Assembly (NCBI RefSeq): GCF_010119205.1
Contig: NZ_WRXM01000001.1
Coordinates: 868,001-932,000, forward strand
Length of the DNA: 64,000 bases
Reading direction: 5' to 3'
DNA from: Haloarcula limicola
Lineage (GTDB): Archaea; Halobacteriota; Halobacteria; Halobacteriales; Haloarculaceae
Of the stretch, positions 1-64,000 are shown piece after piece. Below the pieces are notes generated by a model. The model worked only from the letters and a program-made list of their open reading frames with translations, had not been told where the DNA came from and did no database searches. A program made the translations under genes and the position numbers. Each line of letters starts with the position of its first letter. Position 1 is the first letter of the stretch.

Positions 1-285
1 GCCCGGCACTGGGATCTCCAAGACGGTGTCTTCCTGTGGAATCTCGAAGCGCCCGTGGTCGACGCCCGTGTTCGTGAAGGCCGGTTCGAGCCGGGACTTC
101 GGGATGGCCTCCGGGAAGTCGCTGGCTCCCTTCAGCGCGTCCCCGCAGGCGATGTGGCCCGCCTCCTCGGCGTCCTTGCGCTCGACGACGACGACGTCGT
201 AGCCGGCGTCGGCGACCGTCGCGGCCGCGTAACACCCCGACGTCCCCGCCCCGACGACGGCCACGTCGCATTGGTGTGTGGTCAT
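1..285 (-). CDS. Geranylgeranyl reductase family FAD-dependent oxidoreductase (N-terminal part; runs off the window)
   Basis: Only the first 95 codons are inside the window. The start shows a dinucleotide-binding fold: a beta strand followed by GxGxxG at residues 12-17 and an acidic residue (E35) ending the second strand, as needed to bind the FAD ADP-ribose. A Cys-Gly-Asp motif near residue 47 fits the geranylgeranyl reductase/digeranylgeranylglycerophospholipid reductase group, which saturates the isoprenoid chains of archaeal lipids. It is divergent from the ferredoxin gene at 477, which could supply electrons. The exact substrate cannot be judged from this fragment; another FAD oxidoreductase of the same superfamily is possible. 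Confidence 0.8.
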   Translation of the reverse strand, partial: MTTHQCDVAVVGAGTSGCYAAATVADAGYDVVVVERKDAEEAGHIACGDALKGASDFPEAIPKSRLEPAFTNTGVDHGRFEIPQEDTVLEIPVPG

Positions 286-360
286 GCACCCTCGTCTTCA
301 CCCCAGAGAGAAAATCGTTCCGACTGGCGGAACCGGTCGGTATCGCCGGGTCACGGCGGA

Positions 361-441
361 ATACGGACTGTCGTAGGTCATTTCGGTATTGTACCGCCAC
401 GGGAATGGTACATACCGAAAAACGGCGACAACAGTCCGTAT
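361..441. promoter_or_regulatory. Nested inverted repeat in a divergent promoter region
   Basis: A perfect 11-base inverted repeat (ATACGGACTGT at 361-371, its complement at 431-441) encloses a second, near-perfect one (TTTCGGTATTGTACC at 381-395, complement with one base missing at 406-420). A TATA-like GTATAAAG at 438-445 overlaps the right arm and sits about 35 bases before the ferredoxin start. The position between two divergent genes suggests an operator for a dimeric regulator; the regulator is unknown. Confidence 0.6.
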
Positions 442-476
442 AAAGAGTTTTCCCGAGGGGTTTCGAACGCCGACGT

Positions 477-806
477 ATGACCGACTACACCGTCGAGTTC
501 GTGGGGACGGGCGAGGAGATCACCGTCTCCGAGAAGGAGACCATCCTCTCGCGCTGTATCGAGGAGGGAATCGCACAGGAGTACTCCTGTCGCGTGGGGA
601 TGTGCCTCGCCTGTTCGGCCGAGATCGTCGAGGGCGAGGTGACCCAACCCGCCGCGCGCGGACTCACCGAGCGAGAGCGCGAGGACTTCGCACTGACCTG
701 TATGGCCCGTCCCGCGTCGGATCTGCGCCTCGACCGGGGGAAGTACCCGCCGAGCATCGAAGCGGACGCCGCGGTCGGAGACGACGCGGCCGCGGCCGAC
801 GACTGA
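477..806 (+). CDS. 2Fe-2S ferredoxin (plant type)
   Basis: A 109-residue soluble electron carrier. The cluster ligands are visible as C38-x4-C43-x2-C46 and C75, the spacing of plant-type [2Fe-2S] ferredoxins; a further Cys at 27 is not expected to be a ligand. The C-terminal tail is Ala/Asp-rich and acidic. It is shorter than the classical haloarchaeal ferredoxin (about 128 residues with an acidic insertion), so it is likely a second ferredoxin paralogue. It is divergent from the flavoprotein gene at 285, which might be a partner. The start follows a TATA-like box at 438-445. Confidence 0.9.
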   Translation: MTDYTVEFVGTGEEITVSEKETILSRCIEEGIAQEYSCRVGMCLACSAEIVEGEVTQPAARGLTEREREDFALTCMARPASDLRLDRGKYPPSIEADAAVGDDAAAADD

Positions 807-992
807 AACTCGGATACGAGTTGTCAGTCCCGTAATTTTCGGTTAGAAAGGGCTTTAGTCTATTTTGCCCTCTCTTAGGCCTCAGTTTGGATGGCTAACA
901 GGAAGGACAGACCCTATATGCACGTGGTCCCTATAGTGGGATGACAGCAGCGTCAGCGGACGGCCGTCGACGATTGACACACGCTCCCAACC
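806..992. other. Intergenic stretch with lower GC and repeated CCCTATA
   Basis: This gap is visibly more AT-rich than its surroundings. It has direct repeats CCCTATA at 912-918 and 929-935 around a CACGTG palindrome. A 17-codon ORF at 891-944 uses AGG and AGA, codons unusual for the neighbours, and I do not regard it as a supported gene. The stretch may be the promoter or leader of the gene at 993, or a small RNA. Confidence 0.35.
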
Positions 993-1595
993 ATGACCAG
1001 CCGCGTATACAGACTCCACTCGACGCTAGAACTGCCACTGGAAGATACATACGACTTTTTCGAGGATCCCGATCTGCCCGAGGAAATCGAGAGTATCGAC
1101 ATCACCCGCCGGAACAACACGCTCATCGTCAGCGCCGTCGCCACCGACGAGAGCATGAGCAAGTACACGCCGACGGCCCAGCTCAAGGCCAGCGTCACCG
1201 AGAACCGGGTGTACGAGGAGGACCCCGACGAGATGGGGCCGCCCGGTGCCGCAAGCACCGGGTCGACGGGCGGCGGCCCGCAGTGGGGCGCGCTCGAAGA
1301 GGAAGAGGAGGAGATCGAATCGGAACTCGTCGAGTACGCCTGCTTCAAGGGCGACCGCGAGACGGTCCTCCAGAACACGGCGCTCCAGTACGCCATGTTC
1401 GAGGTCCTCTGTGAGGTCGCGAAAGTCGCCGAGAAGGGGACGCTGACCGCTATCGCCTCGGTCGACGACGAGCTCGAAGCGATCCGTATCGTCGACGGCG
1501 AGGAGCGCCCGGCCTCCATCAACGTCGTCGAGGACCCCGCCGAGGACGAGGAAGCCGACGGCATCAACTGGCGGGACAACGAGTTCATCAGCTAA
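993..1595 (+). CDS. Conserved haloarchaeal-type protein of unknown function
   Basis: A 200-residue acidic protein I cannot assign to a function. Residues 1-75 look like a compact alpha/beta domain. Residues 76-110 form a low-complexity Gly/Pro/Glu linker (a GSTGGG stretch followed by a run of Glu). Residues 110-175 form a second domain, and the tail is acidic. There is no signal peptide or membrane segment, so it is probably cytoplasmic. It stands alone, ending just before the convergent SpoIIM-like gene. Codon use and composition match the neighbours, and it is clearly coding. Confidence 0.75.
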   Translation: MTSRVYRLHSTLELPLEDTYDFFEDPDLPEEIESIDITRRNNTLIVSAVATDESMSKYTPTAQLKASVTENRVYEEDPDEMGPPGAASTGSTGGGPQWGALEEEEEEIESELVEYACFKGDRETVLQNTALQYAMFEVLCEVAKVAEKGTLTAIASVDDELEAIRIVDGEERPASINVVEDPAEDEEADGINWRDNEFIS

Positions 1596-1611
1596 TTCTG
1601 CTGCCGCGGTT

Positions 1612-2241
1612 TCAGACGTTCGCTAGCTCCCGGCCAGCCACCCGCTCGGCGATTTCGAGGGTGATCGTCGCCTCGACGTAGGCCGCGACGAGGATCATCG
1701 CGGCGGCGACGGCGACCAGCCACCCCGCCTCGCGGAAATCGCGTTCGGTCACCAGTTCGTCTTCGAGGCCGCGGAGGTAGCGCACGGTCAGCCGCGCGAA
1801 GCGGAGCCCCACGGCGGCGACGATGAGCAGCGCCGGAATTTCTATGACGCCGTGGGGAACGATGAGCGCGGCGACGACGGTCGGCTCGACCTGCTGGACC
1901 GCGAGACCGACGACGGCACCGATGAGAAGCCCGTTCAGGACGAGCGCCAGGACGGTGACGATGCCGAGCGAGACAGCCCCGAGCAGCATCACGAACATCG
2001 CCACGAGGTTGTTGACGGCGATGTTGACGGTGGTCAGTTCGGCCGGCATGAACGGGTTCGATCCGGCTTGTTCGGCGGTCGGGAGCGCTTCGAGGGGGAC
2101 GGCACTTCCCAACAGGTATCCGGCGAGCGTGCTCGCGCCGAGGAGCAGCGCGGCGACCGGGACGTAGAGGGCGAGCCACCGGCGGCAGACGGCGCGAACT
2201 GCGGCGAAGCGGGAGGTCATCTCGTCCGAGTCCACGCGCAT
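1612..2241 (-). CDS. Stage II sporulation protein M-like membrane protein (SpoIIM/DUF95 family)
   Basis: About 209 residues with several hydrophobic segments: one near the N-terminus after a short basic stretch, a cluster in the middle, and one near the C-terminus. The motif PHGVIEIPA before the fourth segment is typical of the SpoIIM/DUF95 membrane family. In archaea the function is unknown; relatives are sometimes linked to membrane remodelling or to ABC systems. I chose the ATG at 2241 because the longer ORF from 2307 adds a Pro/Ser-rich stretch unlike the family; an ATG at 2220 is also possible. The gene at 2362 is divergent. Confidence 0.75.
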   Translation of the reverse strand: MRVDSDEMTSRFAAVRAVCRRWLALYVPVAALLLGASTLAGYLLGSAVPLEALPTAEQAGSNPFMPAELTTVNIAVNNLVAMFVMLLGAVSLGIVTVLALVLNGLLIGAVVGLAVQQVEPTVVAALIVPHGVIEIPALLIVAAVGLRFARLTVRYLRGLEDELVTERDFREAGWLVAVAAAMILVAAYVEATITLEIAERVAGRELANV

Positions 2242-2361
2242 GGGAGTGAAAAAAGGTGTTGGCGCGCTCGGTTGCGACCCATTTACCATCGTGGCAGTCG
2301 GTAGCACACCTGTCGGTTTCCCAAAAAGTACTTACAGCCACTAATTATATCTCATTACACG

Positions 2362-3336
2362 ATGTCCAACGAAGACTTCCCCGAGTACCTCGACGTCGAC
2401 TACTCCGACGGCGAAGGCGAGGAACCCGAGGAGTACCCGACGGTCAACCACAAGATCGAGAAGGCCATCGAGGTCACGAAGACCGGCCTCGAACAGTACG
2501 AGAACCCGGTCGTGATGTGGACCGGCGGCAAGGACTCGACGCTGACGCTCTACTTCGTCAAGGAGGTCGCCGACCGCTTCGACCTCGAAGTCCCGCCGGT
2601 CGTCTTCATCGACCACTACCAGCACTTCGACGAACTCATCGACTTCGTCGAGCACTGGGCCGACGAGTGGGACCTGGACGTCATCTGGGCGCGCAACGAG
2701 GACGTCGGCGAGATCGTCGAGGAGCAGGGGCTCGAACCCGGCGACGACATCGCCATCGAGGACCTCTCCGAGCACAATCAGCACCACGTTCGCAACATCC
2801 TCGAATACGAGGAGGACACGTTCCCGTTCTTGCTCGACACCTACGTCGGCAACCACCTCCTGAAGACGGTGGCGCTCAACGACGCCATCGAGGAGCACGA
2901 CGTCGACGGTATCATCTCCGGGATCCGCTGGGACGAACAGGAGTCCCGCGCGGACGAGACGTTCTTCTCGCCGCGTCACGACCCCGACATCTACCCGCCG
3001 CACGACCGCATCCAGACGATTCTCCAGTTCGCCGAGGCCGACGTCTGGGAGGCCTTCTGGAACTTCGTCGTGCCGGACACGGTCGAGGGCTACCCCGACG
3101 ACGGCTACGTCCCGCAGGGACAGGACGACCTGCCCGAAGGCATCGAGAAGGAGGACGTGCCCGTCTCGCCGAAGTACTTCGCCGGGTTCCGCTCGCTCGG
3201 GAGCGAGGTCAGCACGGACAAGTCCGCCGAGGAGCCCGCGTGGCTCCAGGACATGGAGAACACGACCGAGCGCGCCGGCCGCGCCCAGGACAAGGAGGAC
3301 CTGATGGAGCGCCTGCGCGACCTCGGCTACATGTAA
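2362..3336 (+). CDS. Phosphoadenosine phosphosulfate reductase family protein (PP-loop, CysH/CysD-like)
   Basis: A 324-residue soluble enzyme of the adenine-nucleotide alpha-hydrolase superfamily. The PP-loop is TGGKDS at residues 54-59, which binds the nucleotide phosphates. Later motifs (an SGIRWDEQ segment and a PPHDR...GFRSLGSE segment near the C-terminus) resemble PAPS reductase and the CysD subunit of sulfate adenylyltransferase. Family members use PAPS/APS or other adenylated substrates. No CysN or sulfite reductase gene is nearby, so a role in sulfate assimilation is unproved; a tRNA- or nucleotide-thiolation-type function remains possible. The N-terminal 25 residues are strongly acidic. 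Confidence 0.8.
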   Translation: MSNEDFPEYLDVDYSDGEGEEPEEYPTVNHKIEKAIEVTKTGLEQYENPVVMWTGGKDSTLTLYFVKEVADRFDLEVPPVVFIDHYQHFDELIDFVEHWADEWDLDVIWARNEDVGEIVEEQGLEPGDDIAIEDLSEHNQHHVRNILEYEEDTFPFLLDTYVGNHLLKTVALNDAIEEHDVDGIISGIRWDEQESRADETFFSPRHDPDIYPPHDRIQTILQFAEADVWEAFWNFVVPDTVEGYPDDGYVPQGQDDLPEGIEKEDVPVSPKYFAGFRSLGSEVSTDKSAEEPAWLQDMENTTERAGRAQDKEDLMERLRDLGYM

Positions 3337-3660
3337 GCGGGCCACACGGACGCGGCATCTCGTCGTCATCGTTTCTCTCCGTTTTCCACACGAGTGCGAA
3401 CTTGTCCCACGTATCGCCGGGAGCGACCGCGTTCGCGGGCGAGAGAGCGCGACGGCCGCCTATCGACTGTCGTCGATGCGATTCGTCGCGGAGCGTCTCT
3501 TCGGCCGATAGTGTTAGCTGCCCGCCACGTCGCCCAACGACCGGGTTCGCTGCCCGCGAGAGACACTCTATGGCACAGTTTACGAGAGCGTCTCCCGGTC
3601 ACGATAGTACGACGACTGTCGTATAAACATTTAGATACTGTCGAACCGTGGGACTACTCG
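3337..3660. other. Intergenic region, no supported gene
   Basis: About 320 bases without a convincing ORF. The left part is unremarkable GC-rich DNA. At 3608-3623 an inverted repeat (TACGAC/GTCGTA) directly precedes the TATA-like box used by the small zinc-finger gene at 3661. Confidence 0.4.
3621..3628 (+). promoter_or_regulatory. TATA-like box of the zinc-finger gene
   Basis: GTATAAAC lies 33 bases before the ATG at 3661, a suitable distance for a transcript with a very short leader. It overlaps the right arm of a small inverted repeat. Confidence 0.5.
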
Positions 3661-3774
3661 ATGAGCGAGAGCCGGTACGAGTGTCCGAACTGCGAGACGG
3701 AGATGAGCTACTACACGACCAAACACACGGGCTGTCAGAACTGCGGGTTCGTCCCGCCGCACGGCGCGGAGTGA
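3661..3774 (+). CDS. Small double-CxxC zinc-finger protein
   Basis: A 37-residue protein with two CxxC knuckles (C8-x2-C11 and C25-x2-C28, both in CPNC/CQNC form), enough to bind one zinc ion as a zinc ribbon. Such micro-proteins are very common in haloarchaea and most are uncharacterised; several affect stress growth or swarming when deleted. The ATG at 3661 was chosen because it places the protein directly behind a TATA-like box; the longer ORF upstream of it has no family-like sequence. It may act alone, as a nucleic-acid or protein-binding adapter. Confidence 0.75.
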   Translation: MSESRYECPNCETEMSYYTTKHTGCQNCGFVPPHGAE

Positions 3775-3854
3775 GAGGCTGAACGCCCGTGAGTCGCGGG
3801 CACATCTCGGGCGTCGTCGAGCACGTTTTTGTCGTTGCGCCGTGAGCACCCGAT

Positions 3855-4418
3855 ATGCCCTCCGAACACGATTGGCTCACGCTGGACGACGACGAGGAGA
3901 TCGTCTGGCGGGGCCAGCCCTCCACCGAATCGCTCTACGGGACGTATATCGTCGGCGTCCCGATGATACTGCTCTTGGGACTGGGCCTCGTCGTCATCGC
4001 CTCGGCGCGCCTCCGCCAGCGGAACACCGACTACGTCATCACGGACAAGGGCGTCTACAAGAAGACGGGGATCTTCAGTCGCGCCGTCACGGAGATCGAC
4101 CTCGACAAGGTCCAGAACACCTCGTTCTCGGTCGGCGCGGTCGGCCGGTACTTCGACTACGGGGACGTGATGATAAGCACCGCCGGCGGCTCCGGCGTCG
4201 AGATGACGCTCCGCGGCGTCGCGGACCCGCAAGCCGTTCAGAAGCAACTCTCGCGCGGCGTCAAACGCGCACAGAGCGAGTCCGACGACGAGACCGACGA
4301 CGAGTCGAAATCGGACGTGCTCGTCGAGATCCTGACCGAGCTGCAGGCGATACGGCAGTCGCTCGACGCGGGGAACCGGCCCGGCAACGGTGACCGCCGG
4401 CCCGAGCGCGACGGATGA
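3855..4418 (+). CDS. Bacterial-PH-domain membrane protein (DUF304/bPH2)
   Basis: A 187-residue protein. After a WxGQP-type N-terminal segment (residues about 18-22) comes one hydrophobic stretch (residues about 30-50), then a bPH2 beta-barrel region with the family signature YVITDKGVYKKTG...V.EIDLDKVQNTS. The last 50 residues are charged and probably helical. The domain faces the cytoplasm in related YdbS/YdbT proteins; its ligand is unknown. The gene overlaps the next paralogue by four bases (ATGA), so the two are probably co-translated and may form a hetero-oligomer. Confidence 0.85.
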   Translation: MPSEHDWLTLDDDEEIVWRGQPSTESLYGTYIVGVPMILLLGLGLVVIASARLRQRNTDYVITDKGVYKKTGIFSRAVTEIDLDKVQNTSFSVGAVGRYFDYGDVMISTAGGSGVEMTLRGVADPQAVQKQLSRGVKRAQSESDDETDDESKSDVLVEILTELQAIRQSLDAGNRPGNGDRRPERDG

Positions 4419-5014
4419 GCGACCCGGCCTGGCTCTCGCTGGACGGCGACGAGGAGATTCACTGGCAGGGCCAACCCCGTCAGCGGGTCGTCCTGCAGGG
4501 CGTCGCGCTGGGGCTGATCGCGGCGCTCGTCGTCGGCGCGCTGGGGTGGCTGGTCGTCGGGGCCGCGGCGCTCTCGACCGCCGTCTCACTCGCCGTCGTG
4601 GTCCCCATCGCGCTCGCGGCGTTCGCCGTCCCGACGGCCGCGGCGTGGCTCTGGCGGCGGACGACCCGCTACGTTCTCACCGAGACGGCGCTGTACCACC
4701 GGACCGGCGTCCTCTCGGTGACGGTGACGGAGCTCTCGCTCCGGAAGATCCAGAACACCTCCTACGCGCAGGGCGTCCTCGGCAACGTCTTCGGTCACGG
4801 CACGGTCACCGTCGACACCGCCGGGAGCGAGGGGGCCGAACTCAGATTGGTGGCGATGAACGACCCGGCCGCGATCCAGCGACGCATCGCCGAGCGGGCC
4901 AAACGGGTCCGCGGCGACGACGCCGACGCCGCGGACGTGCCGGGCACCCTCGAACAGTGGCGGGCCGTCCTCGCGGAGATTCGCGGCGTCCGGGCCGCGC
5001 TCGATCGGGAGTAG
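4415..5014 (+). CDS. Bacterial-PH-domain membrane protein (DUF304/bPH2), second copy
   Basis: A 199-residue paralogue of the preceding protein with the same order: WLSLDGDEEIHWQGQP start, then hydrophobic stretches (two here, residues about 28-75), then the bPH2 core with YVLTETALYHRTGV and LRKIQNTSYAQG. It ends in a charged helix similar to that of its partner. The overlap ATGA with the upstream gene implies translational coupling. Such tandem YdbS/YdbT-like pairs are frequent in bacteria and archaea and are proposed membrane-stress proteins; the sequence shows no enzymatic motif. Confidence 0.85.
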   Translation: MSDPAWLSLDGDEEIHWQGQPRQRVVLQGVALGLIAALVVGALGWLVVGAAALSTAVSLAVVVPIALAAFAVPTAAAWLWRRTTRYVLTETALYHRTGVLSVTVTELSLRKIQNTSYAQGVLGNVFGHGTVTVDTAGSEGAELRLVAMNDPAAIQRRIAERAKRVRGDDADAADVPGTLEQWRAVLAEIRGVRAALDRE

Positions 5015-5075
5015 TTCGACGAGCGAACCGCGACACTTCGACACGTATTTTCGCTCGCCGACCGGACGTTCGACC

Positions 5076-6266
5076 GTGAGTGTCCGGAGAGAGCGGACCG
5101 TCCTCGCGGCCGTCGTCTTCGCCGTGCTGTTGGCACAGGTGCTCCTCTACCCGGGCGTCGACACGCTCGTCCGGGCGTTGGGCGCGGAGACGCAACTGGA
5201 CGCGAGCATGTGGTTCCTCGCCGCGGAGTTCGCGGCCTTCGTCGTCTGTGCCGGCCTCTGGGGCGCGGTGAGCGACGCGGTCGGACGCCGAGTCCCGTTC
5301 ATCGTCGGCGGTGCGGTGGTGGGCGCGGTGTTCTACGCCGCGCTGGCGTGGCTCCCGACCGTCACAGGCATATCCTTCGAGGGCATTCTCGTCCTCAGAG
5401 CGCTACAGGGCGGCGCGACCATCGCCGCGTTCTCGCTGTCGATGACGATGCTGATGGATCTCGAGGGGGGCCACGGGAAGAACATGGGCGCGGCGGGCAT
5501 CGCCATCGGGTTGGGGACGGCGACCGGCGCACCGCTGGGCGGGCAACTGTACGGCGTCTCGCCGACGCTTCCGCTGTATATCGCCAGCGTCGTCTTGCTC
5601 GCGGTGGCGGTACTGGCGGTGCTGGTGACCGACCGCGCGCCCTCGGACGGGGAGAGCAAGGCGGCGGCCGCGGTGACGACCCTCCGAGAGACGCCTGCGC
5701 TGGGAATCCCGTACGCCTTCGGTTTCATCGACCGCCTGACCGCCGGCTTCTTCGCGCTCGTCGGCACGCTATACTTCCGAGAGGCCTTCGAGTTGACCCC
5801 CGGCGAGACGGGGATCATGCTCGCGCTCTTCTTCGCGCCGTTCGCCCTGCTCCAGTACCCCTTCGGCGTCCTCTCGGACAGCGTCGGCCGGACCGTCCCC
5901 ATCGTCGCCGGGTCGTCGCTGTACGGGCTGGCCGTCATCGGCGTCGGGCTCGCGCCGACCGTCGTCCTCGCGGGGGCCGGGATGGTGCTGGTCGGCGTCA
6001 TCGGCGCGCTGATGTCGCCAGCGACGATGGCCCTCGTCACCGACCTCGCGGGCGAGAGCGGGCGCGGGACGGCGATGGCCGGCTTCAACGCCTTCGGGAG
6101 CGTGGGCTTCCTCGCGGGCATCCTCGTCGGCGGATCCGTCGCCGGCGAGTTCGGTTACTTCGCGGCGTTCGTCGTCGCCGGCGGCGCGGAACTGGCGCTC
6201 GCGCTCGTGACGCTTCCGCGACTGCTCGAACTGGACCTGCCCGTCGAGGAGCGACCGACGGACTGA
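5076..6266 (+). CDS. Major facilitator superfamily transporter
   Basis: A 396-residue polytopic protein with about 12 hydrophobic segments in two halves. The loop between helices 2 and 3 has the MFS signature form GAVSDAVGRRVPF, and the second half repeats it as GVLSDSVGRTVPI. The length is normal for drug/sugar-type MFS efflux carriers (DHA1-like). The start is a GTG at 5076; no better in-frame ATG precedes the first helix. The substrate cannot be read from the sequence. It faces the convergent acyl-CoA synthetase gene with only three bases between the stops. Confidence 0.88.
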   Translation: MSVRRERTVLAAVVFAVLLAQVLLYPGVDTLVRALGAETQLDASMWFLAAEFAAFVVCAGLWGAVSDAVGRRVPFIVGGAVVGAVFYAALAWLPTVTGISFEGILVLRALQGGATIAAFSLSMTMLMDLEGGHGKNMGAAGIAIGLGTATGAPLGGQLYGVSPTLPLYIASVVLLAVAVLAVLVTDRAPSDGESKAAAAVTTLRETPALGIPYAFGFIDRLTAGFFALVGTLYFREAFELTPGETGIMLALFFAPFALLQYPFGVLSDSVGRTVPIVAGSSLYGLAVIGVGLAPTVVLAGAGMVLVGVIGALMSPATMALVTDLAGESGRGTAMAGFNAFGSVGFLAGILVGGSVAGEFGYFAAFVVAGGAELALALVTLPRLLELDLPVEERPTD

Positions 6267-6269
6267 CGG

Positions 6270-8303
6270 TCAGTTGGCGTCGGCCACCGCGTCGAGCGCG
6301 TCGGGGTTCTCGATACTGGACATGTCCCCCAAGTCCTCGCCGCGGTAGACCGACCCGATGGCTCTGCGGAGGATCTTCCCGCTCTGGGTCTTCGGGAGGG
6401 CGTCGACGAATAACACCTCGCGCGGGCGGAACGGCTTGCCGAGTTCCTCGCCGACGGTCTCCGCGATGGCCTCGCGGAGCGAGTCGGTCGGTTCGTGGCC
6501 GGGTTCGAGGACGGCGTACAGGACGACGGCGGTGCCCGTGGTGTCGTCGGGGACGCCGACGGCGGCGGCCTGGTTGACCGCGGGGTGGTCCATCGCCGCG
6601 CCTTCGACCTCCGCCGGGCCGACCTTCCGTCCGGCGACATTGAGCGCGTCGTCGGCCCGGCCGTGGAGGAACCAGAGGCCGTCCTCGTCCTTCTGCGCCC
6701 AGTCGCCGTGGTCCCAGAGGTCGGGCCACGTCGACCAGTACTCTTCGAGGTATCGCTCGTCGCCGCTCCACAGCGACTTCGTCATCGACGGACAGGAGTC
6801 GCGAGCGACGAGGAAGCCGCGTTCGTGCGTGTCGGCGATGGAGTCGCCCTCCTCGTCCACGATGTCGACGTCCATCCCCAGTCCCGGCCCGCCGAGCGTG
6901 CAGGGTTTCAGCGACTGGATGGGCATCGGCATCAGGAAACAGCCCATTATCTCGGTGCCGCCGGAGATGTTGATGATCGGGCACTCGCCGCCGCCGACGT
7001 TCTCGTAGAACCACAGCCAGCTCTCGGGGTCCCACGGTTCGCCCGTCGACCCGAGCAGGCGGAGCGAAGAGAGGTCGTGGCCCTCCAGCCACTCGTCGCC
7101 GCGCTTCCTGAGCGCGCGGATGGCCGTCGGCGAGACGCCAAAGGCCGTCAGGTCGTGGTCGTCGATCATCTCCCAGAAGCGGTCGGGCTCGGGGTGGTCG
7201 GGCGCGCCCTCGTACATGAAGACGGTGCCGCCGAAGGCGTGGTTGCCGAGCAGCGTCCACGGCCCCATCATCCACCCGATGTCGCTGACCCAGAAGAAGC
7301 GGTCGCCGGGCTTGTGGTCGAAGCCGAAGTAGACCTCCTTGGCTGCCTGTATCAGCGCCCCGGCGTGCGGGGAGACGATCCCCTTCGGTTCGCCGGTCGT
7401 CCCCGAGGAGTACAGCAGCATCGCCGCCTGATCGCTGGGGAGCGACTTCGTCTCGTAGCTGTCCGATTGCGTCTCGATGGCCTCGGTCCACCAGTCGTCC
7501 CGGCGCGTCCACGTCAGTCTCTCGACCGGGTCCTCGGCGGTGCCGATGCGATCGTAGACGACGGTGTGCTCGACGGGGGAATCGCCGCTCTCTGTCAGGT
7601 CTTCCGTCTCCCGAATCGTCTCGTCGGCGCTGCCCTTGAGGTGGACCTTCGACCCGCGCCGGTAGAAGCCGTCGGCGGTGAACAGCACCGAGCACTCGGC
7701 GTCCGCGAGGCGGGTCGCCGTCGCGTCGACGCCGAACCCCGAGAAGATGGGCACCGCGATGGCCCCGACTTTCAGACAGCCGTAGAGGATGCTCGCCACC
7801 TCGGGCACCATCGGCATGTAGAGCCCGACGGTGTCGCCCGTCCCGACGCCGACCGATTCGAGGTAGTTGGCGACGCGGTTGCTCTGGCGGTGGAGGTCGT
7901 GGAACGTGAGCTGTCGCACGTCGCCGGGTTCGCCCTCCCAGACGAGCGCGAGGTGGTTGCGAGCGCCGTTGTCGCGGGCGGCGTGACGATCGACGGCGTT
8001 GTGCGCCGCGTTGAGTTCGCCGCCGGGGTACCAGTCCGTGAACTGCGGTCCCTCGCTGTCGTCTCGCACTTCCTCGTACGCCTCGAAGAACTCGATGCCG
8101 AGGTAGTCGACGAGTTCGTCCCAGAACCAGTCGACGCCGGAGTCCGGCTCGTCCGGCAGGTCGGTCGTCGTCCGCTCGATCAGTTCCTCGTAGCCGTCGA
8201 TGTCGTAGGTCTGCATGAACTGCCAGACGTTGGTCGACTCCACGAACTCTCGGGAGGGTTCGTGGACGACCCGGTCCAGCTCTTCGAGTGAGTCCGGGGC
8301 CAT
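6270..8303 (-). CDS. AMP-forming acyl-CoA synthetase (acetyl-CoA synthetase family)
   Basis: A 677-residue enzyme of the ANL superfamily, the length of acetyl/propionyl-CoA synthetases. It would activate a short-chain acid with ATP to the acyl adenylate and then to acyl-CoA. The P-loop YSSGTTGEPKG is at 298-308, the adenylate-binding GGTEIMG and GDWA motifs follow, then the hinge GRADDALNVAGRKV, and the catalytic lysine in PKTQSGK (K643). The N-terminal 100 residues form the ACS-type cap with WYPGGELN. Propionate is a tempting substrate because methylmalonyl-CoA genes are nearby, but acetate or acetoacetate-like acids fit as well. Confidence 0.9.
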   Translation of the reverse strand: MAPDSLEELDRVVHEPSREFVESTNVWQFMQTYDIDGYEELIERTTTDLPDEPDSGVDWFWDELVDYLGIEFFEAYEEVRDDSEGPQFTDWYPGGELNAAHNAVDRHAARDNGARNHLALVWEGEPGDVRQLTFHDLHRQSNRVANYLESVGVGTGDTVGLYMPMVPEVASILYGCLKVGAIAVPIFSGFGVDATATRLADAECSVLFTADGFYRRGSKVHLKGSADETIRETEDLTESGDSPVEHTVVYDRIGTAEDPVERLTWTRRDDWWTEAIETQSDSYETKSLPSDQAAMLLYSSGTTGEPKGIVSPHAGALIQAAKEVYFGFDHKPGDRFFWVSDIGWMMGPWTLLGNHAFGGTVFMYEGAPDHPEPDRFWEMIDDHDLTAFGVSPTAIRALRKRGDEWLEGHDLSSLRLLGSTGEPWDPESWLWFYENVGGGECPIINISGGTEIMGCFLMPMPIQSLKPCTLGGPGLGMDVDIVDEEGDSIADTHERGFLVARDSCPSMTKSLWSGDERYLEEYWSTWPDLWDHGDWAQKDEDGLWFLHGRADDALNVAGRKVGPAEVEGAAMDHPAVNQAAAVGVPDDTTGTAVVLYAVLEPGHEPTDSLREAIAETVGEELGKPFRPREVLFVDALPKTQSGKILRRAIGSVYRGEDLGDMSSIENPDALDAVADAN

Positions 8304-8462
8304 GACGTGTGGTTCGATGACAGCCCACTAAGTAGTTGCGCGGGTCTCCGTTGGGGAAGACGGCAGTTGCAGACGCCGCGCAATCGGCGAGAAACCGATT
8401 TCCTTCGGGGGTATATTCGAAGTGCGCAAACCCTTTTGACCGGGGACGGTCAACGAACGGGT

Positions 8463-9050
8463 ATGTACGTACGGGACGCGAAAAACCGCGAAGAGGTCTG
8501 GCTACTGGACCACATCGAAGAGATGGGGCTCGACGACACAGCCTTCCGCTCCCGTGACTACGTGCTCGCCATCGACGAGCACACCCACGAGAAGGCCGGA
8601 TTCGGCCGTATCCGCATCCACAAGCCCGACGACGCCGACCCGGTCTGCGAGCTGACGAGCATCGGCGTCCTCCCGGAGTGGCGCGACCAGGGCGTCGGCG
8701 CGCACGTCATCGAACGACTGGTCGAGTACGCCGCCGACGAGGGGTTCGACGTGGTCTACTCCCTGACCGGCGCGGCCGACTACCTCGCGCAGTTCGGCTT
8801 CGAGCGCATCGAACCCGAGCAGTTGCCCGAGCGGTTACGGGAGCGCCTCGAAGCGAAGCGGGAGAACGTCCAACCCGACGCCGTGCCGCTCCGCCTCCAG
8901 CGCGACCGGTTCCGGATGCCCGACCGCTTCCGGGAGCGGTTCAAGAACGCCTCGGTCCACGAGGCGGAGGCCAACGAGCCCGAGGACTCGCCGGAGGACT
9001 TCGGCATCGATCCCGACGAGGCGACCTACAAGTACGACACCGGCGGCTAA
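8463..9050 (+). CDS. GNAT family N-acetyltransferase
   Basis: A 195-residue protein whose first 130 residues form a GNAT fold: the strand CELTSIGVLPEW is followed by the acetyl-CoA-binding loop RDQGVG (74-79) and an alpha helix. The loop near 110 (YLAQFGFERI) matches the final GNAT beta strands. The last 60 residues are a charged extension with Arg-rich helices. The substrate is unknown. The ATG at 8463 was chosen over the longer ORF because it follows the T-rich promoter-like segment near 8432. It ends in a four-base convergent overlap with the FKBP gene. Confidence 0.82.
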   Translation: MYVRDAKNREEVWLLDHIEEMGLDDTAFRSRDYVLAIDEHTHEKAGFGRIRIHKPDDADPVCELTSIGVLPEWRDQGVGAHVIERLVEYAADEGFDVVYSLTGAADYLAQFGFERIEPEQLPERLRERLEAKRENVQPDAVPLRLQRDRFRMPDRFRERFKNASVHEAEANEPEDSPEDFGIDPDEATYKYDTGG

Positions 9051-9526
9051 TCCTCCCTGACTTCGAGGACTTCCACGTCGAAGACCAGCGTCTTCCCGGC
9101 GAGTTCGTGGTTGAAGTCCACCTCGACGGCGTCGTCTCGAACGGCCGTCACGTCCCCGTGGAGGCCGTTCTCGGCCTCGACGTGGATGCCGACCTCGGCC
9201 GATCTCCCGACCATCGCCTCGAACGTCTCGGGGTCGTACTCCCTGACTTTCGTCTCGTTGGGTTCGCCGTAGGCTTTCTCCGGGGGGACCGTGACGGTCG
9301 CTTCCTCGCCTTCCTCCATCCCGACGAGCGCCTCGTCGAGCCCCTCGATGATGTCGCCCGCGCCGACGGTGAACGCGAGCGGCGCGTAGTCGTCGGGGTC
9401 GGTCCCCTGCGCGTCGAGCAGTCCCTCCTCGCGGGCCACGTCAGCGCGCGATGTATCGAAGACGCTCCCGTCCTCGAACCGACCGACGTACTCGATGGAG
9501 ACCCCGTCACCGGGTTCGATTGCCAT
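9047..9526 (-). CDS. FKBP-type peptidyl-prolyl cis-trans isomerase (SlyD-like)
   Basis: A 159-residue protein that should catalyse prolyl isomerisation and act as a folding chaperone. The FKBP half-barrel is visible at residues 1-45 (YVGRFEDGSVFDTS) and again after an inserted flap. Residues about 50-75 hold the FTVGAGDIIEGLDEALVGM segment, and residues 85-140 form the insert-in-flap chaperone domain of the archaeal SlyD type. No signal peptide, so cytoplasmic. It has no His-rich tail, unlike E. coli SlyD. The gene stands alone, convergent with the GNAT gene. Confidence 0.92.
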   Translation of the reverse strand: MAIEPGDGVSIEYVGRFEDGSVFDTSRADVAREEGLLDAQGTDPDDYAPLAFTVGAGDIIEGLDEALVGMEEGEEATVTVPPEKAYGEPNETKVREYDPETFEAMVGRSAEVGIHVEAENGLHGDVTAVRDDAVEVDFNHELAGKTLVFDVEVLEVRED

Positions 9527-9696
9527 GACAGGAGTTGGTGGGAGGAAGCGGAATAAACCTCGGGCTCTGGCCGCGACTGCGACGAGCCGGTCGTCGGCGC
9601 GGTCGGCCCGGGATAACTGCTAGTTGCGCCCCGCTTCATAACGTACATTGATTATATATACCGTCCGCTCTACTGACAGTATGGGAGTGCTAACAG

Positions 9697-10860
9697 ATGT
9701 CAATGGACGCCGTAGTATACAAAGGCGAACACGAAGTGGCGGTCGAAGAAGTGGACGAGCCGGAGATCGAACACCCGAACGACGTGATCATCGACATTAC
9801 GACGACGTGTATCTGTGGATCTGATCTCCACATGTACGAGGGGCGGACGGCCGCGGAGCCGGGGATCGTCTTCGGGCACGAGAACATGGGAATCGTCACG
9901 GAGGTCGGCGACGCCGTCTCCGACCTGGAGGAGGGCGACCGCGTCGTCGCCCCGTTCAACGTCGCCTGCGGGTTCTGCGAGAACTGCGAGGACGGGTACA
10001 CCGGATTCTGTACGAACGTGAACCCGGGCTTCGCCGGCGGTGCGTACGGCTACGTCGCGATGGGGCCCTATAAGGGCGGACAGGCGGAGCAGCTGCGCAT
10101 CCCCTACGCCGATTTCAACGCGCTGAAACTGCCGGAGGGCGACGAACACGAGGACTCCTTCGCGCTGCTCGCGGACATCTTCCCGACGGGTTGGCACGGC
10201 ACGGAACTCGCCAACCTCGAACCGGGCGACTCCGTGGCCATCTACGGGGCCGGCCCGGTCGGGCTGATGGCGGCCTACAGCGCGAAGATAAAGGGCGCGG
10301 CCGAGATCTACTCGGTCGACCGCGTCCCGAGTCGCCTCGAACTCGCGGAGGAACACTGCGACGCGACGGCCATCAACTTCGAGGAGGGCGACCCGGTCGA
10401 ACAGATTATGGACGAACACGGCGGCGAAGTGGACAAAGGCGTCGACGCCGTCGGCTATCAGGCCATCGACCCCGAGAAGGAGGCCGACGACGCCTACGAC
10501 CCGGCCCGCGAGAACCCCGCCGTCGTCCTCAACAATCTCATCCGCACGGTCAAACCGACGGGCGAACTCGGCATCCCGGGCCTGTACGTCCCGGAGGACC
10601 CCGGTGCGCCCGACGAGATGGCCGCGCAGGGCCGCCTCGGCATCGACTTCGGCCTGCTCTTCGAGAAGGGCCAGAAGCTCGGCACCGGCCAGTGTAACGT
10701 CAAGTCCTACAACCGGGAACTGCGCGACCTCATCATCGAGGGCCGTGCCGACCCCAGTTGGGTCGTCTCCCACCGCGTCGGCCTCGAAGAGGCCCCGGAG
10801 ATGTACGAGGCCTTCGACGACCGCGAAGAGGGCGTGACGAAGGTCCTGCTGGAGCCGTAA
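9697..10860 (+). CDS. Zinc-dependent alcohol dehydrogenase (formaldehyde-dehydrogenase-like)
   Basis: A 387-residue medium-chain dehydrogenase. Catalytic zinc ligands are C40, H61 and E62. The structural zinc lobe C91, C94, C97, C105 is complete. The NAD(P)-binding motif GAGPVG is at 184-189. The long insertion with a GxxxxxDAVGYQA segment and the tail resemble glutathione-independent formaldehyde dehydrogenases, which dismutate or oxidise formaldehyde and related aldehydes; other alcohols remain possible. The start could be ATG 9697 or 9703, two residues apart. A TATATATA stretch at about 9654-9661 provides a promoter. No operon partner is evident. Confidence 0.9.
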   Translation: MSMDAVVYKGEHEVAVEEVDEPEIEHPNDVIIDITTTCICGSDLHMYEGRTAAEPGIVFGHENMGIVTEVGDAVSDLEEGDRVVAPFNVACGFCENCEDGYTGFCTNVNPGFAGGAYGYVAMGPYKGGQAEQLRIPYADFNALKLPEGDEHEDSFALLADIFPTGWHGTELANLEPGDSVAIYGAGPVGLMAAYSAKIKGAAEIYSVDRVPSRLELAEEHCDATAINFEEGDPVEQIMDEHGGEVDKGVDAVGYQAIDPEKEADDAYDPARENPAVVLNNLIRTVKPTGELGIPGLYVPEDPGAPDEMAAQGRLGIDFGLLFEKGQKLGTGQCNVKSYNRELRDLIIEGRADPSWVVSHRVGLEEAPEMYEAFDDREEGVTKVLLEP

Positions 10861-10923
10861 CTCCCTCGAACCGAGATCATTTTTCCCGGTAACTATACGA
10901 GCGCCGAGCGGCAATGCGGAGGC

Positions 10924-11085
10924 ATGTGTCAGTACTGCAGTTACCAGTACCACGACGGGTGGACCCAACTGCTGGCGTACGACGACGTCTACCAGACCGC
11001 CGTCGGCGGCGACGGATCCGACTCGACGTACGGCTTCCACGAATCGTGGGACGAACTCCGCGAAGACGTGGGCTACGAGGTCTGA
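10924..11085 (+). CDS. Small CxxC protein of unknown function
   Basis: A 53-residue acidic protein starting MCQYC, that is, with C2-x2-C5 at its extreme N-terminus, followed by aromatic-rich sequence (YQYHDGW) and an acidic helix. I do not recognise a family. It lies one base short of the convergent CobW-type GTPase stop. The CxxC and nearby His could bind metal or form a disulphide, but a second metal-binding pair is absent, so zinc binding would need dimerisation. Codon use and the exact fit between neighbours support it as a real gene. Confidence 0.55.
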   Translation: MCQYCSYQYHDGWTQLLAYDDVYQTAVGGDGSDSTYGFHESWDELREDVGYEV

Positions 11086-11086
11086 G

Positions 11087-12247
11087 TCACCCCTCGCGCG
11101 GGAACGGGTCGCCCGCTGCCGCCCCTTCTCCCTCCGCTCCCGCCGCCCGCTCCGCGTCGGTCGCGAGACAGTCGTCGAGTTCCGAGGCGATACCCTCCTC
11201 GTCCATCTCGCGGCCGATGAAGACGAGCCGGGTCGCCGGGTCGTCCTCGCCCCACTCCCCGATGGGACCGGCTTGCACGGCCGGCCCCGCCTGACTCACG
11301 CCGAGTACCGTCTCCGGCCTGCTCGCCACCCACGCGAACCCCTTCGCCCGGACGACGGAGCCGTCCCAGTCGTCGAGCCGCGCGTCGAACCGCTCTGAGT
11401 GGAAGGGTCGCTCGCGGCGGTAGACGAACGACTCGACGCCGTGGGCCGCCGCGGCCGACTGCTCGCCGTGGTCGTGACCGCGGTCGTGGCTCTCGTGACC
11501 TGATTCGTCGTGTCCCTCCGCGCGTCCGTCCTCCGCGAGCGTTCGTTTCCAGCCCTGTTCGCGCCGCGCGGACTCGAAGTCGAACAGCCCGGTGCCGAGC
11601 ACCGCGCTCGGGTCGACCTCGCTGTAGGTCGTCCGGTACAGCGTCGCCCGCGGCTGGAGTTCGCGGATCGCCGCCTCGACGGCGTCGAGTTCCTCGTCGG
11701 GGACCATGTCGCACTTGTTCAACAGGAGCACGTCGCAGAACTCTATCTGGTCGACCAGTACCTCGGTCAGGGGTCGCTCCGGGTCTGGCGCGGCGTCGGG
11801 CAGCGACTCGTCGGCATCGAAGGCCTTCCAGAAGCCGTAGGCGTCGACCACGGAGACGGTCGTGTCGAGTCGGAACTTATCGGGGAGGGTCGCGTCGTCC
11901 GTGCCGACGCTCAGCGTCCGCGCGATGGGGAGCGGTTCGCTGATTCCCGACGCCTCGACGACGAGGTAGTCGAAGGAGCGCTCCTCGGCCAGCCGCGTGA
12001 CTTCGGTGACCAAGTCGTCCTGCAGGCGACAGCAGATACAGCCGTTCGAGAGATCGACGATGCCCTCCTCGGTCTCCTCGGCCAGCAACTCCGCGTCCAC
12101 GTTGACCTCGCCCATGTCGTTGACGACGACGGCGATGCGCCTGTCGCCGGGATTCGAGAGGAGCCGGTTGACGAGCGTCGTCTTGCCCGCGCCGAGCGGC
12201 CCGCTGACGACCGTGATCGGTACCGAGTCCGTCGGGTCAGTTGCCAT
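11087..12247 (-). CDS. CobW/COG0523 family GTPase (putative metallochaperone)
   Basis: A 386-residue G3E GTPase. The Walker A motif GPLGAGKTT is at 16-24, the family metal-binding motif C70-I-C72-C73 follows, and the guanine-specificity segment is LLLNKCD. A His-rich linker (HDESGHESHDRGHDHG) separates the GTPase from the C-terminal CobW domain. Such proteins insert or deliver zinc, or occasionally cobalt/iron, to client enzymes with GTP hydrolysis. The His-rich linker favours zinc, as inference. The ATG at 12247 is preferred because the longer ORF only adds a hydrophobic ten-residue start. The gene is divergent from the mutase gene. Confidence 0.9.
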   Translation of the reverse strand: MATDPTDSVPITVVSGPLGAGKTTLVNRLLSNPGDRRIAVVVNDMGEVNVDAELLAEETEEGIVDLSNGCICCRLQDDLVTEVTRLAEERSFDYLVVEASGISEPLPIARTLSVGTDDATLPDKFRLDTTVSVVDAYGFWKAFDADESLPDAAPDPERPLTEVLVDQIEFCDVLLLNKCDMVPDEELDAVEAAIRELQPRATLYRTTYSEVDPSAVLGTGLFDFESARREQGWKRTLAEDGRAEGHDESGHESHDRGHDHGEQSAAAAHGVESFVYRRERPFHSERFDARLDDWDGSVVRAKGFAWVASRPETVLGVSQAGPAVQAGPIGEWGEDDPATRLVFIGREMDEEGIASELDDCLATDAERAAGAEGEGAAAGDPFPREG

Positions 12248-12360
12248 GATGTTCGGTAGCACGAATCGAGGGGTCATGAACCCTCGGCCGGCCCATTAAT
12301 TCATGAACAATCGGGAAGGATTCGGGAACGCTTAAGCCGCCGCCGGTCCACGTCCCGGGC

Positions 12361-14043
12361 ATGTTCGACCCCGACGAGCTGGACGAGATCCGCGAGGCGA
12401 AAGCCGAGTGGGAGGAGGAGGCGGTCCAGCCGACCGTCGACCGCTTCGGCGAGCGCAAGGAGACGTTCACGACGGATACCGCGGGGCACGAGGTAGACCG
12501 GCTGTACACGCCCGCCGACGTGGCCGACCTCGACTACGAGGAGGATCTCGGCTTCCCGGGAGAGGACCCATATACCCGCGGCGTCTATCCGACTGGGTAT
12601 CGGGGCCGCCTGTGGACGATGCGTCAGTACGCCGGGATGGGCACCGCCGCCGAGACCAACGAGCGCTATCACTACCTGCTGGAGCAGGGCCAGACCGGGC
12701 TCTCGATGGCGTTCGACCTGCCGACCCAGATGGGGTACGACTCCGACGCGGCGATGGCTGCGGGCGAGGTCGGCAAAACCGGCGTCGCCATCGACTCGCT
12801 CGACGACATGGAGACCGTCTTCGACGGCATCCCCTTAGACGAGGTCTCGACCTCGATGACCATCAACGCGCCCGCGAGCGTCCTGCTGGCGATGTACATC
12901 GCCGTCGGCGACCGGCAGGGCGTCGACCGCGAGGAGCTGCGCGGGACCATCCAGAACGACGTGCTCAAGGAGTACATCGCCCGCAACACGTTCATCTACC
13001 CGCCGGAGCCGTCGATGCGGCTCATCACCGACATCTTCGAGTTCTGCGCGGCGGAGGTGCCGAACTTCAACACCATCTCCATCTCGGGCTATCACATCCG
13101 CGAGGCCGGCTCGACCGCTGCCCAGGAGATCGCGTTCACGCTCGGCGACGGCATCGAGTACGTCGAGGCCGCCATCGACGCCGGACTCGACGTGGACGAG
13201 TTCGCCCCCCAGCTCTCCTTTTTCTTCGCCTCCTACAACAACATCTTGGAGGAGGTGGCGAAGTTCCGCGCCGCACGCCGCCTCTGGGCGAAGATCATGG
13301 AGGAGCGCTTCGACGCCGAGAACCCCAAGTCGAAGCAGCTGAAGTTCCACACCCAGACCGCCGGGTCGACGCTGACCGCCCAGCAGATAGAGAACAACGT
13401 CGTCCGCGTCGCCTATCAGGCGCTTGCGGCGGTGCTCGGCGGCACGCAGAGCCTGCACACCAACGGGAAGGACGAGGCCATCGGCCTGCCGACCGAGGAG
13501 TCCGTTCGGACGGCGCTGCGGACCCAGCAGATCCTAGCCCACGAGTCGGGCGCGGCCGACACCATCGACCCGCTGGCCGGGAGCTACTACGTCGAGTCGC
13601 TGACCGACGAACTCGAGGCGGACGCCCGCGAACTCATCGGAGAGGTCGACGAGCGCGGCGGGATGCGACAGGCCATCGAGGACCAGTGGGTCCAGCGCCA
13701 GATTCAAGACGTCGCCTTCGAGCGCCAGCAGGAACAGGAGGACGGCGAGCGGATCATCGTCGGCGTCAACGAGTTCGAGGTCGAGGAGGAGGGCGAACAG
13801 GACATCGAGGAGGTGGACGAGGCCCTCGAAGAGACCCAGAAGGAGAACGTCGCGGCCGTTCGCGACGACCGGGACGAGGCGGCCGTCGAGGACGCGCTCG
13901 ACTCCCTCCGGACGGCCGCCGAGGGCGAGGAGAACCTGATGCCCTATATCATCGACGCGGTGAAGACCTACGCGACGACCGGCGAGATCTGCGACGTGCT
14001 CCGGGACGTGTTCGGCGAGTACCAGCCCGGGTCGTCGCTGTAG
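12361..14043 (+). CDS. Methylmalonyl-CoA mutase, large (catalytic) subunit
   Basis: A 560-residue protein with the substrate-binding TIM barrel of B12-dependent acyl-CoA mutases; it would isomerise (R)-methylmalonyl-CoA to succinyl-CoA. The conserved [17 protein letters not shown] segment, the [12 protein letters not shown] block and [16 protein letters not shown] are all present. The B12-binding domain is absent and is supplied by the separate small subunit encoded at 58356, about 44 kb away. The C-terminal 80 residues form an acidic helical linker. It stands alone here, just downstream of a divergent CobW GTPase. Confidence 0.95.
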
Positions 14044-14162
14044 GCTTTCGAATCCAAGGTTCGGCTCGGTTCTCGGTTCGTTCTGCCAACAGGAACGGCA
14101 TTGAACGGGGAGCGCGTACGTTCACGTATGCCACGGAACTGCCACGAGAGAGGTGACCGACC

Positions 14163-14555
14163 GTGAGCGCGACGCGGAACGACGGCCGACTCGTCGCGCT
14201 GATTCTCCTCGCCCTCGGCGCGCTCGTCGTCCTGCCGGCCCTCCTGATGGGGTTCGGGATGCTCGGCGGCGGCATGATGTGGGGGAGCGGAATGTGGGGC
14301 GGTAGCGGCATGTGGGGCGGCGGGATGTGGGGCGGTAGCGGGACCGCGCCCGGCTGGATCTGGCTCGTCGGTCTCCTCGCACAGCTGCTGTTCCTCGCGG
14401 CGGTCGTCGGCGTGGGCTACCTCCTCTACCGGGCGCTCGTCGGCGGGGACCGGGCCGACCCGGCGCTGGCCGAACTCCGGCAGGCGTACGCCCGCGGCGA
14501 CCTCAGCGACGAGGAGTACGAGCGGCGGCGCGAACGGTTGCGCGAGGAGGAGTAG
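14163..14555 (+). CDS. Membrane protein with Met/Gly-rich repeats and SHOCT domain
   Basis: A 130-residue protein. A first membrane segment (residues about 10-28) is followed by a repeated GMWGG(S) stretch (residues about 30-60), then a second membrane segment (65-90), and a C-terminal SHOCT motif (LRQAYARGDLSDEEYERRRERL), a short domain found at the end of many small membrane proteins. Met-rich repeats between two helices might bind soft metals such as copper, but this is inference. The start is GTG 14163; an upstream ATG is out of frame. Its stop abuts the stop of the convergent TauE-family gene. Confidence 0.75.
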   Translation: MSATRNDGRLVALILLALGALVVLPALLMGFGMLGGGMMWGSGMWGGSGMWGGGMWGGSGTAPGWIWLVGLLAQLLFLAAVVGVGYLLYRALVGGDRADPALAELRQAYARGDLSDEEYERRRERLREEE

Positions 14556-15341
14556 TCACAGCGCGAGGTACGGCCCGACGAGCAACAGGACGCCGCCGAG
14601 CGCGACCTTCAGGCGGTTCGGGTCGACGAGGTGGGCGACGCGCCAGCCGACGAGGACGCCCGCGACGAGCGGGAGGCCGACGACGCCCGCCAGCGCGAGC
14701 GAGATCGTCCCCTGTGCGAGGTAGCCCAGCGAGGCGAACGCCGCGATAAAGATGGACTGGACCTGCGCGACGGCGATGGCGTACAGCATCGGTACGCCGA
14801 CGAGGACGAGCGCGGGGACGGCCAGCACCGGGCCACCGACGCCGAGCAGGCCGCTGAACCCGCCGAGGACGAACCCGAGCGCGCCGAGCGCGAGTTTCCC
14901 CGACGCGGTCGTCTGATCGAACGTCGCAAGCGGCATGAAGCCGCGCCGCTCGCGGTAGAGGATGACGCCGCCGACGCCGCTCGCCAGACCGCCCAGCAGC
15001 AGGCCGAACATCCCGCGGGAGACGAACGCGTTCAGTCCGGCCCCGGCCAGCGCGCCGGCGACGCTGCTGACGCTCAAGACGACGGTCAGCGTCCGCGTCT
15101 CGCCGGTGGCGAGCTCGCCCGAGCGCACGTACGCGGCGGTGGCGACCAGCCCGGTCGCCACGAACGTCGCCTGCGCGGTGCCGGCGATGGTGCCCGGCGA
15201 CAGGGGCGTCAGCGCGTACAGCGCGATGGTCAGGAAGATACCGCCGGGACCGATGGTCGTGATGCCGATGCCGGCGAAGAAGGCAATCGCGACTAAGAGT
15301 GCGACGAGCGCCGGCCCGACCGGGAGAGCGAAATCGAGCAC
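14556..15341 (-). CDS. Sulfite exporter TauE/SafE family membrane protein
   Basis: A 261-residue polytopic protein with about eight hydrophobic segments in two homologous halves. The GIGITTIGPGGIFLT segment in the first half and GFSGLLGVGGPVLAVPALVLVGVPM in the second are the family glycine-rich motifs. Members export sulfite, sulfoacetate or other organic anions. A sulfite-oxidase-type Mo enzyme is encoded a few kilobases away (19159-20421), which would fit a sulfite link, but the two are not in one operon. The start ATG at 15341 precedes the first helix directly. Confidence 0.88.
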   Translation of the reverse strand: MLDFALPVGPALVALLVAIAFFAGIGITTIGPGGIFLTIALYALTPLSPGTIAGTAQATFVATGLVATAAYVRSGELATGETRTLTVVLSVSSVAGALAGAGLNAFVSRGMFGLLLGGLASGVGGVILYRERRGFMPLATFDQTTASGKLALGALGFVLGGFSGLLGVGGPVLAVPALVLVGVPMLYAIAVAQVQSIFIAAFASLGYLAQGTISLALAGVVGLPLVAGVLVGWRVAHLVDPNRLKVALGGVLLLVGPYLAL

Positions 15342-15448
15342 GGCGGAACTCGGCCACTACCGCACATAAATTTACGGGACGAAAAATCAGCGCTGCGAAC
15401 TGGCGTCCGCGAGCGAAAGCGGAGAGCGGTCGGACCGCGACCGCGGCC

Positions 15449-16690
15449 TCAGAGCCAACCGATGATCTGGTTGTAGAGGCCCTCGGCCGTCATCGCCGCG
15501 AGGACGAACATCAGGCCGACGATGATAGCGAAGCCGGCGCGCATCCACAGCGGGTGGTCGAAGAACTTCCGGTTCGCCATGTACAGCGCGAGCGCCGTGA
15601 TGGGAAGGCCGATGAGCCCGTTGACCGCGGGCATCGTGATTCCCAGTTCCACCGGCGTAATCGCGGTGTACTCCAGCAGCAGGATGGCGAAGGCGACAGA
15701 CATCACGACCAGCACCTCGACGGTCCGTCGGAACCGCTTGTCGCCGAACTTCGTGTCGTTGCCCCACGCCTGCGGGACCATGAATCCGGAACCGAACAGC
15801 GTCCCCGTCGCCGAGGAGAACGACGCGAGGAACACCGCGGTAACGAACACCGGGAGCGCCCACGGACCGACCGCGTTGACCAGCGGCTCCGCGGGACTGG
15901 TAAGCGTCGGCGTGTGCGGGTCGAGCGTCAGCGCCGAGACGGCGATGACGGACATGCTCAGCAGGACGACGAACGCGATGCCGACGAAGTTGTCCTTGCG
16001 GTAGTAGGACATGTCCGTCCAACCCTTCTCGGGCCCCATCGACGACTGGATGAAGAAGTTGGGGTAGTAGACGGTGGTCCCGAACAGCCCGACGACCGTC
16101 GCCAGATAGCCGAGGTCGGTCGTGAGCATCGGGATGAGCCCCGAAGTGACCTTCCCGATAGGGAGGTCGAGTCCGAGCATCAGGACGATGTAGATGGTGA
16201 AGACCGTCAGGATGAGGACGGCGATGGCCGCTTCGACGCGTTCGTAGAGACGCATCTCCACGAGCGCGATGCCGACCCCCGCAGTCAGGATGATGCCGAG
16301 ATAGATGTTATCGAGCGGCGTCAACCAGGCGAGGGCCGCACCACCGACGGCGAAGTTCGATATCGCCCAGAAGTGCATGATGAAGGCGATGAGTACGGAC
16401 AGCGCCTTCCCGCCGGTCGTACCGATCGTCTCCCTGATGTACTTCATCAGGGGTTCGTCGATCGTGGCGAGTCGCCCCGACATCTCTCGCATGCCGAGGT
16501 CGACCAAGAGCGCCAGCGGCATGGTCCACAGAAGCGTGAAACCGAATTGCGCCCCCGTGTTCGAAAGGATATACACTGACCCCGCACCGAATACGTTCGC
16601 AGAAAACAGCAGTCCGAGCCCGTACGCCTTGATGAATTTCCGTGGCCCCTCCAGCGGAAGCCACGAACTCACTTCGTATTGCGAACTCAT
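15449..16690 (-). CDS. Nramp-like membrane transporter with replaced metal-binding motifs
   Basis: A 413-residue protein with about eleven membrane segments and an overall Nramp (SLC11) fold pattern: a first helix followed by a GxxFGFTLLW segment and a sixth helix with a PNFF segment. The canonical DPGN of helix 1 corresponds here to GAGS, and the MPHN of helix 6 to YYPN. So the Asp, Asn and Met that bind Mn or Fe in known Nramps are all replaced. The transported substrate is therefore unlikely to be a typical Nramp metal ion. The UspA gene just upstream on the same strand may be co-transcribed. Confidence 0.75.
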   Translation of the reverse strand: MSSQYEVSSWLPLEGPRKFIKAYGLGLLFSANVFGAGSVYILSNTGAQFGFTLLWTMPLALLVDLGMREMSGRLATIDEPLMKYIRETIGTTGGKALSVLIAFIMHFWAISNFAVGGAALAWLTPLDNIYLGIILTAGVGIALVEMRLYERVEAAIAVLILTVFTIYIVLMLGLDLPIGKVTSGLIPMLTTDLGYLATVVGLFGTTVYYPNFFIQSSMGPEKGWTDMSYYRKDNFVGIAFVVLLSMSVIAVSALTLDPHTPTLTSPAEPLVNAVGPWALPVFVTAVFLASFSSATGTLFGSGFMVPQAWGNDTKFGDKRFRRTVEVLVVMSVAFAILLLEYTAITPVELGITMPAVNGLIGLPITALALYMANRKFFDHPLWMRAGFAIIVGLMFVLAAMTAEGLYNQIIGWL

Positions 16691-16859
16691 CTATGCGACC
16701 TCCCCTCACGCGGATTTGCTTGAATCATCTAACGCTATCTTCACCATTGGTGATGTATCCTCAAGGGGAGACTGCTTGCATTGTCAGAGAGCGTTTCAGT
16801 CCCGCCTCTATCGCTTCCGCGCCTGGAGAATACGTATCAGCAGTACGACCACTGTATCG

Positions 16860-17264
16860 CTACGAGACGATGCGAACGGGGACAGACGCGTTCTCGGCCA
16901 CCGACTCGGAGACGCTTCCGAACAGCAGTCGCGACAGCTTCGAACGGTCGTCCGTCCCCACGACGATAGCGTCGATATCGTGCTCCTCGGCGTACTCGAC
17001 GATCTCCGGGGCCGGGAGGCCGGGCTCGACGACCGCCTCGACGCGCTCTGACGTCACGTCCGGTTCGGGTCGAGTCAGGAGCCCGTCCGTCGCGTCGGCG
17101 TTCGTATCCAGCGGGGCGTCCGAGCGGGCGACCCCCTCCTCGGAGACCGGTTCGACGACCCTGAGTAGGACCACCGTCGCCTCGGGATACAGTTCCAGCG
17201 CGCGCTCGACGCCTCGGTTCGCGCAGGGCGACCCGTCGAAGGGAACGAGGATACGATCGGCCAT
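16860..17264 (-). CDS. Universal stress protein A family protein
   Basis: A 134-residue single-domain UspA protein. The N-terminal strand ILVPFDGSPCANRG and the C-terminal ATP-binding signature GTDDRS-(9 residues)-GSVSE with G-2x-G-9x-G(S/T) form are visible, although the second Gly of the motif is an Asp/Arg region, so ATP binding is uncertain. Such proteins often sit beside transporters and can bind nucleotide to modulate them. The Nramp-like gene lies 169 bases downstream on the same strand. The ATG at 17264 is the obvious start. Confidence 0.9.
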   Translation of the reverse strand: MADRILVPFDGSPCANRGVERALELYPEATVVLLRVVEPVSEEGVARSDAPLDTNADATDGLLTRPEPDVTSERVEAVVEPGLPAPEIVEYAEEHDIDAIVVGTDDRSKLSRLLFGSVSESVAENASVPVRIVS

Positions 17265-17376
17265 ACGTGCTATACGGTCTCACGATACGTTAACCCCGTA
17301 GCTTGCAAGTCGTGCTCGCTGTGGCATTTGAAGGCCACAACCCTTTCCCGTCCGCCCGACTAGCACGCATATTACG

Positions 17377-18684
17377 ATGGCACGGCGTTCACGGATCGTC
17401 AGGCTCGCACTGTTACTCCCGCTGCTCGCGCTCACAGCGGTCGTCGCCGAAGTCGTCTCGTATCTCTCGCTGAAGCGCTACGGCGAGGGGATCGACGGAA
17501 TGCCGACGGTCGCCTGGGAGGAGTTCCCGGAGATCGACCGCGAACTGCTCGGGAAGTTCAGTAGCTTTGACCCCGAACTGGGTTGGTGTCCCAAGGCCGG
17601 AGTGAAGAAACAGAAGGACACGGGCGACCACCTCCCCGGCGAGGAGGTCGAACACGTCGTCACGTACTCGATGGACGAGTACGGCAGCCGCACCTGCGTC
17701 AACGACCGCGACCCGGACAACGACCCCACTATCTCGACGTACGGGGACTCGTACTGTTTCTGCCGGGAGGTCGACGACGACGAGACGTTCCAGAACTACC
17801 TCGCTCGCCGCCTCGACACGCACGTCGCCAACTACGGGGCGGGCAACTACGGCCTCGATCAGGCGCTGCTCCGACTGAAACGGCAGTACGACGAGGACCC
17901 GACCGACTACGTGGTGATGACGGTCACGGCCTCCTCGATCGGGCGCATCCTGAGCGTCTGGAAGCACTACCAGGAGTTCGGTAACGTCCTCGCGGTGAAG
18001 CCGCGCTACGAGCTCGACAACGACGGCGAACTCGAACTCGTCGAGAGCCCCATCGACAAGAAGGAGGACCTACTCGACATCGAGTCGCACGCGTCGTTCC
18101 TCAGAGAACACGACTACCACTACGAACACTGGTTCAAGCCCCACAATCCGTCGTTCCCGTACTCCGAGGACTTCCTCGGCGAACCGGAGAACGTCCGGTA
18201 CGCGATCTACGCGACGCTGCAACAGCTCGAACGGCGGTACGAGCGGTCGATCCCCGGCATCGACACCGCGGAACGGCTCCGGGAGACCGAGGTCCGGATG
18301 GAACAGCCCCGGGCGGCGTACCACGACCGGCTGTTCGACGAACACGACGAGCTCTTCCGCGCGCTCGTCGGCGAGTTCGTCTCCTTCGCCGAGGAGAAGG
18401 AGTTCACGCCCGTCTTCGCGATGGTCCAGCAGCACCGATACACGCAGTACGAGAAGGAACACGGCGCGGTCTACGGCGACTTACTCGACCGGCTCGACGA
18501 GGAGTTCGACGCGCTCCAGACAATCGACGTGGCACAGCACCTCAGCACGGACGACACCGAGTCGCTGTACGTCCAGCGGGGCGAGGGCGGCCACTACAGC
18601 CCCGAGACGAACGAGCGGATCGCCGAACTGCTGGACGAGGAACTGTTCGGGACGGAGCAGGAATCGCCCCAGCCCGCGGACTGA
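17377..18684 (+). CDS. Membrane-anchored SGNH/GDSL-hydrolase-like protein
   Basis: A 435-residue protein with an uncleaved-looking N-terminal hydrophobic helix (residues 8-30) and an extracytoplasmic-type body. Block I is YGDSYCF (S125 as candidate nucleophile), a block with NYGAGNYG follows (153-159), and a C-terminal GGHYSPETNERIA segment (H406) replaces the usual DxxH block. The arrangement fits the SGNH superfamily, whose members remove acetyl or other ester groups from surface glycans or lipids. The lack of the Asp before the His means a Ser-His dyad, if active. The substrate is unknown. It is divergent from the UspA gene. Confidence 0.65.
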   Translation: MARRSRIVRLALLLPLLALTAVVAEVVSYLSLKRYGEGIDGMPTVAWEEFPEIDRELLGKFSSFDPELGWCPKAGVKKQKDTGDHLPGEEVEHVVTYSMDEYGSRTCVNDRDPDNDPTISTYGDSYCFCREVDDDETFQNYLARRLDTHVANYGAGNYGLDQALLRLKRQYDEDPTDYVVMTVTASSIGRILSVWKHYQEFGNVLAVKPRYELDNDGELELVESPIDKKEDLLDIESHASFLREHDYHYEHWFKPHNPSFPYSEDFLGEPENVRYAIYATLQQLERRYERSIPGIDTAERLRETEVRMEQPRAAYHDRLFDEHDELFRALVGEFVSFAEEKEFTPVFAMVQQHRYTQYEKEHGAVYGDLLDRLDEEFDALQTIDVAQHLSTDDTESLYVQRGEGGHYSPETNERIAELLDEELFGTEQESPQPAD

Positions 18685-18741
18685 GCCCCTCGCAGAGCAA
18701 CCGCTCCGAGAATTAAGTGGGTCGCCGTCGAACCGCCGCTC

Positions 18742-19131
18742 ATGCAGTTCGACCACGCCGGCGTCGCCACGGACGACGCCGACGCGCTCGCAGCGCTCTA
18801 CGAGACCGCCTTCGACGCATCGGTCGCTCACGAGGAGACGTTCGACGGGCTGCGCGTGACGTTTCTGGATCTGGGCAACGGTTACTTCGAGTTGCTGGAG
18901 CCGCTCCCCGACGCCGAGGGGGCGATCCCGCGGTACCTCGACGCCAACGGGCCGGGACTCCATCACGTCGCCCTCGAGACCGACGACATCGAGGCGGCGC
19001 TGTCTGCCGCCCGAGACGCCGGCGTCGAGCTGATCGACGAGACGCCGCGCCCCGGCGCGTGGGGTCACGAGGTCGCTTTCTGTCACCCGAAGTCCACGGG
19101 CGGCGTATTGGTGGAGTTCGTCGAGCACTGA
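18742..19131 (+). CDS. mce: Methylmalonyl-CoA epimerase
   Basis: A 129-residue vicinal-oxygen-chelate protein that interconverts (S)- and (R)-methylmalonyl-CoA, feeding the mutase encoded at 12361 and 58356. Metal-ligand candidates are H5 (in FDHAGVA), H75 (GLHHVALET) and E125 (LVEFVEH), in the order expected for the family. The length is normal. It is a single gene between the SGNH-like gene and a convergent Mo enzyme; no mutase subunit is adjacent. A glyoxalase-type relative is the alternative, but the match to epimerase motifs is good. Confidence 0.9.
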   Translation: MQFDHAGVATDDADALAALYETAFDASVAHEETFDGLRVTFLDLGNGYFELLEPLPDAEGAIPRYLDANGPGLHHVALETDDIEAALSAARDAGVELIDETPRPGAWGHEVAFCHPKSTGGVLVEFVEH

Positions 19132-19158
19132 GTCACCCGACGCGGCTCGTCCGCCCGG

Positions 19159-20421
19159 TCACTCGACCACCGGGTCCTCGGCGTCGGCGACGGTCACGTC
19201 CACGCCGTTCGGGCGGTAGGCGTTCGCGGCGTAGCCGCCCTCGTTCCACGGGAACTCGTCGTGTTCGAGCGCGTCGTGCCACGACTCCGGCCCGGAGATG
19301 GTGGCCGGCTGACGGCGGCCCCGGTCGTCGCTCGCGCGCGAGAGCAGTTCGTGCGTGCCCGATTCCGCCGCCCACTCGTAGCGGAACAGCCGCCACGCCC
19401 CGGCGTAGTCGGGACCGAACAGTTCCGCGTCGCGCCAGCTCTCGCCGCCGTCGGTGGACACCTCGACGCCCGCGACCGAGTCGTCGCCCGCCCACGCGAC
19501 GCCGCGCACCTCGACGGTGCCGTCCGACCGGGGCGTGACCGTCGACTCGCCGTCGGGCGACCCGATGACCGACATCACGGTCGTATCGAAGGTGTACGGG
19601 GATTCGACGCCACCTTCGAGTTGCGCCCACGTGTCGACCGTCTCGACCGTCTCGTGCACCTCGGGCTCGACGCCGCGCGGGTGGATGCGGTAGGCCTCCT
19701 GCTGCCAGAACGAGTGCTCGCCCGGTCGGTCGAGCGTCCCCTCGGTCACCATCGAGTCCATGACGCGCAGCTCTTCGACCCACTTGACGTTGTTGACGCC
19801 GTACCAACCGGGGACGATGAGGCGAACCGGGAAACCGTGCTCTCGCGGCAGCGGCCGGCCGTTCATCCCGTAGGCGAGGATGCAGTCGTCGAGGGCCTTC
19901 GAGAGCGGGATCGAGCGGGCGAAGACGTCCTCTCCGTCGGAGGGGTCGCCACCGATCGCGGTGAGCCACTCGCCGTCGGCCGACGTGATCCCGCGTTCGC
20001 GCAGGACCGAGCTGACAGGCGTCCCCGTCCAGAACGCGGTGGCGGCGGCCTCGAAGCCCCACTGGACGCTCCCCGTCTGGGGACGGTGTTGCCCGCGGCC
20101 GTTGCCGGCGCACTCCATCGTGTGTGCGACCGCCACCGTCGGGAACTCGTCCCTGATCGCTTCCATCGAGAGCGTCCCCTCGGCATCGCCGGTCAGCGAG
20201 ACGGTCCAGGTGTCTTCGTCGGCATTAGGAATGTCGTTTCGGTGACAGACGAAGTGCTCCTCGATCGGCGTCAGCCAGTTCGCGAACGTCTCCCGACCGG
20301 CCGCACCGACGACGGTGTACTTGTCGGCGTCGTCGCGCGTCTCTCTGACGCCGTCGCCCTTCGCTTCCAGGATCGCCGCGATCTCCTCGTGGCGGCTCTT
20401 CCGGGGTTTCTCTGTGGCCAT
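19159..20421 (-). CDS. Sulfite oxidase family molybdopterin-dependent enzyme
   Basis: A 420-residue protein with a Moco-binding core (residues about 35-270) and a C-terminal beta-sandwich dimerisation domain (about 280-400), the order of sulfite oxidase. The Mo ligand Cys is C104 in MECAGNGR, and the WYGVNNVKW segment that lines the active site is present. There is no heme b5 domain and no Tat signal, so it is probably cytoplasmic or needs an unusual export route. Sulfite or other S/N-oxides are possible substrates. Its electron acceptor is not in the neighbourhood. Confidence 0.88.
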   Translation of the reverse strand: MATEKPRKSRHEEIAAILEAKGDGVRETRDDADKYTVVGAAGRETFANWLTPIEEHFVCHRNDIPNADEDTWTVSLTGDAEGTLSMEAIRDEFPTVAVAHTMECAGNGRGQHRPQTGSVQWGFEAAATAFWTGTPVSSVLRERGITSADGEWLTAIGGDPSDGEDVFARSIPLSKALDDCILAYGMNGRPLPREHGFPVRLIVPGWYGVNNVKWVEELRVMDSMVTEGTLDRPGEHSFWQQEAYRIHPRGVEPEVHETVETVDTWAQLEGGVESPYTFDTTVMSVIGSPDGESTVTPRSDGTVEVRGVAWAGDDSVAGVEVSTDGGESWRDAELFGPDYAGAWRLFRYEWAAESGTHELLSRASDDRGRRQPATISGPESWHDALEHDEFPWNEGGYAANAYRPNGVDVTVADAEDPVVE

Positions 20422-20530
20422 AGCTATCGTTTCACATGGGTAGGGGATAATAATTCGGCCGGCGCGTCGTCTCTCGGCTCGCGGCGATGCGGGCGGTCCC
20501 CCCCACGAGCGGCGTTGGTCGAACGCGGCG

Positions 20531-21349
20531 TTAGGCCGGTTCGGCGTCCTCGTCGGCCCGTTCGGCCTCGTCCGGTAACTCCTCGGAGCGGTCGCGCTCG
20601 TCTAAGAACCGCTCCCAGAGCTGTCTCGCGCCCTCGGTCATCCGCTCGGGCGGTTCGGCGAACCACGCCGCCCCGACCAGTTCCGATTCGTCGACCTCGA
20701 TAGCGCCGCTCGCGTACGTCGCTCGGAAGTAGACGTCGAGCGTGTGGACCGACCCCTGCGCGTCCGTCTCGGGGTAGTACTTGCGGTGGAACACCTCTTC
20801 GACGCCGTCGATGGTACAGCGGATGTTCGTCTGTTCGTTCGCGCGCCGGAGCGTGGTCCCCTGCATCGACTCGTACTGCATCTTCTCGCCGCCGCCGGGC
20901 AGCGCCCACACGTCGGCCCCGCGGCCCAGCACCATCAGCACGCGGTCGCGGGTGTCGCCGCCGGCGTGCGCCGGGATGTTCTCGCTCAGCTCGGGCAGGT
21001 CCTCGCCGTCGCGGACGATGAACACGACGCTGTTGCCGTCGTACCCGGTGTTGTTCGTCGCGGTGAACACCTCGGTGTAGTCGGCCGGCGACAGTTCGAA
21101 CGTCTCCTCGGTCACCGGCAACTCGCCGTACATCGCGCGGAGGTCGTCGAGCTTCCGCTCGACGTTGATCTCGTTCATCTTGTCGAGGACGTTCTCCTCG
21201 GTCTCTTCGGTTCCCTCGGCCCCTCCGGCGGTCTCGGCGTCGGGATCGTCGAGTTCCGCCTCGTCGACGGCGTCTACTTCCAGTTCGTCCCCCGTCGCAT
21301 CTGCCGGTTCGTCTCCCCCCACGTCGTTCGCACTGTCATCCCCAGTCAT
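20531..21349 (-). CDS. Nudix-hydrolase-like protein with a degenerate Nudix box
   Basis: A 272-residue protein. Residues 1-60 are an acidic, probably disordered leader, and about 105-245 form a Nudix-fold domain. The Nudix box GX5EX7REUXEEXGU reads G154 to E160 correctly, but the next part is RRANEQTNI (168-176). The first Glu of the REUXEE part is an Arg, one of the two later Glu residues is a Gln, and the Gly is an Asn. Hydrolytic activity is therefore doubtful. A sensor or regulator role, or a changed substrate, is possible. It is divergent from the nucleotidyltransferase gene. Confidence 0.7.
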   Translation of the reverse strand: MTGDDSANDVGGDEPADATGDELEVDAVDEAELDDPDAETAGGAEGTEETEENVLDKMNEINVERKLDDLRAMYGELPVTEETFELSPADYTEVFTATNNTGYDGNSVVFIVRDGEDLPELSENIPAHAGGDTRDRVLMVLGRGADVWALPGGGEKMQYESMQGTTLRRANEQTNIRCTIDGVEEVFHRKYYPETDAQGSVHTLDVYFRATYASGAIEVDESELVGAAWFAEPPERMTEGARQLWERFLDERDRSEELPDEAERADEDAEPA

Positions 21350-21435
21350 ACGTGTGAGGTTCCCGCGGACACCGATAAATGACGCGGTGCCGAGAGATGA
21401 AAAGGGACTTGTCGATTCGAGGAGTCGGTGCCGGT

Positions 21436-22404
21436 ATGAAAGCGATCGTCCTCGCAGGCGGGTACGCGACTCGACTCTGGCCCGTGACGAAACAGCGGCC
21501 CAAGATGCTCCTCCCCATCGGCGACTCGACGGTCATCGACCGCATCCTCCGAGATTTAGAGACCGACGACCGCATCACCGACATCTTCGTCAGCACGAAC
21601 GAGCGGTTCGCCGAGGACTTCCGCGACCACCTCTCGGCGAGTTCCTACGACAAGGTTGACCTGACCATCGAGGAGACGACCGAAGAGGACGAGAAGTTCG
21701 GTGTCGTCGGCGCGCTGGCTCAACTGGTCGACCGCGAGGAACTCGGCGACGAGGACCTGTTGGTCGTCGCCGGCGACAACCTCATCAGCTTCGACATCGC
21801 CGACTTCCTCGACCGGTTCGAGTCCCACGGCGACCCGACGCTCGCGGCCTACGATGTCGGCTCGCTGGAGAAGGCGAAGTCCTACGGGCTCATCGAGACC
21901 GACGGCGACGAGGTCGTCGACTTTCAGGAGAAGCCCGAGAACCCCAAGAGCACGCTCGTCTCCATCGCTTGCTACGCGTTCCCGTCCGAATCCATCCGGT
22001 TCGACGAGTACCTCTCGGGCGGTAACAACCCCGACGAACCGGGCTGGTTCATCCAGTGGCTGGTCGAGAACGGGCCGGTCCGCTCCTTCACCTTCGACGA
22101 GGCGTGGTACGACATCGGCACCCCCGAGAGCTACCTCGAAGCCGTCGCCTGGGAACTCGAAGGCGAGAACCTCGTCGCCGAGGACGCGAGCGTCGAGAAC
22201 ACGACGCTCGGCGAGAACGTCCACGTCCTCTCGGGTGCGGAAGTCGTCAACTCCAGTCTGGACAACAGCGTCGTCTTCCAGAACGCGACTATCGTCGACG
22301 CCGACATCCGCAACTCGATCATCGACAAGGACACTCACATCGAGAGTCTGGATCTCGCCGGCGCGCTCATCGGCGCGCACACGCAGTTGACGAACGGGAA
22401 CTGA
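21436..22404 (+). CDS. Sugar-phosphate nucleotidyltransferase (NDP-sugar pyrophosphorylase)
   Basis: A 322-residue enzyme with the nucleotide-binding signature LAGGYATRLWPVTKQRPKML at its N-terminus, which holds the G-x-G-T-R-L and catalytic Lys motif. The catalytic core runs to about residue 235. The tail (about 245-322) has a left-handed beta-helix pattern of hexapeptide-like repeats (ENTTLGENVHV, NATIVDAD). It would form an NDP-sugar from NTP and a sugar-1-phosphate for glycoprotein or exopolysaccharide synthesis; glucose or another hexose is likely but unproved. The ATG at 21436 is used because the canonical MKAIVLAGG begins there. Confidence 0.88.
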   Translation: MKAIVLAGGYATRLWPVTKQRPKMLLPIGDSTVIDRILRDLETDDRITDIFVSTNERFAEDFRDHLSASSYDKVDLTIEETTEEDEKFGVVGALAQLVDREELGDEDLLVVAGDNLISFDIADFLDRFESHGDPTLAAYDVGSLEKAKSYGLIETDGDEVVDFQEKPENPKSTLVSIACYAFPSESIRFDEYLSGGNNPDEPGWFIQWLVENGPVRSFTFDEAWYDIGTPESYLEAVAWELEGENLVAEDASVENTTLGENVHVLSGAEVVNSSLDNSVVFQNATIVDADIRNSIIDKDTHIESLDLAGALIGAHTQLTNGN

Positions 22405-22437
22405 GCGCTCCTTCTCGGCGACCCCCTCGGACGTCTC

Positions 22438-22583
22438 TCACTCGCGGTCGGTTCGGTTCACTCCAGCCACGCGCCCGTGACCTGAATTGTCCCGCGCGTT
22501 CCGTCCCACTCCGTCTCGTACTCCAGTTCGATACGTCGGTCCATATGCGGCCCGTCGGTCACCAGCGTCTCGAACTCCCCGCC
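22438..22583 (-). pseudogene. Duplicated 3' end of dph6 (remnant)
   Basis: This segment repeats the last 41 codons and stop of the intact dph6 gene at 22780-23499, plus about 20 bases beyond the stop. The reading frame is kept, and the translated tail differs at one residue (Gly for Asp, four from the end). Within the coding part I count five base differences, four of them synonymous. There is no start codon or N-terminal domain, so it cannot make the enzyme. It lies beside the hairpin-rich element at 22584-22700. Confidence 0.8.
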
Positions 22584-22700
22584 GTACCTTTTTCTTCGTC
22601 GGGTTTCCTCGTTCGCTTCGTCTCGCGGCTACGCCGCTCGTCTCGCTCGCTGCGGGAACCACTCCTCGAAAAATCTACGCTAAAAAGCCGGCCACTCGTT
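22584..22700. repeat. Hairpin-rich intergenic element, copy 1
   Basis: Begins with GTACCTTTTTC and holds the core AAAAATCTACGCTAAAAA at 22669-22686. The same core occurs twice, in opposite orientation, at 50585 and 50799. Between them are palindromic Arg/Ser-codon-like stems such as GCGGCTACGCCGC. The element sits between convergent genes, so a bidirectional terminator is one reading; a dispersed repeat is another. Confidence 0.6.
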
Positions 22701-22779
22701 CGTTCCGGTTCACGGCTTCGCCGTTCACCATTCGAGGTCGCTCCGCGACCTCGCTTCACTCACTCGCGGCCGGTTCGGT

Positions 22780-23499
22780 TCACTCCAGCCACGCGTCCGT
22801 GACCTGAATCGTCCCGCGCGTTCCGTCCCACTCCGTCTCGTACTCCAGTTCGATACGTCGATCCATGTGCGGCCCGTCGGTCACCAGCGTCTCGAACTCC
22901 CCTCCTTCGCCGAGGATGTGGACGCCGTACTCCTCGTGGAGTTCCTCGAGTTCGTCCAGCGCGTCGGCGTCGAGACGGCGGCCGAGCCACGATTCGTCGA
23001 GACCGTAGGCGGCGACGCGGATGATTCTGATCTCGAAGCCGGCGTCGAGCATCGCGTCGGCGAGGTCGCGGGGGTTCTCTTGCCAGAGCGGGGCGAAGAC
23101 GTTCGCCTCCAGCCGCTCGGCCATCGCCTCGATGCGGGTGGTCTGGTACTCGCTCTCGACCGCGCCGGCGGTGACGCCGCCGACGCCGTCGGGCAGTTCC
23201 GCGTCGAGTTCGCGCAGGGCGGCCTCCAGTGGTTCGAGTTCCTCGTCGCCCTGCCGCCCGGAGTCGACGGCCTCGGCCGCTTCGAAGTCGTCGGGTTCGA
23301 CTTCCAGCAGCGGGACGCCGATGCTCTCGGCGGCCAGCGACGCCAGCCGGGTCGCCGGGACGTGATACATGTACGAGTCGCCCTCGGGGTGGACCGTCAC
23401 CAGTCGCTCGACGGCGTAGCCGCGTTCGAGCGCGCGATAGAGCGCCCACGAGGAGTCCTTGCCGCCGGAGAACAGCGACACCCACGCGCCGTCTGTCAT
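22780..23499 (-). CDS. dph6: Diphthine--ammonia ligase (Dph6 family)
   Basis: A 239-residue ATP-dependent amidase that would make the last step of diphthamide synthesis on translation elongation factor 2. The PP-loop SGGKDS (S11-S16) binds ATP, and the segment with PLW and the DPH6-type ENPRDLADAMLDAGFE region follow. The start at ATG 23499 is fixed by the PP-loop position; the longer ORF has no family sequence upstream. It is the last gene of the leftward run PAC2, SppA, DUF373, Dph6, with a gap of 35 bases to the DUF373 stop. Its 3' end is repeated just downstream. Confidence 0.9.
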   Translation of the reverse strand: MTDGAWVSLFSGGKDSSWALYRALERGYAVERLVTVHPEGDSYMYHVPATRLASLAAESIGVPLLEVEPDDFEAAEAVDSGRQGDEELEPLEAALRELDAELPDGVGGVTAGAVESEYQTTRIEAMAERLEANVFAPLWQENPRDLADAMLDAGFEIRIIRVAAYGLDESWLGRRLDADALDELEELHEEYGVHILGEGGEFETLVTDGPHMDRRIELEYETEWDGTRGTIQVTDAWLE

Positions 23500-23534
23500 G
23501 TCCGGGGGTATCCCGGCCGGGCGTAAATCGCTGT

Positions 23535-24659
23535 CTATTCCACCAGTTCCCCCTCGATGTCGGTCTTGCTGACGTAGGCGGCGACCCGGACGCCGACGAG
23601 GCTGATGAGGATGCCCGCGAGGATGAACAGCGCGAGGCGGGTGCCCGCCTCCATGGCGAAGCCGTTGATCTCGACGACGCCGAAGTCCATCGGCGGGACG
23701 CGGAACGGTCCGAACACGCTCGCGCGTTCGAGGAAGTACGCCGAGAAGCCGCGGACGACCAGCCCGACCGCCACCGCGCCGAACGGGAGGTTGACGTACG
23801 CGCTGCGGACCCCCTCGCGTTCGAGGAGTTCGTCGAGCAGCCGGCCCAGCGAGGCCGCGAGCGCCGCCGCGGTGAGCCACGGGACGCTCTCGAAGAGGAA
23901 GCGGTTGGCGAGGAGGAACGGACTCGAGGAATCGATGGGCGAGATCTCCAGCGCGCCGGCGAACATGCCGACGACGGAGAGGCCGGCGGCGACGACGTAC
24001 GTCACGAGCGACACCTGGCCGGAGTAGAGCGCCTCGCGGGTCTGACTCGGCAGCCGCGAGAGGTAGGCGTCGATCCCGAGTCCCTTGTAGATGAGGAAGA
24101 CGCCGAAGGCGGCGGCGATGGCCCCGACGGCGATGGTGGTGCTGTCCAAGACGATGAGCAACAGCGGGAACGCCAGCATGGCGAGACCGATGGGGACGAG
24201 GACCGTCTTGCGCAGTTCCTCGTCGGCGAGGAACTGCTTGAGCAGGTAGTACGTCGACTCGATGTCGCGGGCCTGTCGGACGACGACCCGGTCGACGGCG
24301 TCGACGCGGACCCGGCTCTCGACGATGGGGACCAGCCGCTCGTCCTCGGCGCTGTCGACGACGACGACGGCGGAGTCGGGCTCGTACTCGGCGACGATCG
24401 ACTCCGTCTGGGCGGCGATCTTCCGGTCGGAGCCGACGGCGTCGCTCCCGCCGCCGACGACGGCGACGACCGGGTCGTCACCGCTCGCTTCGAGGTCCGC
24501 TGCCACCCGAAGCCCCTCCAGCAGGCAGTTGACGCGGCTGTCTTCGGGATCTTCGACCCCCGTCTCCGTTATCATCGACTCGACGGCGTGCCGCCCGACG
24601 ACCGGGTACTCGTCCGCGACCGGGCTGTTCCGGTCGATACACACCACCAACGTGGTCAC
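23535..24659 (-). CDS. DUF373 family membrane protein
   Basis: A 374-residue protein. Residues 1-125 form a soluble Rossmann-like domain with conserved acidic residues (CIDRNSP, VVGGGSDAVGSD). Residues 130-365 hold about six to seven membrane helices. This architecture is the archaeal DUF373 family, of unknown function, often found near proteasome or protease genes in archaea. Here it lies in a run with a PAC2 protein and SppA. A regulatory role in membrane proteostasis is inference. The N-terminal domain is likely cytoplasmic. Confidence 0.88.
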   Translation of the reverse strand: MTTLVVCIDRNSPVADEYPVVGRHAVESMITETGVEDPEDSRVNCLLEGLRVAADLEASGDDPVVAVVGGGSDAVGSDRKIAAQTESIVAEYEPDSAVVVVDSAEDERLVPIVESRVRVDAVDRVVVRQARDIESTYYLLKQFLADEELRKTVLVPIGLAMLAFPLLLIVLDSTTIAVGAIAAAFGVFLIYKGLGIDAYLSRLPSQTREALYSGQVSLVTYVVAAGLSVVGMFAGALEISPIDSSSPFLLANRFLFESVPWLTAAALAASLGRLLDELLEREGVRSAYVNLPFGAVAVGLVVRGFSAYFLERASVFGPFRVPPMDFGVVEINGFAMEAGTRLALFILAGILISLVGVRVAAYVSKTDIEGELVE

Positions 24660-24707
24660 ACCGAGTGTGAGTACGCCCCGAGATAAAAACCCTCGCGCCG
24701 GCGTCGG

Positions 24708-25703
24708 CTACTTCCGGAAGGAGAGGCCGTCGACGTCGCCCTCCGCCGCGTCGGTGATGCCAGCCCCGAGCGCGAAGGCGACCTGCTGTGCACCCCCGCG
24801 GAGCCGCTCCATGACGCCGCGGTCGGCCTCGAACTCGGCGACGGTGACCGGCTCCCCGATGAGGTGTTCAAGGCGGTCCTCGACGTCCTCTCGGGTCCCG
24901 ATGTCGTCGACGAGCCCCAGTTCGTCGGCCTCGCTCCCGAGGTAAACGCGGGCCTCGGTCTCCCTGACGAGTTCGTCGTCGATGCCCCGGCCCTCCGCGA
25001 CCGTCTCGACGAACTGGTCGTAGTAGTCGTCGATGAGCCCCTGGAGGTACGCCCGCTCGTCCTCGGTCATCTCCTTCAGGGGCGTTCCGGCGTCCTTGTA
25101 CTTCCCGGCGGTGAACTGCTCGTAGTCGAGGCCGAGGCGGTCGCCGAGGTCCTTGGCGTTGACCCGCGACCCGATGACGCCGATGGAGCCGACGATAGAG
25201 CCCTCGCGGGCGTAGAGCTCGTCACAGCCGGCGGCGATGTCGTAGCCGCCGCTGGCACAGACGTCCGTGGCGTACGCGATGGTCGGCCCGTCGAAGCGCT
25301 CGGCGGCCAGTCGGATGTCCTCGCTCGGGACGATCTCGCCGCCGGGCGTGTTGAGCTTCACGAGCAGCGCCTCCGCGCCGCGGTCGTCGTCCGCGCTCTC
25401 TATCTGTTCGACCACGTCGTCGGCGCTGGTCCCGGTGGGCGAGCTGATGGCTCCGCCGCCGCCGTCGCGGGTTATCGGCCCCTCGACGGCGACTTCGGCG
25501 ACGTTGTGCGAGGGGATCAGCGACCCGGCGACGTTGCCCGCGATACGCACCGCGAGGAGGGTGGCGACGAGTGCCAACACGACCCCGAGCAGCTGCGCGA
25601 GGTCGTCGGGAACCGTCACGAAGAGGAACCAGCCGACGACGAGGGCGACCACTGCGGCGACGAGGACGACCGCCAGCCGCGCGACTGACTCTGCCTCGAC
25701 CAT
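24708..25703 (-). CDS. sppA: Signal peptide peptidase SppA (S49 family)
   Basis: A 331-residue membrane-anchored serine protease. Two hydrophobic helices lie in the first 60 residues, and the protease domain follows. Candidate dyad residues are S151 (in ASGGYDIAAG) and K203 (in FTAGKYKDAG). Their spacing of 52 residues equals that of characterised SppA enzymes with a Ser-Lys dyad. The role is to degrade cleaved signal peptides or damaged membrane proteins. The gene overlaps the PAC2 stop by one base, implying translational coupling. The C-terminal tail is short. Confidence 0.92.
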   Translation of the reverse strand: MVEAESVARLAVVLVAAVVALVVGWFLFVTVPDDLAQLLGVVLALVATLLAVRIAGNVAGSLIPSHNVAEVAVEGPITRDGGGGAISSPTGTSADDVVEQIESADDDRGAEALLVKLNTPGGEIVPSEDIRLAAERFDGPTIAYATDVCASGGYDIAAGCDELYAREGSIVGSIGVIGSRVNAKDLGDRLGLDYEQFTAGKYKDAGTPLKEMTEDERAYLQGLIDDYYDQFVETVAEGRGIDDELVRETEARVYLGSEADELGLVDDIGTREDVEDRLEHLIGEPVTVAEFEADRGVMERLRGGAQQVAFALGAGITDAAEGDVDGLSFRK

Positions 25704-26443
25704 TACTGGTACATCCCCAGCGGTCGGGCGCTCGTGCTCTCCTCTTCCTCGGCGTTCTGCATCTGCTTCGCCAGCCGCTCCTTGGCCTCGCCGATCTCCT
25801 CGGCCTGCTCGACCAGCGCCTCGGTGTCGACCTCGAACTCACCGAGCGGGCCGATACCGGTGTTCAAGAGCGCTCTCGCGGCTTCCGGGTCGGGGAACTG
25901 CGGGTCCGCCTCGACGACGAGGCCGACGCCGGTCATCCCGATCCGCTGGGCTTCGTGGACGAGCGCGCCCGTCGGGCCGGTCACCGCCCCGGACTCGGTG
26001 GGCGCGCCGATATCGGCCTCTTCGAGCAGCGTCTCGCCGTCGCCGGTGGCGATACCGTACACCTCGGGGACGTCGTCCTTCTCGGCGGGCATCCCGCTGA
26101 GGAAGATCGGCGTCAGACCCTGGCTATCGAACCAGCCGACGAGGCAACTGGCGAACTCGTCGGCGGCCGACGGCGAGACCGGCGCGTCGCTCTGGAGGAC
26201 GAGCAGGTCCCGCTCGGCGTCGGCGTAGACACGCACCGGAGCCCTGACCGTCGGGTCGCCCTCCGCGTACACCGCGATCTCCGGCAGCCCCTCGCAGAGC
26301 ACGCTGGCGTAGTGCTCCATGTCGTAGCTGTCGACGAGGTGGTCGGCGGCGATCTTCCCGACGAGACCGACGCCGGGCAACCCCTCCACGAGCGTGGGGT
26401 CCTCGAACTCGATGCCCTCTCGGTGGACCTGTACCTGAGCCAT
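25703..26443 (-). CDS. PAC2 family protein (proteasome assembly chaperone-like)
   Basis: A 246-residue soluble protein with the family start EFEDPTLVEGLPGVGLVGKIAADHLV and the central PEIAVYAEGDPTVRAPVRVY segment. PAC2 proteins resemble eukaryotic proteasome assembly chaperones; the archaeal PbaA/PbaB relatives bind proteasome alpha subunits. The last 45 residues form a coiled-coil-like helix with EEIGEAKERLAKQM, followed by a tail ending LGMYQ. A C-terminal HbYX motif has a hydrophobic-Tyr-any end; here M-Y-Q fits, so docking to a proteasome is plausible. First gene of the SppA run. Confidence 0.9.
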   Translation of the reverse strand: MAQVQVHREGIEFEDPTLVEGLPGVGLVGKIAADHLVDSYDMEHYASVLCEGLPEIAVYAEGDPTVRAPVRVYADAERDLLVLQSDAPVSPSAADEFASCLVGWFDSQGLTPIFLSGMPAEKDDVPEVYGIATGDGETLLEEADIGAPTESGAVTGPTGALVHEAQRIGMTGVGLVVEADPQFPDPEAARALLNTGIGPLGEFEVDTEALVEQAEEIGEAKERLAKQMQNAEEEESTSARPLGMYQ

Positions 26444-26568
26444 GTCTCGACAGAGGGTCGCAGACGGCTTGAAAGGCGGGGCTACCGAGCGCTGCTCGCC
26501 CTGTCGAGAACCGGGCGGCCGGACGGTAGCGAGAGAGGCGAGGCGTCGACGGCCGGGAGTCGCGGCGG

Positions 26569-26979
26569 TTACACCTGGCCTTCGGTCATGTCTACCGGTT
26601 CGAACAGCGGGTCGAACTCGTCGGGGAGCTGCTCGCGCGCGTCGTCGAGTTCGCCGCCGCTGACGGCCTCGCCCAGCACTTCGAGCACGGCCTGGGCGTG
26701 TTCGTCGCCGTCGGGGTCGTCGAGCGTCCCGAGATCCGCCTCGCGCGTCTCGACGCGGTCGGTGAACTCCGCGGCGGAGAACTCCTCGGCTTCGGCCGGC
26801 CCCGCGGTGAGGCTATCGGCCAGCCGCCGCGGGAGCTGCGAGGCGATGTCCTCGGCCTCACCTCGGACGATACGGTCGCTCAGCGTCCGGAGCGTCGCGT
26901 CCGCGACGACGTGCGCTTCGGTGTCCGATTCGACGTCCGTGCGCCGCTCGACGGCGGCGAGGAATTCGTGCTCGTTCAT
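26569..26979 (-). CDS. DUF2267 family protein
   Basis: A 136-residue all-alpha acidic protein with the family beginning MNEHEFLAAVE and two repeats of a helical unit, each containing an RxxxxLP segment (ASQLPRRLADSL and REQLPDEFDPLF). DUF2267 proteins occur in stress-related gene sets in bacteria and haloarchaea; the role is unknown. It lies 125 bases upstream of the PAC2 gene on the same strand but with room for its own promoter. No membrane segment. The fit to the family is clear. Confidence 0.85.
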   Translation of the reverse strand: MNEHEFLAAVERRTDVESDTEAHVVADATLRTLSDRIVRGEAEDIASQLPRRLADSLTAGPAEAEEFSAAEFTDRVETREADLGTLDDPDGDEHAQAVLEVLGEAVSGGELDDAREQLPDEFDPLFEPVDMTEGQV

Positions 26980-27183
26980 CGCGAATCCGGGCGCAAAAAC
27001 GGCCCACCGGGGTTATCGGCGTCGGGATGTTGAACCTGCGGCCTGAATATACGTCCGCGCCGAGCGGTCCCGCGGCATTCGGGACGGTCCGCCGGCCGCC
27101 GCCAGCGCGACGAACGGAGAGAATCCGCCGCACGCAGTCGCAGGCAAGCGGCTCTTTCACACCCGCGCCCTACCGACCATGCC

Positions 27184-27996
27184 GTGTTCTACCACGACGA
27201 CGAACTCCAGTTCGAGGTCGAAGTTGAGGACCCCAACCCCCGCTTTGCGAAGATGCTCCAGCAGGCCATCGGCGGGGCCGAAGGCGAGATGCGCGTCGCG
27301 CTCCAGTACATGTTCCAGGCGTTCGCGGTCCCCGCCGAGAAACAGGAGATCCGGCAGTTCCTGATGGAGACCGCCACCGAGGAACTGGGTCACATCGAGA
27401 TGCTCGCGACCGCCGTCTCGAAGAACCTCGAAGGGGCGTCCGACGAGGCACGCGAGGCCGCCCGCGAGGACGCCGTCATCGACGAGATGATGCGCTCGGG
27501 CCAGCCCCGACAGGCCCTCTCCGCGGGACTGCACGCGATGCCCGTCGACAGTAACGGCGCGCCGTTCACCGGCAACTACGTCGTCGCCTCGGGCAACCTC
27601 GCCGCCGACCTCTACGCTAACGTGATGGCCGAATCGACCGGCCGACTCCTCGCCACGCGGCTCTACGAGTTCACCGACGACCCCGGCATGAAGGACATGC
27701 TCGAGTACCTCATCGCCCGGGACACCATGCACCAGAACCAGTGGCACGCCGCCCTCGAAGCGCTCGGCGAGCACCGTCCGGTCCCCAACAGCTTCGACCA
27801 GTCGAAGGAGAACCAGGAGTACAACTACACGTTCATGTCGACCGCCCGCGAGGAACGCGAGGACCCTCAGCAACCGTGGACGCAGGGCGAAGCGCCCGAC
27901 GGCAACGGCGACTTCAGCTACTCGCCCCGCCAGCCCGGCGGCGGCAACCCCGACCTCGACGAGATGATCGACGAGATGCACAACGAAGTGAAGTAA
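27184..27996 (+). CDS. Manganese catalase
   Basis: A 270-residue four-helix-bundle enzyme that disproportionates hydrogen peroxide with a di-Mn site. Likely ligands are E33 or E35, E67 and H70 (TATEELGHIEM), E150 (MAESTGR) and H183 (DTMHQNQW), matching the order in known Mn catalases. The C-terminal 50 residues include the Pro/Gly-rich extension of the family. The start is GTG at 27184; the ATG at 27179 is out of frame. The gene stands alone, followed by a hairpin-rich intergenic element. It should protect the cytoplasm from peroxide. Confidence 0.93.
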   Translation: MFYHDDELQFEVEVEDPNPRFAKMLQQAIGGAEGEMRVALQYMFQAFAVPAEKQEIRQFLMETATEELGHIEMLATAVSKNLEGASDEAREAAREDAVIDEMMRSGQPRQALSAGLHAMPVDSNGAPFTGNYVVASGNLAADLYANVMAESTGRLLATRLYEFTDDPGMKDMLEYLIARDTMHQNQWHAALEALGEHRPVPNSFDQSKENQEYNYTFMSTAREEREDPQQPWTQGEAPDGNGDFSYSPRQPGGGNPDLDEMIDEMHNEVK

Positions 27997-28030
27997 TCGG
28001 TTCACCGACGGCGAGGCATCGCCGAGTCGT

Positions 28031-28204
28031 CGACCTTTTTCATCGCCGGGAGAGCGAAGCTCAGGCCGCGGGCAAAAGGCAGGGCTAGAGCATACCGCGA
28101 GCGAAGCGAGCGGTTTCACGCGAATCGCTCCGCGATTCGCGCCTTTTTCGTCGACGTTTTTCGAGGAGTGGTCGCCGCAGGCGACCCGACGAAGAAAAAG
28201 GTCG
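28031..28204. repeat. Hairpin-rich intergenic element, copy 2
   Basis: The ends are inverted: CGACCTTTTT at 28031-28040 and its complement at 28195-28204. Inside are a hairpin GAGC-gaa-GCTC, the string GGCAGGGCT, AGAGCATACCGC followed by GCGGTTTCAC, a GCGAATCG/CGATTCGC stem, and CTTTTTCGTCGACGTTTTT at 28143-28161. The same order of blocks is seen in the copy at 50539-50862. It lies between two rightward genes. Confidence 0.65.
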
Positions 28205-28240
28205 AAAGCCACAAACGCACCCCCGTCGAACGCCGGGCCA

Positions 28241-29149
28241 ATGGAGCCAATCGAACGGTATCGGCCCATCGTCGACGACTGGGAGGCGTTCCGGGCGGCC
28301 TGTGAGCGCCCGCTCCCGTCGGCGGTTCGGGTCAACACCGTCAAGGCCACCGTCGAGCGGGTTCGGACGGTTCTGGACGAGGCCGGGGTCGCCCACGAAC
28401 CCGTCGGCTGGCACGACCTGCTGTTCGTCCTCCCCGAGGACTCGCCGGGGAACAACTGGCCGTACTTCCACGGCTGGATCCACGGCCAGGAGGAGGTATC
28501 GGCGGTCCCGGCCACCGTCCTCGACCCCGAACCCGGTGAGCGGGTCTGGGACGCCTGCGCCGCGCCGGGGACGAAGACGACGCAACTGGCCGCACAGATG
28601 GGCGATACGGGCGAGGTGGTGGCGACCGACAACAACCTCGGGCGCATCTCGGCGCTGCGGAGCAACGCCGAGCGGCTGGGCGCGACCAGCGTCGCGGTCA
28701 CGCACGAGGACGGCCGCAACCACTCGCTGAAGCCCTTCGGTGGCGAAAGTTACGACCGCGCGCTGGTGGACGTGCCCTGTTCCTGCGAGGGGACTATCCG
28801 GAAGAACCCCGACGCCTTCGACGACTGGTCGCTCTCGCACGTCGAGGGCATCGCCGGCGTCCAGAAAGCCATTCTTACCCGCGCGGTACAGGTGACCGAC
28901 CCCGGCGGCACGGTCGTCTACTCGACGTGTACGTTCGCCCCCGAGGAGAACGAGGCCGTCCTCGACCACGTTCTGAGCGAGGAGGAATGCGAACTCGTCG
29001 AGTACGACCTGCCGCTCACCCACCGCGAGGGCGTCACCGAGTGGCAGGATGAGTCGTTCGACCCGAGCGTGACGAGGGCGAAGCGAATCTATCCGCACCA
29101 CAACGACACGGGCGGGTTCTTCTGTGCGAAGCTGGAGGTGACGGGATGA
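28241..29149 (+). CDS. NSUN/RsmB-type RNA (cytosine-C5)-methyltransferase
   Basis: A 302-residue SAM-dependent RNA m5C methyltransferase. The SAM-binding motif DACAAPGTKTTQLA is at about 104-117. The two catalytic cysteines are C180 (DVPCSCEG) and C230 (STCTFAPEEN); the latter forms the covalent adduct with the base. The target (tRNA or rRNA) cannot be read. The usual C-terminal RNA-binding domain of RsmF-like proteins is missing and may be supplied by the next gene, which overlaps by four bases (ATGA). Confidence 0.93.
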   Translation: MEPIERYRPIVDDWEAFRAACERPLPSAVRVNTVKATVERVRTVLDEAGVAHEPVGWHDLLFVLPEDSPGNNWPYFHGWIHGQEEVSAVPATVLDPEPGERVWDACAAPGTKTTQLAAQMGDTGEVVATDNNLGRISALRSNAERLGATSVAVTHEDGRNHSLKPFGGESYDRALVDVPCSCEGTIRKNPDAFDDWSLSHVEGIAGVQKAILTRAVQVTDPGGTVVYSTCTFAPEENEAVLDHVLSEEECELVEYDLPLTHREGVTEWQDESFDPSVTRAKRIYPHHNDTGGFFCAKLEVTG

Positions 29150-29652
29150 GCAACGACAGCACGCGGTTCACGCGGCTGCCCGAGACCGCCGCCGAGCGGG
29201 AGGACGAGGAGCGGGCGACGCGCGAGGAAGTGCTCGCGTTCTGGAACGAACGGTTCGGCGTCGACCCCGAGACGTTCGCCGACCACACGTTCTGGGAGCT
29301 GGGCGCCGGCAAGATATGGATATATCGCGGCGACCCGCCGTCACCGGTGGAGATCGAGGGCCTCGGGATGACCTTCCTCCGGACGCGACAGGAACACTGG
29401 AAGCCGACGCTGGAGGCGGTCCAGCGCTTCGGCCACCGCGCGAGGCAGAACGTCGTCCACCTCACCGACGAGCAGGCCAGGCGCTTCGTCGCCGGCGAGG
29501 ACCAAGAACTCGACTGGGAGGGCGACTGGGGGTATCTGGTCGTCACGCACGACCTCGCCGGAGCGGCGGAGCCCGTCGGCGTCGGCCTGTTCGTCTACGG
29601 GGAGTTGCGCTCGCAGGTGCCGAAGGGCCGCCGCCGGGACCTCGATGCCTGA
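29146..29652 (+). CDS. RsmF C-terminal-domain-like protein (putative RNA-binding partner of the methyltransferase)
   Basis: A 168-residue soluble protein. Its final part (GVGLFVYGELRSQVPKGRRRDL) resembles the PUA-like RNA-binding end of NSUN/RsmF methyltransferases. The first half has conserved FWNERFGVDPETF and KIWIYRGDPPSP segments. Overlap with the methyltransferase by ATGA suggests translational coupling and a complex of two polypeptides. This assignment rests on the resemblance and on context; the protein may also have a different RNA-related role. Confidence 0.7.
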   Translation: MSNDSTRFTRLPETAAEREDEERATREEVLAFWNERFGVDPETFADHTFWELGAGKIWIYRGDPPSPVEIEGLGMTFLRTRQEHWKPTLEAVQRFGHRARQNVVHLTDEQARRFVAGEDQELDWEGDWGYLVVTHDLAGAAEPVGVGLFVYGELRSQVPKGRRRDLDA

Positions 29653-29680
29653 GCGGTCTCGCCGATTACAGCCGCGACGG

Positions 29681-29890
29681 TCACTGCTGTTCGTGGACCG
29701 GGAACGCCACCTCGACCGTGGTCTTGTACTCCGTGATCTGTCCGTTCTCGACGTTGGCCGTCCAGTCCTCGACCTCGATCCCGTGGATGTCGTCGATGGT
29801 CTCGCTGGCCTGTGCGACCGCCTCACGGGCCGCGTCCTCCCAGGACTCCTCGGACGTGCCCAGTACCTTGACTATCTTGACTGCCGTCAT
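29681..29890 (-). CDS. Dodecin (flavin-binding)
   Basis: A 69-residue protein with the dodecin pattern: KIVKVLGTSEESWEDAAREAVAQASET at the start, then VEDWTANVENGQITEYKTTVEVAF, a beta strand-helix-beta-beta fold that assembles into a dodecamer storing riboflavin or FMN. The Trp in VEDW stacks on the flavin pair in the known halobacterial dodecin. The length is normal. It is convergent with the split methyltransferase pair. It should protect the cell from free flavin photochemistry. Confidence 0.95.
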   Translation of the reverse strand: MTAVKIVKVLGTSEESWEDAAREAVAQASETIDDIHGIEVEDWTANVENGQITEYKTTVEVAFPVHEQQ

Positions 29891-29994
29891 AGCGGTTGCG
29901 CTACCGCGGGAACGTCGATAACTATGCGTCGGCTATCGCCGTTTGCGGGGAGTAGGATGGGAGTACGGACTCGCCGGACGGCGTTCGATCTCCC

Positions 29995-31536
29995 TTACTC
30001 GCGCTCTCTGATCGTTCCGCCGCTCAGCCCCTCCCACTCGACGCGGTAGCCCAGTCGAGAGAGCACCGCGCTGGCGTCGTCGATGCCGTACGGCTCCAGC
30101 GCCGCTTCGACAACCGACAGCGAGACGCCGGCCTCGATATCGTCCGCGACGGCGGAGAGTACCGACGGGCGGACGAGCGTGCGCCCCACCAGTTCGTGGT
30201 CGGGAAACGACTTCTCGGCGAGGGCGTCCTCGCTGACGCCGAGTTCGTCGGCGAGGGCGGACAGCGAGATCGCGTCGGCGTCGGGTCGCAGTTCGTCGGG
30301 GATGTCGGCGGCGCTCTCGGCGACCAGTTCGGCCTCGTAGGGGCGGAGCGCGTCGCGGACGTCCTTGACGCTGACCGTCCCGGAGTACGGGACGACGCGG
30401 TGGTCCTGCGCTTCCAACGTCTCGCCGACGCCCAGCGACTCGTCGACGGCGACGACCATCTCCACGTCCTCCAGCCTGGCGAGCCTGTCGAGCTTCTTCT
30501 GTACGTACTCCGGCGTCCAGAACCCCATCACCTCGAAGAAGACGCGGAACGGCGCGTCGCCGTCGCTCGTGTCTCTAACCTCGCTCGTCCCGCCGGGTCG
30601 CCACTCGAAGGCGAAGTCGGGGACGACGACGTGCTCGCCGGCGGCGAGCGGTTCTGGCTCGCGGACGAGCCCCCAGTCGAGGGAGAGCGCCGAGAAGCGG
30701 GCGGCGAAGTCGGCTTCGACGCCGCTGTCGTAGGTCACGTCGGTCACGGGTTCGACGCCGGGAACGGACACGTCGCCCTGTGAGAGATGGAGTTCGCGGT
30801 CGGTTCCCCGGTCGTCGATGGTCGCCGTCAGCTCCCACTCGGACGCGCCGGCGACCGTCCGGAGCAGGCGGGCGAACCGCGTCCCGTACCGCCGCGTGTT
30901 CGAGAACAGCGCGTCCGGGCCGGTGACGACCACCTCTCGGCCGTCCGACGTCTTCCGGACCTCGTACATCAGCCGGAGTCGCTTGACCGCCGAGACGAGC
31001 GTCGTCGGATCCGACGAGCGGACCCTGACCTCGGTGGCGTCGAACAGCGCCGTCTGCGCCAGCGAGAGGTTGTACTGCACCCGGAGTTCGGCGGGCGACC
31101 AGCGCGAATCGACGGCCGCAAGCACCTGCCGGTCGTCTAGGTCGGCGTACAGCGACGACTCGACCGCGTCCCGTTCGACGCCGAGTCTATCGGCCGCCCG
31201 GTCGAGCGCCGCCGCTCGTTCGCTCTCGGAGACGACGCCGACGGCTTCGGCGGCCTCGAACGCCCGTTTCCGAGCGCGCCGGGGTGGCACGTCGGCCCGC
31301 GTCTCGAAGGTCGCCTCGCGGTCGACGAGCTTGGCGAACCCGCGGACGAGTTTGAAGTCCTCGGCCTCGCCTTCGAGGTCGGTCAGGGCGGCCTGCAACG
31401 CCGCGCGCGTCTCGCCGACGTGGCCCTGATATACGCCGAGGACGCGGGCCGCGAGGCGCTCGTCCCCCTCGTCGGCGAACCGGGGGTGGTAGCCGCCGCC
31501 GGCCCGGGAGACGCGGAGCAGATCCTTCGTCAGCAC
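29995..31536 (-). CDS. DUF790 family nuclease (Bax1-like, XPB partner)
   Basis: About 513 residues. The protein begins with LTKDLLRVSRAGGGYHP and ends with a domain carrying nuclease-like residues (DFAFEWRP and FFEVMGFWTPEYV with a QKKLDRL helix), as in archaeal Bax1, a structure-specific endonuclease that works with the XPB helicase. The first start in the frame is TTG at 31563; I prefer GTG 31536, which begins exactly where the family does. The XPB helicase is encoded at 32969-34303 on the same strand, with a DUF389 gene between. Confidence 0.85.
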   Translation of the reverse strand: MLTKDLLRVSRAGGGYHPRFADEGDERLAARVLGVYQGHVGETRAALQAALTDLEGEAEDFKLVRGFAKLVDREATFETRADVPPRRARKRAFEAAEAVGVVSESERAAALDRAADRLGVERDAVESSLYADLDDRQVLAAVDSRWSPAELRVQYNLSLAQTALFDATEVRVRSSDPTTLVSAVKRLRLMYEVRKTSDGREVVVTGPDALFSNTRRYGTRFARLLRTVAGASEWELTATIDDRGTDRELHLSQGDVSVPGVEPVTDVTYDSGVEADFAARFSALSLDWGLVREPEPLAAGEHVVVPDFAFEWRPGGTSEVRDTSDGDAPFRVFFEVMGFWTPEYVQKKLDRLARLEDVEMVVAVDESLGVGETLEAQDHRVVPYSGTVSVKDVRDALRPYEAELVAESAADIPDELRPDADAISLSALADELGVSEDALAEKSFPDHELVGRTLVRPSVLSAVADDIEAGVSLSVVEAALEPYGIDDASAVLSRLGYRVEWEGLSGGTIRERE

Positions 31537-31573
31537 GACTGCCCCTCCGACGGGGACGGTCAAAAGTCCCGCG

Positions 31574-32848
31574 TCAGGCTCCCTCGGTCTGACGGTCGAC
31601 GAAGCTCACTTCCACGCTCGTCTCCTGTCCGATAGCCGGGGTGACGGCCGCGTCCAGCCGCGCGGCTAACTCCGGATACGCCTCGTCGTCGGGGCGACTC
31701 ACCTCGACGGTGACCTCTCGGTCCAGTTCGTAGACGGAGACGCCCCCGAACTGGGTCCGTACCGACAGCAGTCGGAGCCGCTCGTAGGCCTCCTCGTTCA
31801 GTACCTCTTCGACGGCGTCGTTGACGGACGTCTCCACCTGCATCTGCCGCGCGGTCACCGTGCTCGCGCCGGCGAACGTCGCCAGCAACACCGCCAGCGC
31901 CAGCACCGTCGGGGCGTACTTGCGGGCGGTCCCGAGCGTCGGTTCCCCGTCGGGCCAGTCCCAGGGGCGGAACCCGAGGCCCCAGAGGACCGAGAACCCG
32001 GCCAAATTGACCGAGGCCGCGTTCACCACGAGGAGGATGCCGGCCCCGAGCGCGATCGCCGGAATCCCCCACGCGAGCCCGATACCGACGGCGGCGGCGG
32101 CCGGGATGAGCGCCGCCGCGATCATCACGCCGACGAGCGAGACGGGCAGCGCCGTCGCGAGGCCGAACGCGCCGGCGGCCCCGGCGCAGATCCCAACGGC
32201 CATCGAGAGGAAGCCCGGCGAGATGCGCTGGGATATCTGCTGGACCGTCCCGACGCGCAACTGGCCGGGAACGAACCCGCCGTATCGCAGGACCATCCCG
32301 AACGCCGCCGCGCTGACCACGGCGAGGGTCAGTCCGAGTATCTGGTCGCGGAACCCCTCCTTGACCAGCGCGCGGTCGTCGAGCGCCGTCCCGACGGAGG
32401 CCGTCAGCGCCGACCCGACCTGGGGCGCGATGACCATCGACCCGACGACGACGGCCGGCGAGTCCAGCAGGAGCCCCGCCGTCGCCACCACCGCGCTCAG
32501 GACGGTCATCCCGTAGTACGTGATCGCGCCGGGGTTCATCCCGATAGCGCGCCCCCGGAGTTCGTCGTGCGAGATGCGGTCGTCGTGGCGTTCCGCGGTG
32601 GCCGCCTGATTCGACCGGGACGTCTCCACGGACCCGACGACGGCGTATCGGTCGGGGTCCATCCCCGCCGCTTCGAGTTCTCTCAACACCTCGTCGACGG
32701 TCTCCGGCGGGAGCGGGAACTGAAAGAGCGAGGCCTCCTCGTCGTCGCTCTTCTCCTCGGTCTCGACGTAGCTTATCTCGCGTCCGTCGAGGACCTCCTG
32801 AACCGCTTCCAAGTTGTCGTCGACGACGCGTATCTGTATCAGACGCAC
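31574..32848 (-). CDS. DUF389 (TIGR00341) family membrane protein
   Basis: A 424-residue protein: a cytoplasmic N-terminal alpha/beta domain (residues 1-85, MRLIQIRVVDDN...), then about eight membrane segments (about 105-330) with the family motif SPAVVVGSMVIAPQVGSALTASVGTALDD and LIPAAAAVGIGLAWG, and an extracytoplasmic or cytoplasmic C-terminal domain (about 345-424). The function is unknown. The gene splits the Bax1-XPB pair, and its position 37 bases upstream of the Bax1 start suggests co-transcription. Confidence 0.88.
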   Translation of the reverse strand: MRLIQIRVVDDNLEAVQEVLDGREISYVETEEKSDDEEASLFQFPLPPETVDEVLRELEAAGMDPDRYAVVGSVETSRSNQAATAERHDDRISHDELRGRAIGMNPGAITYYGMTVLSAVVATAGLLLDSPAVVVGSMVIAPQVGSALTASVGTALDDRALVKEGFRDQILGLTLAVVSAAAFGMVLRYGGFVPGQLRVGTVQQISQRISPGFLSMAVGICAGAAGAFGLATALPVSLVGVMIAAALIPAAAAVGIGLAWGIPAIALGAGILLVVNAASVNLAGFSVLWGLGFRPWDWPDGEPTLGTARKYAPTVLALAVLLATFAGASTVTARQMQVETSVNDAVEEVLNEEAYERLRLLSVRTQFGGVSVYELDREVTVEVSRPDDEAYPELAARLDAAVTPAIGQETSVEVSFVDRQTEGA

Positions 32849-32968
32849 CGCTCGTGCCTCCGCACCGCTATCGAACCGAGAGAGAACAAGGGCTGCATCT
32901 GTCCGAACGTACCGGCCGACGCCGGTTATGTATTCGGGCCGAAAGCGCCGGATTTCAGCCGAGAGACA

Positions 32969-34303
32969 CTATCGCCGCCGTCTGGCCACGCGCTCCTCGG
33001 CCGTCTCCTCGGTGACGAGTTCGTACAGCAACGCGCGCGAGTCGTCCGCCTTCGGGCGGAGTATCCGGCCGAGCCGCTGGGTGAACTCCCGTTCCGACCC
33101 GCTGCCCGAGAGGACGACGGCGACGTTGGCGTCGGGCACGTCGACGCCCTCGTCGAGGACGTTCGCCGTCACGACCCGGGAGTACGTGCCGTCGCGGAAC
33201 CGCTCGATGATCTCCCGGCGCTCGTCCGCGCCCGTCTCGTGGGTGATCGCCGGGAGCAGGAACCGCTCCGAGAGCCGATAGACGAGGTCGGTGTAGGCGG
33301 TGAAGACGATGACGCGGTCCTCGCGGTGACGGTCGAGGATCTCCGCGAGCCGCTCGACCTTCCGCCGGGCGTTCATCATCACCTCACGGGCGCGTTGCTT
33401 GGCGAGGAGGGCTTCGCGGGCCGCGGGGTCGGTCCCCGAGCGCTTGACGAGTTCCTGATAGTCGCTGCCCGAGCGCAGCTCGATGCCCGATCGGGCCAGA
33501 TAGTCGGTGAAGGTCCCCTGTTCCTCCTCGTAGCGCTCGCGTTCGTCGGGCGTCAGCGAGACCTCGACGCGCTTGATGTCGTAGTCCGCGAGGTGGTCGC
33601 CGGCGAGGTCGTCTATCGCTACGCGGTGGACGAGCGGTCCGACGAGCTCCTCGACCACTTCGTGAGCGCCGTCGGGGCGCTCGAAGGTCGCCGTCAGGCC
33701 CATGCGGGCGGGCGCGGCAAGCAGTCTGGCGATGTCGCGGTAGCCCTCGCCGCCGAGGTGGTGGACCTCGTCGAAGACGACCAGCCCGAATCGGTCGCCC
33801 AGTTCGTCCGCCCGGAGGTACGCCGAGTCGTAGGTGGCGACGGTGACGGCCTCGACTCGCTGCTCGCCGCCCCCGAGCCGCCCGATGGGGCGGTCGAACT
33901 CCCGTTCGAGTTCGCGCTGCCACTGCTCTAGGAGGTCGATGGTCGGCACGACGACGAGCGCGGCGGTTCCGAGCGCGACCATCGCGGCGATGCCGATGAC
34001 CGTCTTGCCGCTCCCGGTCGGCAGTTCGAGACAGCCGCGGTCGCCGGCCTCGCGCCACGCCGAAAGCGCGGATTCCTGATACCCACGAAGGTCGTACGTC
34101 GTCGAGAGGTTGAGCGAGGGGGCGTCGAGGACTCGGTCCGTGTACGCGATATTGCGTCCTTCGAGGGCATCGAGCAGCGCGGCGTATCTGTGAGCGGGCG
34201 CTCGTCCGCTTTCCGAGCGGTCGTCCCGCTCGACGCCGGGGAGGTCCGCCTTCGAGTCTCCCGCGACGCGGATAGTCCCGTCTTCGAACGTCAACTCCAG
34301 CAC
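32969..34303 (-). CDS. XPB-like DNA helicase (superfamily 2)
   Basis: A 444-residue SF2 helicase. Walker A is PTGSGKT (95-101), motif II is DEVHH (178-182), motif III is LTATFERPDG (203-212), matching the XPB RED-motif region, and motif VI is QRLGRILRP near residue 410. A damage-recognition-like N-terminal segment (about 1-60) precedes the core. Archaeal XPB unwinds DNA and stimulates the Bax1 nuclease. The C-terminal end is Arg-rich. It is the first gene of the leftward XPB-DUF389-Bax1 run. Confidence 0.92.
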   Translation of the reverse strand: MLELTFEDGTIRVAGDSKADLPGVERDDRSESGRAPAHRYAALLDALEGRNIAYTDRVLDAPSLNLSTTYDLRGYQESALSAWREAGDRGCLELPTGSGKTVIGIAAMVALGTAALVVVPTIDLLEQWQRELEREFDRPIGRLGGGEQRVEAVTVATYDSAYLRADELGDRFGLVVFDEVHHLGGEGYRDIARLLAAPARMGLTATFERPDGAHEVVEELVGPLVHRVAIDDLAGDHLADYDIKRVEVSLTPDERERYEEEQGTFTDYLARSGIELRSGSDYQELVKRSGTDPAAREALLAKQRAREVMMNARRKVERLAEILDRHREDRVIVFTAYTDLVYRLSERFLLPAITHETGADERREIIERFRDGTYSRVVTANVLDEGVDVPDANVAVVLSGSGSEREFTQRLGRILRPKADDSRALLYELVTEETAEERVARRRR

Positions 34304-34503
34304 GTTCTGCGGTTGGCCGCAGTCGCGGATAACGCTTTCCCGCGGCGGGACGCCGGATCAGCGCTCCGCCGACTTAGGGGTCGTTAACCGCGCTAAGACC
34401 GACGATTTATCCACTCCTCTTATAGTAGATGGAGTTTTACCCCCTGCTGGGTTTCGGGAGCGGCCTGCAGACTCGACCCGGAACCCGCGTGGCTGACAAA
34501 TCC

Positions 34504-35244
34504 ATGACAGCTACACTCCGAGCGGTCGTCGGTCTCGTCGCGGTACTCGTCCTGGCGACGACGGTGTCGCCGGCGGTAGCGGCGGGACCGGCGGTCAGGT
34601 CACCCGACGATGCTGAGTTGCATCAAGCAGTCAGTACCGGCGGGATGCCCGGCCTCGGAACGGGAGACGATCGCCTGGAGGCATCCACTCTGCTGCAACT
34701 CCAGGACGGACTGTTCAGCGTGAGCCTCCCCGTCACGGACGTCGTTCCGGTGGTTCCGGCCGTCGCCGGCTACTCCCGATTCGGTGACGGCGACCCGCTG
34801 GAACACGAGACGCGCCAGCGGCTCTTCGACGCCGTCACCGGCGACCCCGGCGTCTACGTCACCGAACTCGCTCGCGAGACGGACACCCACGTCTCGACGA
34901 CCCGCTATCACGTCCGCGTCCTCGTCGACGAGGGGCTGATCCAGCGGACGAACGAGAACGGGCGGAGCTATCTGTTCCCGGCACACGCCGAGAACAGCGT
35001 CTCGCCGGCGACGGTAGAGGACGGGACGCGGCGTGCCCTCCTCAGCGCGCTGGACCGACACGGACCTGCGACGGGAGGCGAACTCGCCGAGCGGGTGAGC
35101 CTCACGAAGAGCACTGTCTCCTACCATCTACAACGACTCCGAGAAGACGGACTGATCGACCGGCAACGCGACGGTCGATCGACTATCAACGCGCTCGCGG
35201 ACGGTATCGACGGGGCGTTCGTCCCGACCGCCGACGATGACTGA
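34504..35244 (+). CDS. Secreted or membrane-anchored protein with two winged-helix domains
   Basis: About 246 residues. The start at ATG 34504 gives a clear signal-peptide-like stretch (about residues 3-27, ending in VAAG), so the protein is targeted to or anchored at the membrane. The remainder has two winged HTH units, at about residues 90-150 and 165-225 (the second with SLTKSTVSYHLQRLREDGL). Haloarchaeal proteins with a membrane segment followed by paired wHTH are common and act as membrane-tethered regulators. The longer ORF from 34429 lacks a good start. The DNA-binding part must face the cytoplasm. Confidence 0.75.
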   Translation: MTATLRAVVGLVAVLVLATTVSPAVAAGPAVRSPDDAELHQAVSTGGMPGLGTGDDRLEASTLLQLQDGLFSVSLPVTDVVPVVPAVAGYSRFGDGDPLEHETRQRLFDAVTGDPGVYVTELARETDTHVSTTRYHVRVLVDEGLIQRTNENGRSYLFPAHAENSVSPATVEDGTRRALLSALDRHGPATGGELAERVSLTKSTVSYHLQRLREDGLIDRQRDGRSTINALADGIDGAFVPTADDD

Positions 35245-35256
35245 TAGTTCGACCGG

Positions 35257-35277
35257 TCCGTCAGAACGGATTTTTTT
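35257..35277 (+). terminator. Hairpin with T-tract after the wHTH gene
   Basis: A TCCGT stem, four-base CAGA loop and ACGGA stem are followed by seven T residues, just past the stop at 35244. T-tracts are the main archaeal termination signal, so this is probably the end of the wHTH transcript. Confidence 0.6.
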
Positions 35278-35300
35278 GTCTGCGTCGTCGCTCGGCACAG

Positions 35301-35435
35301 ATGAGCAGTAGCGCCTCGTCGAAGCAGTCGAGACAGTTGCCGCCGACACCGCATCGAGACGACGCCGATTCGACGCCACGGCGCGACCGACCGCCACAGC
35401 GGTCCGCTCCGCGCCGAGCGACCGCCGAGCGATGA
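35301..35435 (+). CDS. Possible small upstream ORF (44 aa) before the HalOD1 gene
   Basis: A 44-residue Arg/Pro/Ser-rich ORF whose TGA overlaps the ATG of the next gene in ATGA form. That coupling is the only real argument for it: composition is low-complexity, no family is recognised, and it has the basic character unusual for this genome. It could be a leader peptide or a false ORF. Confidence 0.3.
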   Translation: MSSSASSKQSRQLPPTPHRDDADSTPRRDRPPQRSAPRRATAER

Positions 35436-35746
35436 CCGAGCGAGCGTCCGAGCCGACCGATATCTCGCTCATGTACGTCCCGGCCGCCGGCTGTCACTAC
35501 GCGACGGTCGAGCGTCCCGGGTCGATGAGCGACGTCGTCACACTCTGTGTGGCGCATCTCGACGGTATCTCGTGTGCCGAACTCCCGCCGCTGAGCGACG
35601 TCCTCGACCCGTCGGCGCTCGATGCCCTGTTCGCGGACGAGAGCGCCTGTCCGTCCTGCGTGCTCACGTTCGAGTACTGCGGATACGCTGTCACCGTCGA
35701 CAGCGCGGTCCAGTGTCGGTTCTCACGGATCGGAGCCGGCGACTGA
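35432..35746 (+). CDS. HalOD1 output-domain protein, Cys-rich
   Basis: A 104-residue protein containing the haloarchaeal HalOD1 domain, recognised by the segment AELPPLSDVLDPSALDALF followed by a strand with FEYCGYAVTV. HalOD1 normally sits at the ends of response-regulator-like proteins; here it is alone. Seven cysteines (21, 39, 48, 73, 76, 83, 95) include C73-x2-C76, more than in ordinary HalOD1 domains, hinting at metal or redox sensing as inference. The first 30 residues are not part of the domain. Confidence 0.75.
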   Translation: MTERASEPTDISLMYVPAAGCHYATVERPGSMSDVVTLCVAHLDGISCAELPPLSDVLDPSALDALFADESACPSCVLTFEYCGYAVTVDSAVQCRFSRIGAGD

Positions 35747-35896
35747 TCGACTCTTCCCCTTCGAGTACGCCCGTGAAGGCCGTCGAGCGACGCTGCAACC
35801 CACCTCTAGAATATGGCCGATATACCGGCTAAAAGTCCGGATATCCGTATGTTATGGCGTCCGTAATAATGCACCCGCGGCTCGACTTCCGAGCGC

Positions 35897-36085
35897 ATGC
35901 TACAGAACGCCATCATGACACCGCTGCAGTCGGGCGGGTTCCTCGAGTTCGCACTCCTCTTTCTGGTCTTAGCCATCGTCGCAGGCGTGGCCGGGTTCCG
36001 AGGCATCGCCGGCCTCAGCATGAGAATCGCGAAGATACTGGTACTGGTCTTCCTCGTACTCATGGTCGTCAGCCTCTTGCTGTAG
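35897..36085 (+). CDS. DUF1328 family small membrane protein
   Basis: A 62-residue protein with two hydrophobic helices: about 17-35 and 42-60. The family-like [37 protein letters not shown] pattern is clear. DUF1328 proteins are small, two-helix membrane proteins of unknown function, often stress related. It has its own promoter region and no operon partner upstream; grpE follows 77 bases later. The downstream chaperone context may be chance. Confidence 0.8.
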
Positions 36086-36162
36086 GAATCGGCGGACGAC
36101 GGCTCGCGGGCGAGCGGCGACGTTTCTGAATCCTTTTATTCGTGTGACGGTACGCTTCGAGT

Positions 36163-36828
36163 ATGACTGACCAAGACGCCGCCGAGGAGCAATCGACCGA
36201 GACGGCGGGCGATACGGAGGACGTCGAGAGCGCGCCCGACGACGTCGACGCGGCCGACGTCGACCTCGACGACGTCGCCGACGGCGAGACGGCAGACCAG
36301 GAACTCGTCGAGCGGGTCGCCGACTCGGACCCCGAGGCGGTCGCCCGCGAACTGACCGCCCTGCGGAACCGCGCCGACAGTCTGGAGTCGCAGGTCGAGA
36401 CTCTCGACGGGGAGACGGCGGAGTTAGAGGACAAGCTCAAGCGCAAACAGGCGGAGTTCCAGAACTACAAGAAGCGGATGAAAAAGCGCCGCGAAGAGGA
36501 GAAACAGCGCGCCACCGAGGACCTCGTGACCCGCGTCCTCGACGTCCGCGACAACCTCGAACGGGCGCTCGACCAGGACGAGGACGCCGACATCCGCGAC
36601 GGCGTCGAATCGACGCTCCGCCAGCTCGACGACGTGCTGGCCGCCGAGAACGTCGAAGTCATCGACCCCCAGCCCGGCGAGGGCGTCGACCCGACTCGGC
36701 ATCAGGTCCTCGCGCGGGTCGAGAGCGAGGAGGAACCCGACGCGATCGCGGACGTCCACCGACCCGGCTACGAGATGGCCGAGAAGGTGCTCCGCGAGGC
36801 GCAGGTCACCGTCAGCGAAGAGGAGTAG
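36163..36828 (+). CDS. grpE: GrpE nucleotide-exchange factor
   Basis: A 221-residue cochaperone of DnaK. An acidic N-terminal region (about 1-70) is followed by a long coiled-coil (about 75-125, with LKRKQAEFQNYKKRMKKRREEE), then the GrpE beta wing (about 130-221, with NLERALDQ...VGRHQVL-like and YEMAEKVLREAQVTV ends). It releases ADP from DnaK. DnaK is encoded at 38447 and DnaJ at 43751, with unrelated genes between. The acidic lead is typical of haloarchaeal GrpE. Confidence 0.95.
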   Translation: MTDQDAAEEQSTETAGDTEDVESAPDDVDAADVDLDDVADGETADQELVERVADSDPEAVARELTALRNRADSLESQVETLDGETAELEDKLKRKQAEFQNYKKRMKKRREEEKQRATEDLVTRVLDVRDNLERALDQDEDADIRDGVESTLRQLDDVLAAENVEVIDPQPGEGVDPTRHQVLARVESEEEPDAIADVHRPGYEMAEKVLREAQVTVSEEE

Positions 36829-37102
36829 CACCGCCGTCGGAGTGTGTTTCCACGTAGGGCATTACTCGTGTACTAACTAACACACAGACGGCGCGAAACG
36901 GAGTTCTATCGGATATAACGCTCGCCAGGACTGAGAGAGAGATTTGTCAAAAAGTCGTCAGCTCCGCGGCGTTCCGGACACAACGCTGTCAAGACGCGCC
37001 GAGAGTGGTCGACACGGACAGCGACGAGTGGCGCTGCTGTCGGGGACACGTCCCTCGCCGGAAGAACCGAGAAGGGTCGTCCGTGGAGGTGGCGGCCTGC
37101 GA

Positions 37103-38023
37103 CTACGGACAGCCGTCGTCGCTGCCGTTCTCGGTCCCGTTCTCCGGGGACTCCGGAGTGGGCTCGTCCGCTTCCGGGGCCTCGCTTTTCTCGGCGGGCG
37201 AGTGGTCGAGTTCGAGCGTGTACGCCGCGGAGTCGAGCGACGGGTCCATCGTCGCAGCGGGTTCGAACCCGACCTCGACGACGTACGTGCCGTTCTGTTC
37301 GGCCACGAAGGACTCGTCGTAGTCGTCGAGCGCGACGTCCTCGCCGTTCGGGGCGGTGACGGACACCTGCTCGTACCACTCGCGGTCGTGGACCTGAGAG
37401 ACGACGTCGATATCCATCTCGTCGCCGGCGGTGAGGTTCACCGCGTAGTGGTCGTCGTCGTAGTTGGCGGCGGCGGCGTCGACCGTGGCGTCGCCGTCGA
37501 CTACCGTCGCCGACTCGGGCGATTCGTCGGGGTCGTACCGATCGAGTCGGTGCGTTTCGAGCGTCAGATCGTACCGTTTCTCCTTTTGGCCTTCCTCGGT
37601 GACGCGGACCGTGTATGTCTGGTTGGTCTCGGCGACGTCGCCCGCTTTCGCGTCGAAGTCCTCCATCATGACGTTGGTGCTCGCGGGGTCGTCGCCGCCC
37701 GAGAGCGTCCCGACTTCGGTGCCGTTCTCGTCGTACACGCTGACGCTGATGTCGTCGAACGTCGACGTGCTCGCGTCGAGGGCAGCGGTCAACGTGAACG
37801 CCTCACCGCGCGCCGCGTCGAACGTGAAATTCCGCGTGCTGGTCGTCGTCACCGACACGGTCTCGCCGTCGTGTATCGGCGTCGCGTTCACCTCTGCGCT
37901 ATCCGTCGTGTCAGCGCCGGCGTCTCGGGCGAGTGCGCCCGGGGCGAAGACGCCGCCGACGACGACTGCGGAGAGGACGAGAAGCGCGACGAGTCCGATA
38001 CGTACAGTGTTCGTCTGTCTCAT
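37103..38023 (-). CDS. Secreted surface protein with repeated beta domains (PPC-like)
   Basis: A 306-residue protein. The ATG at 38023 gives an N-terminal hydrophobic signal (residues about 7-28), and the body holds two similar beta-rich modules of roughly 100 residues (one ending YDLTLETHRL, the next YTLELDHSP). These resemble bacterial pre-peptidase C-terminal domains. The tail (SEAPEADEPTPESPENG...) is a Pro/Glu-rich spacer ending in DDGCP, with no obvious PGF-CTERM. It is probably a cell-surface or secreted protein. It lies convergently between grpE and dnaK, unrelated to chaperones. Confidence 0.65.
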   Translation of the reverse strand: MRQTNTVRIGLVALLVLSAVVVGGVFAPGALARDAGADTTDSAEVNATPIHDGETVSVTTTSTRNFTFDAARGEAFTLTAALDASTSTFDDISVSVYDENGTEVGTLSGGDDPASTNVMMEDFDAKAGDVAETNQTYTVRVTEEGQKEKRYDLTLETHRLDRYDPDESPESATVVDGDATVDAAAANYDDDHYAVNLTAGDEMDIDVVSQVHDREWYEQVSVTAPNGEDVALDDYDESFVAEQNGTYVVEVGFEPAATMDPSLDSAAYTLELDHSPAEKSEAPEADEPTPESPENGTENGSDDGCP

Positions 38024-38446
38024 TGTTGGATCAGTGCTACCTCCACAGCACAGGGACCATCGGTCTAACACGGGGCCGAAATCGGTGCAGGTCTGGGAGA
38101 GGTAACACGTTAGCGTTCACAGACGCCCCATCTTATTACCATCTGTATAACCTCCCAAAATCCGCCCACATCGGCTATACGCTCCCCTCAGAGATTATGA
38201 CTCTATTTTACTGTCTAAATGTATTTATTACCTATAAGTACGAAATGTCCCCTGTGTCAGGTTACTGCTGGGCAACAGGGTCCGGACAACTATCGACCGC
38301 TGAACGGTGACTTTGCGGTCAACTTATAATATTCGGTCGCTGGGGGCCGAGATGGACGAAACCACCGGCAGCGAGCGGTTCGGGCGCTACTGCCGTCGGT
38401 ACATCTAGCAACTTTTAACCGGCGCAGAGAGGTACAACCGGGTAAG
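38024..38446. other. Long dnaK upstream region, AT-rich in part
   Basis: About 420 bases with no supported gene. The segment near 38130-38260 is clearly AT-richer than the genome. Near the dnaK start are TATA-like sequences: ACTTATAATATT near 38320-38330 and CTTTTAA at 38412-38418. No operator motif can be read with confidence. Confidence 0.45.
38412..38418 (+). promoter_or_regulatory. TATA-like box of dnaK
   Basis: CTTTTAA lies about 30 bases before the ATG at 38447, giving an almost leaderless mRNA. The other candidate, at about 38320, would leave a leader of about 100 bases. Confidence 0.4.
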
Positions 38447-40342
38447 ATGGCGAGCAACAAAATTCTGGGTATCGACCTCGGGACCACGAACAGCGCGTTC
38501 GCGGTCATGGAAGGTGGCGACCCCGAAATCATCGTCAACGCGGAAGGCGAGCGGACGACGCCCTCCGTCGTCGCGTTCGACGACGGGGAGCGCCTCGTCG
38601 GCAAGCCGGCGAAGAACCAGGCCGTAAAGAACCCCGCACAGACCATCCAGTCCATCAAGCGCCACATGGGCGAGGAGAACTACTCCGTGGAACTGGACGG
38701 CGAGGAGTACACGCCGGAGCAGGTCTCGGCGATGATCCTCCAGAAGATCAAGCGCGACGCCGAAGAGTACCTCGGTGACGAGATCGAGAAGGCCGTCATC
38801 ACGGTCCCCGCGTACTTCAACGACCGCCAGCGACAGGCGACCAAGGACGCCGGCGAGATCGCCGGCTTCGAGGTCGAGCGCATCGTCAACGAGCCGACCG
38901 CGGCCGCGATGGCCTACGGGCTGGACGACGAGTCCGACCAGACGGTGCTGGTCTACGACCTCGGCGGCGGAACCTTCGACGTCTCCATCCTCGACCTCGG
39001 CGGCGGCGTCTACGAGGTCGTCGCCACGAACGGGGACAACGACCTCGGCGGCGACGACTGGGACCAGGCCATCATCGACTACCTGGCCGACGAGTTCGAG
39101 TCCGAGCACGGCGTCGACCTGCGCGACGACCGACAGGCCCTCCAGCGGCTGACCGAGGCCGCCGAGGAGGCCAAGGTCGAACTCTCCTCGCGTAAGGAGA
39201 CCCGCATCAACCTGCCGTTCATCGCCACGACCGACGACGGCCCCCTCGACCTCGAACAGAAGCTCACGCGCGCGAAATTCGAGTCGCTGACCGAGGACCT
39301 CATCGAGCGGACCGTCGGCCCGACGGAGCAGGCGCTCTCCGACGCGGGCTACGGGCAGAGCGACATCGACGAGGTCATCCTCGTCGGCGGGTCCACCCGG
39401 ATGCCCCAGGTCCAGGAGCAGGTCGAGGAGATGACCGGCCAGGAGCCGAAGAAGAACGTCAACCCCGACGAGGCCGTCGCGCTGGGCGCGGCCATCCAGG
39501 GCGGCGTCCTCTCGGGCGACGTCGACGACATCGTCCTGCTCGACGTGACGCCGCTCTCGCTGGGTGTCGAGGTCAAGGGCGGCCTCTTCGAGCGGCTCAT
39601 CGAGAAGAACACGACGATTCCCACGGAGGAGTCGAAGATCTTCACGACCGCTCAGGACAGCCAGACGCAGGTCCAGATCCGCGTCTTCCAGGGCGAGCGC
39701 GAGATCGCCGAGGAGAACGAACTGCTCGGCGCGTTCGCGCTCTCGGGCATCCCGCCGGCCCCCGCCGGCACGCCGCAGATCGAGGTCTCGTTCAACATCG
39801 ACGAGAACGGCATCGTCAACGTCGAGGCCGAGGACAAGGGATCGGGCAACAAGGAGGACATCACCATCGAGGGCGGTGCCGGCCTCTCCGACGAGCAGAT
39901 CGAGGAGATGCAAAACGAGGCCGAGCAGCACGCGGAAGAAGACGAGGAGCGGCGCAAGGAGATCGAGGCCCGCAACGAGGCCGAGGCCGCGGTGCGCCGC
40001 GCCGAGACGCTCATGGAGGAGAACGAAGAGGAACTGGACGACGACGTCAAGTCCGACATCGAGGCGAAGATCGAGGACGTCGAGGAGACCCTCGAAGACG
40101 AGGACGCCACGACCGAGGACTACGAGCAGGTCACCGAGGAGCTCTCCGAGGAACTGCAGGAGATCGGCAAGCAGATGTACGACGGACAGGCCCAGCAGCA
40201 GGCCGCCGGCGGCGCTGGCGGCATGGGCGGCGCCGGTCCCGGTGGAGCGGGCGGTCCCGGCGGCGCGGGCGGCGCGTCCGGGCAGGGCGAGGAGTACGTC
40301 GACGCCGACTTCGAAGACGTCGAAGAGGACGACGACGAGTAA
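38447..40342 (+). CDS. dnaK: Chaperone DnaK (Hsp70)
   Basis: A 631-residue Hsp70. The ATPase domain begins IDLGTTNS and has the phosphate motif [10 protein letters not shown] and the adenosine motif [10 protein letters not shown]. The substrate-binding beta domain and helical lid follow (about 365-590), and the C-terminal tail is Gly/Ala-rich, ending in an acidic DVEEDDDE. It folds client proteins with DnaJ (43751) and GrpE (36163). The haloarchaeal form is shorter in the ATPase subdomain, as in Gram-positive DnaK. A degenerate copy of the gene tail lies about 90 bases downstream. Confidence 0.97.
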
Positions 40343-40432
40343 GTCGCCGTCCTCTTCGGCTCGGAAGTCGCGTGCAGCGTAGCGAACACGTCTTCCGGTG
40401 TTTCGAAAAGCGAGCGGAGCGCACCTTCTCAG

Positions 40433-40470
40433 GAAGATGAGTAAGTCGTCTTTCGCTTCGGCTCGGCGGA
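40433..40470 (+). repeat. Degenerate copy of the dnaK 3' end
   Basis: The sequence GATGAGTAAGTCG...CTTCGGCTCGG resembles the real dnaK stop region at 40334-40364 (GACGAGTAAGTCG...CTTCGGCTCGG) with about seven differences. In frame it reads Glu-Asp-Glu-stop, like the true acidic end. The unit is short, so chance is not excluded. Confidence 0.45.
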
Positions 40471-40520
40471 CGAGCGAAGCGACCGCTCGCAGTTAGCTCG
40501 AGAAAGCCACTCGGTGCCGC

Positions 40521-40913
40521 TCAACCGGCGACGATTCCCGGCGGGACGCCGAGCGCCTGGAAGGAACTGTACCCCATATACGCGGCGGCGAAGAGGATGA
40601 CGAACGTGACGCTCCACGTCCCGGCGGAGATGCCGACGGCGCGCACGATGGATCCCTCGTAGAGGAGGTCGACCGTGAGGAAGTACGCGATGACGGCCAG
40701 CAGCGGACCCAGTGCGACCCAGTAACCGCTGACGCCGACAGCGCCGGAGACGAGGTAGGTCACGCCGAACCAGACCAGCGAGGTCAGTCCCGCCGCGAAC
40801 GCTGAGTAGCCGATACTGGAACCGCTCGTGAGGACGCTCGTGCTGACGTACGTCGCGACGGTGACGACGGCGAAGCTCAGCACGAACCCGAGGATCGAAC
40901 CGGATAATGCCAC
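40521..40913 (-). CDS. Small polytopic membrane protein of unknown function
   Basis: A 130-residue protein with about four hydrophobic segments and only short loops. I use the GTG at 40913, where the hydrophobic protein begins; the longer ORF to 41072 adds a basic Pro-rich stretch unlike a haloarchaeal protein. No recognised motif is visible. It lies between dnaK and a Rieske-type gene on the opposite strand to dnaK. Haloarchaeal genomes carry many such single-copy membrane proteins. Function unknown. Confidence 0.6.
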   Translation of the reverse strand: MALSGSILGFVLSFAVVTVATYVSTSVLTSGSSIGYSAFAAGLTSLVWFGVTYLVSGAVGVSGYWVALGPLLAVIAYFLTVDLLYEGSIVRAVGISAGTWSVTFVILFAAAYMGYSSFQALGVPPGIVAG

Positions 40914-41064
40914 GGGTGTATCATGTCGCCACAACGGGTTATCTCTCAGACTTGCAGTTGAAGGGGGCCTCCCGAAATTGCGTTTCGCGCTCTCACTACC
41001 GGTTTCCGGCGTTTTGAGCGACGGCCAGCATATGCGCTTCCGAGTCCGGTTTCGACCGGGGCGT

Positions 41065-42807
41065 TCAGGCACTCTCGTCGTGAATCGCCTCGCCGCGGAA
41101 CAGCCGACGGGCGATAGTGAAGGTCTGCTCGCGCTCGCGACGCGTCGGGAAGTGCGCCGAGAGGTAGCGCGCGGTCGCGATCAGCGGCAGTCGCCGCTCA
41201 GCGTCGCCCGCTGCGAACGCGGTCTGTCGGAACGCCGCCTCGACGTTCTGGAGTTCGTGAAAGCCCGCGTCCTCCCGAAGTAGTCCCTCGGCGAGCGTGC
41301 GCTTCAGCGCGGAGACGTCCCCGCCCGCGTCGAAGTGTTCGCTGGCCAACGCGCCGGCCTCGTTCACGCGACCCTGTTCGTCGAACGTCGCCAGTAGGTC
41401 CTCGCGAATGGCCTCGGGATCGCGCGCCGACCCCTCGGGTTCGGGAAGCGGCGCGGCGGGCGTGTTGAGGAAGCGGTCGAGGTAGACCGACATCGCGCCG
41501 TCGAAGCAGGGACGATACGCTTCGACGGCGTCGGTCCGGGCCGCGAGCGCGTGGGCGGCGTTGGCGTAGCTGAACGTGTGGTGGACCGTGTTCCAGTCGC
41601 TGAACTCGTTGCTCGTGGCGAAGTGCGCGACCCGCCGGGTCGCCGCCAGCGCGACAGTCCGGGACAGCTGTTCGGCCGTCGCGCCCTGCCGGATAGCGTC
41701 TTCGAGCGCCTCGATCACGACGTGCGGATCGTCCGAGAGCAGCGTCTCGACGAAGTCCTCGGGACGCTTCCATTCGCGACCCTCGCCGGCCGCCACGAGG
41801 TCCGGCAGGGCGTCGTGGGCGTCGAAGCACAGGTCCGCCACGTCGATCGGCTGTCGCCACTGGGATAGCTCCTCGCTCCGGCTCGCGTCGGTGAACTGCT
41901 CGACGGTCGAAGCGAGGACGTCCTCGGCCTTCGCCCAGCCGACGTGATCGAGCGTCTCGACGGCCTTGTTGACGAAATCGAGCGTGTGACCGGCGTTCGT
42001 GTAGAGGTGGTCCGTCGCCGCGGCCAGCAGAATCTCGACGACGTCCTCGGGCGGGAGGTGGGCCGCGGCGGTTCGCAGACACCGCTCGGCCCCGTCGCTA
42101 TCGCGGACCTCGCAGGTATCGCGGAACCACGACTTCAGGCGGGCCTTCGAGAGGTCGCCGTTGCGGAGTTCGTACTGGTCGAAACGCGGCGGTTCGCCCG
42201 CCGAGTCGTCCGCGACCTCGGTGACGCCGACGTACATCGCCCGCAGTTTCTCGTCGTGAGCCGCGTCGTCGTAGAGGTTCGCCATCGCGGCCAGCGTCGT
42301 CAGACCGCGGCCCCACCCCATCGCTCGGTAGGTGATGCCGAAGTCGACGGCGGTTTCGAGCGGCGTCGCGAAGCCCTCGCCGAGGTCGTCTAGATTGATC
42401 ACGGCCTTCGCGGCGACGAGGTCGATGTTCTCTCGCATCGCGTCGGCCAGCCGGTTGCGCCAGTGGGTCGCCGGAGACACGTCGGGCTCCGGGTCGGGGT
42501 CGAGGTAGATAGTTCCGTCCCGGATCTCGACGGGGAACGTCTGGACGTCGTCGGCCCACGGATCGAGTGTGTCGCCACAGGCCAGTTCGAAGCGCGCGTG
42601 GTGCCAGTGGCAGGTCAGCAGGCCGTCGTCGACGGTGCCCTTCGAGAGCGGAAACCCCATGTGCGGACAGCGGTTGTCGACGGCGTAGACGGTGCCCTCG
42701 TGGTGAAACAGCGCGATGGAACGCCCGCCGACCTGTACGAGTTCGGGCGAGTCCTCGGCGAGACGATCGAGCGGAAACAGCTCCTGATACGCGTCCTCAG
42801 TGGCCAT
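41065..42807 (-). CDS. Rieske-domain protein with a large uncharacterised helical C-terminal domain
   Basis: A 580-residue protein. Residues 1-105 form a Rieske [2Fe-2S] domain with C47-P-H49 and C66-H-W-H69. The remaining 470 residues are alpha-helical with conserved His motifs: H267-x6-H274 in DHLYTNAGH and H409, H410 and H419 in TVHHTFSYANAAH. The second half resembles none of the standard oxygenase catalytic domains I know, so the usual non-heme iron domain is not recognisable. An oxidoreductase with a novel metal or substrate site is possible. It is cytoplasmic by lack of signals. Confidence 0.7.
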   Translation of the reverse strand: MATEDAYQELFPLDRLAEDSPELVQVGGRSIALFHHEGTVYAVDNRCPHMGFPLSKGTVDDGLLTCHWHHARFELACGDTLDPWADDVQTFPVEIRDGTIYLDPDPEPDVSPATHWRNRLADAMRENIDLVAAKAVINLDDLGEGFATPLETAVDFGITYRAMGWGRGLTTLAAMANLYDDAAHDEKLRAMYVGVTEVADDSAGEPPRFDQYELRNGDLSKARLKSWFRDTCEVRDSDGAERCLRTAAAHLPPEDVVEILLAAATDHLYTNAGHTLDFVNKAVETLDHVGWAKAEDVLASTVEQFTDASRSEELSQWRQPIDVADLCFDAHDALPDLVAAGEGREWKRPEDFVETLLSDDPHVVIEALEDAIRQGATAEQLSRTVALAATRRVAHFATSNEFSDWNTVHHTFSYANAAHALAARTDAVEAYRPCFDGAMSVYLDRFLNTPAAPLPEPEGSARDPEAIREDLLATFDEQGRVNEAGALASEHFDAGGDVSALKRTLAEGLLREDAGFHELQNVEAAFRQTAFAAGDAERRLPLIATARYLSAHFPTRREREQTFTIARRLFRGEAIHDESA

Positions 42808-42874
42808 GTGTGAACAGTCGTCACAGAAGCGGGTAAACCTTCGCTGGGCCGAACTCGCATCGGCGATCCGACAG

Positions 42875-43393
42875 TCAGGCCGTCCCGTTGCCGATGGTCA
42901 CCGTTCCCAGCGTATCGGTGCGTTCGTCGGGCGCGCCGACGAGACGGCCGGTCCAGACGACGTCGACGGTGTCGCCCGATTCGAGGTAGAAGCCCACGGA
43001 GCCGTCGCCGTCGAGGTAGTTCCCGTTCCCGTCGCTGTCGACGCTGGGGTCGTCGACGGTGAAGGAGTCGCCCGCGCCGACCGGTAGCTCGCCGCCGTCG
43101 GCCCAGACGAGCCTCGTGGTCTCGTTTCGACTCGCGTCGGTGACGACGACGGCCAGTTCGTTCGTGCTGGTCGAGGTCAACTGCCCGTCGCCCGCGAGCG
43201 TGACCGTGACCGCGCCCGCGTCGGCGTCGTAGCTCCCGTCGACGGTGACGTCCGGGGCCGCCGTCCGCAGGTCCGCGCCGGGACCGGCGATCACGGCGAC
43301 GACGCCCGCGACGGCCAGCAGCGCTAGTCCCCAGACTGCGATGCGCTCGACGGTCACGACACCGCGGGTCCCCGACGGCGTGTCGGTACTCAT
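42875..43393 (-). CDS. Pilin-like or secreted protein of unknown function
   Basis: A 172-residue protein with an N-terminal membrane helix (residues about 17-36, after RGVVTVE) and a beta-rich extracytoplasmic domain. The short RGV... segment before the helix recalls archaeal type IV pilins, but the canonical class III cleavage context is not clear, so I do not assert it. The remainder (TVTLAGDGQLTSTSTNELAVVV...) is typical of a surface beta-sandwich. No neighbour supports a pilus operon. It may also be a simple anchored surface protein. Confidence 0.55.
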   Translation of the reverse strand: MSTDTPSGTRGVVTVERIAVWGLALLAVAGVVAVIAGPGADLRTAAPDVTVDGSYDADAGAVTVTLAGDGQLTSTSTNELAVVVTDASRNETTRLVWADGGELPVGAGDSFTVDDPSVDSDGNGNYLDGDGSVGFYLESGDTVDVVWTGRLVGAPDERTDTLGTVTIGNGTA

Positions 43394-43495
43394 GGATTGG
43401 TTCGTCCAGCGGGACGGAAATAAGCGCCCCGGTCACGCGCTAGCGATCGCGGTCTATCAGACGAGTATGAGCGGGACTAATCCTGTAAACGGCCA

Positions 43496-43609
43496 GAAAG
43501 CCCCGAGCGTCTCGACTCGCGTGACTCGTTGCGCGCTTCCCTCGCTCCCTCCGGTCGCTCGGTCCAGTGCTTACGTCGTCAGGCTTCGGCCGAGACGCTC
43601 GCCCCTTTC
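43496..43609. repeat. Intergenic inverted-repeat element near dnaJ
   Basis: Two 19-base arms (GAAAGCCCCGAGCGTCTCG at 43496-43514 and the near-complement at 43591-43609) differ only in a central CCC-for-GGG block. They enclose about 76 bases with further short stems. The GAAAGGxxCGAGxG arm resembles a part of the element at 58187-58290. The 357-base gap around it holds no supported gene. Confidence 0.5.
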
Positions 43610-43750
43610 ATTCCCGCCCCGCGGTGGCCTCATCGGGCGATACGTTCTGCCCGTTCACCCGGCCGAACCGCGGCTATCGCTCCTCTCGATACCGCTTGTG
43701 CTAGACCCGTTCTTTTGAAGTGGCTCAATCGAGTATCGTACGCACAACGA

Positions 43751-44902
43751 ATGAGCCAGGATTTCTACGAGGTACTGGGCGTCTCGCGGGACGCCTCGGA
43801 AGACGAGATTCAGCAGGCGTACCGCGAGAAGGCCCGGGAGTATCACCCCGACGTGAGCGACGATCCGGACGCCGAGGAGAAGTTCAAGAAGGCGAAGAAG
43901 GCCAAGGAGGTCCTGACCGACGAGGAGCAGCGACAGATGTACGACCAGATGGGCCACGACCGCTTCGAGCAGGCCGAGAAGCGCGGCGGAGCGGGCGGCG
44001 GTGCCGGCGGTCGCGGCGGCATGGGCGGCGACCCGTTCGGCGGGGCCGGCGGCTTCGACATGCAGGACATCTTCGACCAGTTCTTCGGCGGCGGCGGACG
44101 CGGCGGTGGCGGCAACCGTCCGCGGCAGGGCCAGGACCTCCAGACGCGACTGGAGATCGACCTCGAGGAGGCCTACGACGGCGCGACGAAGCAGTTGACC
44201 GTCACTCGGCCCGAGACCTGTGAAGACTGCGACGGGAAGGGTCACCCGCCGGAGGCGGACTCCCAGACCTGTCCGGAGTGTAACGGGCAGGGCCAGACCA
44301 CGCGCGTCCAGCAGACGCCGATGGGTCGAGTCCAGCAGACCGCGACGTGTCGCCGCTGCGAGGGCGACGGGACGCTGTACGACGAGACCTGTTCGACCTG
44401 CGGCGGCAACGGGACCGTCCAGAACGAGGCGACGCTAGAAGTGGACGTCCCGGCCGGCATCGCCGACGGCCAGACCCTCCGGATGGAACGCGAGGGCGCG
44501 CCGGGCGAGCGCGGCGGTCCCAACGGCGACCTGCTCATTCAGGTCACGGTCCGGAGCCACCCCGACTTCGAACGCGACGGCGACGACCTCTCGCACCAGC
44601 ACGCCATCTCCTTCCCGCAGGCCGTCTTCGGCGACACGATCACCGTCCCGACGCTCGACGGCGAGGTAGAGATGGACATCGACTCGGGGACTCAGAGCGG
44701 TGAAGTGTTCAGGCTAGAGGGCAAGGGGATGCCACGACTGCGCCGCCGCGGCAACGGTGACCTCTACGTGCAGGTGCAGGTCGTCACGCCCGACAGCCTC
44801 AACGGCGAGCAGCGGGAGGCGCTCGAAGCGTTCGCCGAGGCCGGCGGCGAGGAGGTCGACGTCGAGGAGGGCTTCTTCGAGAAACTGAAGAACTCGCTGT
44901 AA
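43751..44902 (+). CDS. dnaJ: Chaperone DnaJ (Hsp40)
   Basis: A 383-residue type I DnaJ. The J-domain with YREKAREYHPDV (the HPD motif) comes first, then a Gly-rich region, the zinc-finger domain with four CxxCxGxG repeats (residues about 155-225, starting CEDCDGKG), and the C-terminal substrate-binding domain. It delivers clients to DnaK and stimulates its ATPase. Start ATG 43751 precedes SQDFYEVLGV directly. It is on the same strand as dnaK but about 3.4 kb downstream, behind two leftward genes and a membrane protein. Confidence 0.97.
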   Translation: MSQDFYEVLGVSRDASEDEIQQAYREKAREYHPDVSDDPDAEEKFKKAKKAKEVLTDEEQRQMYDQMGHDRFEQAEKRGGAGGGAGGRGGMGGDPFGGAGGFDMQDIFDQFFGGGGRGGGGNRPRQGQDLQTRLEIDLEEAYDGATKQLTVTRPETCEDCDGKGHPPEADSQTCPECNGQGQTTRVQQTPMGRVQQTATCRRCEGDGTLYDETCSTCGGNGTVQNEATLEVDVPAGIADGQTLRMEREGAPGERGGPNGDLLIQVTVRSHPDFERDGDDLSHQHAISFPQAVFGDTITVPTLDGEVEMDIDSGTQSGEVFRLEGKGMPRLRRRGNGDLYVQVQVVTPDSLNGEQREALEAFAEAGGEEVDVEEGFFEKLKNSL

Positions 44903-44967
44903 GCTCCCGTTGAGCGGTCGTTCTCGTTTCCGCCTCCCTTTTGTCGGGTCGTTCCCAACCGAGGCGT

Positions 44968-45723
44968 ATGCAGACACTCGCCGATCTCGTCGCGGACGCT
45001 CGCGGCCGCGACGGCGTCCTCTTCAGCGCGCCCGAACGAAACGCACCGTACAGTTACGGCGATTTCTGTACGAACGTCTGGAAAGGCGGGAACCTGATGC
45101 GCCACTACGGCGTCCGCGAGGGGACCCGCGTCGCCGTCGTCGTCGGGCCGAAGAACCCCACGGACGGGGACGAACCGGGCTACCTCCGCGACGCGCCGGA
45201 CGCCCTACTCGCGTTTCTCGCCGCGGCGCTCGACGGCGCGGTCGTCGATATGGACCCGCCGGGAGCGGTGGACGCGACGGCGCTGGTCGCGCCCGCCGCG
45301 TGGATAGAGCGCTACGAACTCGCGCCGGGGACGAAGGCGCTGTCCTACGGCGGGCCGATAGACGATCCGACCGTCGCGCAGTTCGAGCGCGAGCTGTGGA
45401 GCGAGAACCCGCTCGCTCCGCCGGCGGAAGTCGGCCCCGAAGATGACGCGCTCGCCGCCGAGAAGACGTACACGCACGGCGAACTACTGGCCGCCAGCGA
45501 ACGCGTGGCCGCCGACCACGATATCGACGAGGAAACGACGGTCGCCCTGCGCGCGCCGGTCACGACCGCCGGCGCGCTCGTCGCCGGCCTGCTCGCGCCG
45601 ATGCGCGTCGGCGCGACGGTACTGTTCGGCGGCGACGACGAGTCGGGCGACGTGGCGGTCGCCGGCGAGGGGAGCGACGTTCCGGAAGAGCGGGTGATCC
45701 GACTGAGCGAACTCTCGGTCTAA
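44968..45723 (+). CDS. Truncated acyl-CoA-synthetase-like protein (ANL fold fragment)
   Basis: A 251-residue protein that resembles the N-terminal region of AMP-forming ligases: YSYGDFCTNVWKGGNLMRHYGVREGTRVAVVVGP is the segment around the first beta strands, and TYTHGELLAASERVA with the ALRAPVTTAGALVAGLLAPMRVGATVLFGG part follows. The adenylation P-loop (SGTTG) and the catalytic Lys are absent, and the protein ends before them, so no ligase activity is expected. It may be a regulatory remnant or a CoA/acyl-binding protein. It follows dnaJ by 65 bases on the same strand. Confidence 0.6.
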   Translation: MQTLADLVADARGRDGVLFSAPERNAPYSYGDFCTNVWKGGNLMRHYGVREGTRVAVVVGPKNPTDGDEPGYLRDAPDALLAFLAAALDGAVVDMDPPGAVDATALVAPAAWIERYELAPGTKALSYGGPIDDPTVAQFERELWSENPLAPPAEVGPEDDALAAEKTYTHGELLAASERVAADHDIDEETTVALRAPVTTAGALVAGLLAPMRVGATVLFGGDDESGDVAVAGEGSDVPEERVIRLSELSV

Positions 45724-45769
45724 ATGCGGTAGCCGCGGTAGTCGACCGCGCTCCACGCGCGTTTCGCCG

Positions 45770-46510
45770 TCAGTCCGTCGGGCGAACGAGGTCCGCGAGC
45801 GAGACCAGCGTTCCCAGAACCCAGCCGAGCGGGACCGAGATGGCGAGCCACATCACGACGTAGGCCGCCCCTTCGAGGTCGAACGTCTCGGAGAACAGTT
45901 CGGCGAGCCCGACGGGAGCCAGCGCGTTGTCCAGCAGCCACTGTGCGAGAGCGGTGCTGTTCGGGAGGACGACCGCCGCGAGGGTCTTCGAGAACAGCGC
46001 CGCGACGACCGGGGGCAAGAAGAGCGCGGTCATCGCGAAGGGATAGGCCAGCAGGACCGTCGTCCCACGGCCGCCGACGCGGCGGGCACCGACCGCCAGC
46101 GCGGCCGACACCGTCGCGACGCCGCCGGCGATGACGATGGCGAGAAAGCCGCCCGCGAGCAAGTCGAATTGGAACCGCGCCAGCGCGGCGAGCCCGCCCC
46201 AGACGACCAGCGAGAGGACGACGACGCCGAGGAGACCCAGCCGCGCCGCGGTGCCGCTGATGCGTCGCGTCTGGAAGCGGACGAACGCGCCCAGTAACAC
46301 CAGCGGATAGACGAACGTGATTATCGGCACACCCAGCGCGGACCACAGTCGATACAGCGCCATGCCGGACTGTGAGTTCGGTTGCCAAGTTCCCAGTACG
46401 GTGTCGCTCGCTCCCCGCTGGCGCGGGTAGGCGATCTCCATCCACGTCTCGTGTAACCGCCTGAGGTCGATCTGGATCCCCCTCACGACCCCGTTGGTCC
46501 CGGTAGACAT
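45770..46510 (-). CDS. Polytopic membrane protein of unknown function
   Basis: A 246-residue protein with about six hydrophobic segments. The N-terminal 45 residues are polar, so probably cytoplasmic, and the rest resembles a permease-like or Yip1-type bundle, though no family signature is firm. One loop contains an NSTALAQWLLDNALAPVG stretch. It is convergent with the preceding ligase-like gene. Function unknown. Confidence 0.65.
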   Translation of the reverse strand: MSTGTNGVVRGIQIDLRRLHETWMEIAYPRQRGASDTVLGTWQPNSQSGMALYRLWSALGVPIITFVYPLVLLGAFVRFQTRRISGTAARLGLLGVVVLSLVVWGGLAALARFQFDLLAGGFLAIVIAGGVATVSAALAVGARRVGGRGTTVLLAYPFAMTALFLPPVVAALFSKTLAAVVLPNSTALAQWLLDNALAPVGLAELFSETFDLEGAAYVVMWLAISVPLGWVLGTLVSLADLVRPTD

Positions 46511-46648
46511 ATCCGCCAGTTTCTCTCGGCCAGCGTTAAAGCTTCGACCCTGTTCTCGTTTCTGATAGAAATATCGTCGGAGACGGCACCTCGATACGAC
46601 CGTCCGAGTCGGGTCCGGTTCCGAGCGGCCGGCGGTCCGCGCTCGGGT

Positions 46649-47488
46649 TCAGTCCCAGGCGTCGGGACCCCAGTCGGGGTCCACGAGACGGGTGCGCTGT
46701 TCGATACCGTCGATGCGGTCGAGTTCGTCCTCGGAGAGGTCGATCTCGACGCTCTCGAAGTTGTCCTCGATGTGGTCGCGGCCGGTCGCCTTCGGGATGG
46801 CCGTGACGCCCTTCTCGCGGAGCCAGGCCAGGCTGACCTGTGCCGCGCTGGCGTCGTGGTCCTCGGCGACGTCGGCGAGCACGTCGTCTTCGAACACCTC
46901 GCCGCGGGCGAGCGGCGAGTACGCGACGAGTTCGTAGTCGTGTTCGTCGGCGTGGGCGCGCAGCTCCTCCTGCTGGAGGAACGGGTGCATCTCGACCTGG
47001 TTGGCGAAGACGGGCGCGTCGAGGATGTCGACCGCTTCCTCGACTCGCTCCGGCGGGAAGTTCGAGAGCCCGACGTGGTCTATCTTCCCGCGGGAGTGCA
47101 GTTCGTCGAACGCCGAGAGGGTCCCCTCGGCGTCGTATTCGCCGGCCGGCCAGTGGACGTACAGGAGGTCGACGTGATCGAGGCCGAGGTCGTCGAGGCT
47201 CTCCTCGGCGGTCTCGAGAACGTCGTCGTGGGCGAGATTCGAGGTATCGATCTTCGTCGCGACGAAGAGGTCGTCGCGGTCCACGTCGGCCGCGGCGATA
47301 CCGTCGCCGACGGCGGCCTCGTTGCCGTAGGCCTGTGCGGTGTCGACGTGTCGATACCCCATCTCCAGGGCCGTCTCGACGCTCGTCGCGCACTCGTCGG
47401 GGTCGTCGTTCTGCCACGTTCCGAGGCCGAGCATCGGCATCCCGTTTCGGCGCGGGACGCGGTCGGGTGTAGAGTCCAGTTGGGTCAC
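46649..47488 (-). CDS. Aldo/keto reductase
   Basis: A 279-residue NADPH-dependent oxidoreductase of the AKR superfamily. Motifs are LGLGTWQNDDPD at the start, the GYRHVDTAQAYGNEAAVG segment with the catalytic Asp and Tyr, the Lys of FVATKIDT, the His of LLYVHWP, and the NADPH-binding GVTAIPKATGRDHIEDNF. It reduces aldehydes or ketones; the substrate is unknown. The start is GTG 47488, which begins just before the barrel; the longer frame above it has no AKR sequence. Divergent from the halocyanin gene. Confidence 0.92.
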   Translation of the reverse strand: MTQLDSTPDRVPRRNGMPMLGLGTWQNDDPDECATSVETALEMGYRHVDTAQAYGNEAAVGDGIAAADVDRDDLFVATKIDTSNLAHDDVLETAEESLDDLGLDHVDLLYVHWPAGEYDAEGTLSAFDELHSRGKIDHVGLSNFPPERVEEAVDILDAPVFANQVEMHPFLQQEELRAHADEHDYELVAYSPLARGEVFEDDVLADVAEDHDASAAQVSLAWLREKGVTAIPKATGRDHIEDNFESVEIDLSEDELDRIDGIEQRTRLVDPDWGPDAWD

Positions 47489-47587
47489 ACAGAGCCAAGG
47501 GGAGTGACTCGGAAAGGAGTTAGGAAAGCGGCCACCCCCCGATTCCAAACCGACATATTCAGGACGGGGAGTCACGAAGGGCCGAGT

Positions 47588-48406
47588 ATGACAGACGGTA
47601 GTGCGGACGTGTCTCGCCGGGCCTTCTTGCGCACCGCCGCAGGAGCGACTGCTGTCTCGGCCGCGACCGGGGCCGCGGCCGCACAGGAGAACGGCACCAG
47701 CACAGGGACCGCGACCGGAACCGCGACGGGTACCAGCACGGGGACGCCGAGCGGGACCGGCACCCCCTCCGGAACCGAGACCGGCACCGGTAGCGGCGGC
47801 GGCGAGAACGGCACCAGCGGTGGAAGTGGCAACGAGTCCAGCGGCGGCGGTGGCGGCGGCGGTGGAAGCGCCGGCCCGCCGGACTACGGCAACTGGTTCA
47901 GCGGCGTCGGCAACTTCACCGGCAGCACCGTCGACGAGACCGGCAGTAGCGAGGTGACCGTCGAGGTCGGAGTGGAGGCCAACGGCGGTGCCTTCGGCTT
48001 CGGCCCGCCCGCCGTCCACGTCGACAACGGCGCGACGGTCAAGTGGGAGTGGACCGGCGAGGGCGGCGGTCACAACGTCAAATCGCAGGGCGAGGGTCCG
48101 TTGGACTCCGGCAGTGCGACGTCCAGCGCCGGCGTCAACTACGAGTACACCTTCGAGGAAGACGGCATCTACAAGTACTACTGCGCGCCCCACCGGGGTC
48201 AGGGTATGAAGGGCGCTATCGTCGTCGGGACGGATTACCCAACTGCTAGCACCGGCGGCGAAGGCGAGAGCGACGCGTCTCCGGAGGTGCCGAGTAGCGC
48301 GAAGACCCTCGGCGTCGCCACGTCGTTCGTGATGGTCGCTACGCTCGGCCTGGCGTACTTCTTCGTCCGCTACGGCGGCGATTACGAGGCCCCGGACGTC
48401 GAGTAA
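47588..48406 (+). CDS. Halocyanin-like blue copper protein, Tat-exported and membrane-anchored
   Basis: A 272-residue protein. The start holds a twin-Arg signal (SRRAFLR, residues 9-15) followed by a hydrophobic stretch, so it is exported by Tat. Residues 35-97 form a long Thr/Gly/Ser linker. The cupredoxin domain (about 98-216) has the type 1 copper ligands H162, C199, H202 and M207. A second hydrophobic helix near the C-terminus (about 241-261) anchors it. It probably transfers electrons at the membrane surface. The low-complexity linker is longer than usual. Confidence 0.9.
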   Translation: MTDGSADVSRRAFLRTAAGATAVSAATGAAAAQENGTSTGTATGTATGTSTGTPSGTGTPSGTETGTGSGGGENGTSGGSGNESSGGGGGGGGSAGPPDYGNWFSGVGNFTGSTVDETGSSEVTVEVGVEANGGAFGFGPPAVHVDNGATVKWEWTGEGGGHNVKSQGEGPLDSGSATSSAGVNYEYTFEEDGIYKYYCAPHRGQGMKGAIVVGTDYPTASTGGEGESDASPEVPSSAKTLGVATSFVMVATLGLAYFFVRYGGDYEAPDVE

Positions 48407-48433
48407 CCGACGCGGTTCCACGACACGGCGCGT

Positions 48434-48964
48434 TTAGAGGGAGTCCGGCCCGGTCCGGATGTTCAGATCGACGTCGCGGCGCGTTCCCTCGATATCGGCG
48501 ACGACTCGTTCGACGATGCGACCGGCCTCTTTGCGGATCAGCGGTTTGACCTTCTCGATGACCCAATCCAGCGAGACGAATCTGGGCAGGTCCACGCTGC
48601 TCTCCGACACCGAACTCGGGTCGAAATCGATGTGGAAGACGATCCGCGAGGCCGCTTCGACGCCGTCGGGCGCTTTCTCGGGCACCGACTCGACTTTCCA
48701 GTAGCCGTCGGCGTCGATGTCTTTCACGATGCGCCAATCGATCCGTTCCGGTCGCTCGACACCGGTCACCTCAGACCGCGCGGTGTAGGTGAGCTTCCAC
48801 CACGAAAAGACGAGGTCGTATCGCGTTCCCGGCGTCCCGTCGCCGTCCTGTGTCACCCGTTCTATGTACTCCGAATAGCGCGCGTATCCCGGGAAATCCA
48901 GCAGGAACTCGTACATCTCCTCGGGGGGCGCGTAGACGACCGTACTGACCTCCACTTCGTCCAC
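48434..48964 (-). CDS. SRPBCC (START-like) family protein
   Basis: A 176-residue protein of the helix-grip fold, with VYAPPEEMYEFLLDFPGYARYSEYIERV at the start and a beta-sheet body. The family includes polyketide cyclase/coenzyme-Q-binding Coq10-like proteins, which bind hydrophobic ligands such as quinones. The C-terminal half carries a conserved FVSLDWVIEKVKPLIRKEAGRIV helix. No enzyme motif beyond the fold is visible. It is convergent with the halocyanin gene; both could relate to quinone/electron transport, but this is only inference. Confidence 0.85.
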   Translation of the reverse strand: MDEVEVSTVVYAPPEEMYEFLLDFPGYARYSEYIERVTQDGDGTPGTRYDLVFSWWKLTYTARSEVTGVERPERIDWRIVKDIDADGYWKVESVPEKAPDGVEAASRIVFHIDFDPSSVSESSVDLPRFVSLDWVIEKVKPLIRKEAGRIVERVVADIEGTRRDVDLNIRTGPDSL

Positions 48965-49102
48965 GTCCCCTATGCAGGGGGTTTCCGACGTAAACTTTCG
49001 GGCGGCACTCGCTACGGGACTGCGAAGGTTGCCGGAAGATTCTCACGACGCATGAAACAGAACGGGAAATATTATTACGCTGTATCCGATAGGCAGGAGT
49101 AG

Positions 49103-49372
49103 ATGAGTACATCCGACGTTCAACAGGCCGAAGCGGACGAGGAGGCCGTCGGCTGGGAGGCCGTTCGTGACCTCCCGCCGAGCGCCAAACTCGTCGCGAA
49201 GGTCTTAGAGTACAACGAGACGCTGACCCAGAGCCAGCTCGCGGAGGAGACGCTGCTGCCGCCCCGCACCGTTCGCTACGCGCTGAACCGCCTCGAAGAA
49301 GCCGACGTCGTCGCCTCGCGCTTCTCCTTCGCCGACGCCCGCAAGCGGATCTACACGCTCCGCATCGAGTGA
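49103..49372 (+). CDS. Winged-helix transcriptional regulator
   Basis: An 89-residue protein with a single winged HTH: LAKVLEYNETLTQSQLAEETLLPPRTVRYALNRLEEADVV spans the helix-turn-helix and the first part of the wing, and the tail FSFADARKRIYTLRIE completes the beta wing. It resembles MarR/TrmB-like DNA-binding domains and has no effector domain. The cetZ gene follows 90 bases downstream on the same strand, so it might control cell-shape genes; the pairing is suggestive only. Confidence 0.8.
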   Translation: MSTSDVQQAEADEEAVGWEAVRDLPPSAKLVAKVLEYNETLTQSQLAEETLLPPRTVRYALNRLEEADVVASRFSFADARKRIYTLRIE

Positions 49373-49462
49373 GCCGTCGCTGAGAGCGAGTAGCACATAC
49401 CGCGTACTCGGCACGTACGTATCAGGGCAACGTTGATTAGTTCCCCGATAAATTCGGTGTAC

Positions 49463-50536
49463 ATGAAAGTCGTCCTGATTGGCGTCGGCCAAGCCGGGGG
49501 AAAGGTCACGGAGTCCCTCGCCGAATTCGACTACGACATGGGGTTCAACGCCGTACGCGGCGCGCTCGCGGTCAACAGCGCCGAAGCGGACCTCCAGAAC
49601 CTCGGCATCGACACCGCGCTCATCGGCCAGGACCGGGTGAAGGGCCACGGCGTCGGCGGCGACAACGAACTCGGCGCACAGATCATGCAGGAGAACGCCG
49701 TCGAGGTGCTCGACAGCCTCGACGGGCGCATCACCACCGAGGCCGAGGCCGTCGTCGTCGTGGCCGGTCTCGGGGGCGGCACCGGTTCCGGCGGCGCGCC
49801 GATGCTCGCCCGCGAGCTCAACCGCATCTACGAGATGCCCGTCTACGTCCTCGGCATCCTCCCCGGAAAGGACGAAGGCGGTCTCTATCAGGCCAACGCC
49901 GGCCGCTCGCTCAAGACGGCCGCCCGCGAGGCCGACTCCCTCCTCCTCGTCGATAACGACGCGTGGCGCGGCACCGGCGACAGCGTCGCCGACGGTTACG
50001 AGCGCGTCAACGACGCCATCTCCCAGCGCGTCGGCCTCCTGCTCGCCTCCGGCGAGGCCGTCGAGGGCGTCGGCGAGAGCGTCGTCGACTCCTCGGAGAT
50101 CATCAACACTCTCCGCGGCGGCGGCATCTCCTCCATCGGCTACGCCAGCGCCGAGGCCGCCGAGGACGCCAGCGAGAACGTCAACACCATCACGAGCGTC
50201 ACGCGGAAGGCCCTCCTGACTAGTATGAGCCTCCCCAACGCCGTCGAGGCCGAATCCGCCCTGCTGGTCATCGCCGGCGACCCCGACCGCATCTCCCGGA
50301 AGGGCGTCGAGCGCGCCCGCCGCTGGGTCGAGGACCAGACCGGCAGTATGCAGGTCCGCGGCGGCGACTTCCCGCTCGGTTCGGACAAGCTCGCCGCGCT
50401 GGTCGTCCTCTCGGGCGTCGAGCGCTCCGATCGCGTCGACCAGTTCATGGAGCGGGCCAACGAGGCCGCCAAGTCACAGGGTAACTCCGTCGACCCTGAC
50501 GAGTTCACTAACGACGACCTGGATAGCCTTCTGTAA
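49463..50536 (+). CDS. cetZ: CetZ tubulin-like protein
   Basis: A 357-residue GTP-binding cytoskeletal protein. The tubulin signature motif GGGTGSG is at 104-110, and the N-terminal nucleotide fold starts MKVVLIGVGQAGGKV. The C-terminal activation domain follows without the extended FtsZ tail. CetZ proteins control haloarchaeal cell shape and motility-related rod formation. The start ATG 49463 was chosen because the canonical MKVVLIG begins there; the longer ORF adds ten residues without homology. The next gene is convergent behind a 324-base repeat element. Confidence 0.93.
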   Translation: MKVVLIGVGQAGGKVTESLAEFDYDMGFNAVRGALAVNSAEADLQNLGIDTALIGQDRVKGHGVGGDNELGAQIMQENAVEVLDSLDGRITTEAEAVVVVAGLGGGTGSGGAPMLARELNRIYEMPVYVLGILPGKDEGGLYQANAGRSLKTAAREADSLLLVDNDAWRGTGDSVADGYERVNDAISQRVGLLLASGEAVEGVGESVVDSSEIINTLRGGGISSIGYASAEAAEDASENVNTITSVTRKALLTSMSLPNAVEAESALLVIAGDPDRISRKGVERARRWVEDQTGSMQVRGGDFPLGSDKLAALVVLSGVERSDRVDQFMERANEAAKSQGNSVDPDEFTNDDLDSLL

Positions 50537-50538
50537 GT

Positions 50539-50862
50539 AGTACCTTTTTACTGCGGGGGGTCGCCGATGGCGACCCCCGCTTGCAAAAATCTACGCTAAA
50601 AAGGCCGGTCGCGCGGAGCGCGACCGGAGAACCGGCGGCTTCGCCGCCGGATGCTTACAACGTTCCGCCGGCCGGGAGTGCGCTCTGTCGCACGACCCGG
50701 GGAAGGGCAGGCTGACGAGAGGAGCATACCGCGCCTCCGGCGCGGTTTCACTGAACGTGAGGCGAAGCCGAACGTTCAGCCTTTTTAGCGTAGATTTTTG
50801 CGGACCGGGTTCCCGCAGGTCGCCGCAGGCGGCCGAGGAAACCCGGTTCGGAAAAAGGTACT
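50539..50862. repeat. Nested inverted-repeat intergenic element, copy 3
   Basis: The outer ends are an 11-base perfect inverted pair (AGTACCTTTTT at 50539-50549 and complement at 50852-50862); the right end overlaps the stop of the phosphodiesterase gene. Inside is a second perfect 20-base inverted pair at 50585-50604 and 50780-50799, carrying the AAAAATCTACGCTAAAAA core. Stems in the middle include ACCGCGCC/GGCGCGGT. The layout suits either a bidirectional terminator or a MITE-like mobile element. Confidence 0.75.
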
Positions 50863-52204
50863 ATACCAGGCTCGCGCCGTCGAACTCGGTGCGATCGTAG
50901 TCGTGTTCTAGCAGGTCGAGGATGGTCGGGGCGATGTCGTAGAGGTCGGCGTCCTCGATGCGGGCGTCGGCGTCGTCGACGAGCAGCGTCGCGTTGTCGA
51001 AGGAGTGCATCCCGTTGCGCGGGCCGATACCGAAGACGTCGTCGCTGCCCTTGAAGCCGGCCTTGAGGTCGAAGCCGTGGTTCGGGACGACGACGAGGTC
51101 CGGCGCGATGTCGTCGTGGTCGCCGCGGAAGGCGTCCTCGCGGGTGACGACGCGGTCGGCGACTTTGTTCCCGTTCGGACCTTCGAGCGATTCGAGCTTC
51201 TCCTTGAGGTCGTCGCGCACCGACTCGTACTCGGCTTCGGGGACGCCGCCCTTGGGTTCGCGGCCCTCTAAGTTGACGTAGAAGCGGCCGGGGATGAGCG
51301 AGTACGCCTTCGTGTCCTCGCCGATGTCGCCCAGCTCGGAGTGGTCGTCGTCCTCGTATTCGAGCCAGCCCTCCTGTTCTAACCACTCGTTGAAGTGGAC
51401 CTCGTGCTCCAGCGAGGTGAAGCCGTGGTCGGAGGCGACGACCATCGTCACGTCGTCGCCGAGTTGCTCGCGGAGCTTGCCCAGATACTCGTCGACCTTC
51501 TCGTAGAAGTCGAAGAACTCCTGTTTGTACTCGCCGTCCTGCTCGTAGTGCTTGAACAGGAAGTGGTTGACCCGGTCGGTGGTCATGAAGACGCCGAAGA
51601 AGAGGTCCCAGTCGTCCTGCCCGACGTAGTGGGAGAACGTCTCGTAGCGGCGTTCGAGGGTCTCGTGGGCGTCCTCGACGAACTCGGTCTTGTCCTCGTC
51701 GTGGCCGAGCTTGGCGTTGACGTCGATGCGGTAGTTGCTGTCTTCGAGGCGGTCACGCAGTTCGTCCGGATAGGCCGCCTTGTCGACCCCGGGCGAGAGG
51801 AAGCCGGAGACCATCCGCTGGACGTTTCGCTGCGGCGGGAACGTGACCGGGACGTTGAGCACCGTCGCGTCGCGGCCGTCCTCGGTGACGCGGTCCCAGA
51901 GGCGGGTCGCCTGTACGTCCCGGCCCATCGGCACGTACGTGTCATAGGAGCCGACCTCGCGGTCCTGAAAGCCGTAGACGCCGGTCTGTCCGGGGTTGAC
52001 GCCGGTCGTCAGCGAGGGCCAGCAGGCGCTGGATTCGGGCGGAACGATGCTGTCGATGGGGCCGCCGCTCCCCTCGTTCTTGAGCTCCGTGAGGTTGGGG
52101 AAGACGTCCGGATGCTCGTCGATGAGGCTGTACGGCACACCGTCGATGCCGAAGAAGGCGACGCGGGGCGCGTCGTCGCCTTTCAGACGGTCGAATAATC
52201 CCAT
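50861..52204 (-). CDS. Type I phosphodiesterase/alkaline-phosphatase-superfamily protein
   Basis: A 447-residue enzyme of the nucleotide pyrophosphatase/phosphodiesterase group. The first metal-binding Asp is in FFGIDGVPYSL, the nucleophile region is PPESSACWPSLTTG, and later ligands are DRVNHFLFK and ASDHGF. The C-terminal segment carries the last metal His (GMHSFDNATLL). These enzymes hydrolyse phosphodiester or phosphomonoester bonds in nucleotides or lipids. No signal peptide is clear, so the location is probably cytoplasmic. The ATG at 52204 is used because MGLFDRLKG begins the usual sequence. Confidence 0.85.
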   Translation of the reverse strand: MGLFDRLKGDDAPRVAFFGIDGVPYSLIDEHPDVFPNLTELKNEGSGGPIDSIVPPESSACWPSLTTGVNPGQTGVYGFQDREVGSYDTYVPMGRDVQATRLWDRVTEDGRDATVLNVPVTFPPQRNVQRMVSGFLSPGVDKAAYPDELRDRLEDSNYRIDVNAKLGHDEDKTEFVEDAHETLERRYETFSHYVGQDDWDLFFGVFMTTDRVNHFLFKHYEQDGEYKQEFFDFYEKVDEYLGKLREQLGDDVTMVVASDHGFTSLEHEVHFNEWLEQEGWLEYEDDDHSELGDIGEDTKAYSLIPGRFYVNLEGREPKGGVPEAEYESVRDDLKEKLESLEGPNGNKVADRVVTREDAFRGDHDDIAPDLVVVPNHGFDLKAGFKGSDDVFGIGPRNGMHSFDNATLLVDDADARIEDADLYDIAPTILDLLEHDYDRTEFDGASLV

Positions 52205-52289
52205 GGGGTTCGATAGGCCGGTCAGGGACAAGAAGCTTCTTTTCGAAATCCCGTCGGGGAAAGCGGCAAAGCGTACGAAACGAGCGTTC

Positions 52290-52415
52290 CTACGAGTTGC
52301 GGTCGGCGTTCTCGGGGACGACGGTCAAGTGCGCGATTCCCGGTTCGCTCGGTGTCTCTCGCTCCGGTTCGGCCGTCGGTCCGTCGAGCGCGCCGTCGGA
52401 TTGATCGGTTGCCAT
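52290..52415 (-). CDS. Possible small acidic protein (41 aa)
   Basis: A 41-residue acidic ORF (Pro/Glu/Ser-rich, ending NADRNS) in the 394-base gap between the phosphodiesterase and pyrophosphatase genes. A TATA-like TTATGTAT occurs about 50 bases upstream on the minus strand. No family is recognised. The acidic composition matches the genome, but short ORFs of this type can occur by chance. The rest of the gap shows nothing else. Confidence 0.35.
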   Translation of the reverse strand: MATDQSDGALDGPTAEPERETPSEPGIAHLTVVPENADRNS

Positions 52416-52597
52416 CGTGTGTCGAAAGCAGGGGTGCGACGGTGAAAAGATTACCCATGCTCATACATAATCGGCAACGACTGCCGTCATTATCGGTGAG
52501 CATACGCCCCGGTCGAGCGGCGTCAGTCGGCGGGACGACGAGAGCGAACGGACGCCGAGAGCGAGTGCCGTTCGTCGCGAGGAACGGAGCGCGTCGC

Positions 52598-53128
52598 TCA
52601 GAAGTTCTCGTCGTAGAGTTCCTGTGCGTGTTCGATGGCGTCCATCGCGGCCTGCTTGTCCTCGAAGCCCTGCGTCTCGACTTCCTTGCCCTTCTCCAAG
52701 TTCTTGTACGACGTGAAGAACTCCTCTATCTCGTCGAGCCGCTGCTGGGAGATGTCCTCTAAGTCGTCGATGTAGTCCCAGCGGGGATCTTCGGTGGGGA
52801 CGGCGATGATCTTGTCGTCCTGTTCGCCGTCGTCGTCCATCTTCATCATGGCGACGGGGCGAGCCTCGATGACGCAGCCGGGGAACGTCTGGTCCTCGAC
52901 GAGGACGAGAACGTCGAAGGGGTCCTCGTCGTCGTAGTACGACTGCGGGATGAACCCGTAGTCCGACGGGTAGTGGACGTTCGAGTGGAGCACGCGGTCC
53001 AGCACGACGGCGGGGATGTCCTTGTCGTACTCGTACTTGTTGCGCTCGCCCTTGAGGCACTCGACGACGGCGTAGATCTCTTCGGGCGGGTTCGGTCCGG
53101 TCTCTAAGTCTTCCCAGAGATTCGTCAT
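52598..53128 (-). CDS. ppa: Inorganic pyrophosphatase (family I)
   Basis: A 176-residue soluble enzyme that hydrolyses pyrophosphate and drives biosynthetic reactions. The signature DEDPFDVLVLVED carries the metal-binding aspartates, and YPSDYGFIP precedes it, as in bacterial-type hexameric PPases. The length is normal for the family. The gene stands alone; it is divergent from the PadR gene with a 289-base gap. Haloarchaeal PPases of this type are salt-dependent. Confidence 0.97.
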   Translation of the reverse strand: MTNLWEDLETGPNPPEEIYAVVECLKGERNKYEYDKDIPAVVLDRVLHSNVHYPSDYGFIPQSYYDDEDPFDVLVLVEDQTFPGCVIEARPVAMMKMDDDGEQDDKIIAVPTEDPRWDYIDDLEDISQQRLDEIEEFFTSYKNLEKGKEVETQGFEDKQAAMDAIEHAQELYDENF

Positions 53129-53220
53129 CGTCGGCGACTGCGACGCCGCGTCAAAAATGGTTTTCGTAATGTCTCGCGCCGGGATAGGTCAAAAAGTATT
53201 TGTCCGACGGTACCGGAGCA

Positions 53221-53337
53221 ATGACGACGATAAACGCTGCCGGTAGTTGGTCGCTACCGAGGCATCCAGCGGCGGGCCCGGTGCGTCGGCACTTTCGAGA
53301 GGTAGCCGACGAACGAGCGGTATCTAGTATCCTATAG
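53221..53337 (+). CDS. Possible leaderless small ORF (38 aa)
   Basis: A 38-codon ORF (Met-Thr-Thr-Ile start, ending Ser-Ile-Leu) that begins about 26 bases after AAAAGTATTT, the right distance for an archaeal TATA box and a leaderless mRNA. Composition is basic and it has no recognised family, so it may be noise or a small RNA region. Only the promoter spacing supports it. Confidence 0.25.
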   Translation: MTTINAAGSWSLPRHPAAGPVRRHFREVADERAVSSIL

Positions 53338-53386
53338 ATAACCCGCGTTTCCCGAGATAGCGACTGTCCGCGTCGTGGTTAACAAG

Positions 53387-53395
53387 TATTAAATA
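53387..53395 (+). promoter_or_regulatory. TATA-like box of the padR gene
   Basis: TATTAAATA lies 23-31 bases before the ATG at 53418, giving a leaderless or near-leaderless transcript. An AT-rich inverted segment around it could be an operator for PadR autoregulation, but symmetry is weak. Confidence 0.5.
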
Positions 53396-53417
53396 GTTCG
53401 GTGACATTTCTTTCACC

Positions 53418-53777
53418 ATGTCAGAGGCACAATCCGTTACGGGCAGTCCAGGTATCGCGAAAGACCTCACGGCGTTCCAACAGAACATCCTCGTCATCCT
53501 CGCGGAGGAGCCGCGGTACGGTCTCGCTATCAAACGGGAACTCGAAGCGTACTACAGCGACGAGGTCAACCACGGCCGACTCTACCCGAACCTCGACGAC
53601 CTCGTCGAGATGGGACTGGTCGAGAAGAGCGAACTCGACAAGCGGACGAACCAGTACTCGCTGACCGACAGCGGGAAAGAGGCGGTCCTCGACCAGCTCG
53701 GCTGGGAGTTCTCGAAGTTCGTCACCGGCAACGACCGCGCCGACGAACTCCACGACCTCGTCGACGACCAGGAGTAA
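53418..53777 (+). CDS. PadR family transcriptional regulator
   Basis: A 119-residue regulator with the PadR winged helix: LTAFQQNILVILAEEPRYGLAIKRELEAYY, then GRLYPNLDDLVEMGLVEKS and the wing DKRTNQYSLTDSGKEA. The C-terminal helix (about 85-119) probably forms the dimer interface; the long PadR C-terminal domain is short here, as in subfamily 2. Such proteins repress genes and often their own promoter, here the AT-rich region directly upstream. No drug-efflux gene is near. Confidence 0.92.
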   Translation: MSEAQSVTGSPGIAKDLTAFQQNILVILAEEPRYGLAIKRELEAYYSDEVNHGRLYPNLDDLVEMGLVEKSELDKRTNQYSLTDSGKEAVLDQLGWEFSKFVTGNDRADELHDLVDDQE

Positions 53778-53798
53778 GACCCGCCGACGCTCGACAGG

Positions 53799-54353
53799 TC
53801 AGCGCTCCGGGATCCGACCACCCGCTTTTTCGACGGTGAGCCGAACCGACGTGTCGAGCAGCGACCGCTGTTCGTCGGTCGGCCACGTGTTCCGCGGGAA
53901 GTACTCCTCGCGGAACTCGGCGAGTTCCTCCGGCGTCGCGTCCGCGATGGCCTTACTGTAGTGGTTGCCCATGAAGTCCGCGAGCGCGTCGGCCGTCGCA
54001 CCGTGGACGTCGCCGTGCTCGTCCCGGACCTCCTCGGCGACCGTTCGGTTCGCCGCCTCGACCTCGTCCCACTCGTCGGGATCTTCCGGTCCGGAGAGCC
54101 GGATTTCGACGCCGCGGTCGGTGTCCTCGACTCGCTCCGGACGGATGACGCCGTCTTCGACCCACTCGGCGGGGTGACAGACCAGCACCTCGCCGGCGTC
54201 TTCCTCGCGGATGCGAGCGGTGTAGTCGTGTTCGTCGAGCAGCGCGTCGCGGTCCTCGCGGTACGCGGCGGCGGCCCCCTCGTCGACCGCCTCGCGGGTC
54301 AGTTTCGTCAGCCGTTCGACCTCGTCGATCGTCTCGTCTGGCAGGTCAGTCAT
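53799..54353 (-). CDS. Conserved haloarchaeal protein encoded with RNase HI
   Basis: A 184-residue acidic helical protein with no clear motif for function. A middle segment (EVLVCHPAEWVEDGVIRPERVED) and the tail (FREEYFPRNTWPTDEQRSLLDTSVRLTVEKAGGRIPER) look conserved. It overlaps the RNase HI gene by eight bases, so it is translated with it and is sometimes called an rnhA operon protein. A role in RNA/DNA-hybrid metabolism is inferred only from the operon. No membrane segment. Confidence 0.75.
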   Translation of the reverse strand: MTDLPDETIDEVERLTKLTREAVDEGAAAAYREDRDALLDEHDYTARIREEDAGEVLVCHPAEWVEDGVIRPERVEDTDRGVEIRLSGPEDPDEWDEVEAANRTVAEEVRDEHGDVHGATADALADFMGNHYSKAIADATPEELAEFREEYFPRNTWPTDEQRSLLDTSVRLTVEKAGGRIPER

Positions 54354-54939
54354 CGAGTGCGTCGTTGGCTAGCTCGTCGGCGCGGTCGTTTATCTCCCGC
54401 GGAACGTGCTCTATCTGCCAGTCGTCGAAGCCCATGAGCAGCTCGCGGACCCGGACCCGCTGTTCACGCAGGTCGGGGTCGTTGGTGTTCCACTCGCCGC
54501 GGACCTGCTTGACGATGAGTTCGGAGTCGCCGCGGACGTGAACCTCGTCGAAGTCGTAGTCGGCGGCCACCTCCAGCGCCTTGACGAGGGCGGCGTACTC
54601 CGCCTGGTTGTTCGTCGCGCGACCGATGGTCTCGCCGCCCTCGGCGACGATGCCGCTGTCGTCGACGAGGACGTAGCCGACGGCCGCGGGGCCGGGATTG
54701 CCCCGAGACGCGCCGTCGAAGTAGGCGTGGACGCGCCCGCCGCTCCCCTCGCGCAAGAGCGCTTCGAGCCGCGCGGTGTTCTCGCCCTGTACGACGACTT
54801 TCCCGTCGTAGGCGACGGCCGTCGCCCCCTCGTACTCCGCGCGCCAGCGCTCGTGGTCCGTGTTTCCCGCCTCGACGCCGACGCCCGCGTCGCTGAGTCT
54901 GTCGCGGGCGGCGCTCTCGTCGCACTCGATGACCGGCAT
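54346..54939 (-). CDS. rnhA: Ribonuclease HI with N-terminal extension
   Basis: A 197-residue protein. The first 68 residues form an extra domain found in haloarchaeal RNase HI. The RNase H fold begins at about 70 with catalytic residues D75 (HAYFDGASRGNPG), E114 (NNQAEYAAL), D138 (VRGDSELIVKQ) and D188 or D185 (INDRADELAND). It cleaves the RNA strand of RNA/DNA hybrids. It is the first gene of the pair with the unknown protein downstream. The length agrees with the Halobacterium type. Confidence 0.93.
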   Translation of the reverse strand: MPVIECDESAARDRLSDAGVGVEAGNTDHERWRAEYEGATAVAYDGKVVVQGENTARLEALLREGSGGRVHAYFDGASRGNPGPAAVGYVLVDDSGIVAEGGETIGRATNNQAEYAALVKALEVAADYDFDEVHVRGDSELIVKQVRGEWNTNDPDLREQRVRVRELLMGFDDWQIEHVPREINDRADELANDALDD

Positions 54940-55009
54940 TATCCGAGGAAGCCGCGCCTGTCGGCAAAACCGTTGTGGTCCGCCCGAAAAAACGACGAGC
55001 GGCGGGACT

Positions 55010-55408
55010 TCAGTTCTCGCTCATGCGGTTGGCGATCCGCTGTGCACCGGTCTGTCGACCCTCCTCGCCGCCGATGAATCGTTCGAGGATGGCGGCTGCG
55101 CCGCCGACGACCATGACCGCGCCGAGCGCGAGCATGATCGTGAGGAACGGGTCGACGGGGGCGAGCAGAATCGGTGAGAGGGTGAGCAGGAGGCCACAGA
55201 CGAGCGTCGTCACCGCGCCGAGCGGACTCGCCTGTTTGCCCGAGGCCGCCCGATAGGCCGTGTGTCCGGCAGCGAGAGCACCGATCTCACCCAGTAGGAG
55301 GCTCGTGAGCGCCTGTACGTACGGCACTGAGAACACCGCTGGGAGGAAGATGATGACGACCCCCGCGATGGTGGCTCCGAGTCCCGTCCACTTCGTGGTA
55401 TCGACCAT
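55010..55408 (-). CDS. Small polytopic membrane protein of unknown function
   Basis: A 132-residue protein with about four hydrophobic segments and a C-terminal Arg/Gln-rich tail (EEGRQTGAQRIANRMSEN). The sequence recalls DUF-type small membrane proteins and shows no recognised active motif. It lies 70 bases upstream of RNase HI on the same strand, but that is weak evidence for an operon. NreA is divergent from it. Unknown function. Confidence 0.65.
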   Translation of the reverse strand: MVDTTKWTGLGATIAGVVIIFLPAVFSVPYVQALTSLLLGEIGALAAGHTAYRAASGKQASPLGAVTTLVCGLLLTLSPILLAPVDPFLTIMLALGAVMVVGGAAAILERFIGGEEGRQTGAQRIANRMSEN

Positions 55409-55509
55409 GATTTATATCACCCGTTGTTACTCAGTCCAGGTACGTAATAGTTATTCATGTTCGCCCGCCGGGGACAGGTTCATACTCGGCAGGGCCCAAC
55501 GACGTACAG

Positions 55510-56805
55510 ATGCACCTCGACGAGTTCATCGAGGGGTTCGAACGCGACGAGGCCGCCGAGAAGCGCCGCCTCGCCGCGGAGAAGTCCTACGCCATCACCG
55601 ACCACCTGGAGGACGTCGAGCGCCAGTTCGAGCAGGCGGTGCAGGGCGACGCCCTCTTCGGCTCTACCTCGCCGGAGATCTTCGTCGGCCGGACGGGGTA
55701 TCCGAACGTCTCGACCGGACTCCTCTCGCCGGTAGACCGGGACGCGACGGCCGAGACGTTCGCCACAAGCAGCGAGTGGTACGACGCCGGACTCGGCATC
55801 GAGGACGTGCTCCAGCGACGGACCGGGATGCTCAACTCCACCCGCTCGACGTCCGTCGACTCGGTGAGCACCGGGCGAGGTCGAGGGAGCGACACCGGCG
55901 GCGCGTACGACGTCTGGGACGGGTTCGTCGGCGTCCAGCGGGAAGTCGCCATCGCCGACCACCCGGTCGACGTCGAGGTCGGCTTGGACGGCAAACCGGA
56001 ACTCGACCTCGAATTCGACGACGTGGGGACGCCCACCGGGCCGAGAGCCCACGCCACGGGGGCCGACCTCGCGGAGAACCCCCACGTCCCCAAGCCCGTC
56101 GAGAAGACGCTCTCGGACGACGACTGGCGCGCCGAGGGCGCGATGACGTACCTCTATCGCCGCGGCTTCGACGTCTACGACATCAACACCATCCTCTCGG
56201 CCGGCGCGCTCGGGCAGGCCAGAGAGCGGTCGCTCGTCCCGACCCGGTGGTCGATCACCGCCGTCGACGACACCGTCGGCCAGTACGTTCGCGGGACGCT
56301 CCGGAACGGCGACACCATCGACAAGCCCGAGGTGTGGTACAACGAGTACATGGGCAACCGCTACTGGGTCCTGCTCGCGCCGGGGCGCTGGGAGTTCGAA
56401 CTGGTCGAGATGAAGGCCCCCCAGAGCGTCTGGAACCCGCGTCCCGAGACAGGCTACTATCTCGCCAGCGCCCACGAGGGGTACGAGGGCCGCACGCAGT
56501 ACGTCGAGGAGACCGCGGGGGCGTACTACGCCGCGCGACTCGGCGTCCTCGAACACCTCGCAGACCGGGGCCGGCAGGCGAAGTGTCTCGTCCTCCGGGA
56601 GATAACCGACGACTACTGGGCTCCCGTCGGCGTCTGGCAGGTCCGCGAGGGCGTGCGAAACGCCTTCGACGGCGAACCGGGCGTGGGCCAGACGTTTCAC
56701 GAGACGCTCTCGGCCGTCTCCGACCAGTTGCCCGTGAGCGTCGGCGCGCTCCGGCGCAAGTCCGAACTCGTCGCGGGACTCCAGTCTCAGCTCTCCGATT
56801 TCTGA
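55510..56805 (+). CDS. NreA-like archaeal DNA repair protein
   Basis: A 431-residue protein of the archaeal Nre family, linked to repair of alkylation or UV damage in Haloferax. The conserved segments include FVGRTGYPNVSTGLLSP and RRGFDVYDINTILSAGALGQARERSLVPTRWSITAVDDTV, and an ETGYYLASAHEGYEGRTQYVEE block. The end is QSQLSDF, a match to a C-terminal PCNA-interacting (PIP) motif of the QxxLxxF kind. That predicts docking on the sliding clamp. There are no obvious nuclease motifs. It is divergent from a small membrane protein gene. Confidence 0.9.
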   Translation: MHLDEFIEGFERDEAAEKRRLAAEKSYAITDHLEDVERQFEQAVQGDALFGSTSPEIFVGRTGYPNVSTGLLSPVDRDATAETFATSSEWYDAGLGIEDVLQRRTGMLNSTRSTSVDSVSTGRGRGSDTGGAYDVWDGFVGVQREVAIADHPVDVEVGLDGKPELDLEFDDVGTPTGPRAHATGADLAENPHVPKPVEKTLSDDDWRAEGAMTYLYRRGFDVYDINTILSAGALGQARERSLVPTRWSITAVDDTVGQYVRGTLRNGDTIDKPEVWYNEYMGNRYWVLLAPGRWEFELVEMKAPQSVWNPRPETGYYLASAHEGYEGRTQYVEETAGAYYAARLGVLEHLADRGRQAKCLVLREITDDYWAPVGVWQVREGVRNAFDGEPGVGQTFHETLSAVSDQLPVSVGALRRKSELVAGLQSQLSDF

Positions 56806-56853
56806 GCTGTCCGCCGGGAAACAGTTAAGCCGCCGTCCTCGCTACCCGCTCGT

Positions 56854-57033
56854 ATGGTCCCCCTCCTCCTGTTTCCGGGCGTACCCGGCGGTATCGAACT
56901 GCTGGTCATCTTCGTCATGATGGCGGTATTTCTCGTCGTGCCGCTCGGCCTCGTCGTCGTCGCGTACCTGTTCGGAAAGCGACGCGGTCGGGCCGAGACG
57001 ACGGACGGCGACGGGACGAAGCGTGTCGAATAA
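56854..57033 (+). CDS. Small single-helix membrane protein
   Basis: A 59-residue protein with one long hydrophobic helix (residues about 12-40) followed by basic FGKRRGR and a polar tail. It superficially resembles TatA-like short proteins (helix then basic stretch), but the amphipathic helix and the FG...K.PEL signature are missing, so I do not call it TatA. It follows nreA by 48 bases. Function unknown. Confidence 0.6.
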   Translation: MVPLLLFPGVPGGIELLVIFVMMAVFLVVPLGLVVVAYLFGKRRGRAETTDGDGTKRVE

Positions 57034-57111
57034 GGGACAGAGAAACGGAGTCTCACGGCCTGTGCGGTCCGAACCGACTGGTTTAACCGTCGGAGTCCGC
57101 GTGTGTCTAGT

Positions 57112-57285
57112 GTGTCCCCCACGCCAGCAGATACGGCCCGGGCAGAGGAGCTGACGAGTCGCGCGTACCGCATCACCGTCGACGAGGGCCGCGAGTCCTT
57201 CGACGCGCTGAGCATCGAGTCCCCCGAACGAGAGGGGGCGTGGCTCATCTCCGACACCGTCCGTTCGCTGGAATCGATGCGATAG
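57112..57285 (+). CDS. Small soluble protein of unknown function
   Basis: A 57-residue acidic protein starting at GTG 57112; GTG 57103 is a possible earlier start. A TTTAA box at about 57082 lies roughly 27 bases before the preferred start, suggesting a leaderless transcript. The sequence (SRAYRITVDEGRESFDALSIESPEREGAWLISDTVRSLESMR) is compact and conserved-looking. No recognised family. Sits in a run of small genes. Confidence 0.6.
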   Translation: MSPTPADTARAEELTSRAYRITVDEGRESFDALSIESPEREGAWLISDTVRSLESMR

Positions 57286-57325
57286 TCGCAAAAACGGTTT
57301 GAACGTCCCCGTCTAACCCCGTCGC

Positions 57326-57550
57326 ATGTACCCGCTCTTCCAGTCCATCGACGCCGGTGGACTCGTCGTCGTCGCCCTCCTCCTCGTGACGATGGCGATC
57401 CCCGTCCTCGTCGCGCTCGGCGTCGCCCTGTGGCTCACCCGCGACGAGTGGGGCGACCGCAGGGACTTCGACGGGTTCGACACGGACGAATCGGGAGACG
57501 GCACAGAGGCGGCGGGAGAAGAGCCGGAGTCCGCGAACGAGACGCCCTAG
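57326..57550 (+). CDS. Small membrane protein
   Basis: A 74-residue protein with one hydrophobic helix (residues about 11-38) and an acidic C-terminal half rich in Asp, Glu and Gly. The polar tail is likely cytoplasmic. Convergent with the gene at 57547, overlapping by four bases at the stops. No recognised family. Confidence 0.6.
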   Translation: MYPLFQSIDAGGLVVVALLLVTMAIPVLVALGVALWLTRDEWGDRRDFDGFDTDESGDGTEAAGEEPESANETP

Positions 57551-57840
57551 TTTTCGGTCGGAACGGGTCCCTCGCCGACGACGCCCCGCACCGCCTCGGT
57601 GAACTCGTGTCGGTCCGAGAAGTACGTCTCGTCGACGTCGGTCATGATCTCGGAGAGCTGCCGCGGGCCGTCGGGCGTTCGGAGGACGGTGTCGCCCTCC
57701 CGCTCGACGATCGTGCTGTGCTCGATGCCCCAGGTGAGCCGCGCCGCGACGCGGGACAGCGGCGCTCCCTCGACGTCGGGCCCCTCGCCGAGTTCGACGG
57801 CTGGCGCGTCTTCCTCTTCCTCGTTCTCGTCGTCGCTCAT
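57547..57840 (-). CDS. Conserved haloarchaeal protein, DUF5789-like
   Basis: A 97-residue acidic protein. An acidic leader (residues 1-27) is followed by a helical core with HSTIVEREGDTVLRTPDGPRQLSEIMTDVDETYFSDRHEFTEAVRGVVG. This pattern recalls the haloarchaeal DUF5789/DUF2795 proteins, but I am not certain of the family. I use ATG 57840, where the acidic protein begins; the longer ORF has a non-haloarchaeal-looking start. It is divergent from the small membrane protein at 57938. Confidence 0.65.
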   Translation of the reverse strand: MSDDENEEEEDAPAVELGEGPDVEGAPLSRVAARLTWGIEHSTIVEREGDTVLRTPDGPRQLSEIMTDVDETYFSDRHEFTEAVRGVVGEGPVPTEN

Positions 57841-57937
57841 ATCGGAACTGTCCGCACCTGCCCGATTAGTGCTTTCGGAATGCGAGCGGCGACTGTCCGC
57901 TGTCTGGCGCACGGACTTCGGCCCGACCCGAATCACT

Positions 57938-58099
57938 ATGAGCCACGCGAACGAGGAACAACGCATGTCGCGCACGCTCGACCGATTCGACCACCCCGCG
58001 TGGGTGACCGCCGCCGGGATGTTCGCCGGCTACGGACTCGTCCTGGCGTTCCTGTTCCTCTCGCTGTTCGTCATCCCGTTTCTGCTGTTCACGATGTAG
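57938..58099 (+). CDS. Small single-helix membrane protein (RTLDRFDHPAW type)
   Basis: A 53-residue protein (or 44 residues from ATG 57965) with RTLDRFDHPAWVTAAG before one or two tightly packed hydrophobic helices (about 25-52). The short polar start followed by a long helix is a pattern I associate with conserved haloarchaeal micro-proteins. Function unknown. Divergent from the DUF5789-like gene. Confidence 0.55.
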   Translation: MSHANEEQRMSRTLDRFDHPAWVTAAGMFAGYGLVLAFLFLSLFVIPFLLFTM

Positions 58100-58186
58100 T
58101 ATCGGACGACGCCGCATGAGCGCTGATCGCCCGGGTCGACTACGCGGTCCCGATCTACTACCGCGAACACAGTATCTGAACGCCGG

Positions 58187-58290
58187 GCCGGGAGCGCGCT
58201 TCATCGCGCGACTCGGGGAAGGGCAGTCTGCCGTAGCTGTCCCTCGGTGGACTGAAAGGTCGAGGGCTTTCGAGGTCCGGCCGTCGTACG
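58187..58290. repeat. Intergenic element sharing a structured block with the 50539 copy
   Basis: Positions 58187-58230 match 50671-50714 over 44 bases, with seven differences. Two of them, at positions 9 and 22, change both partners of a stem (T-A in one copy, C-G in the other). After the shared block comes CTGAAAGGTCGAGGGCTTTCGAGG, a hairpin like the arms of the dnaJ-upstream element. No gene lies between 58100 and 58355. Confidence 0.6.
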
Positions 58291-58355
58291 TAGATACTGC
58301 TAGTGAGGGCGGTCACGGGGCAAGAGTCAAAACGCATGCGGTGGTAACTCTTGGC

Positions 58356-58778
58356 ATGAGTGTCGAGCAGGAGCAGGCCGAGCGGACTATCAGGTGTCTG
58401 GTCGCGAAGGTCGGACTCGACGGCCACGACCGCGGGGCGCACGTCATCGCCCGCGCGCTCCGCGACGCCGGGTTCGAGGTCATCTACTCGGGCCTGCACC
58501 GCGCCCCGGAGGAAGTCGTGCAGGCCGCCGTGCAGGAGGACGTCGACGTCGTGGGCATCTCCATCCTCTCGGGCGCGCACAACACGCTGGTCCCGAAGAT
58601 TCTGGACGGCCTGCGCGAGTACGACGCCTTCGACGACCGACTCGTCCTCGTCGGCGGCATCGTCCCCGACGACGACAAGGACGAACTCCGCGAGCAGGGC
58701 GTCGACGAGATATTCGGGCCCGGCGCGTCGATGGACGAGATGATCGCGTACATCCACGAGCACGCCCCCGAGCGATGA
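58356..58778 (+). CDS. Methylmalonyl-CoA mutase, small (B12-binding) subunit
   Basis: A 140-residue protein that binds adenosylcobalamin for the mutase. The base-off B12 motif DxHxxG is D22-G-H24-D-R-G27, followed by SIL (about 69-71) and a GG at 100-101, the complete binding signature. It completes the large subunit encoded at 12361. The ATG at 58356 begins the usual sequence. It overlaps the MeaB gene by four bases (ATGA), so the two are translated together. Confidence 0.95.
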   Translation: MSVEQEQAERTIRCLVAKVGLDGHDRGAHVIARALRDAGFEVIYSGLHRAPEEVVQAAVQEDVDVVGISILSGAHNTLVPKILDGLREYDAFDDRLVLVGGIVPDDDKDELREQGVDEIFGPGASMDEMIAYIHEHAPER

Positions 58779-59818
58779 CGGACCTCGTCGAGGGGCTGCT
58801 CGCGGGCAAGCACAGCGCGCTGGCCCGCGTCATCACGAAGATCGAGAACCGCTCGCCGGGCTACCGCGAGATAATCTCGGACCTCTATCGACACACCGGC
58901 CACGCCGAGGTCGTCGGCGTCACCGGCAGTCCCGGGGCCGGGAAGTCCACACTCGTGGACAAGGTGGCTGCGGCGTACCGCGACCGGGGACTGACCGTCG
59001 GCGTCATCGCCATCGACCCGTCCTCGCCCTTCTCGGGCGGCGCGGTGCTGGGCGACCGCATCCGCATGGCGTCGAACGCCGGCGACATGGACGTGTTCTT
59101 CCGGTCGATGTCCGCCCGCGGGTCGCTGGGCGGCCTCTCGACGGCGACGACGGACGCCGTCACCGCGCTCGACGCCTTCGGCAAGGACGTGGTGATCGTC
59201 GAGACCGTCGGGGCCGGACAGAACGAGGTGGACATCGTCCGCACCGCCGACACCGTCGCCGTCCTCGTGCCGCCCGGCAGCGGCGACGACGTGCAGATGC
59301 TGAAGGCCGGCATCCTGGAGATCGGCGACGTCTTCGTCGTCAACAAGGCAGACTTAGACGGGGCCGACCGCACCGTCCAACAACTGCGCGAGATGCTTCA
59401 GAACAGCAACAGTTCGCGGGACGCGGGCCATCACGGTCATCGCGAGGCGGCCGGCGGGAACACGCCCGACGGGAGCGACGCGAGCGACGAGCGCGAGACG
59501 TGGTCGCCTCCGATCGTCGAGACGGTGGCGAACCGCGGCGAGGGCGTCGAGTCGTTCATCGAGGCGCTGTCGGACCACGGCGATTTTCTCGACCGGACGG
59601 GCAAGCGCGAGCGGCAGGCCCGACAGCGGGTCGCCGCGGAGATCCGGACCCTACTCAGAGAGGACGTCAACGGCCTGATAGCGGGCGAGCTCGACCGTCA
59701 CGGCGGCATCGAGGGGTACGTCGACGCAGTCGTCGCGCGCGAGACCGACCCCTACACGGTCGTCGACGAGGTGCTCGAACCGCTCAGAGCCTGTTTGGAC
59801 GAGACGCGGGACGCGTAG
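58775..59818 (+). CDS. meaB: MeaB/ArgK-type GTPase (methylmalonyl-CoA mutase chaperone)
   Basis: A 347-residue G3E GTPase that protects and reloads the B12 mutase. The P-loop GSPGAGKST is at 51-59, the switch region DPSSPFSGGAVLGDRIRM follows, and the guanine-recognition segment is VVNKADLDGA. A His/Gly/Ser-rich stretch (near residues 215-245, DAGHHGHREAAGGNTPDGS) is an insertion compared with usual MeaB proteins. The C-terminal helices form the dimerisation arm. Translational coupling to the small mutase subunit confirms its role. Confidence 0.93.
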   Translation: MTDLVEGLLAGKHSALARVITKIENRSPGYREIISDLYRHTGHAEVVGVTGSPGAGKSTLVDKVAAAYRDRGLTVGVIAIDPSSPFSGGAVLGDRIRMASNAGDMDVFFRSMSARGSLGGLSTATTDAVTALDAFGKDVVIVETVGAGQNEVDIVRTADTVAVLVPPGSGDDVQMLKAGILEIGDVFVVNKADLDGADRTVQQLREMLQNSNSSRDAGHHGHREAAGGNTPDGSDASDERETWSPPIVETVANRGEGVESFIEALSDHGDFLDRTGKRERQARQRVAAEIRTLLREDVNGLIAGELDRHGGIEGYVDAVVARETDPYTVVDEVLEPLRACLDETRDA

Positions 59819-59956
59819 AACGCCCCGTGAGGGGCGAGGTGGGAAACCACGCAGATGACGCGAAGCGCCACGCGCGGCACCCGACAGTCGACTGTTCGCT
59901 CATGTAAGGGCTTCGCATCGTTCGAGACGAACGTTTCTGCACGGTCGCTCCCGTAC

Positions 59957-59964
59957 GTATAAAC
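59957..59964 (+). promoter_or_regulatory. TATA-like box of the alpha/beta hydrolase gene
   Basis: GTATAAAC lies about 28 bases before the start at 59989, which suits a leaderless transcript. A short CGCCCC/GGGGCG hairpin at about 59820-59835, just after meaB, may terminate the previous transcript. Confidence 0.5.
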
Positions 59965-59988
59965 AGGGGCCGGCACGTACACGTGTGC

Positions 59989-60930
59989 ATGAAGCTTCGA
60001 AAGGCACTCGGAGTCGCCGCCGGCGCGGTCGGGACGACGGCGGTCGTCAATCGCGTGCTCGAGTCGCGTGCCGACGAGTTCGAACCGCTGCTGTCCGGTG
60101 ACCAGCGGACGTACCGCTGGCGCGGGTTCGACGTCGCCTACACGGAGGCGGGCGACCCCGAGAACCCGGATCTCGTCCTCCTCCACGGCATCAACGCCGC
60201 GGCCTCCAGCCACGAATTCGAGGCCATCTTCGAGCAGTTGGCCGAGGACTACCACGTCCTCGCGCCGGACCTGCCCGGGTTCGGTCACTCCGACCGGCCG
60301 CCGCTGCTGTACTCGGCGTCCCTGTTGACCACCTTCGTCCGCGACTTCCTCGCCGACGAGAGCGAGAACGCGACGGTGGTCGCCTCGTCGCTGACCGCCT
60401 CCTACGCCGCGATCGCCGCCCGCGAGGTCGAGGTTGCCGAACTCGTCCTCGTCTGTCCGACCGACTCCTCGATGGGCGACCAGAACGTCTGGCTCCGCTC
60501 GGTGCTCCGCGCGCCGTTCGTCGGACAGACGATCTTCAACCTGATCGTCTCGAAGCCGTCCATGCGGCACTTCCACGCGGACCACGGCTACTACGACATG
60601 GACAACCTCACCGACGAGATCCTCAACTACGAGTGGCGGACCGGTCACCAGCAGGGTGCTCGGTTCGCGCCCGCCTCGTTCGTCTCCGGGTTCCTCGACC
60701 CGCAGGAGGACCTCGGCGAGGTGCTCGCCGGCCTCGACGTGCCGATCACGATGGTCTGGGGTGAGGACGCCGACATCTCGCCCCTCTCGGAGGGCCGGGA
60801 GCTCGCCGACCGGGCGGACGCGACGCTGGTCGTCTTCAGCGACTCGCTGCTCTTACCGCACGTCGAACACCCCGACGAGTTCGTCGACGTCGTTCGCGAC
60901 CAGACGGCGGCGGCCGAGATAGAAGAGTAG
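59989..60930 (+). CDS. Alpha/beta-hydrolase fold protein
   Basis: A 313-residue protein. An N-terminal hydrophobic segment (residues about 7-22) suggests membrane association or a signal anchor. The hydrolase body starts with LVLLHGINA (oxyanion region) and has DLPGFGHSDRP. The nucleophile elbow is A132-S-S134-L-T136, so it reads AxSxT rather than GxSxG. The Asp is near WGEDADISP and the His in LLPHVEHPDEF. Substrate unknown; esterase, haloperoxidase-like or C-C hydrolase activity is possible. The start is ATG 59989. Confidence 0.85.
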   Translation: MKLRKALGVAAGAVGTTAVVNRVLESRADEFEPLLSGDQRTYRWRGFDVAYTEAGDPENPDLVLLHGINAAASSHEFEAIFEQLAEDYHVLAPDLPGFGHSDRPPLLYSASLLTTFVRDFLADESENATVVASSLTASYAAIAAREVEVAELVLVCPTDSSMGDQNVWLRSVLRAPFVGQTIFNLIVSKPSMRHFHADHGYYDMDNLTDEILNYEWRTGHQQGARFAPASFVSGFLDPQEDLGEVLAGLDVPITMVWGEDADISPLSEGRELADRADATLVVFSDSLLLPHVEHPDEFVDVVRDQTAAAEIEE

Positions 60931-60949
60931 CGGAAGCGCCTATACCGCG

Positions 60950-61336
60950 TTATCGCGGTCGGAGCACGACGGCTCGGTCTCCGGTCGTCTCGCGCTCGCC
61001 GACTTCGACGCCGACGACGTCGCCGATCCCGACGTCTTCGGGGTCCACGCCGCGGACGAGCCCCGTCACCGACACGGGTCCGAAGTCCGCGATGGCGGTC
61101 ACGTAGGGCGCGTCGTCCTCGAACTGCGGCGTCGGCACGGTGATGGTCGTGTGCGAGGCGATCTCGCCGCTGTCGGGGAGGGACTTTTCGCTCAAATCGC
61201 GGGAGCTACACACCGGACAGACTCGCCTCGGCGGAAGCCAGCCGTGATCGTTCTCGCATTCGAGGTAGTGACCCTCGCCGTCCTCGATGGCGTTCAGCCA
61301 CGCGTCGTACGCGCCGTCGGGAGCTTTCTCCGTCAT
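60950..61336 (-). CDS. DUF35 OB-fold Zn-ribbon protein (thiolase partner)
   Basis: A 128-residue acyl-CoA-associated protein. The Zn-ribbon has C27, C40 and C43 with a His (H31) or a further ligand replacing the fourth Cys, followed by an OB-fold (about 50-128). In archaea DUF35 proteins bridge thiolase and HMG-CoA synthase in one complex and help pass acetoacetyl-CoA. It overlaps the thiolase gene by four bases, so the two form one unit. HMG-CoA synthase is not in this window. The start is ATG 61336. Confidence 0.9.
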   Translation of the reverse strand: MTEKAPDGAYDAWLNAIEDGEGHYLECENDHGWLPPRRVCPVCSSRDLSEKSLPDSGEIASHTTITVPTPQFEDDAPYVTAIADFGPVSVTGLVRGVDPEDVGIGDVVGVEVGERETTGDRAVVLRPR

Positions 61337-62499
61337 TCTCGCACCTCCAGGACGTGAACCGTGGTAGAGGCGACGGTGCCGCCGGCGTTGTGGGCGACAC
61401 CGACCGTCCCGTCGGGGACGGCGTCGGCGCGGGGATGGGACCCGTCTAAGACCCACGCGATGGTCGCCAACTGCGCGACGCCGGTCGCGCCGACGGGGTG
61501 GCCCTTCGCCTTCAGGCCGCCCGAGAGGTTGACCGGCAACTCCCCGTGGCGGTCCGTCTCGCCGTTCGTCGCCGCGTGGATGCCCTCGCCGCGGTCGTAG
61601 AGACCGAGCGACTCGATGGCGAGCACCTCGGCGATGGTGAAGCAGTCGTGGACCTCCGCGAAGTCCACGTCGTCGGGACCGACGCCCGCGTCGGCGTAGG
61701 CCTCGTCCGCGGCCTTGTCCGCGGCGGGCGTCTGTGCGAGGTGGGGGCGGTCCTGCAGCGCGAGGTTGTCGCCGCCCTGTCCGGTGCCAGTGACCGCGAC
61801 GGGAGCGTCGAGTCCGTGTTCCTCGGCGTACTCGGCGGTCGTCAACACCGCGGCGGCCGCGCCGTCGGTGATGGGACAGGAGTCGTACAGCCCGAGCGGG
61901 CTGGCGATGGTCGGCGCGTCGACGGCCTCCTCGACGGTGATCTCCTTTCGGATCTGGGCGTGTTCGTTGACCAGCGCGTGCTCGTGGTTCTTCACCGCGA
62001 TGTGCGCGAGGTCCTCGTGCTCGCCGCCGTACTGCTCGAAGTACGACCGCGCCATCAGCGCGTACGCGCCGGGGAACGTCATCCCGGCGCGGATCTCGTA
62101 GAGGTCGTCGGCGGCGATGGCCAGCGCGTCCGTCGCCGCGGCGGTGCCGATGTTGGTCATCCGCTCGGCCCCACCGACGACGGCGACGTCCTGCTCGCCG
62201 TTGCGGAGGTTCTTGACGGCCTCTCGGATGGCTGCCCCGGCGGAGGCACAGGCCGCCTCTAACCGCGTCGCCGGCACGTCCAGTCCGATCGCCTCGGCCA
62301 TCAGCGGTCCCTGGTGGCCCTGGTGTTCGGCGAGTTCGCCCATGAAGTTCCCGTAGTAGAGCGCGTCGACGTCGTCCGGGTCGACGCCCGAAGCGTCCAG
62401 CGCCTCCAGTCCCGCCTCCGCGAAGAGGTCGCGGCCGGTCCGCTCGGGATGTTTCCCGAACGAGGTGACGCCGGCCCCTGCGACACGTGGGTCTGACAT
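61333..62499 (-). CDS. Thiolase family acetyl-CoA acyltransferase
   Basis: A 388-residue thiolase. The nucleophilic cysteine is C84 (EAACASAG), the second active-site block is DFAEVHDCFTIAE, and the final GGLKAKGHPVGATGVAQ contains the catalytic His. It condenses two acetyl-CoA to acetoacetyl-CoA, or cleaves 3-oxoacyl-CoA. The DUF35 partner gene overlaps downstream. Such pairs serve the mevalonate pathway in archaea, or fatty-acid/PHA-type metabolism; the pathway cannot be settled here. A TATA-like box lies at 62524-62530. Confidence 0.92.
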   Translation of the reverse strand: MSDPRVAGAGVTSFGKHPERTGRDLFAEAGLEALDASGVDPDDVDALYYGNFMGELAEHQGHQGPLMAEAIGLDVPATRLEAACASAGAAIREAVKNLRNGEQDVAVVGGAERMTNIGTAAATDALAIAADDLYEIRAGMTFPGAYALMARSYFEQYGGEHEDLAHIAVKNHEHALVNEHAQIRKEITVEEAVDAPTIASPLGLYDSCPITDGAAAAVLTTAEYAEEHGLDAPVAVTGTGQGGDNLALQDRPHLAQTPAADKAADEAYADAGVGPDDVDFAEVHDCFTIAEVLAIESLGLYDRGEGIHAATNGETDRHGELPVNLSGGLKAKGHPVGATGVAQLATIAWVLDGSHPRADAVPDGTVGVAHNAGGTVASTTVHVLEVRE

Positions 62500-62523
62500 T
62501 ACCTCACAGTCAGGTTCTGGCTA

Positions 62524-62530
62524 CTTAAAT
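62524..62530 (-). promoter_or_regulatory. TATA-like box of the thiolase-DUF35 operon
   Basis: ATTTAAG, read on the minus strand, lies about 25-31 bases before the ATG at 62499, consistent with a leaderless mRNA. Confidence 0.5.
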
Positions 62531-62666
62531 GCCTGCCGACAGTGCGTGGTTTTGCCACGATTTTCCAGCCGTAGGACCGCAAGACGGCGGCGTGTTTATC
62601 AATATTCGGTACTTTTCCCTCGAAGGATTATTATGCCTTCGTGGGAACCAGCCGAGGGCGCGGTGG

Positions 62667-62864
62667 TCACTCGACGATCTCGCCGATACGCCGCGGTTCG
62701 CCGGAGAGCGACGGGTCGGGTTCGACTATCTGCAGGACTTCGTGGTCGGTCACGTCGGGATAGGACTTCTGGATGGCGTCCTCGATGAGTTCCTTCTCCA
62801 GGCGGAACTCGGTGCCGTCGTAGACCACGTCGACGCCTTGCTCGTCGAACGAGAGAACGGTCAT
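62667..62864 (-). CDS. DUF5800 family small protein
   Basis: A 65-residue protein with TVLSFDEQGVDVVYDGTEF and RLEKELIEDAIQKSYPDVTDHEVLQIVEPDPSLSGEPRRIGEIVE, a pattern matching the haloarchaeal DUF5800 family as I recall it. Function unknown. ATG 62864 is used; the longer frame adds a stretch unlike the family. It lies alone between the thiolase operon and the convergent or divergent polymer-forming gene. Confidence 0.75.
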   Translation of the reverse strand: MTVLSFDEQGVDVVYDGTEFRLEKELIEDAIQKSYPDVTDHEVLQIVEPDPSLSGEPRRIGEIVE

Positions 62865-62961
62865 ATCAGCCGTAGGGGCGGTGAGAATAAAAGCATAGTC
62901 TCTCGGGGACGGTCCGCCCGCGTCAGACACTCGTCAGACGAGCGTCGTGCGCTGCCTCAGG

Positions 62962-62968
62962 GTTTAAG
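62962..62968 (+). promoter_or_regulatory. TATA-like box of the polymer-forming protein gene
   Basis: GTTTAAG lies 25-31 bases before the GTG at 62993, again the spacing of a leaderless gene. Confidence 0.5.
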
Positions 62969-62992
62969 AGCGTCCGAATCTCTATTTGTGCT

Positions 62993-64000
62993 GTGCCACT
63001 CGGCTCTGACCCGCTCTCGGAACTCGCGATCCCCGACGGCACCACCGTCGAGGAACACGACCTCGTCACGGACGGCGACGTCATCATCGGCGGGCAGAGC
63101 ACCATCGAGTTCGGCGTCCGCGGCCGCTCGGTCATCGCCGACGAGCGCGTGCGCTTCGGCGGCCACATCGAGGCCGAGGGCGACTGCCGCCTCGACATGT
63201 GGTGTGACGTCGAGGACAACGTCCTCGTCGGCGAGGACGCCTACATCGGCGAGCGCGTCCACATCGGCGGCGAGTTGCGCGTCGCCGGCGACCTCGACAT
63301 CGGCGACGACGTCGACATCGAGAACGGCTTCGAGGCCAACGGCTGGATCGTCATCCGCAACCCGATGCCGACCATCGTCTTCCTGTTCGTCTACCTCTCG
63401 CAGCTCCTCCGCATCGGCGAGGACGACGCCGCGCAGGACCTCGTCGAGGAGATGCTCGGCGAGGACGACGACCAGAAGCCGATACTCATTCCGCGGGGAG
63501 CCAGCGTCTCCGACGACGCGTGGCGCGTCTCGACGCCGGCGACCATCGGCGACGACTGCCGCCTCCACGGCAACATCCGCGCCGAATCGCTGGAGGTCGG
63601 CCGCGACAACGTGATATTCGGCAGCCTACGCGGCCGCGAGGACGTCGTCGTCGGGAAGGGGACCGAGATCAAGGGCGACGTGACCACCCGCAACGGCGAC
63701 GTGCGCGTCGGTCCCGGCGCGAAGATCTGGGGCGACATCTCCGCGTCGACGGTCGAACTCCACGAGAACGCCACGGTCGACGGGAAGATCCGCGCCCGCG
63801 ACGGGATGCGGATGCACACCGACGAAGTGCTCTCCCGACCGGACGAGTCCGCCGCCGCGATGGCGGAGATGGCCGAGGAACTCGAAGCGGCCGACGACGA
63901 CGGAGACGACGCCGAGACGGACGAGGAGCGCGAAACAGCGACCGACACCGACGATACGGAGGAAGTCGAAGCAGACGAAACGGAAGCGGATGAAACAGCG
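62993..64000 (+). CDS. Polymer-forming cytoskeletal protein (bactofilin-like), truncated by the window end
   Basis: At least 336 residues, continuing past the window. Two runs of beta-helix-type hexapeptide repeats (residues about 20-125 and 180-270, with GDVIIGGQSTIEFGV and GDVTTRNGDVRVGPGAKIWGDI) flank a short hydrophobic segment near 128-142 (PTIVFLFVYLSQLL). The last part is very acidic. Bactofilin-like proteins polymerise without nucleotide; the hydrophobic segment might contact the membrane. The start is GTG 62993. The C-terminus cannot be judged. Confidence 0.75.
   Translation, partial: MPLGSDPLSELAIPDGTTVEEHDLVTDGDVIIGGQSTIEFGVRGRSVIADERVRFGGHIEAEGDCRLDMWCDVEDNVLVGEDAYIGERVHIGGELRVAGDLDIGDDVDIENGFEANGWIVIRNPMPTIVFLFVYLSQLLRIGEDDAAQDLVEEMLGEDDDQKPILIPRGASVSDDAWRVSTPATIGDDCRLHGNIRAESLEVGRDNVIFGSLRGREDVVVGKGTEIKGDVTTRNGDVRVGPGAKIWGDISASTVELHENATVDGKIRARDGMRMHTDEVLSRPDESAAAMAEMAEELEAADDDGDDAETDEERETATDTDDTEEVEADETEADETA

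Follow-up and report, generated by a model that had tools for sequence, protein, structure and literature searches.

Gene-tail duplications beside a dispersed terminator-like hairpin element in haloarchaea

The duplicated dph6 tail and the hairpin between its copies

The window, by which we mean the whole 64,000-nucleotide stretch of the Haloarcula limicola genome analysed here, carries on its minus strand an intact ORF of 239 amino acids (22780-23499). From its translation we take it, like the preliminary description, to be dph6, encoding a diphthine-ammonia ligase-like ATP-binding protein; a protein search gave 57 related loci. The final 126 nt of this gene, from the GGEFET codon to the stop (22780-22905, minus strand), are present a second time in the same orientation at 22458-22583, with frame and stop codon kept, and the repeat alignment reproduced the coordinates and counts of the preliminary description. 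Beyond the stop, the two copies share a further 24 nt in addition to the 126 coding nt, an extension absent from the preliminary description, and the full direct repeat (22434-22583 and 22756-22905) is 150 nt long and 95.3% identical, with a spacing of 322 nt.

Between the two tails lies a hairpin-forming element, here called E, at the junction where the preliminary description had placed a hairpin. Its left flank (22690-22779, minus strand), itself hairpin-forming and variable, begins directly after the dph6 stop. The core (22584-22689, minus strand), delimited by a match to model R1 and by covariation, consists of CTTTTT, the trinucleotide GTA (22676-22678), TTTTT, an imperfect hairpin, AAAAAGG and the 3'-terminal trinucleotide TAC (22584-22586), which pairs with GTA; the R1 match itself spans 22581-22689 and scores 79.1 bits. 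The remnant tail begins immediately 3' of TAC. The 24 nt past the remnant stop (22434-22457, minus strand) match the start of the left flank of E and represent a truncated second element. Convergent with dph6 is a plus-strand ORF (21379-22404), presumably sugar nucleotidyltransferase-like, which follows dph6 in several E-less relatives too.

Our own count agreed with the earlier one that the window tails, both ending LE*, differ at five coding sites: four synonymous (GGA/GGC, CAC/CAT, GAT/GAC and ACG/ACA) and one non-synonymous (GAC/GGC). Polarised against relatives, the GGA and GAT changes occurred in the functional copy, CAC/CAT could not be polarised, and the remnant's own changes amount to one synonymous and one non-synonymous. 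The preliminary description had proposed that the remnant should match another strain's dph6 better than the resident gene. The comparison gave the opposite result: of 108 sites compared, 4 separate the remnant from the resident tail and 10 separate it from the closest other tail in the genus, and none of the 29 other genus tails sampled differs from it at fewer than 10. The window remnant is thus closest to the resident tail, and a native origin is not demonstrable from the sampled alleles. Because it carries 24 nt of the E left flank, it probably represents an older tail-E unit, left from a former array, and no bare end of a foreign allele. Chance similarity or repeat noise as the source of the duplication was ruled out by the flanking-repeat null and the 845-kb scan described below, and a one-off remnant peculiar to the window by its recurrence at other dph6 loci.

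Structure and distribution of element E

The hairpin between the window tails is a member of a dispersed element family. The consensus, in gene orientation, reads CTTTTT, a short linker that includes a trinucleotide, TTTTT, an imperfect hairpin, AAAAAGG and the complementary trinucleotide, and E measures about 65-110 nt. The left trinucleotide is GTA, CCA, CGA or GCA and its 3' complement TAC, TGG, TCG or TGC; the pairs were always standard in 27 of 27 E copies, with changes on both sides. Pairing also holds in 98% of cells across 82 distinct rows drawn from other genomes, nearly all of it Watson-Crick, in an alignment that was fitted to the covariance model and so leans towards the model's pairing. 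The covariance model gave 39 matches in the H. limicola genome, and it had matches in 46 of the 59 genomes searched from the order, this one included. In a draw of 120 genomes from the phylum, 12 of the 19 listed same-order genomes had matches, and none was found in the other 101 genomes, 88 of them covered without individual listing. At the gathering threshold, no Rfam family matched anywhere in the window, and we rejected E as a known RNA family. A weak test for a virus-borne element with one exact 24-nt core pattern, representing a single E type, found no match in viral_contigs. Open-access literature searches, which reached their sources in part, returned no description of E or of gene-tail duplication linked to it.

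Three further copies lie in the window. One (28141-28207, plus strand) has no tail duplication; the other two (50537-50605, minus strand, and 50779-50864, plus strand) face opposite ways with about 170 nt between them, and the right end of each falls at the stop codon of a convergent ORF. More generally, a convergent stop codon fell -1 to 9 nt from AAAAAGG in 75 of 144 E copies, with a sharp peak. By position E is thus a feature of gene 3' ends; its alignment shows T-tracts and a hairpin, and the T-tracts are available to both convergent genes. Because convergent stops adjoin it so often, E looks like a bidirectional terminator between tail-to-tail genes. At four loci (L126, L152, L185 and L188, with trinucleotides TCC, TGG, TCG and TGG), belonging to four genomes of three families, E lies at the end of seemingly the same convergent gene. 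Elsewhere (L226, a gyrA sister locus without a tail copy, and L033, L051 and L249) E is 3'-truncated with the left hairpin and T-tract kept; such half-elements may persist as plain terminators.

Tail copies at E across genes and relatives

We compared 500 nt upstream with 260 nt downstream of 144 distinct E copies, which were the better-scoring matches and no random sample (153 matches, from which nine repeats of the same copies were dropped). From the H. limicola genome, 30 of the 39 copies were tested, and a few of the remaining nine lie inside those 30 loci. A null of 2998 mismatched pairs had its 99th percentile at 16 and its five highest scores between 20 and 43, the top two coming from probably orthologous loci. 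Flanking direct repeats scoring at least 18, above this null, were found at 27 of the 144 copies. The downstream repeat started -6 to +8 nt from the modelled E end in 25 of the 27 (the exceptions being L164 and one of two L180 copies); seen close up, it starts directly after the 3' trinucleotide. The repeats range from 25 to 240 nt, and the duplicated stretch is usually the tail of the gene upstream of E. By ORF calls, the repeat start lay inside the upstream ORF in 15 clear rows and outside it at L173, L180, the second L201 copy, L204 and L105; placement was doubtful at L114, L123 and L138, and L221 had no ORF. As read from their translations, the genes with a tail copy include gyrA, ileS (in the H. 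limicola genome, L202 and L190), purM, dph6, an FKBP isomerase, an aminopeptidase, TiaS, a thiolase, an ETF subunit and a methyltransferase in two genomes.

The start site within the gene differs between genes, and by eye the variable joining site showed no clear base consensus. At many junctions the first three remnant bases are followed by one or two additional bases, frequently C. The similarity between the tails ended no more than 9 nt from the intact stop in 10 of 11 non-array cases, the exception, on reading, being L190; this is the pattern that the joining of two alleles with unrelated spacers should give. Arrays containing two or three copies of E occur at L204, L201, L180 and the dph6 loci L010 and L049, and distal, mostly 3'-truncated elements at L104, L116 and 22434-22457 of the window.

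As a control we scanned 845 kb of the H. limicola genome not chosen for E (two 390-kb blocks and the window, with 2030 ORF ends and eight E copies). Three gene ends reached a score of 22, and the only two clear tail copies, at dph6 in the window and at a gene at 1224361, both had E between them. The third match, whose score of 22.5 equals the highest null value, was a tandem repeat. The dph6 row itself scored only 22.5 since the ORF end caught in the scan was no true stop, and its full repeat was listed separately.

At dph6, we collected 57 loci from public genomes and added the window; 55 of these carried the GGEFET/GGGFET landmark. A second tail lay downstream in 11 of the 55 (the window, L010, L019, L023, L025, L036, L038, L042, L049, L050 and L060); downstream hits at L028 and L047 proved to be no tail copies. 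A separate search of 32 genomes of the genus, which may overlap in species with the first set, matched 31, and of the 30 loci read, 24 had a single tail and six a tail-E-tail arrangement (L255, from H. limicola, and L256, L260, L261, L263 and L265); on reading, L265 has a shorter tail copy with a different start. The old spacer follows the last tail copy, and at L256 and L260 the distal tail is followed by an E-less spacer without trace of E. The last tail at L256 ends LAE*, like that of the E-less sister L258, and is followed by the same neighbour gene, whereas its first two tails end LE*. The resident tail at L256 is farther from the sister than the gene body suggests, a distance to be read against E-less pairs, which vary almost as widely. 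The tails at L260 differ only near the end, where the remnant has the relatives' version, and the L060 remnant is nearer than the resident tail to seven of eight relatives (the exception being L039). An integrase attachment site in dph6 was dropped as an identity for E: other genes have different sites, and no integrase was seen among the loci read.

Several other features were seen near dph6. Within E at L019 (about 3721-4085), and likewise at L260, lies an AT-rich insert with seemingly inverted ends (GTTGTGAATAC ... GTATTCACAAC), probably an independent small mobile element inserted into E. At L049, a roughly 75-nt palindromic insert (about 4164-4240) separates the third dph6 tail from a further E copy, after which comes an apparent, heavily decayed fourth tail. 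Three Natrinema/Haloterrigena loci (L029, L042 and L064) show a tail-E-tail arrangement near 4.7-5.0 kb, at another gene close to dph6.

At gyrA, six of 30 genus loci carry a downstream tail copy (L225, from H. limicola, and L231, L242, L248, L252 and L253), with at least two different starts inside the gene, and four have E without a tail copy (L236, L247, L250 and L254). The L248 remnant together with its spacer scored 110 against the single tail of the E-less L240, and its intact tail is nearest to those of the E-bearing L252, L253 and L250. The E-bearing species L242, L248, L252 and L253 are mutually nearest in the rest of the gene as well, so the shared intact tail partly reflects ordinary descent. 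Polarity was unclear at L231. Where it is readable (gyrA L248, dph6 L256 and dph6 L060), comparison with relatives identifies the remnant as the native tail and the intact tail, together with E, as the newcomer. This reverses the polarity of the preliminary description, in which the remnant would be foreign and the resident tail original.

The preliminary description had also argued that random decay would not spare the protein sequence. This argument is weak on the five changes of the window and clear over 22 tail pairs from several genes, where we counted 108 synonymous and 63 other differences (63% synonymous, with multiple-hit codons handled crudely); it is therefore stronger for the whole class than for the window. 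Random change in the tails would give a synonymous share of 26%, and functional dph6 tails of E-less species pairs give 50%; without the dph6 rows the pairs give 47:18, or 72%. A copy dead at birth should drift to the neutral share, as L060 (9:16), L263 (5:8) and L023 (4:6) do; L260 (1:3) also has mostly non-synonymous differences. Across loci, the synonymous excess supports the view that the two tails behave as alleles, both functional for most of their divergence. Gene conversion between repeats is expected in polyploid haloarchaea, and it could also keep the copies alike and raise the synonymous share. The two-allele behaviour, the relatives that lack the duplication and the hairpin element at the junction lend partial support to the recombination with another allele that the preliminary description had proposed.

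Origin of the tail copies and comparison with known systems

The feature in the window exemplifies a haloarchaeal element that is widespread and associated with the duplication of gene tails. The explanation we favour, to which we give about an even chance, is that E is a dispersed terminator-like hairpin at gene 3' ends that is acquired together with the tail of the upstream gene, the old tail being left behind. Incoming DNA, presumably from a related strain, would consist of a gene tail plus E. On the gene side it would be joined by ordinary homologous recombination within the coding sequence; on the element side the precise end directly after the 3' trinucleotide, probably made by a nick or break, is linked to a site that varies from case to case and lies within or close to that gene. 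With a joining site upstream of the stop, the old tail would persist beyond E as a remnant, in frame or nearly so, with the old spacer after it; a site downstream of the stop would give a plain E insertion. Homologous exchange between the repeats may then produce tail-E-tail-E arrays or excise units. At dph6 in the window such an acquisition would have taken place, its remnant, with 24 nt of a second E, probably being an older tail-E unit. Frequent recombination between haloarchaeal species has been described (PMC4500145, in the portion accessible to us).

Tail-plus-E acquisition is favoured because 27 of 144 copies are flanked by repeats, the tail copies were E-specific in 845 kb, the end of E is precise and the joining sites vary, relatives have single tails, the old spacer comes after the last tail, and both the polarity and the synonymous bias fit. 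It is weakened because the window remnant is closest to its own resident tail, gene conversion may act, L231 is unclear, descent may contribute at gyrA and some pairs are mostly non-synonymous; it also leaves the right end at a convergent stop in 75 of 144 copies unaccounted for, and no enzyme was found. A more specific proposal, which we consider unlikely, is that E is a cis-acting DNA-exchange site: a hypothetical HUH-type nuclease would nick exactly after the 3' trinucleotide, recognised via its pairing with the left trinucleotide, and the strand would carry the gene tail into another chromosome, where joining would be random at the element end and guided by homology at the gene end. If so, haloarchaea would exchange the ends and terminators of their genes at tens of dispersed sites in each genome, and every such event would leave a remnant as a scar.

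The repeats might instead be very long, variable target-site duplications (25-240 bp) made by widely staggered cuts as E transposed, and survivors would resemble tail duplications because only those spanning the stop keep the gene intact. This explanation, unlikely but credible to us, agrees with a repeat that begins exactly at the E 3' end, with variable sites and E-less single-tail relatives, and with a guide-like trinucleotide pair as in IS200/IS605 ends. The far end of the repeat, which lies at the stop in 10 of the 11 non-array cases when it could lie at any point of the spacer, argues against it, as do last codons that differ between copies with the relatives' version in the remnant, and a synonymous share of 63%, where roughly 40% (our own estimate) would be expected if the remnant decayed from the start. 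Nor did we find a match to the Y1 (TnpA) transposase PF01797 in the H. limicola genome, in a search that found matches in five of 14 control genomes, Haloferax volcanii included; other strains may carry such a transposase. A plain tandem duplication of tail and terminator, arising at the hairpin through replication slippage or unequal exchange and followed by loss of the distal hairpin copy, seems to us rather unlikely; it would readily yield the arrays and the distal truncated elements, the one in the window among them, but it sits poorly with the native polarity of remnants and with the E-less spacer, free of any trace of E, after the distal tail at several dph6 loci (L260 and L256). Single-tail E-less relatives beside tail-E-tail strains with such a spacer, partly seen at dph6, also speak against it. 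The synonymous bias and the hairpin at the junction would suit the preliminary version, a foreign dph6 allele end brought by recombination behind an original intact gene. We judge it very unlikely: the distances of the window remnant contradict it for the sampled genomes, and polarity runs the other way at other loci.

Under tail-plus-E acquisition, the tail scars beside E would record recombination at housekeeping genes (gyrA, ileS and dph6) across haloarchaea, datable by the two tails and polarisable by E-less relatives. For annotation, in-frame remnants after intact genes would be scars and no failed genes. Since E has a single precise end that is defined by structure, and no enzyme is known for it, the question of how it reaches its sites becomes directly testable.

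In IS200/IS605 elements a guide sequence pairs with the cleavage site, and the covarying pairs of E, placed where a guide and its site would be, suggest by analogy a similar recognition. The PATEs and IS200/IS605 elements of haloarchaea are, like E, short, transposase-free and dispersed with terminal palindromes (PMC3119063); those of E are near-terminal, and E is too short to code. E departs from them in the long gene-tail repeats at many genes, where that paper, in the part accessible to us, reports that PATEs and IS605 elements cause no duplication of the target, a point that also weighs against transposition, and in the lack of a Y1 match in its own genome. Bacterial REP elements, MITEs and SPRITE (PMC10969869) are small, dispersed, palindromic intergenic repeats, as is E; long variable repeats of a neighbouring gene's tail, present at E, are not described in the accessible part of that source. 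Compared with the short fixed duplications of MITEs, the repeats at E are long and variable, and no related transposon was identified. The RNA 3'-end map of Haloferax volcanii, as far as accessible, places T-stretch and hairpin terminators just past stop codons (PMC7237163), as in E; what sets E apart from such terminators is that its copies form one homologous, dispersed family, with a conserved sequence and ends that covary, and that it is linked to tail duplication. Neisserial DNA uptake sequences are short fixed words, with no duplicated gene ends described in the portion of the source available (PMC2397512), whereas E is longer and has variable end trinucleotides. They are nonetheless a functional parallel to E, being dispersed, short, often inverted-repeat terminators that are linked to recombination between strains.
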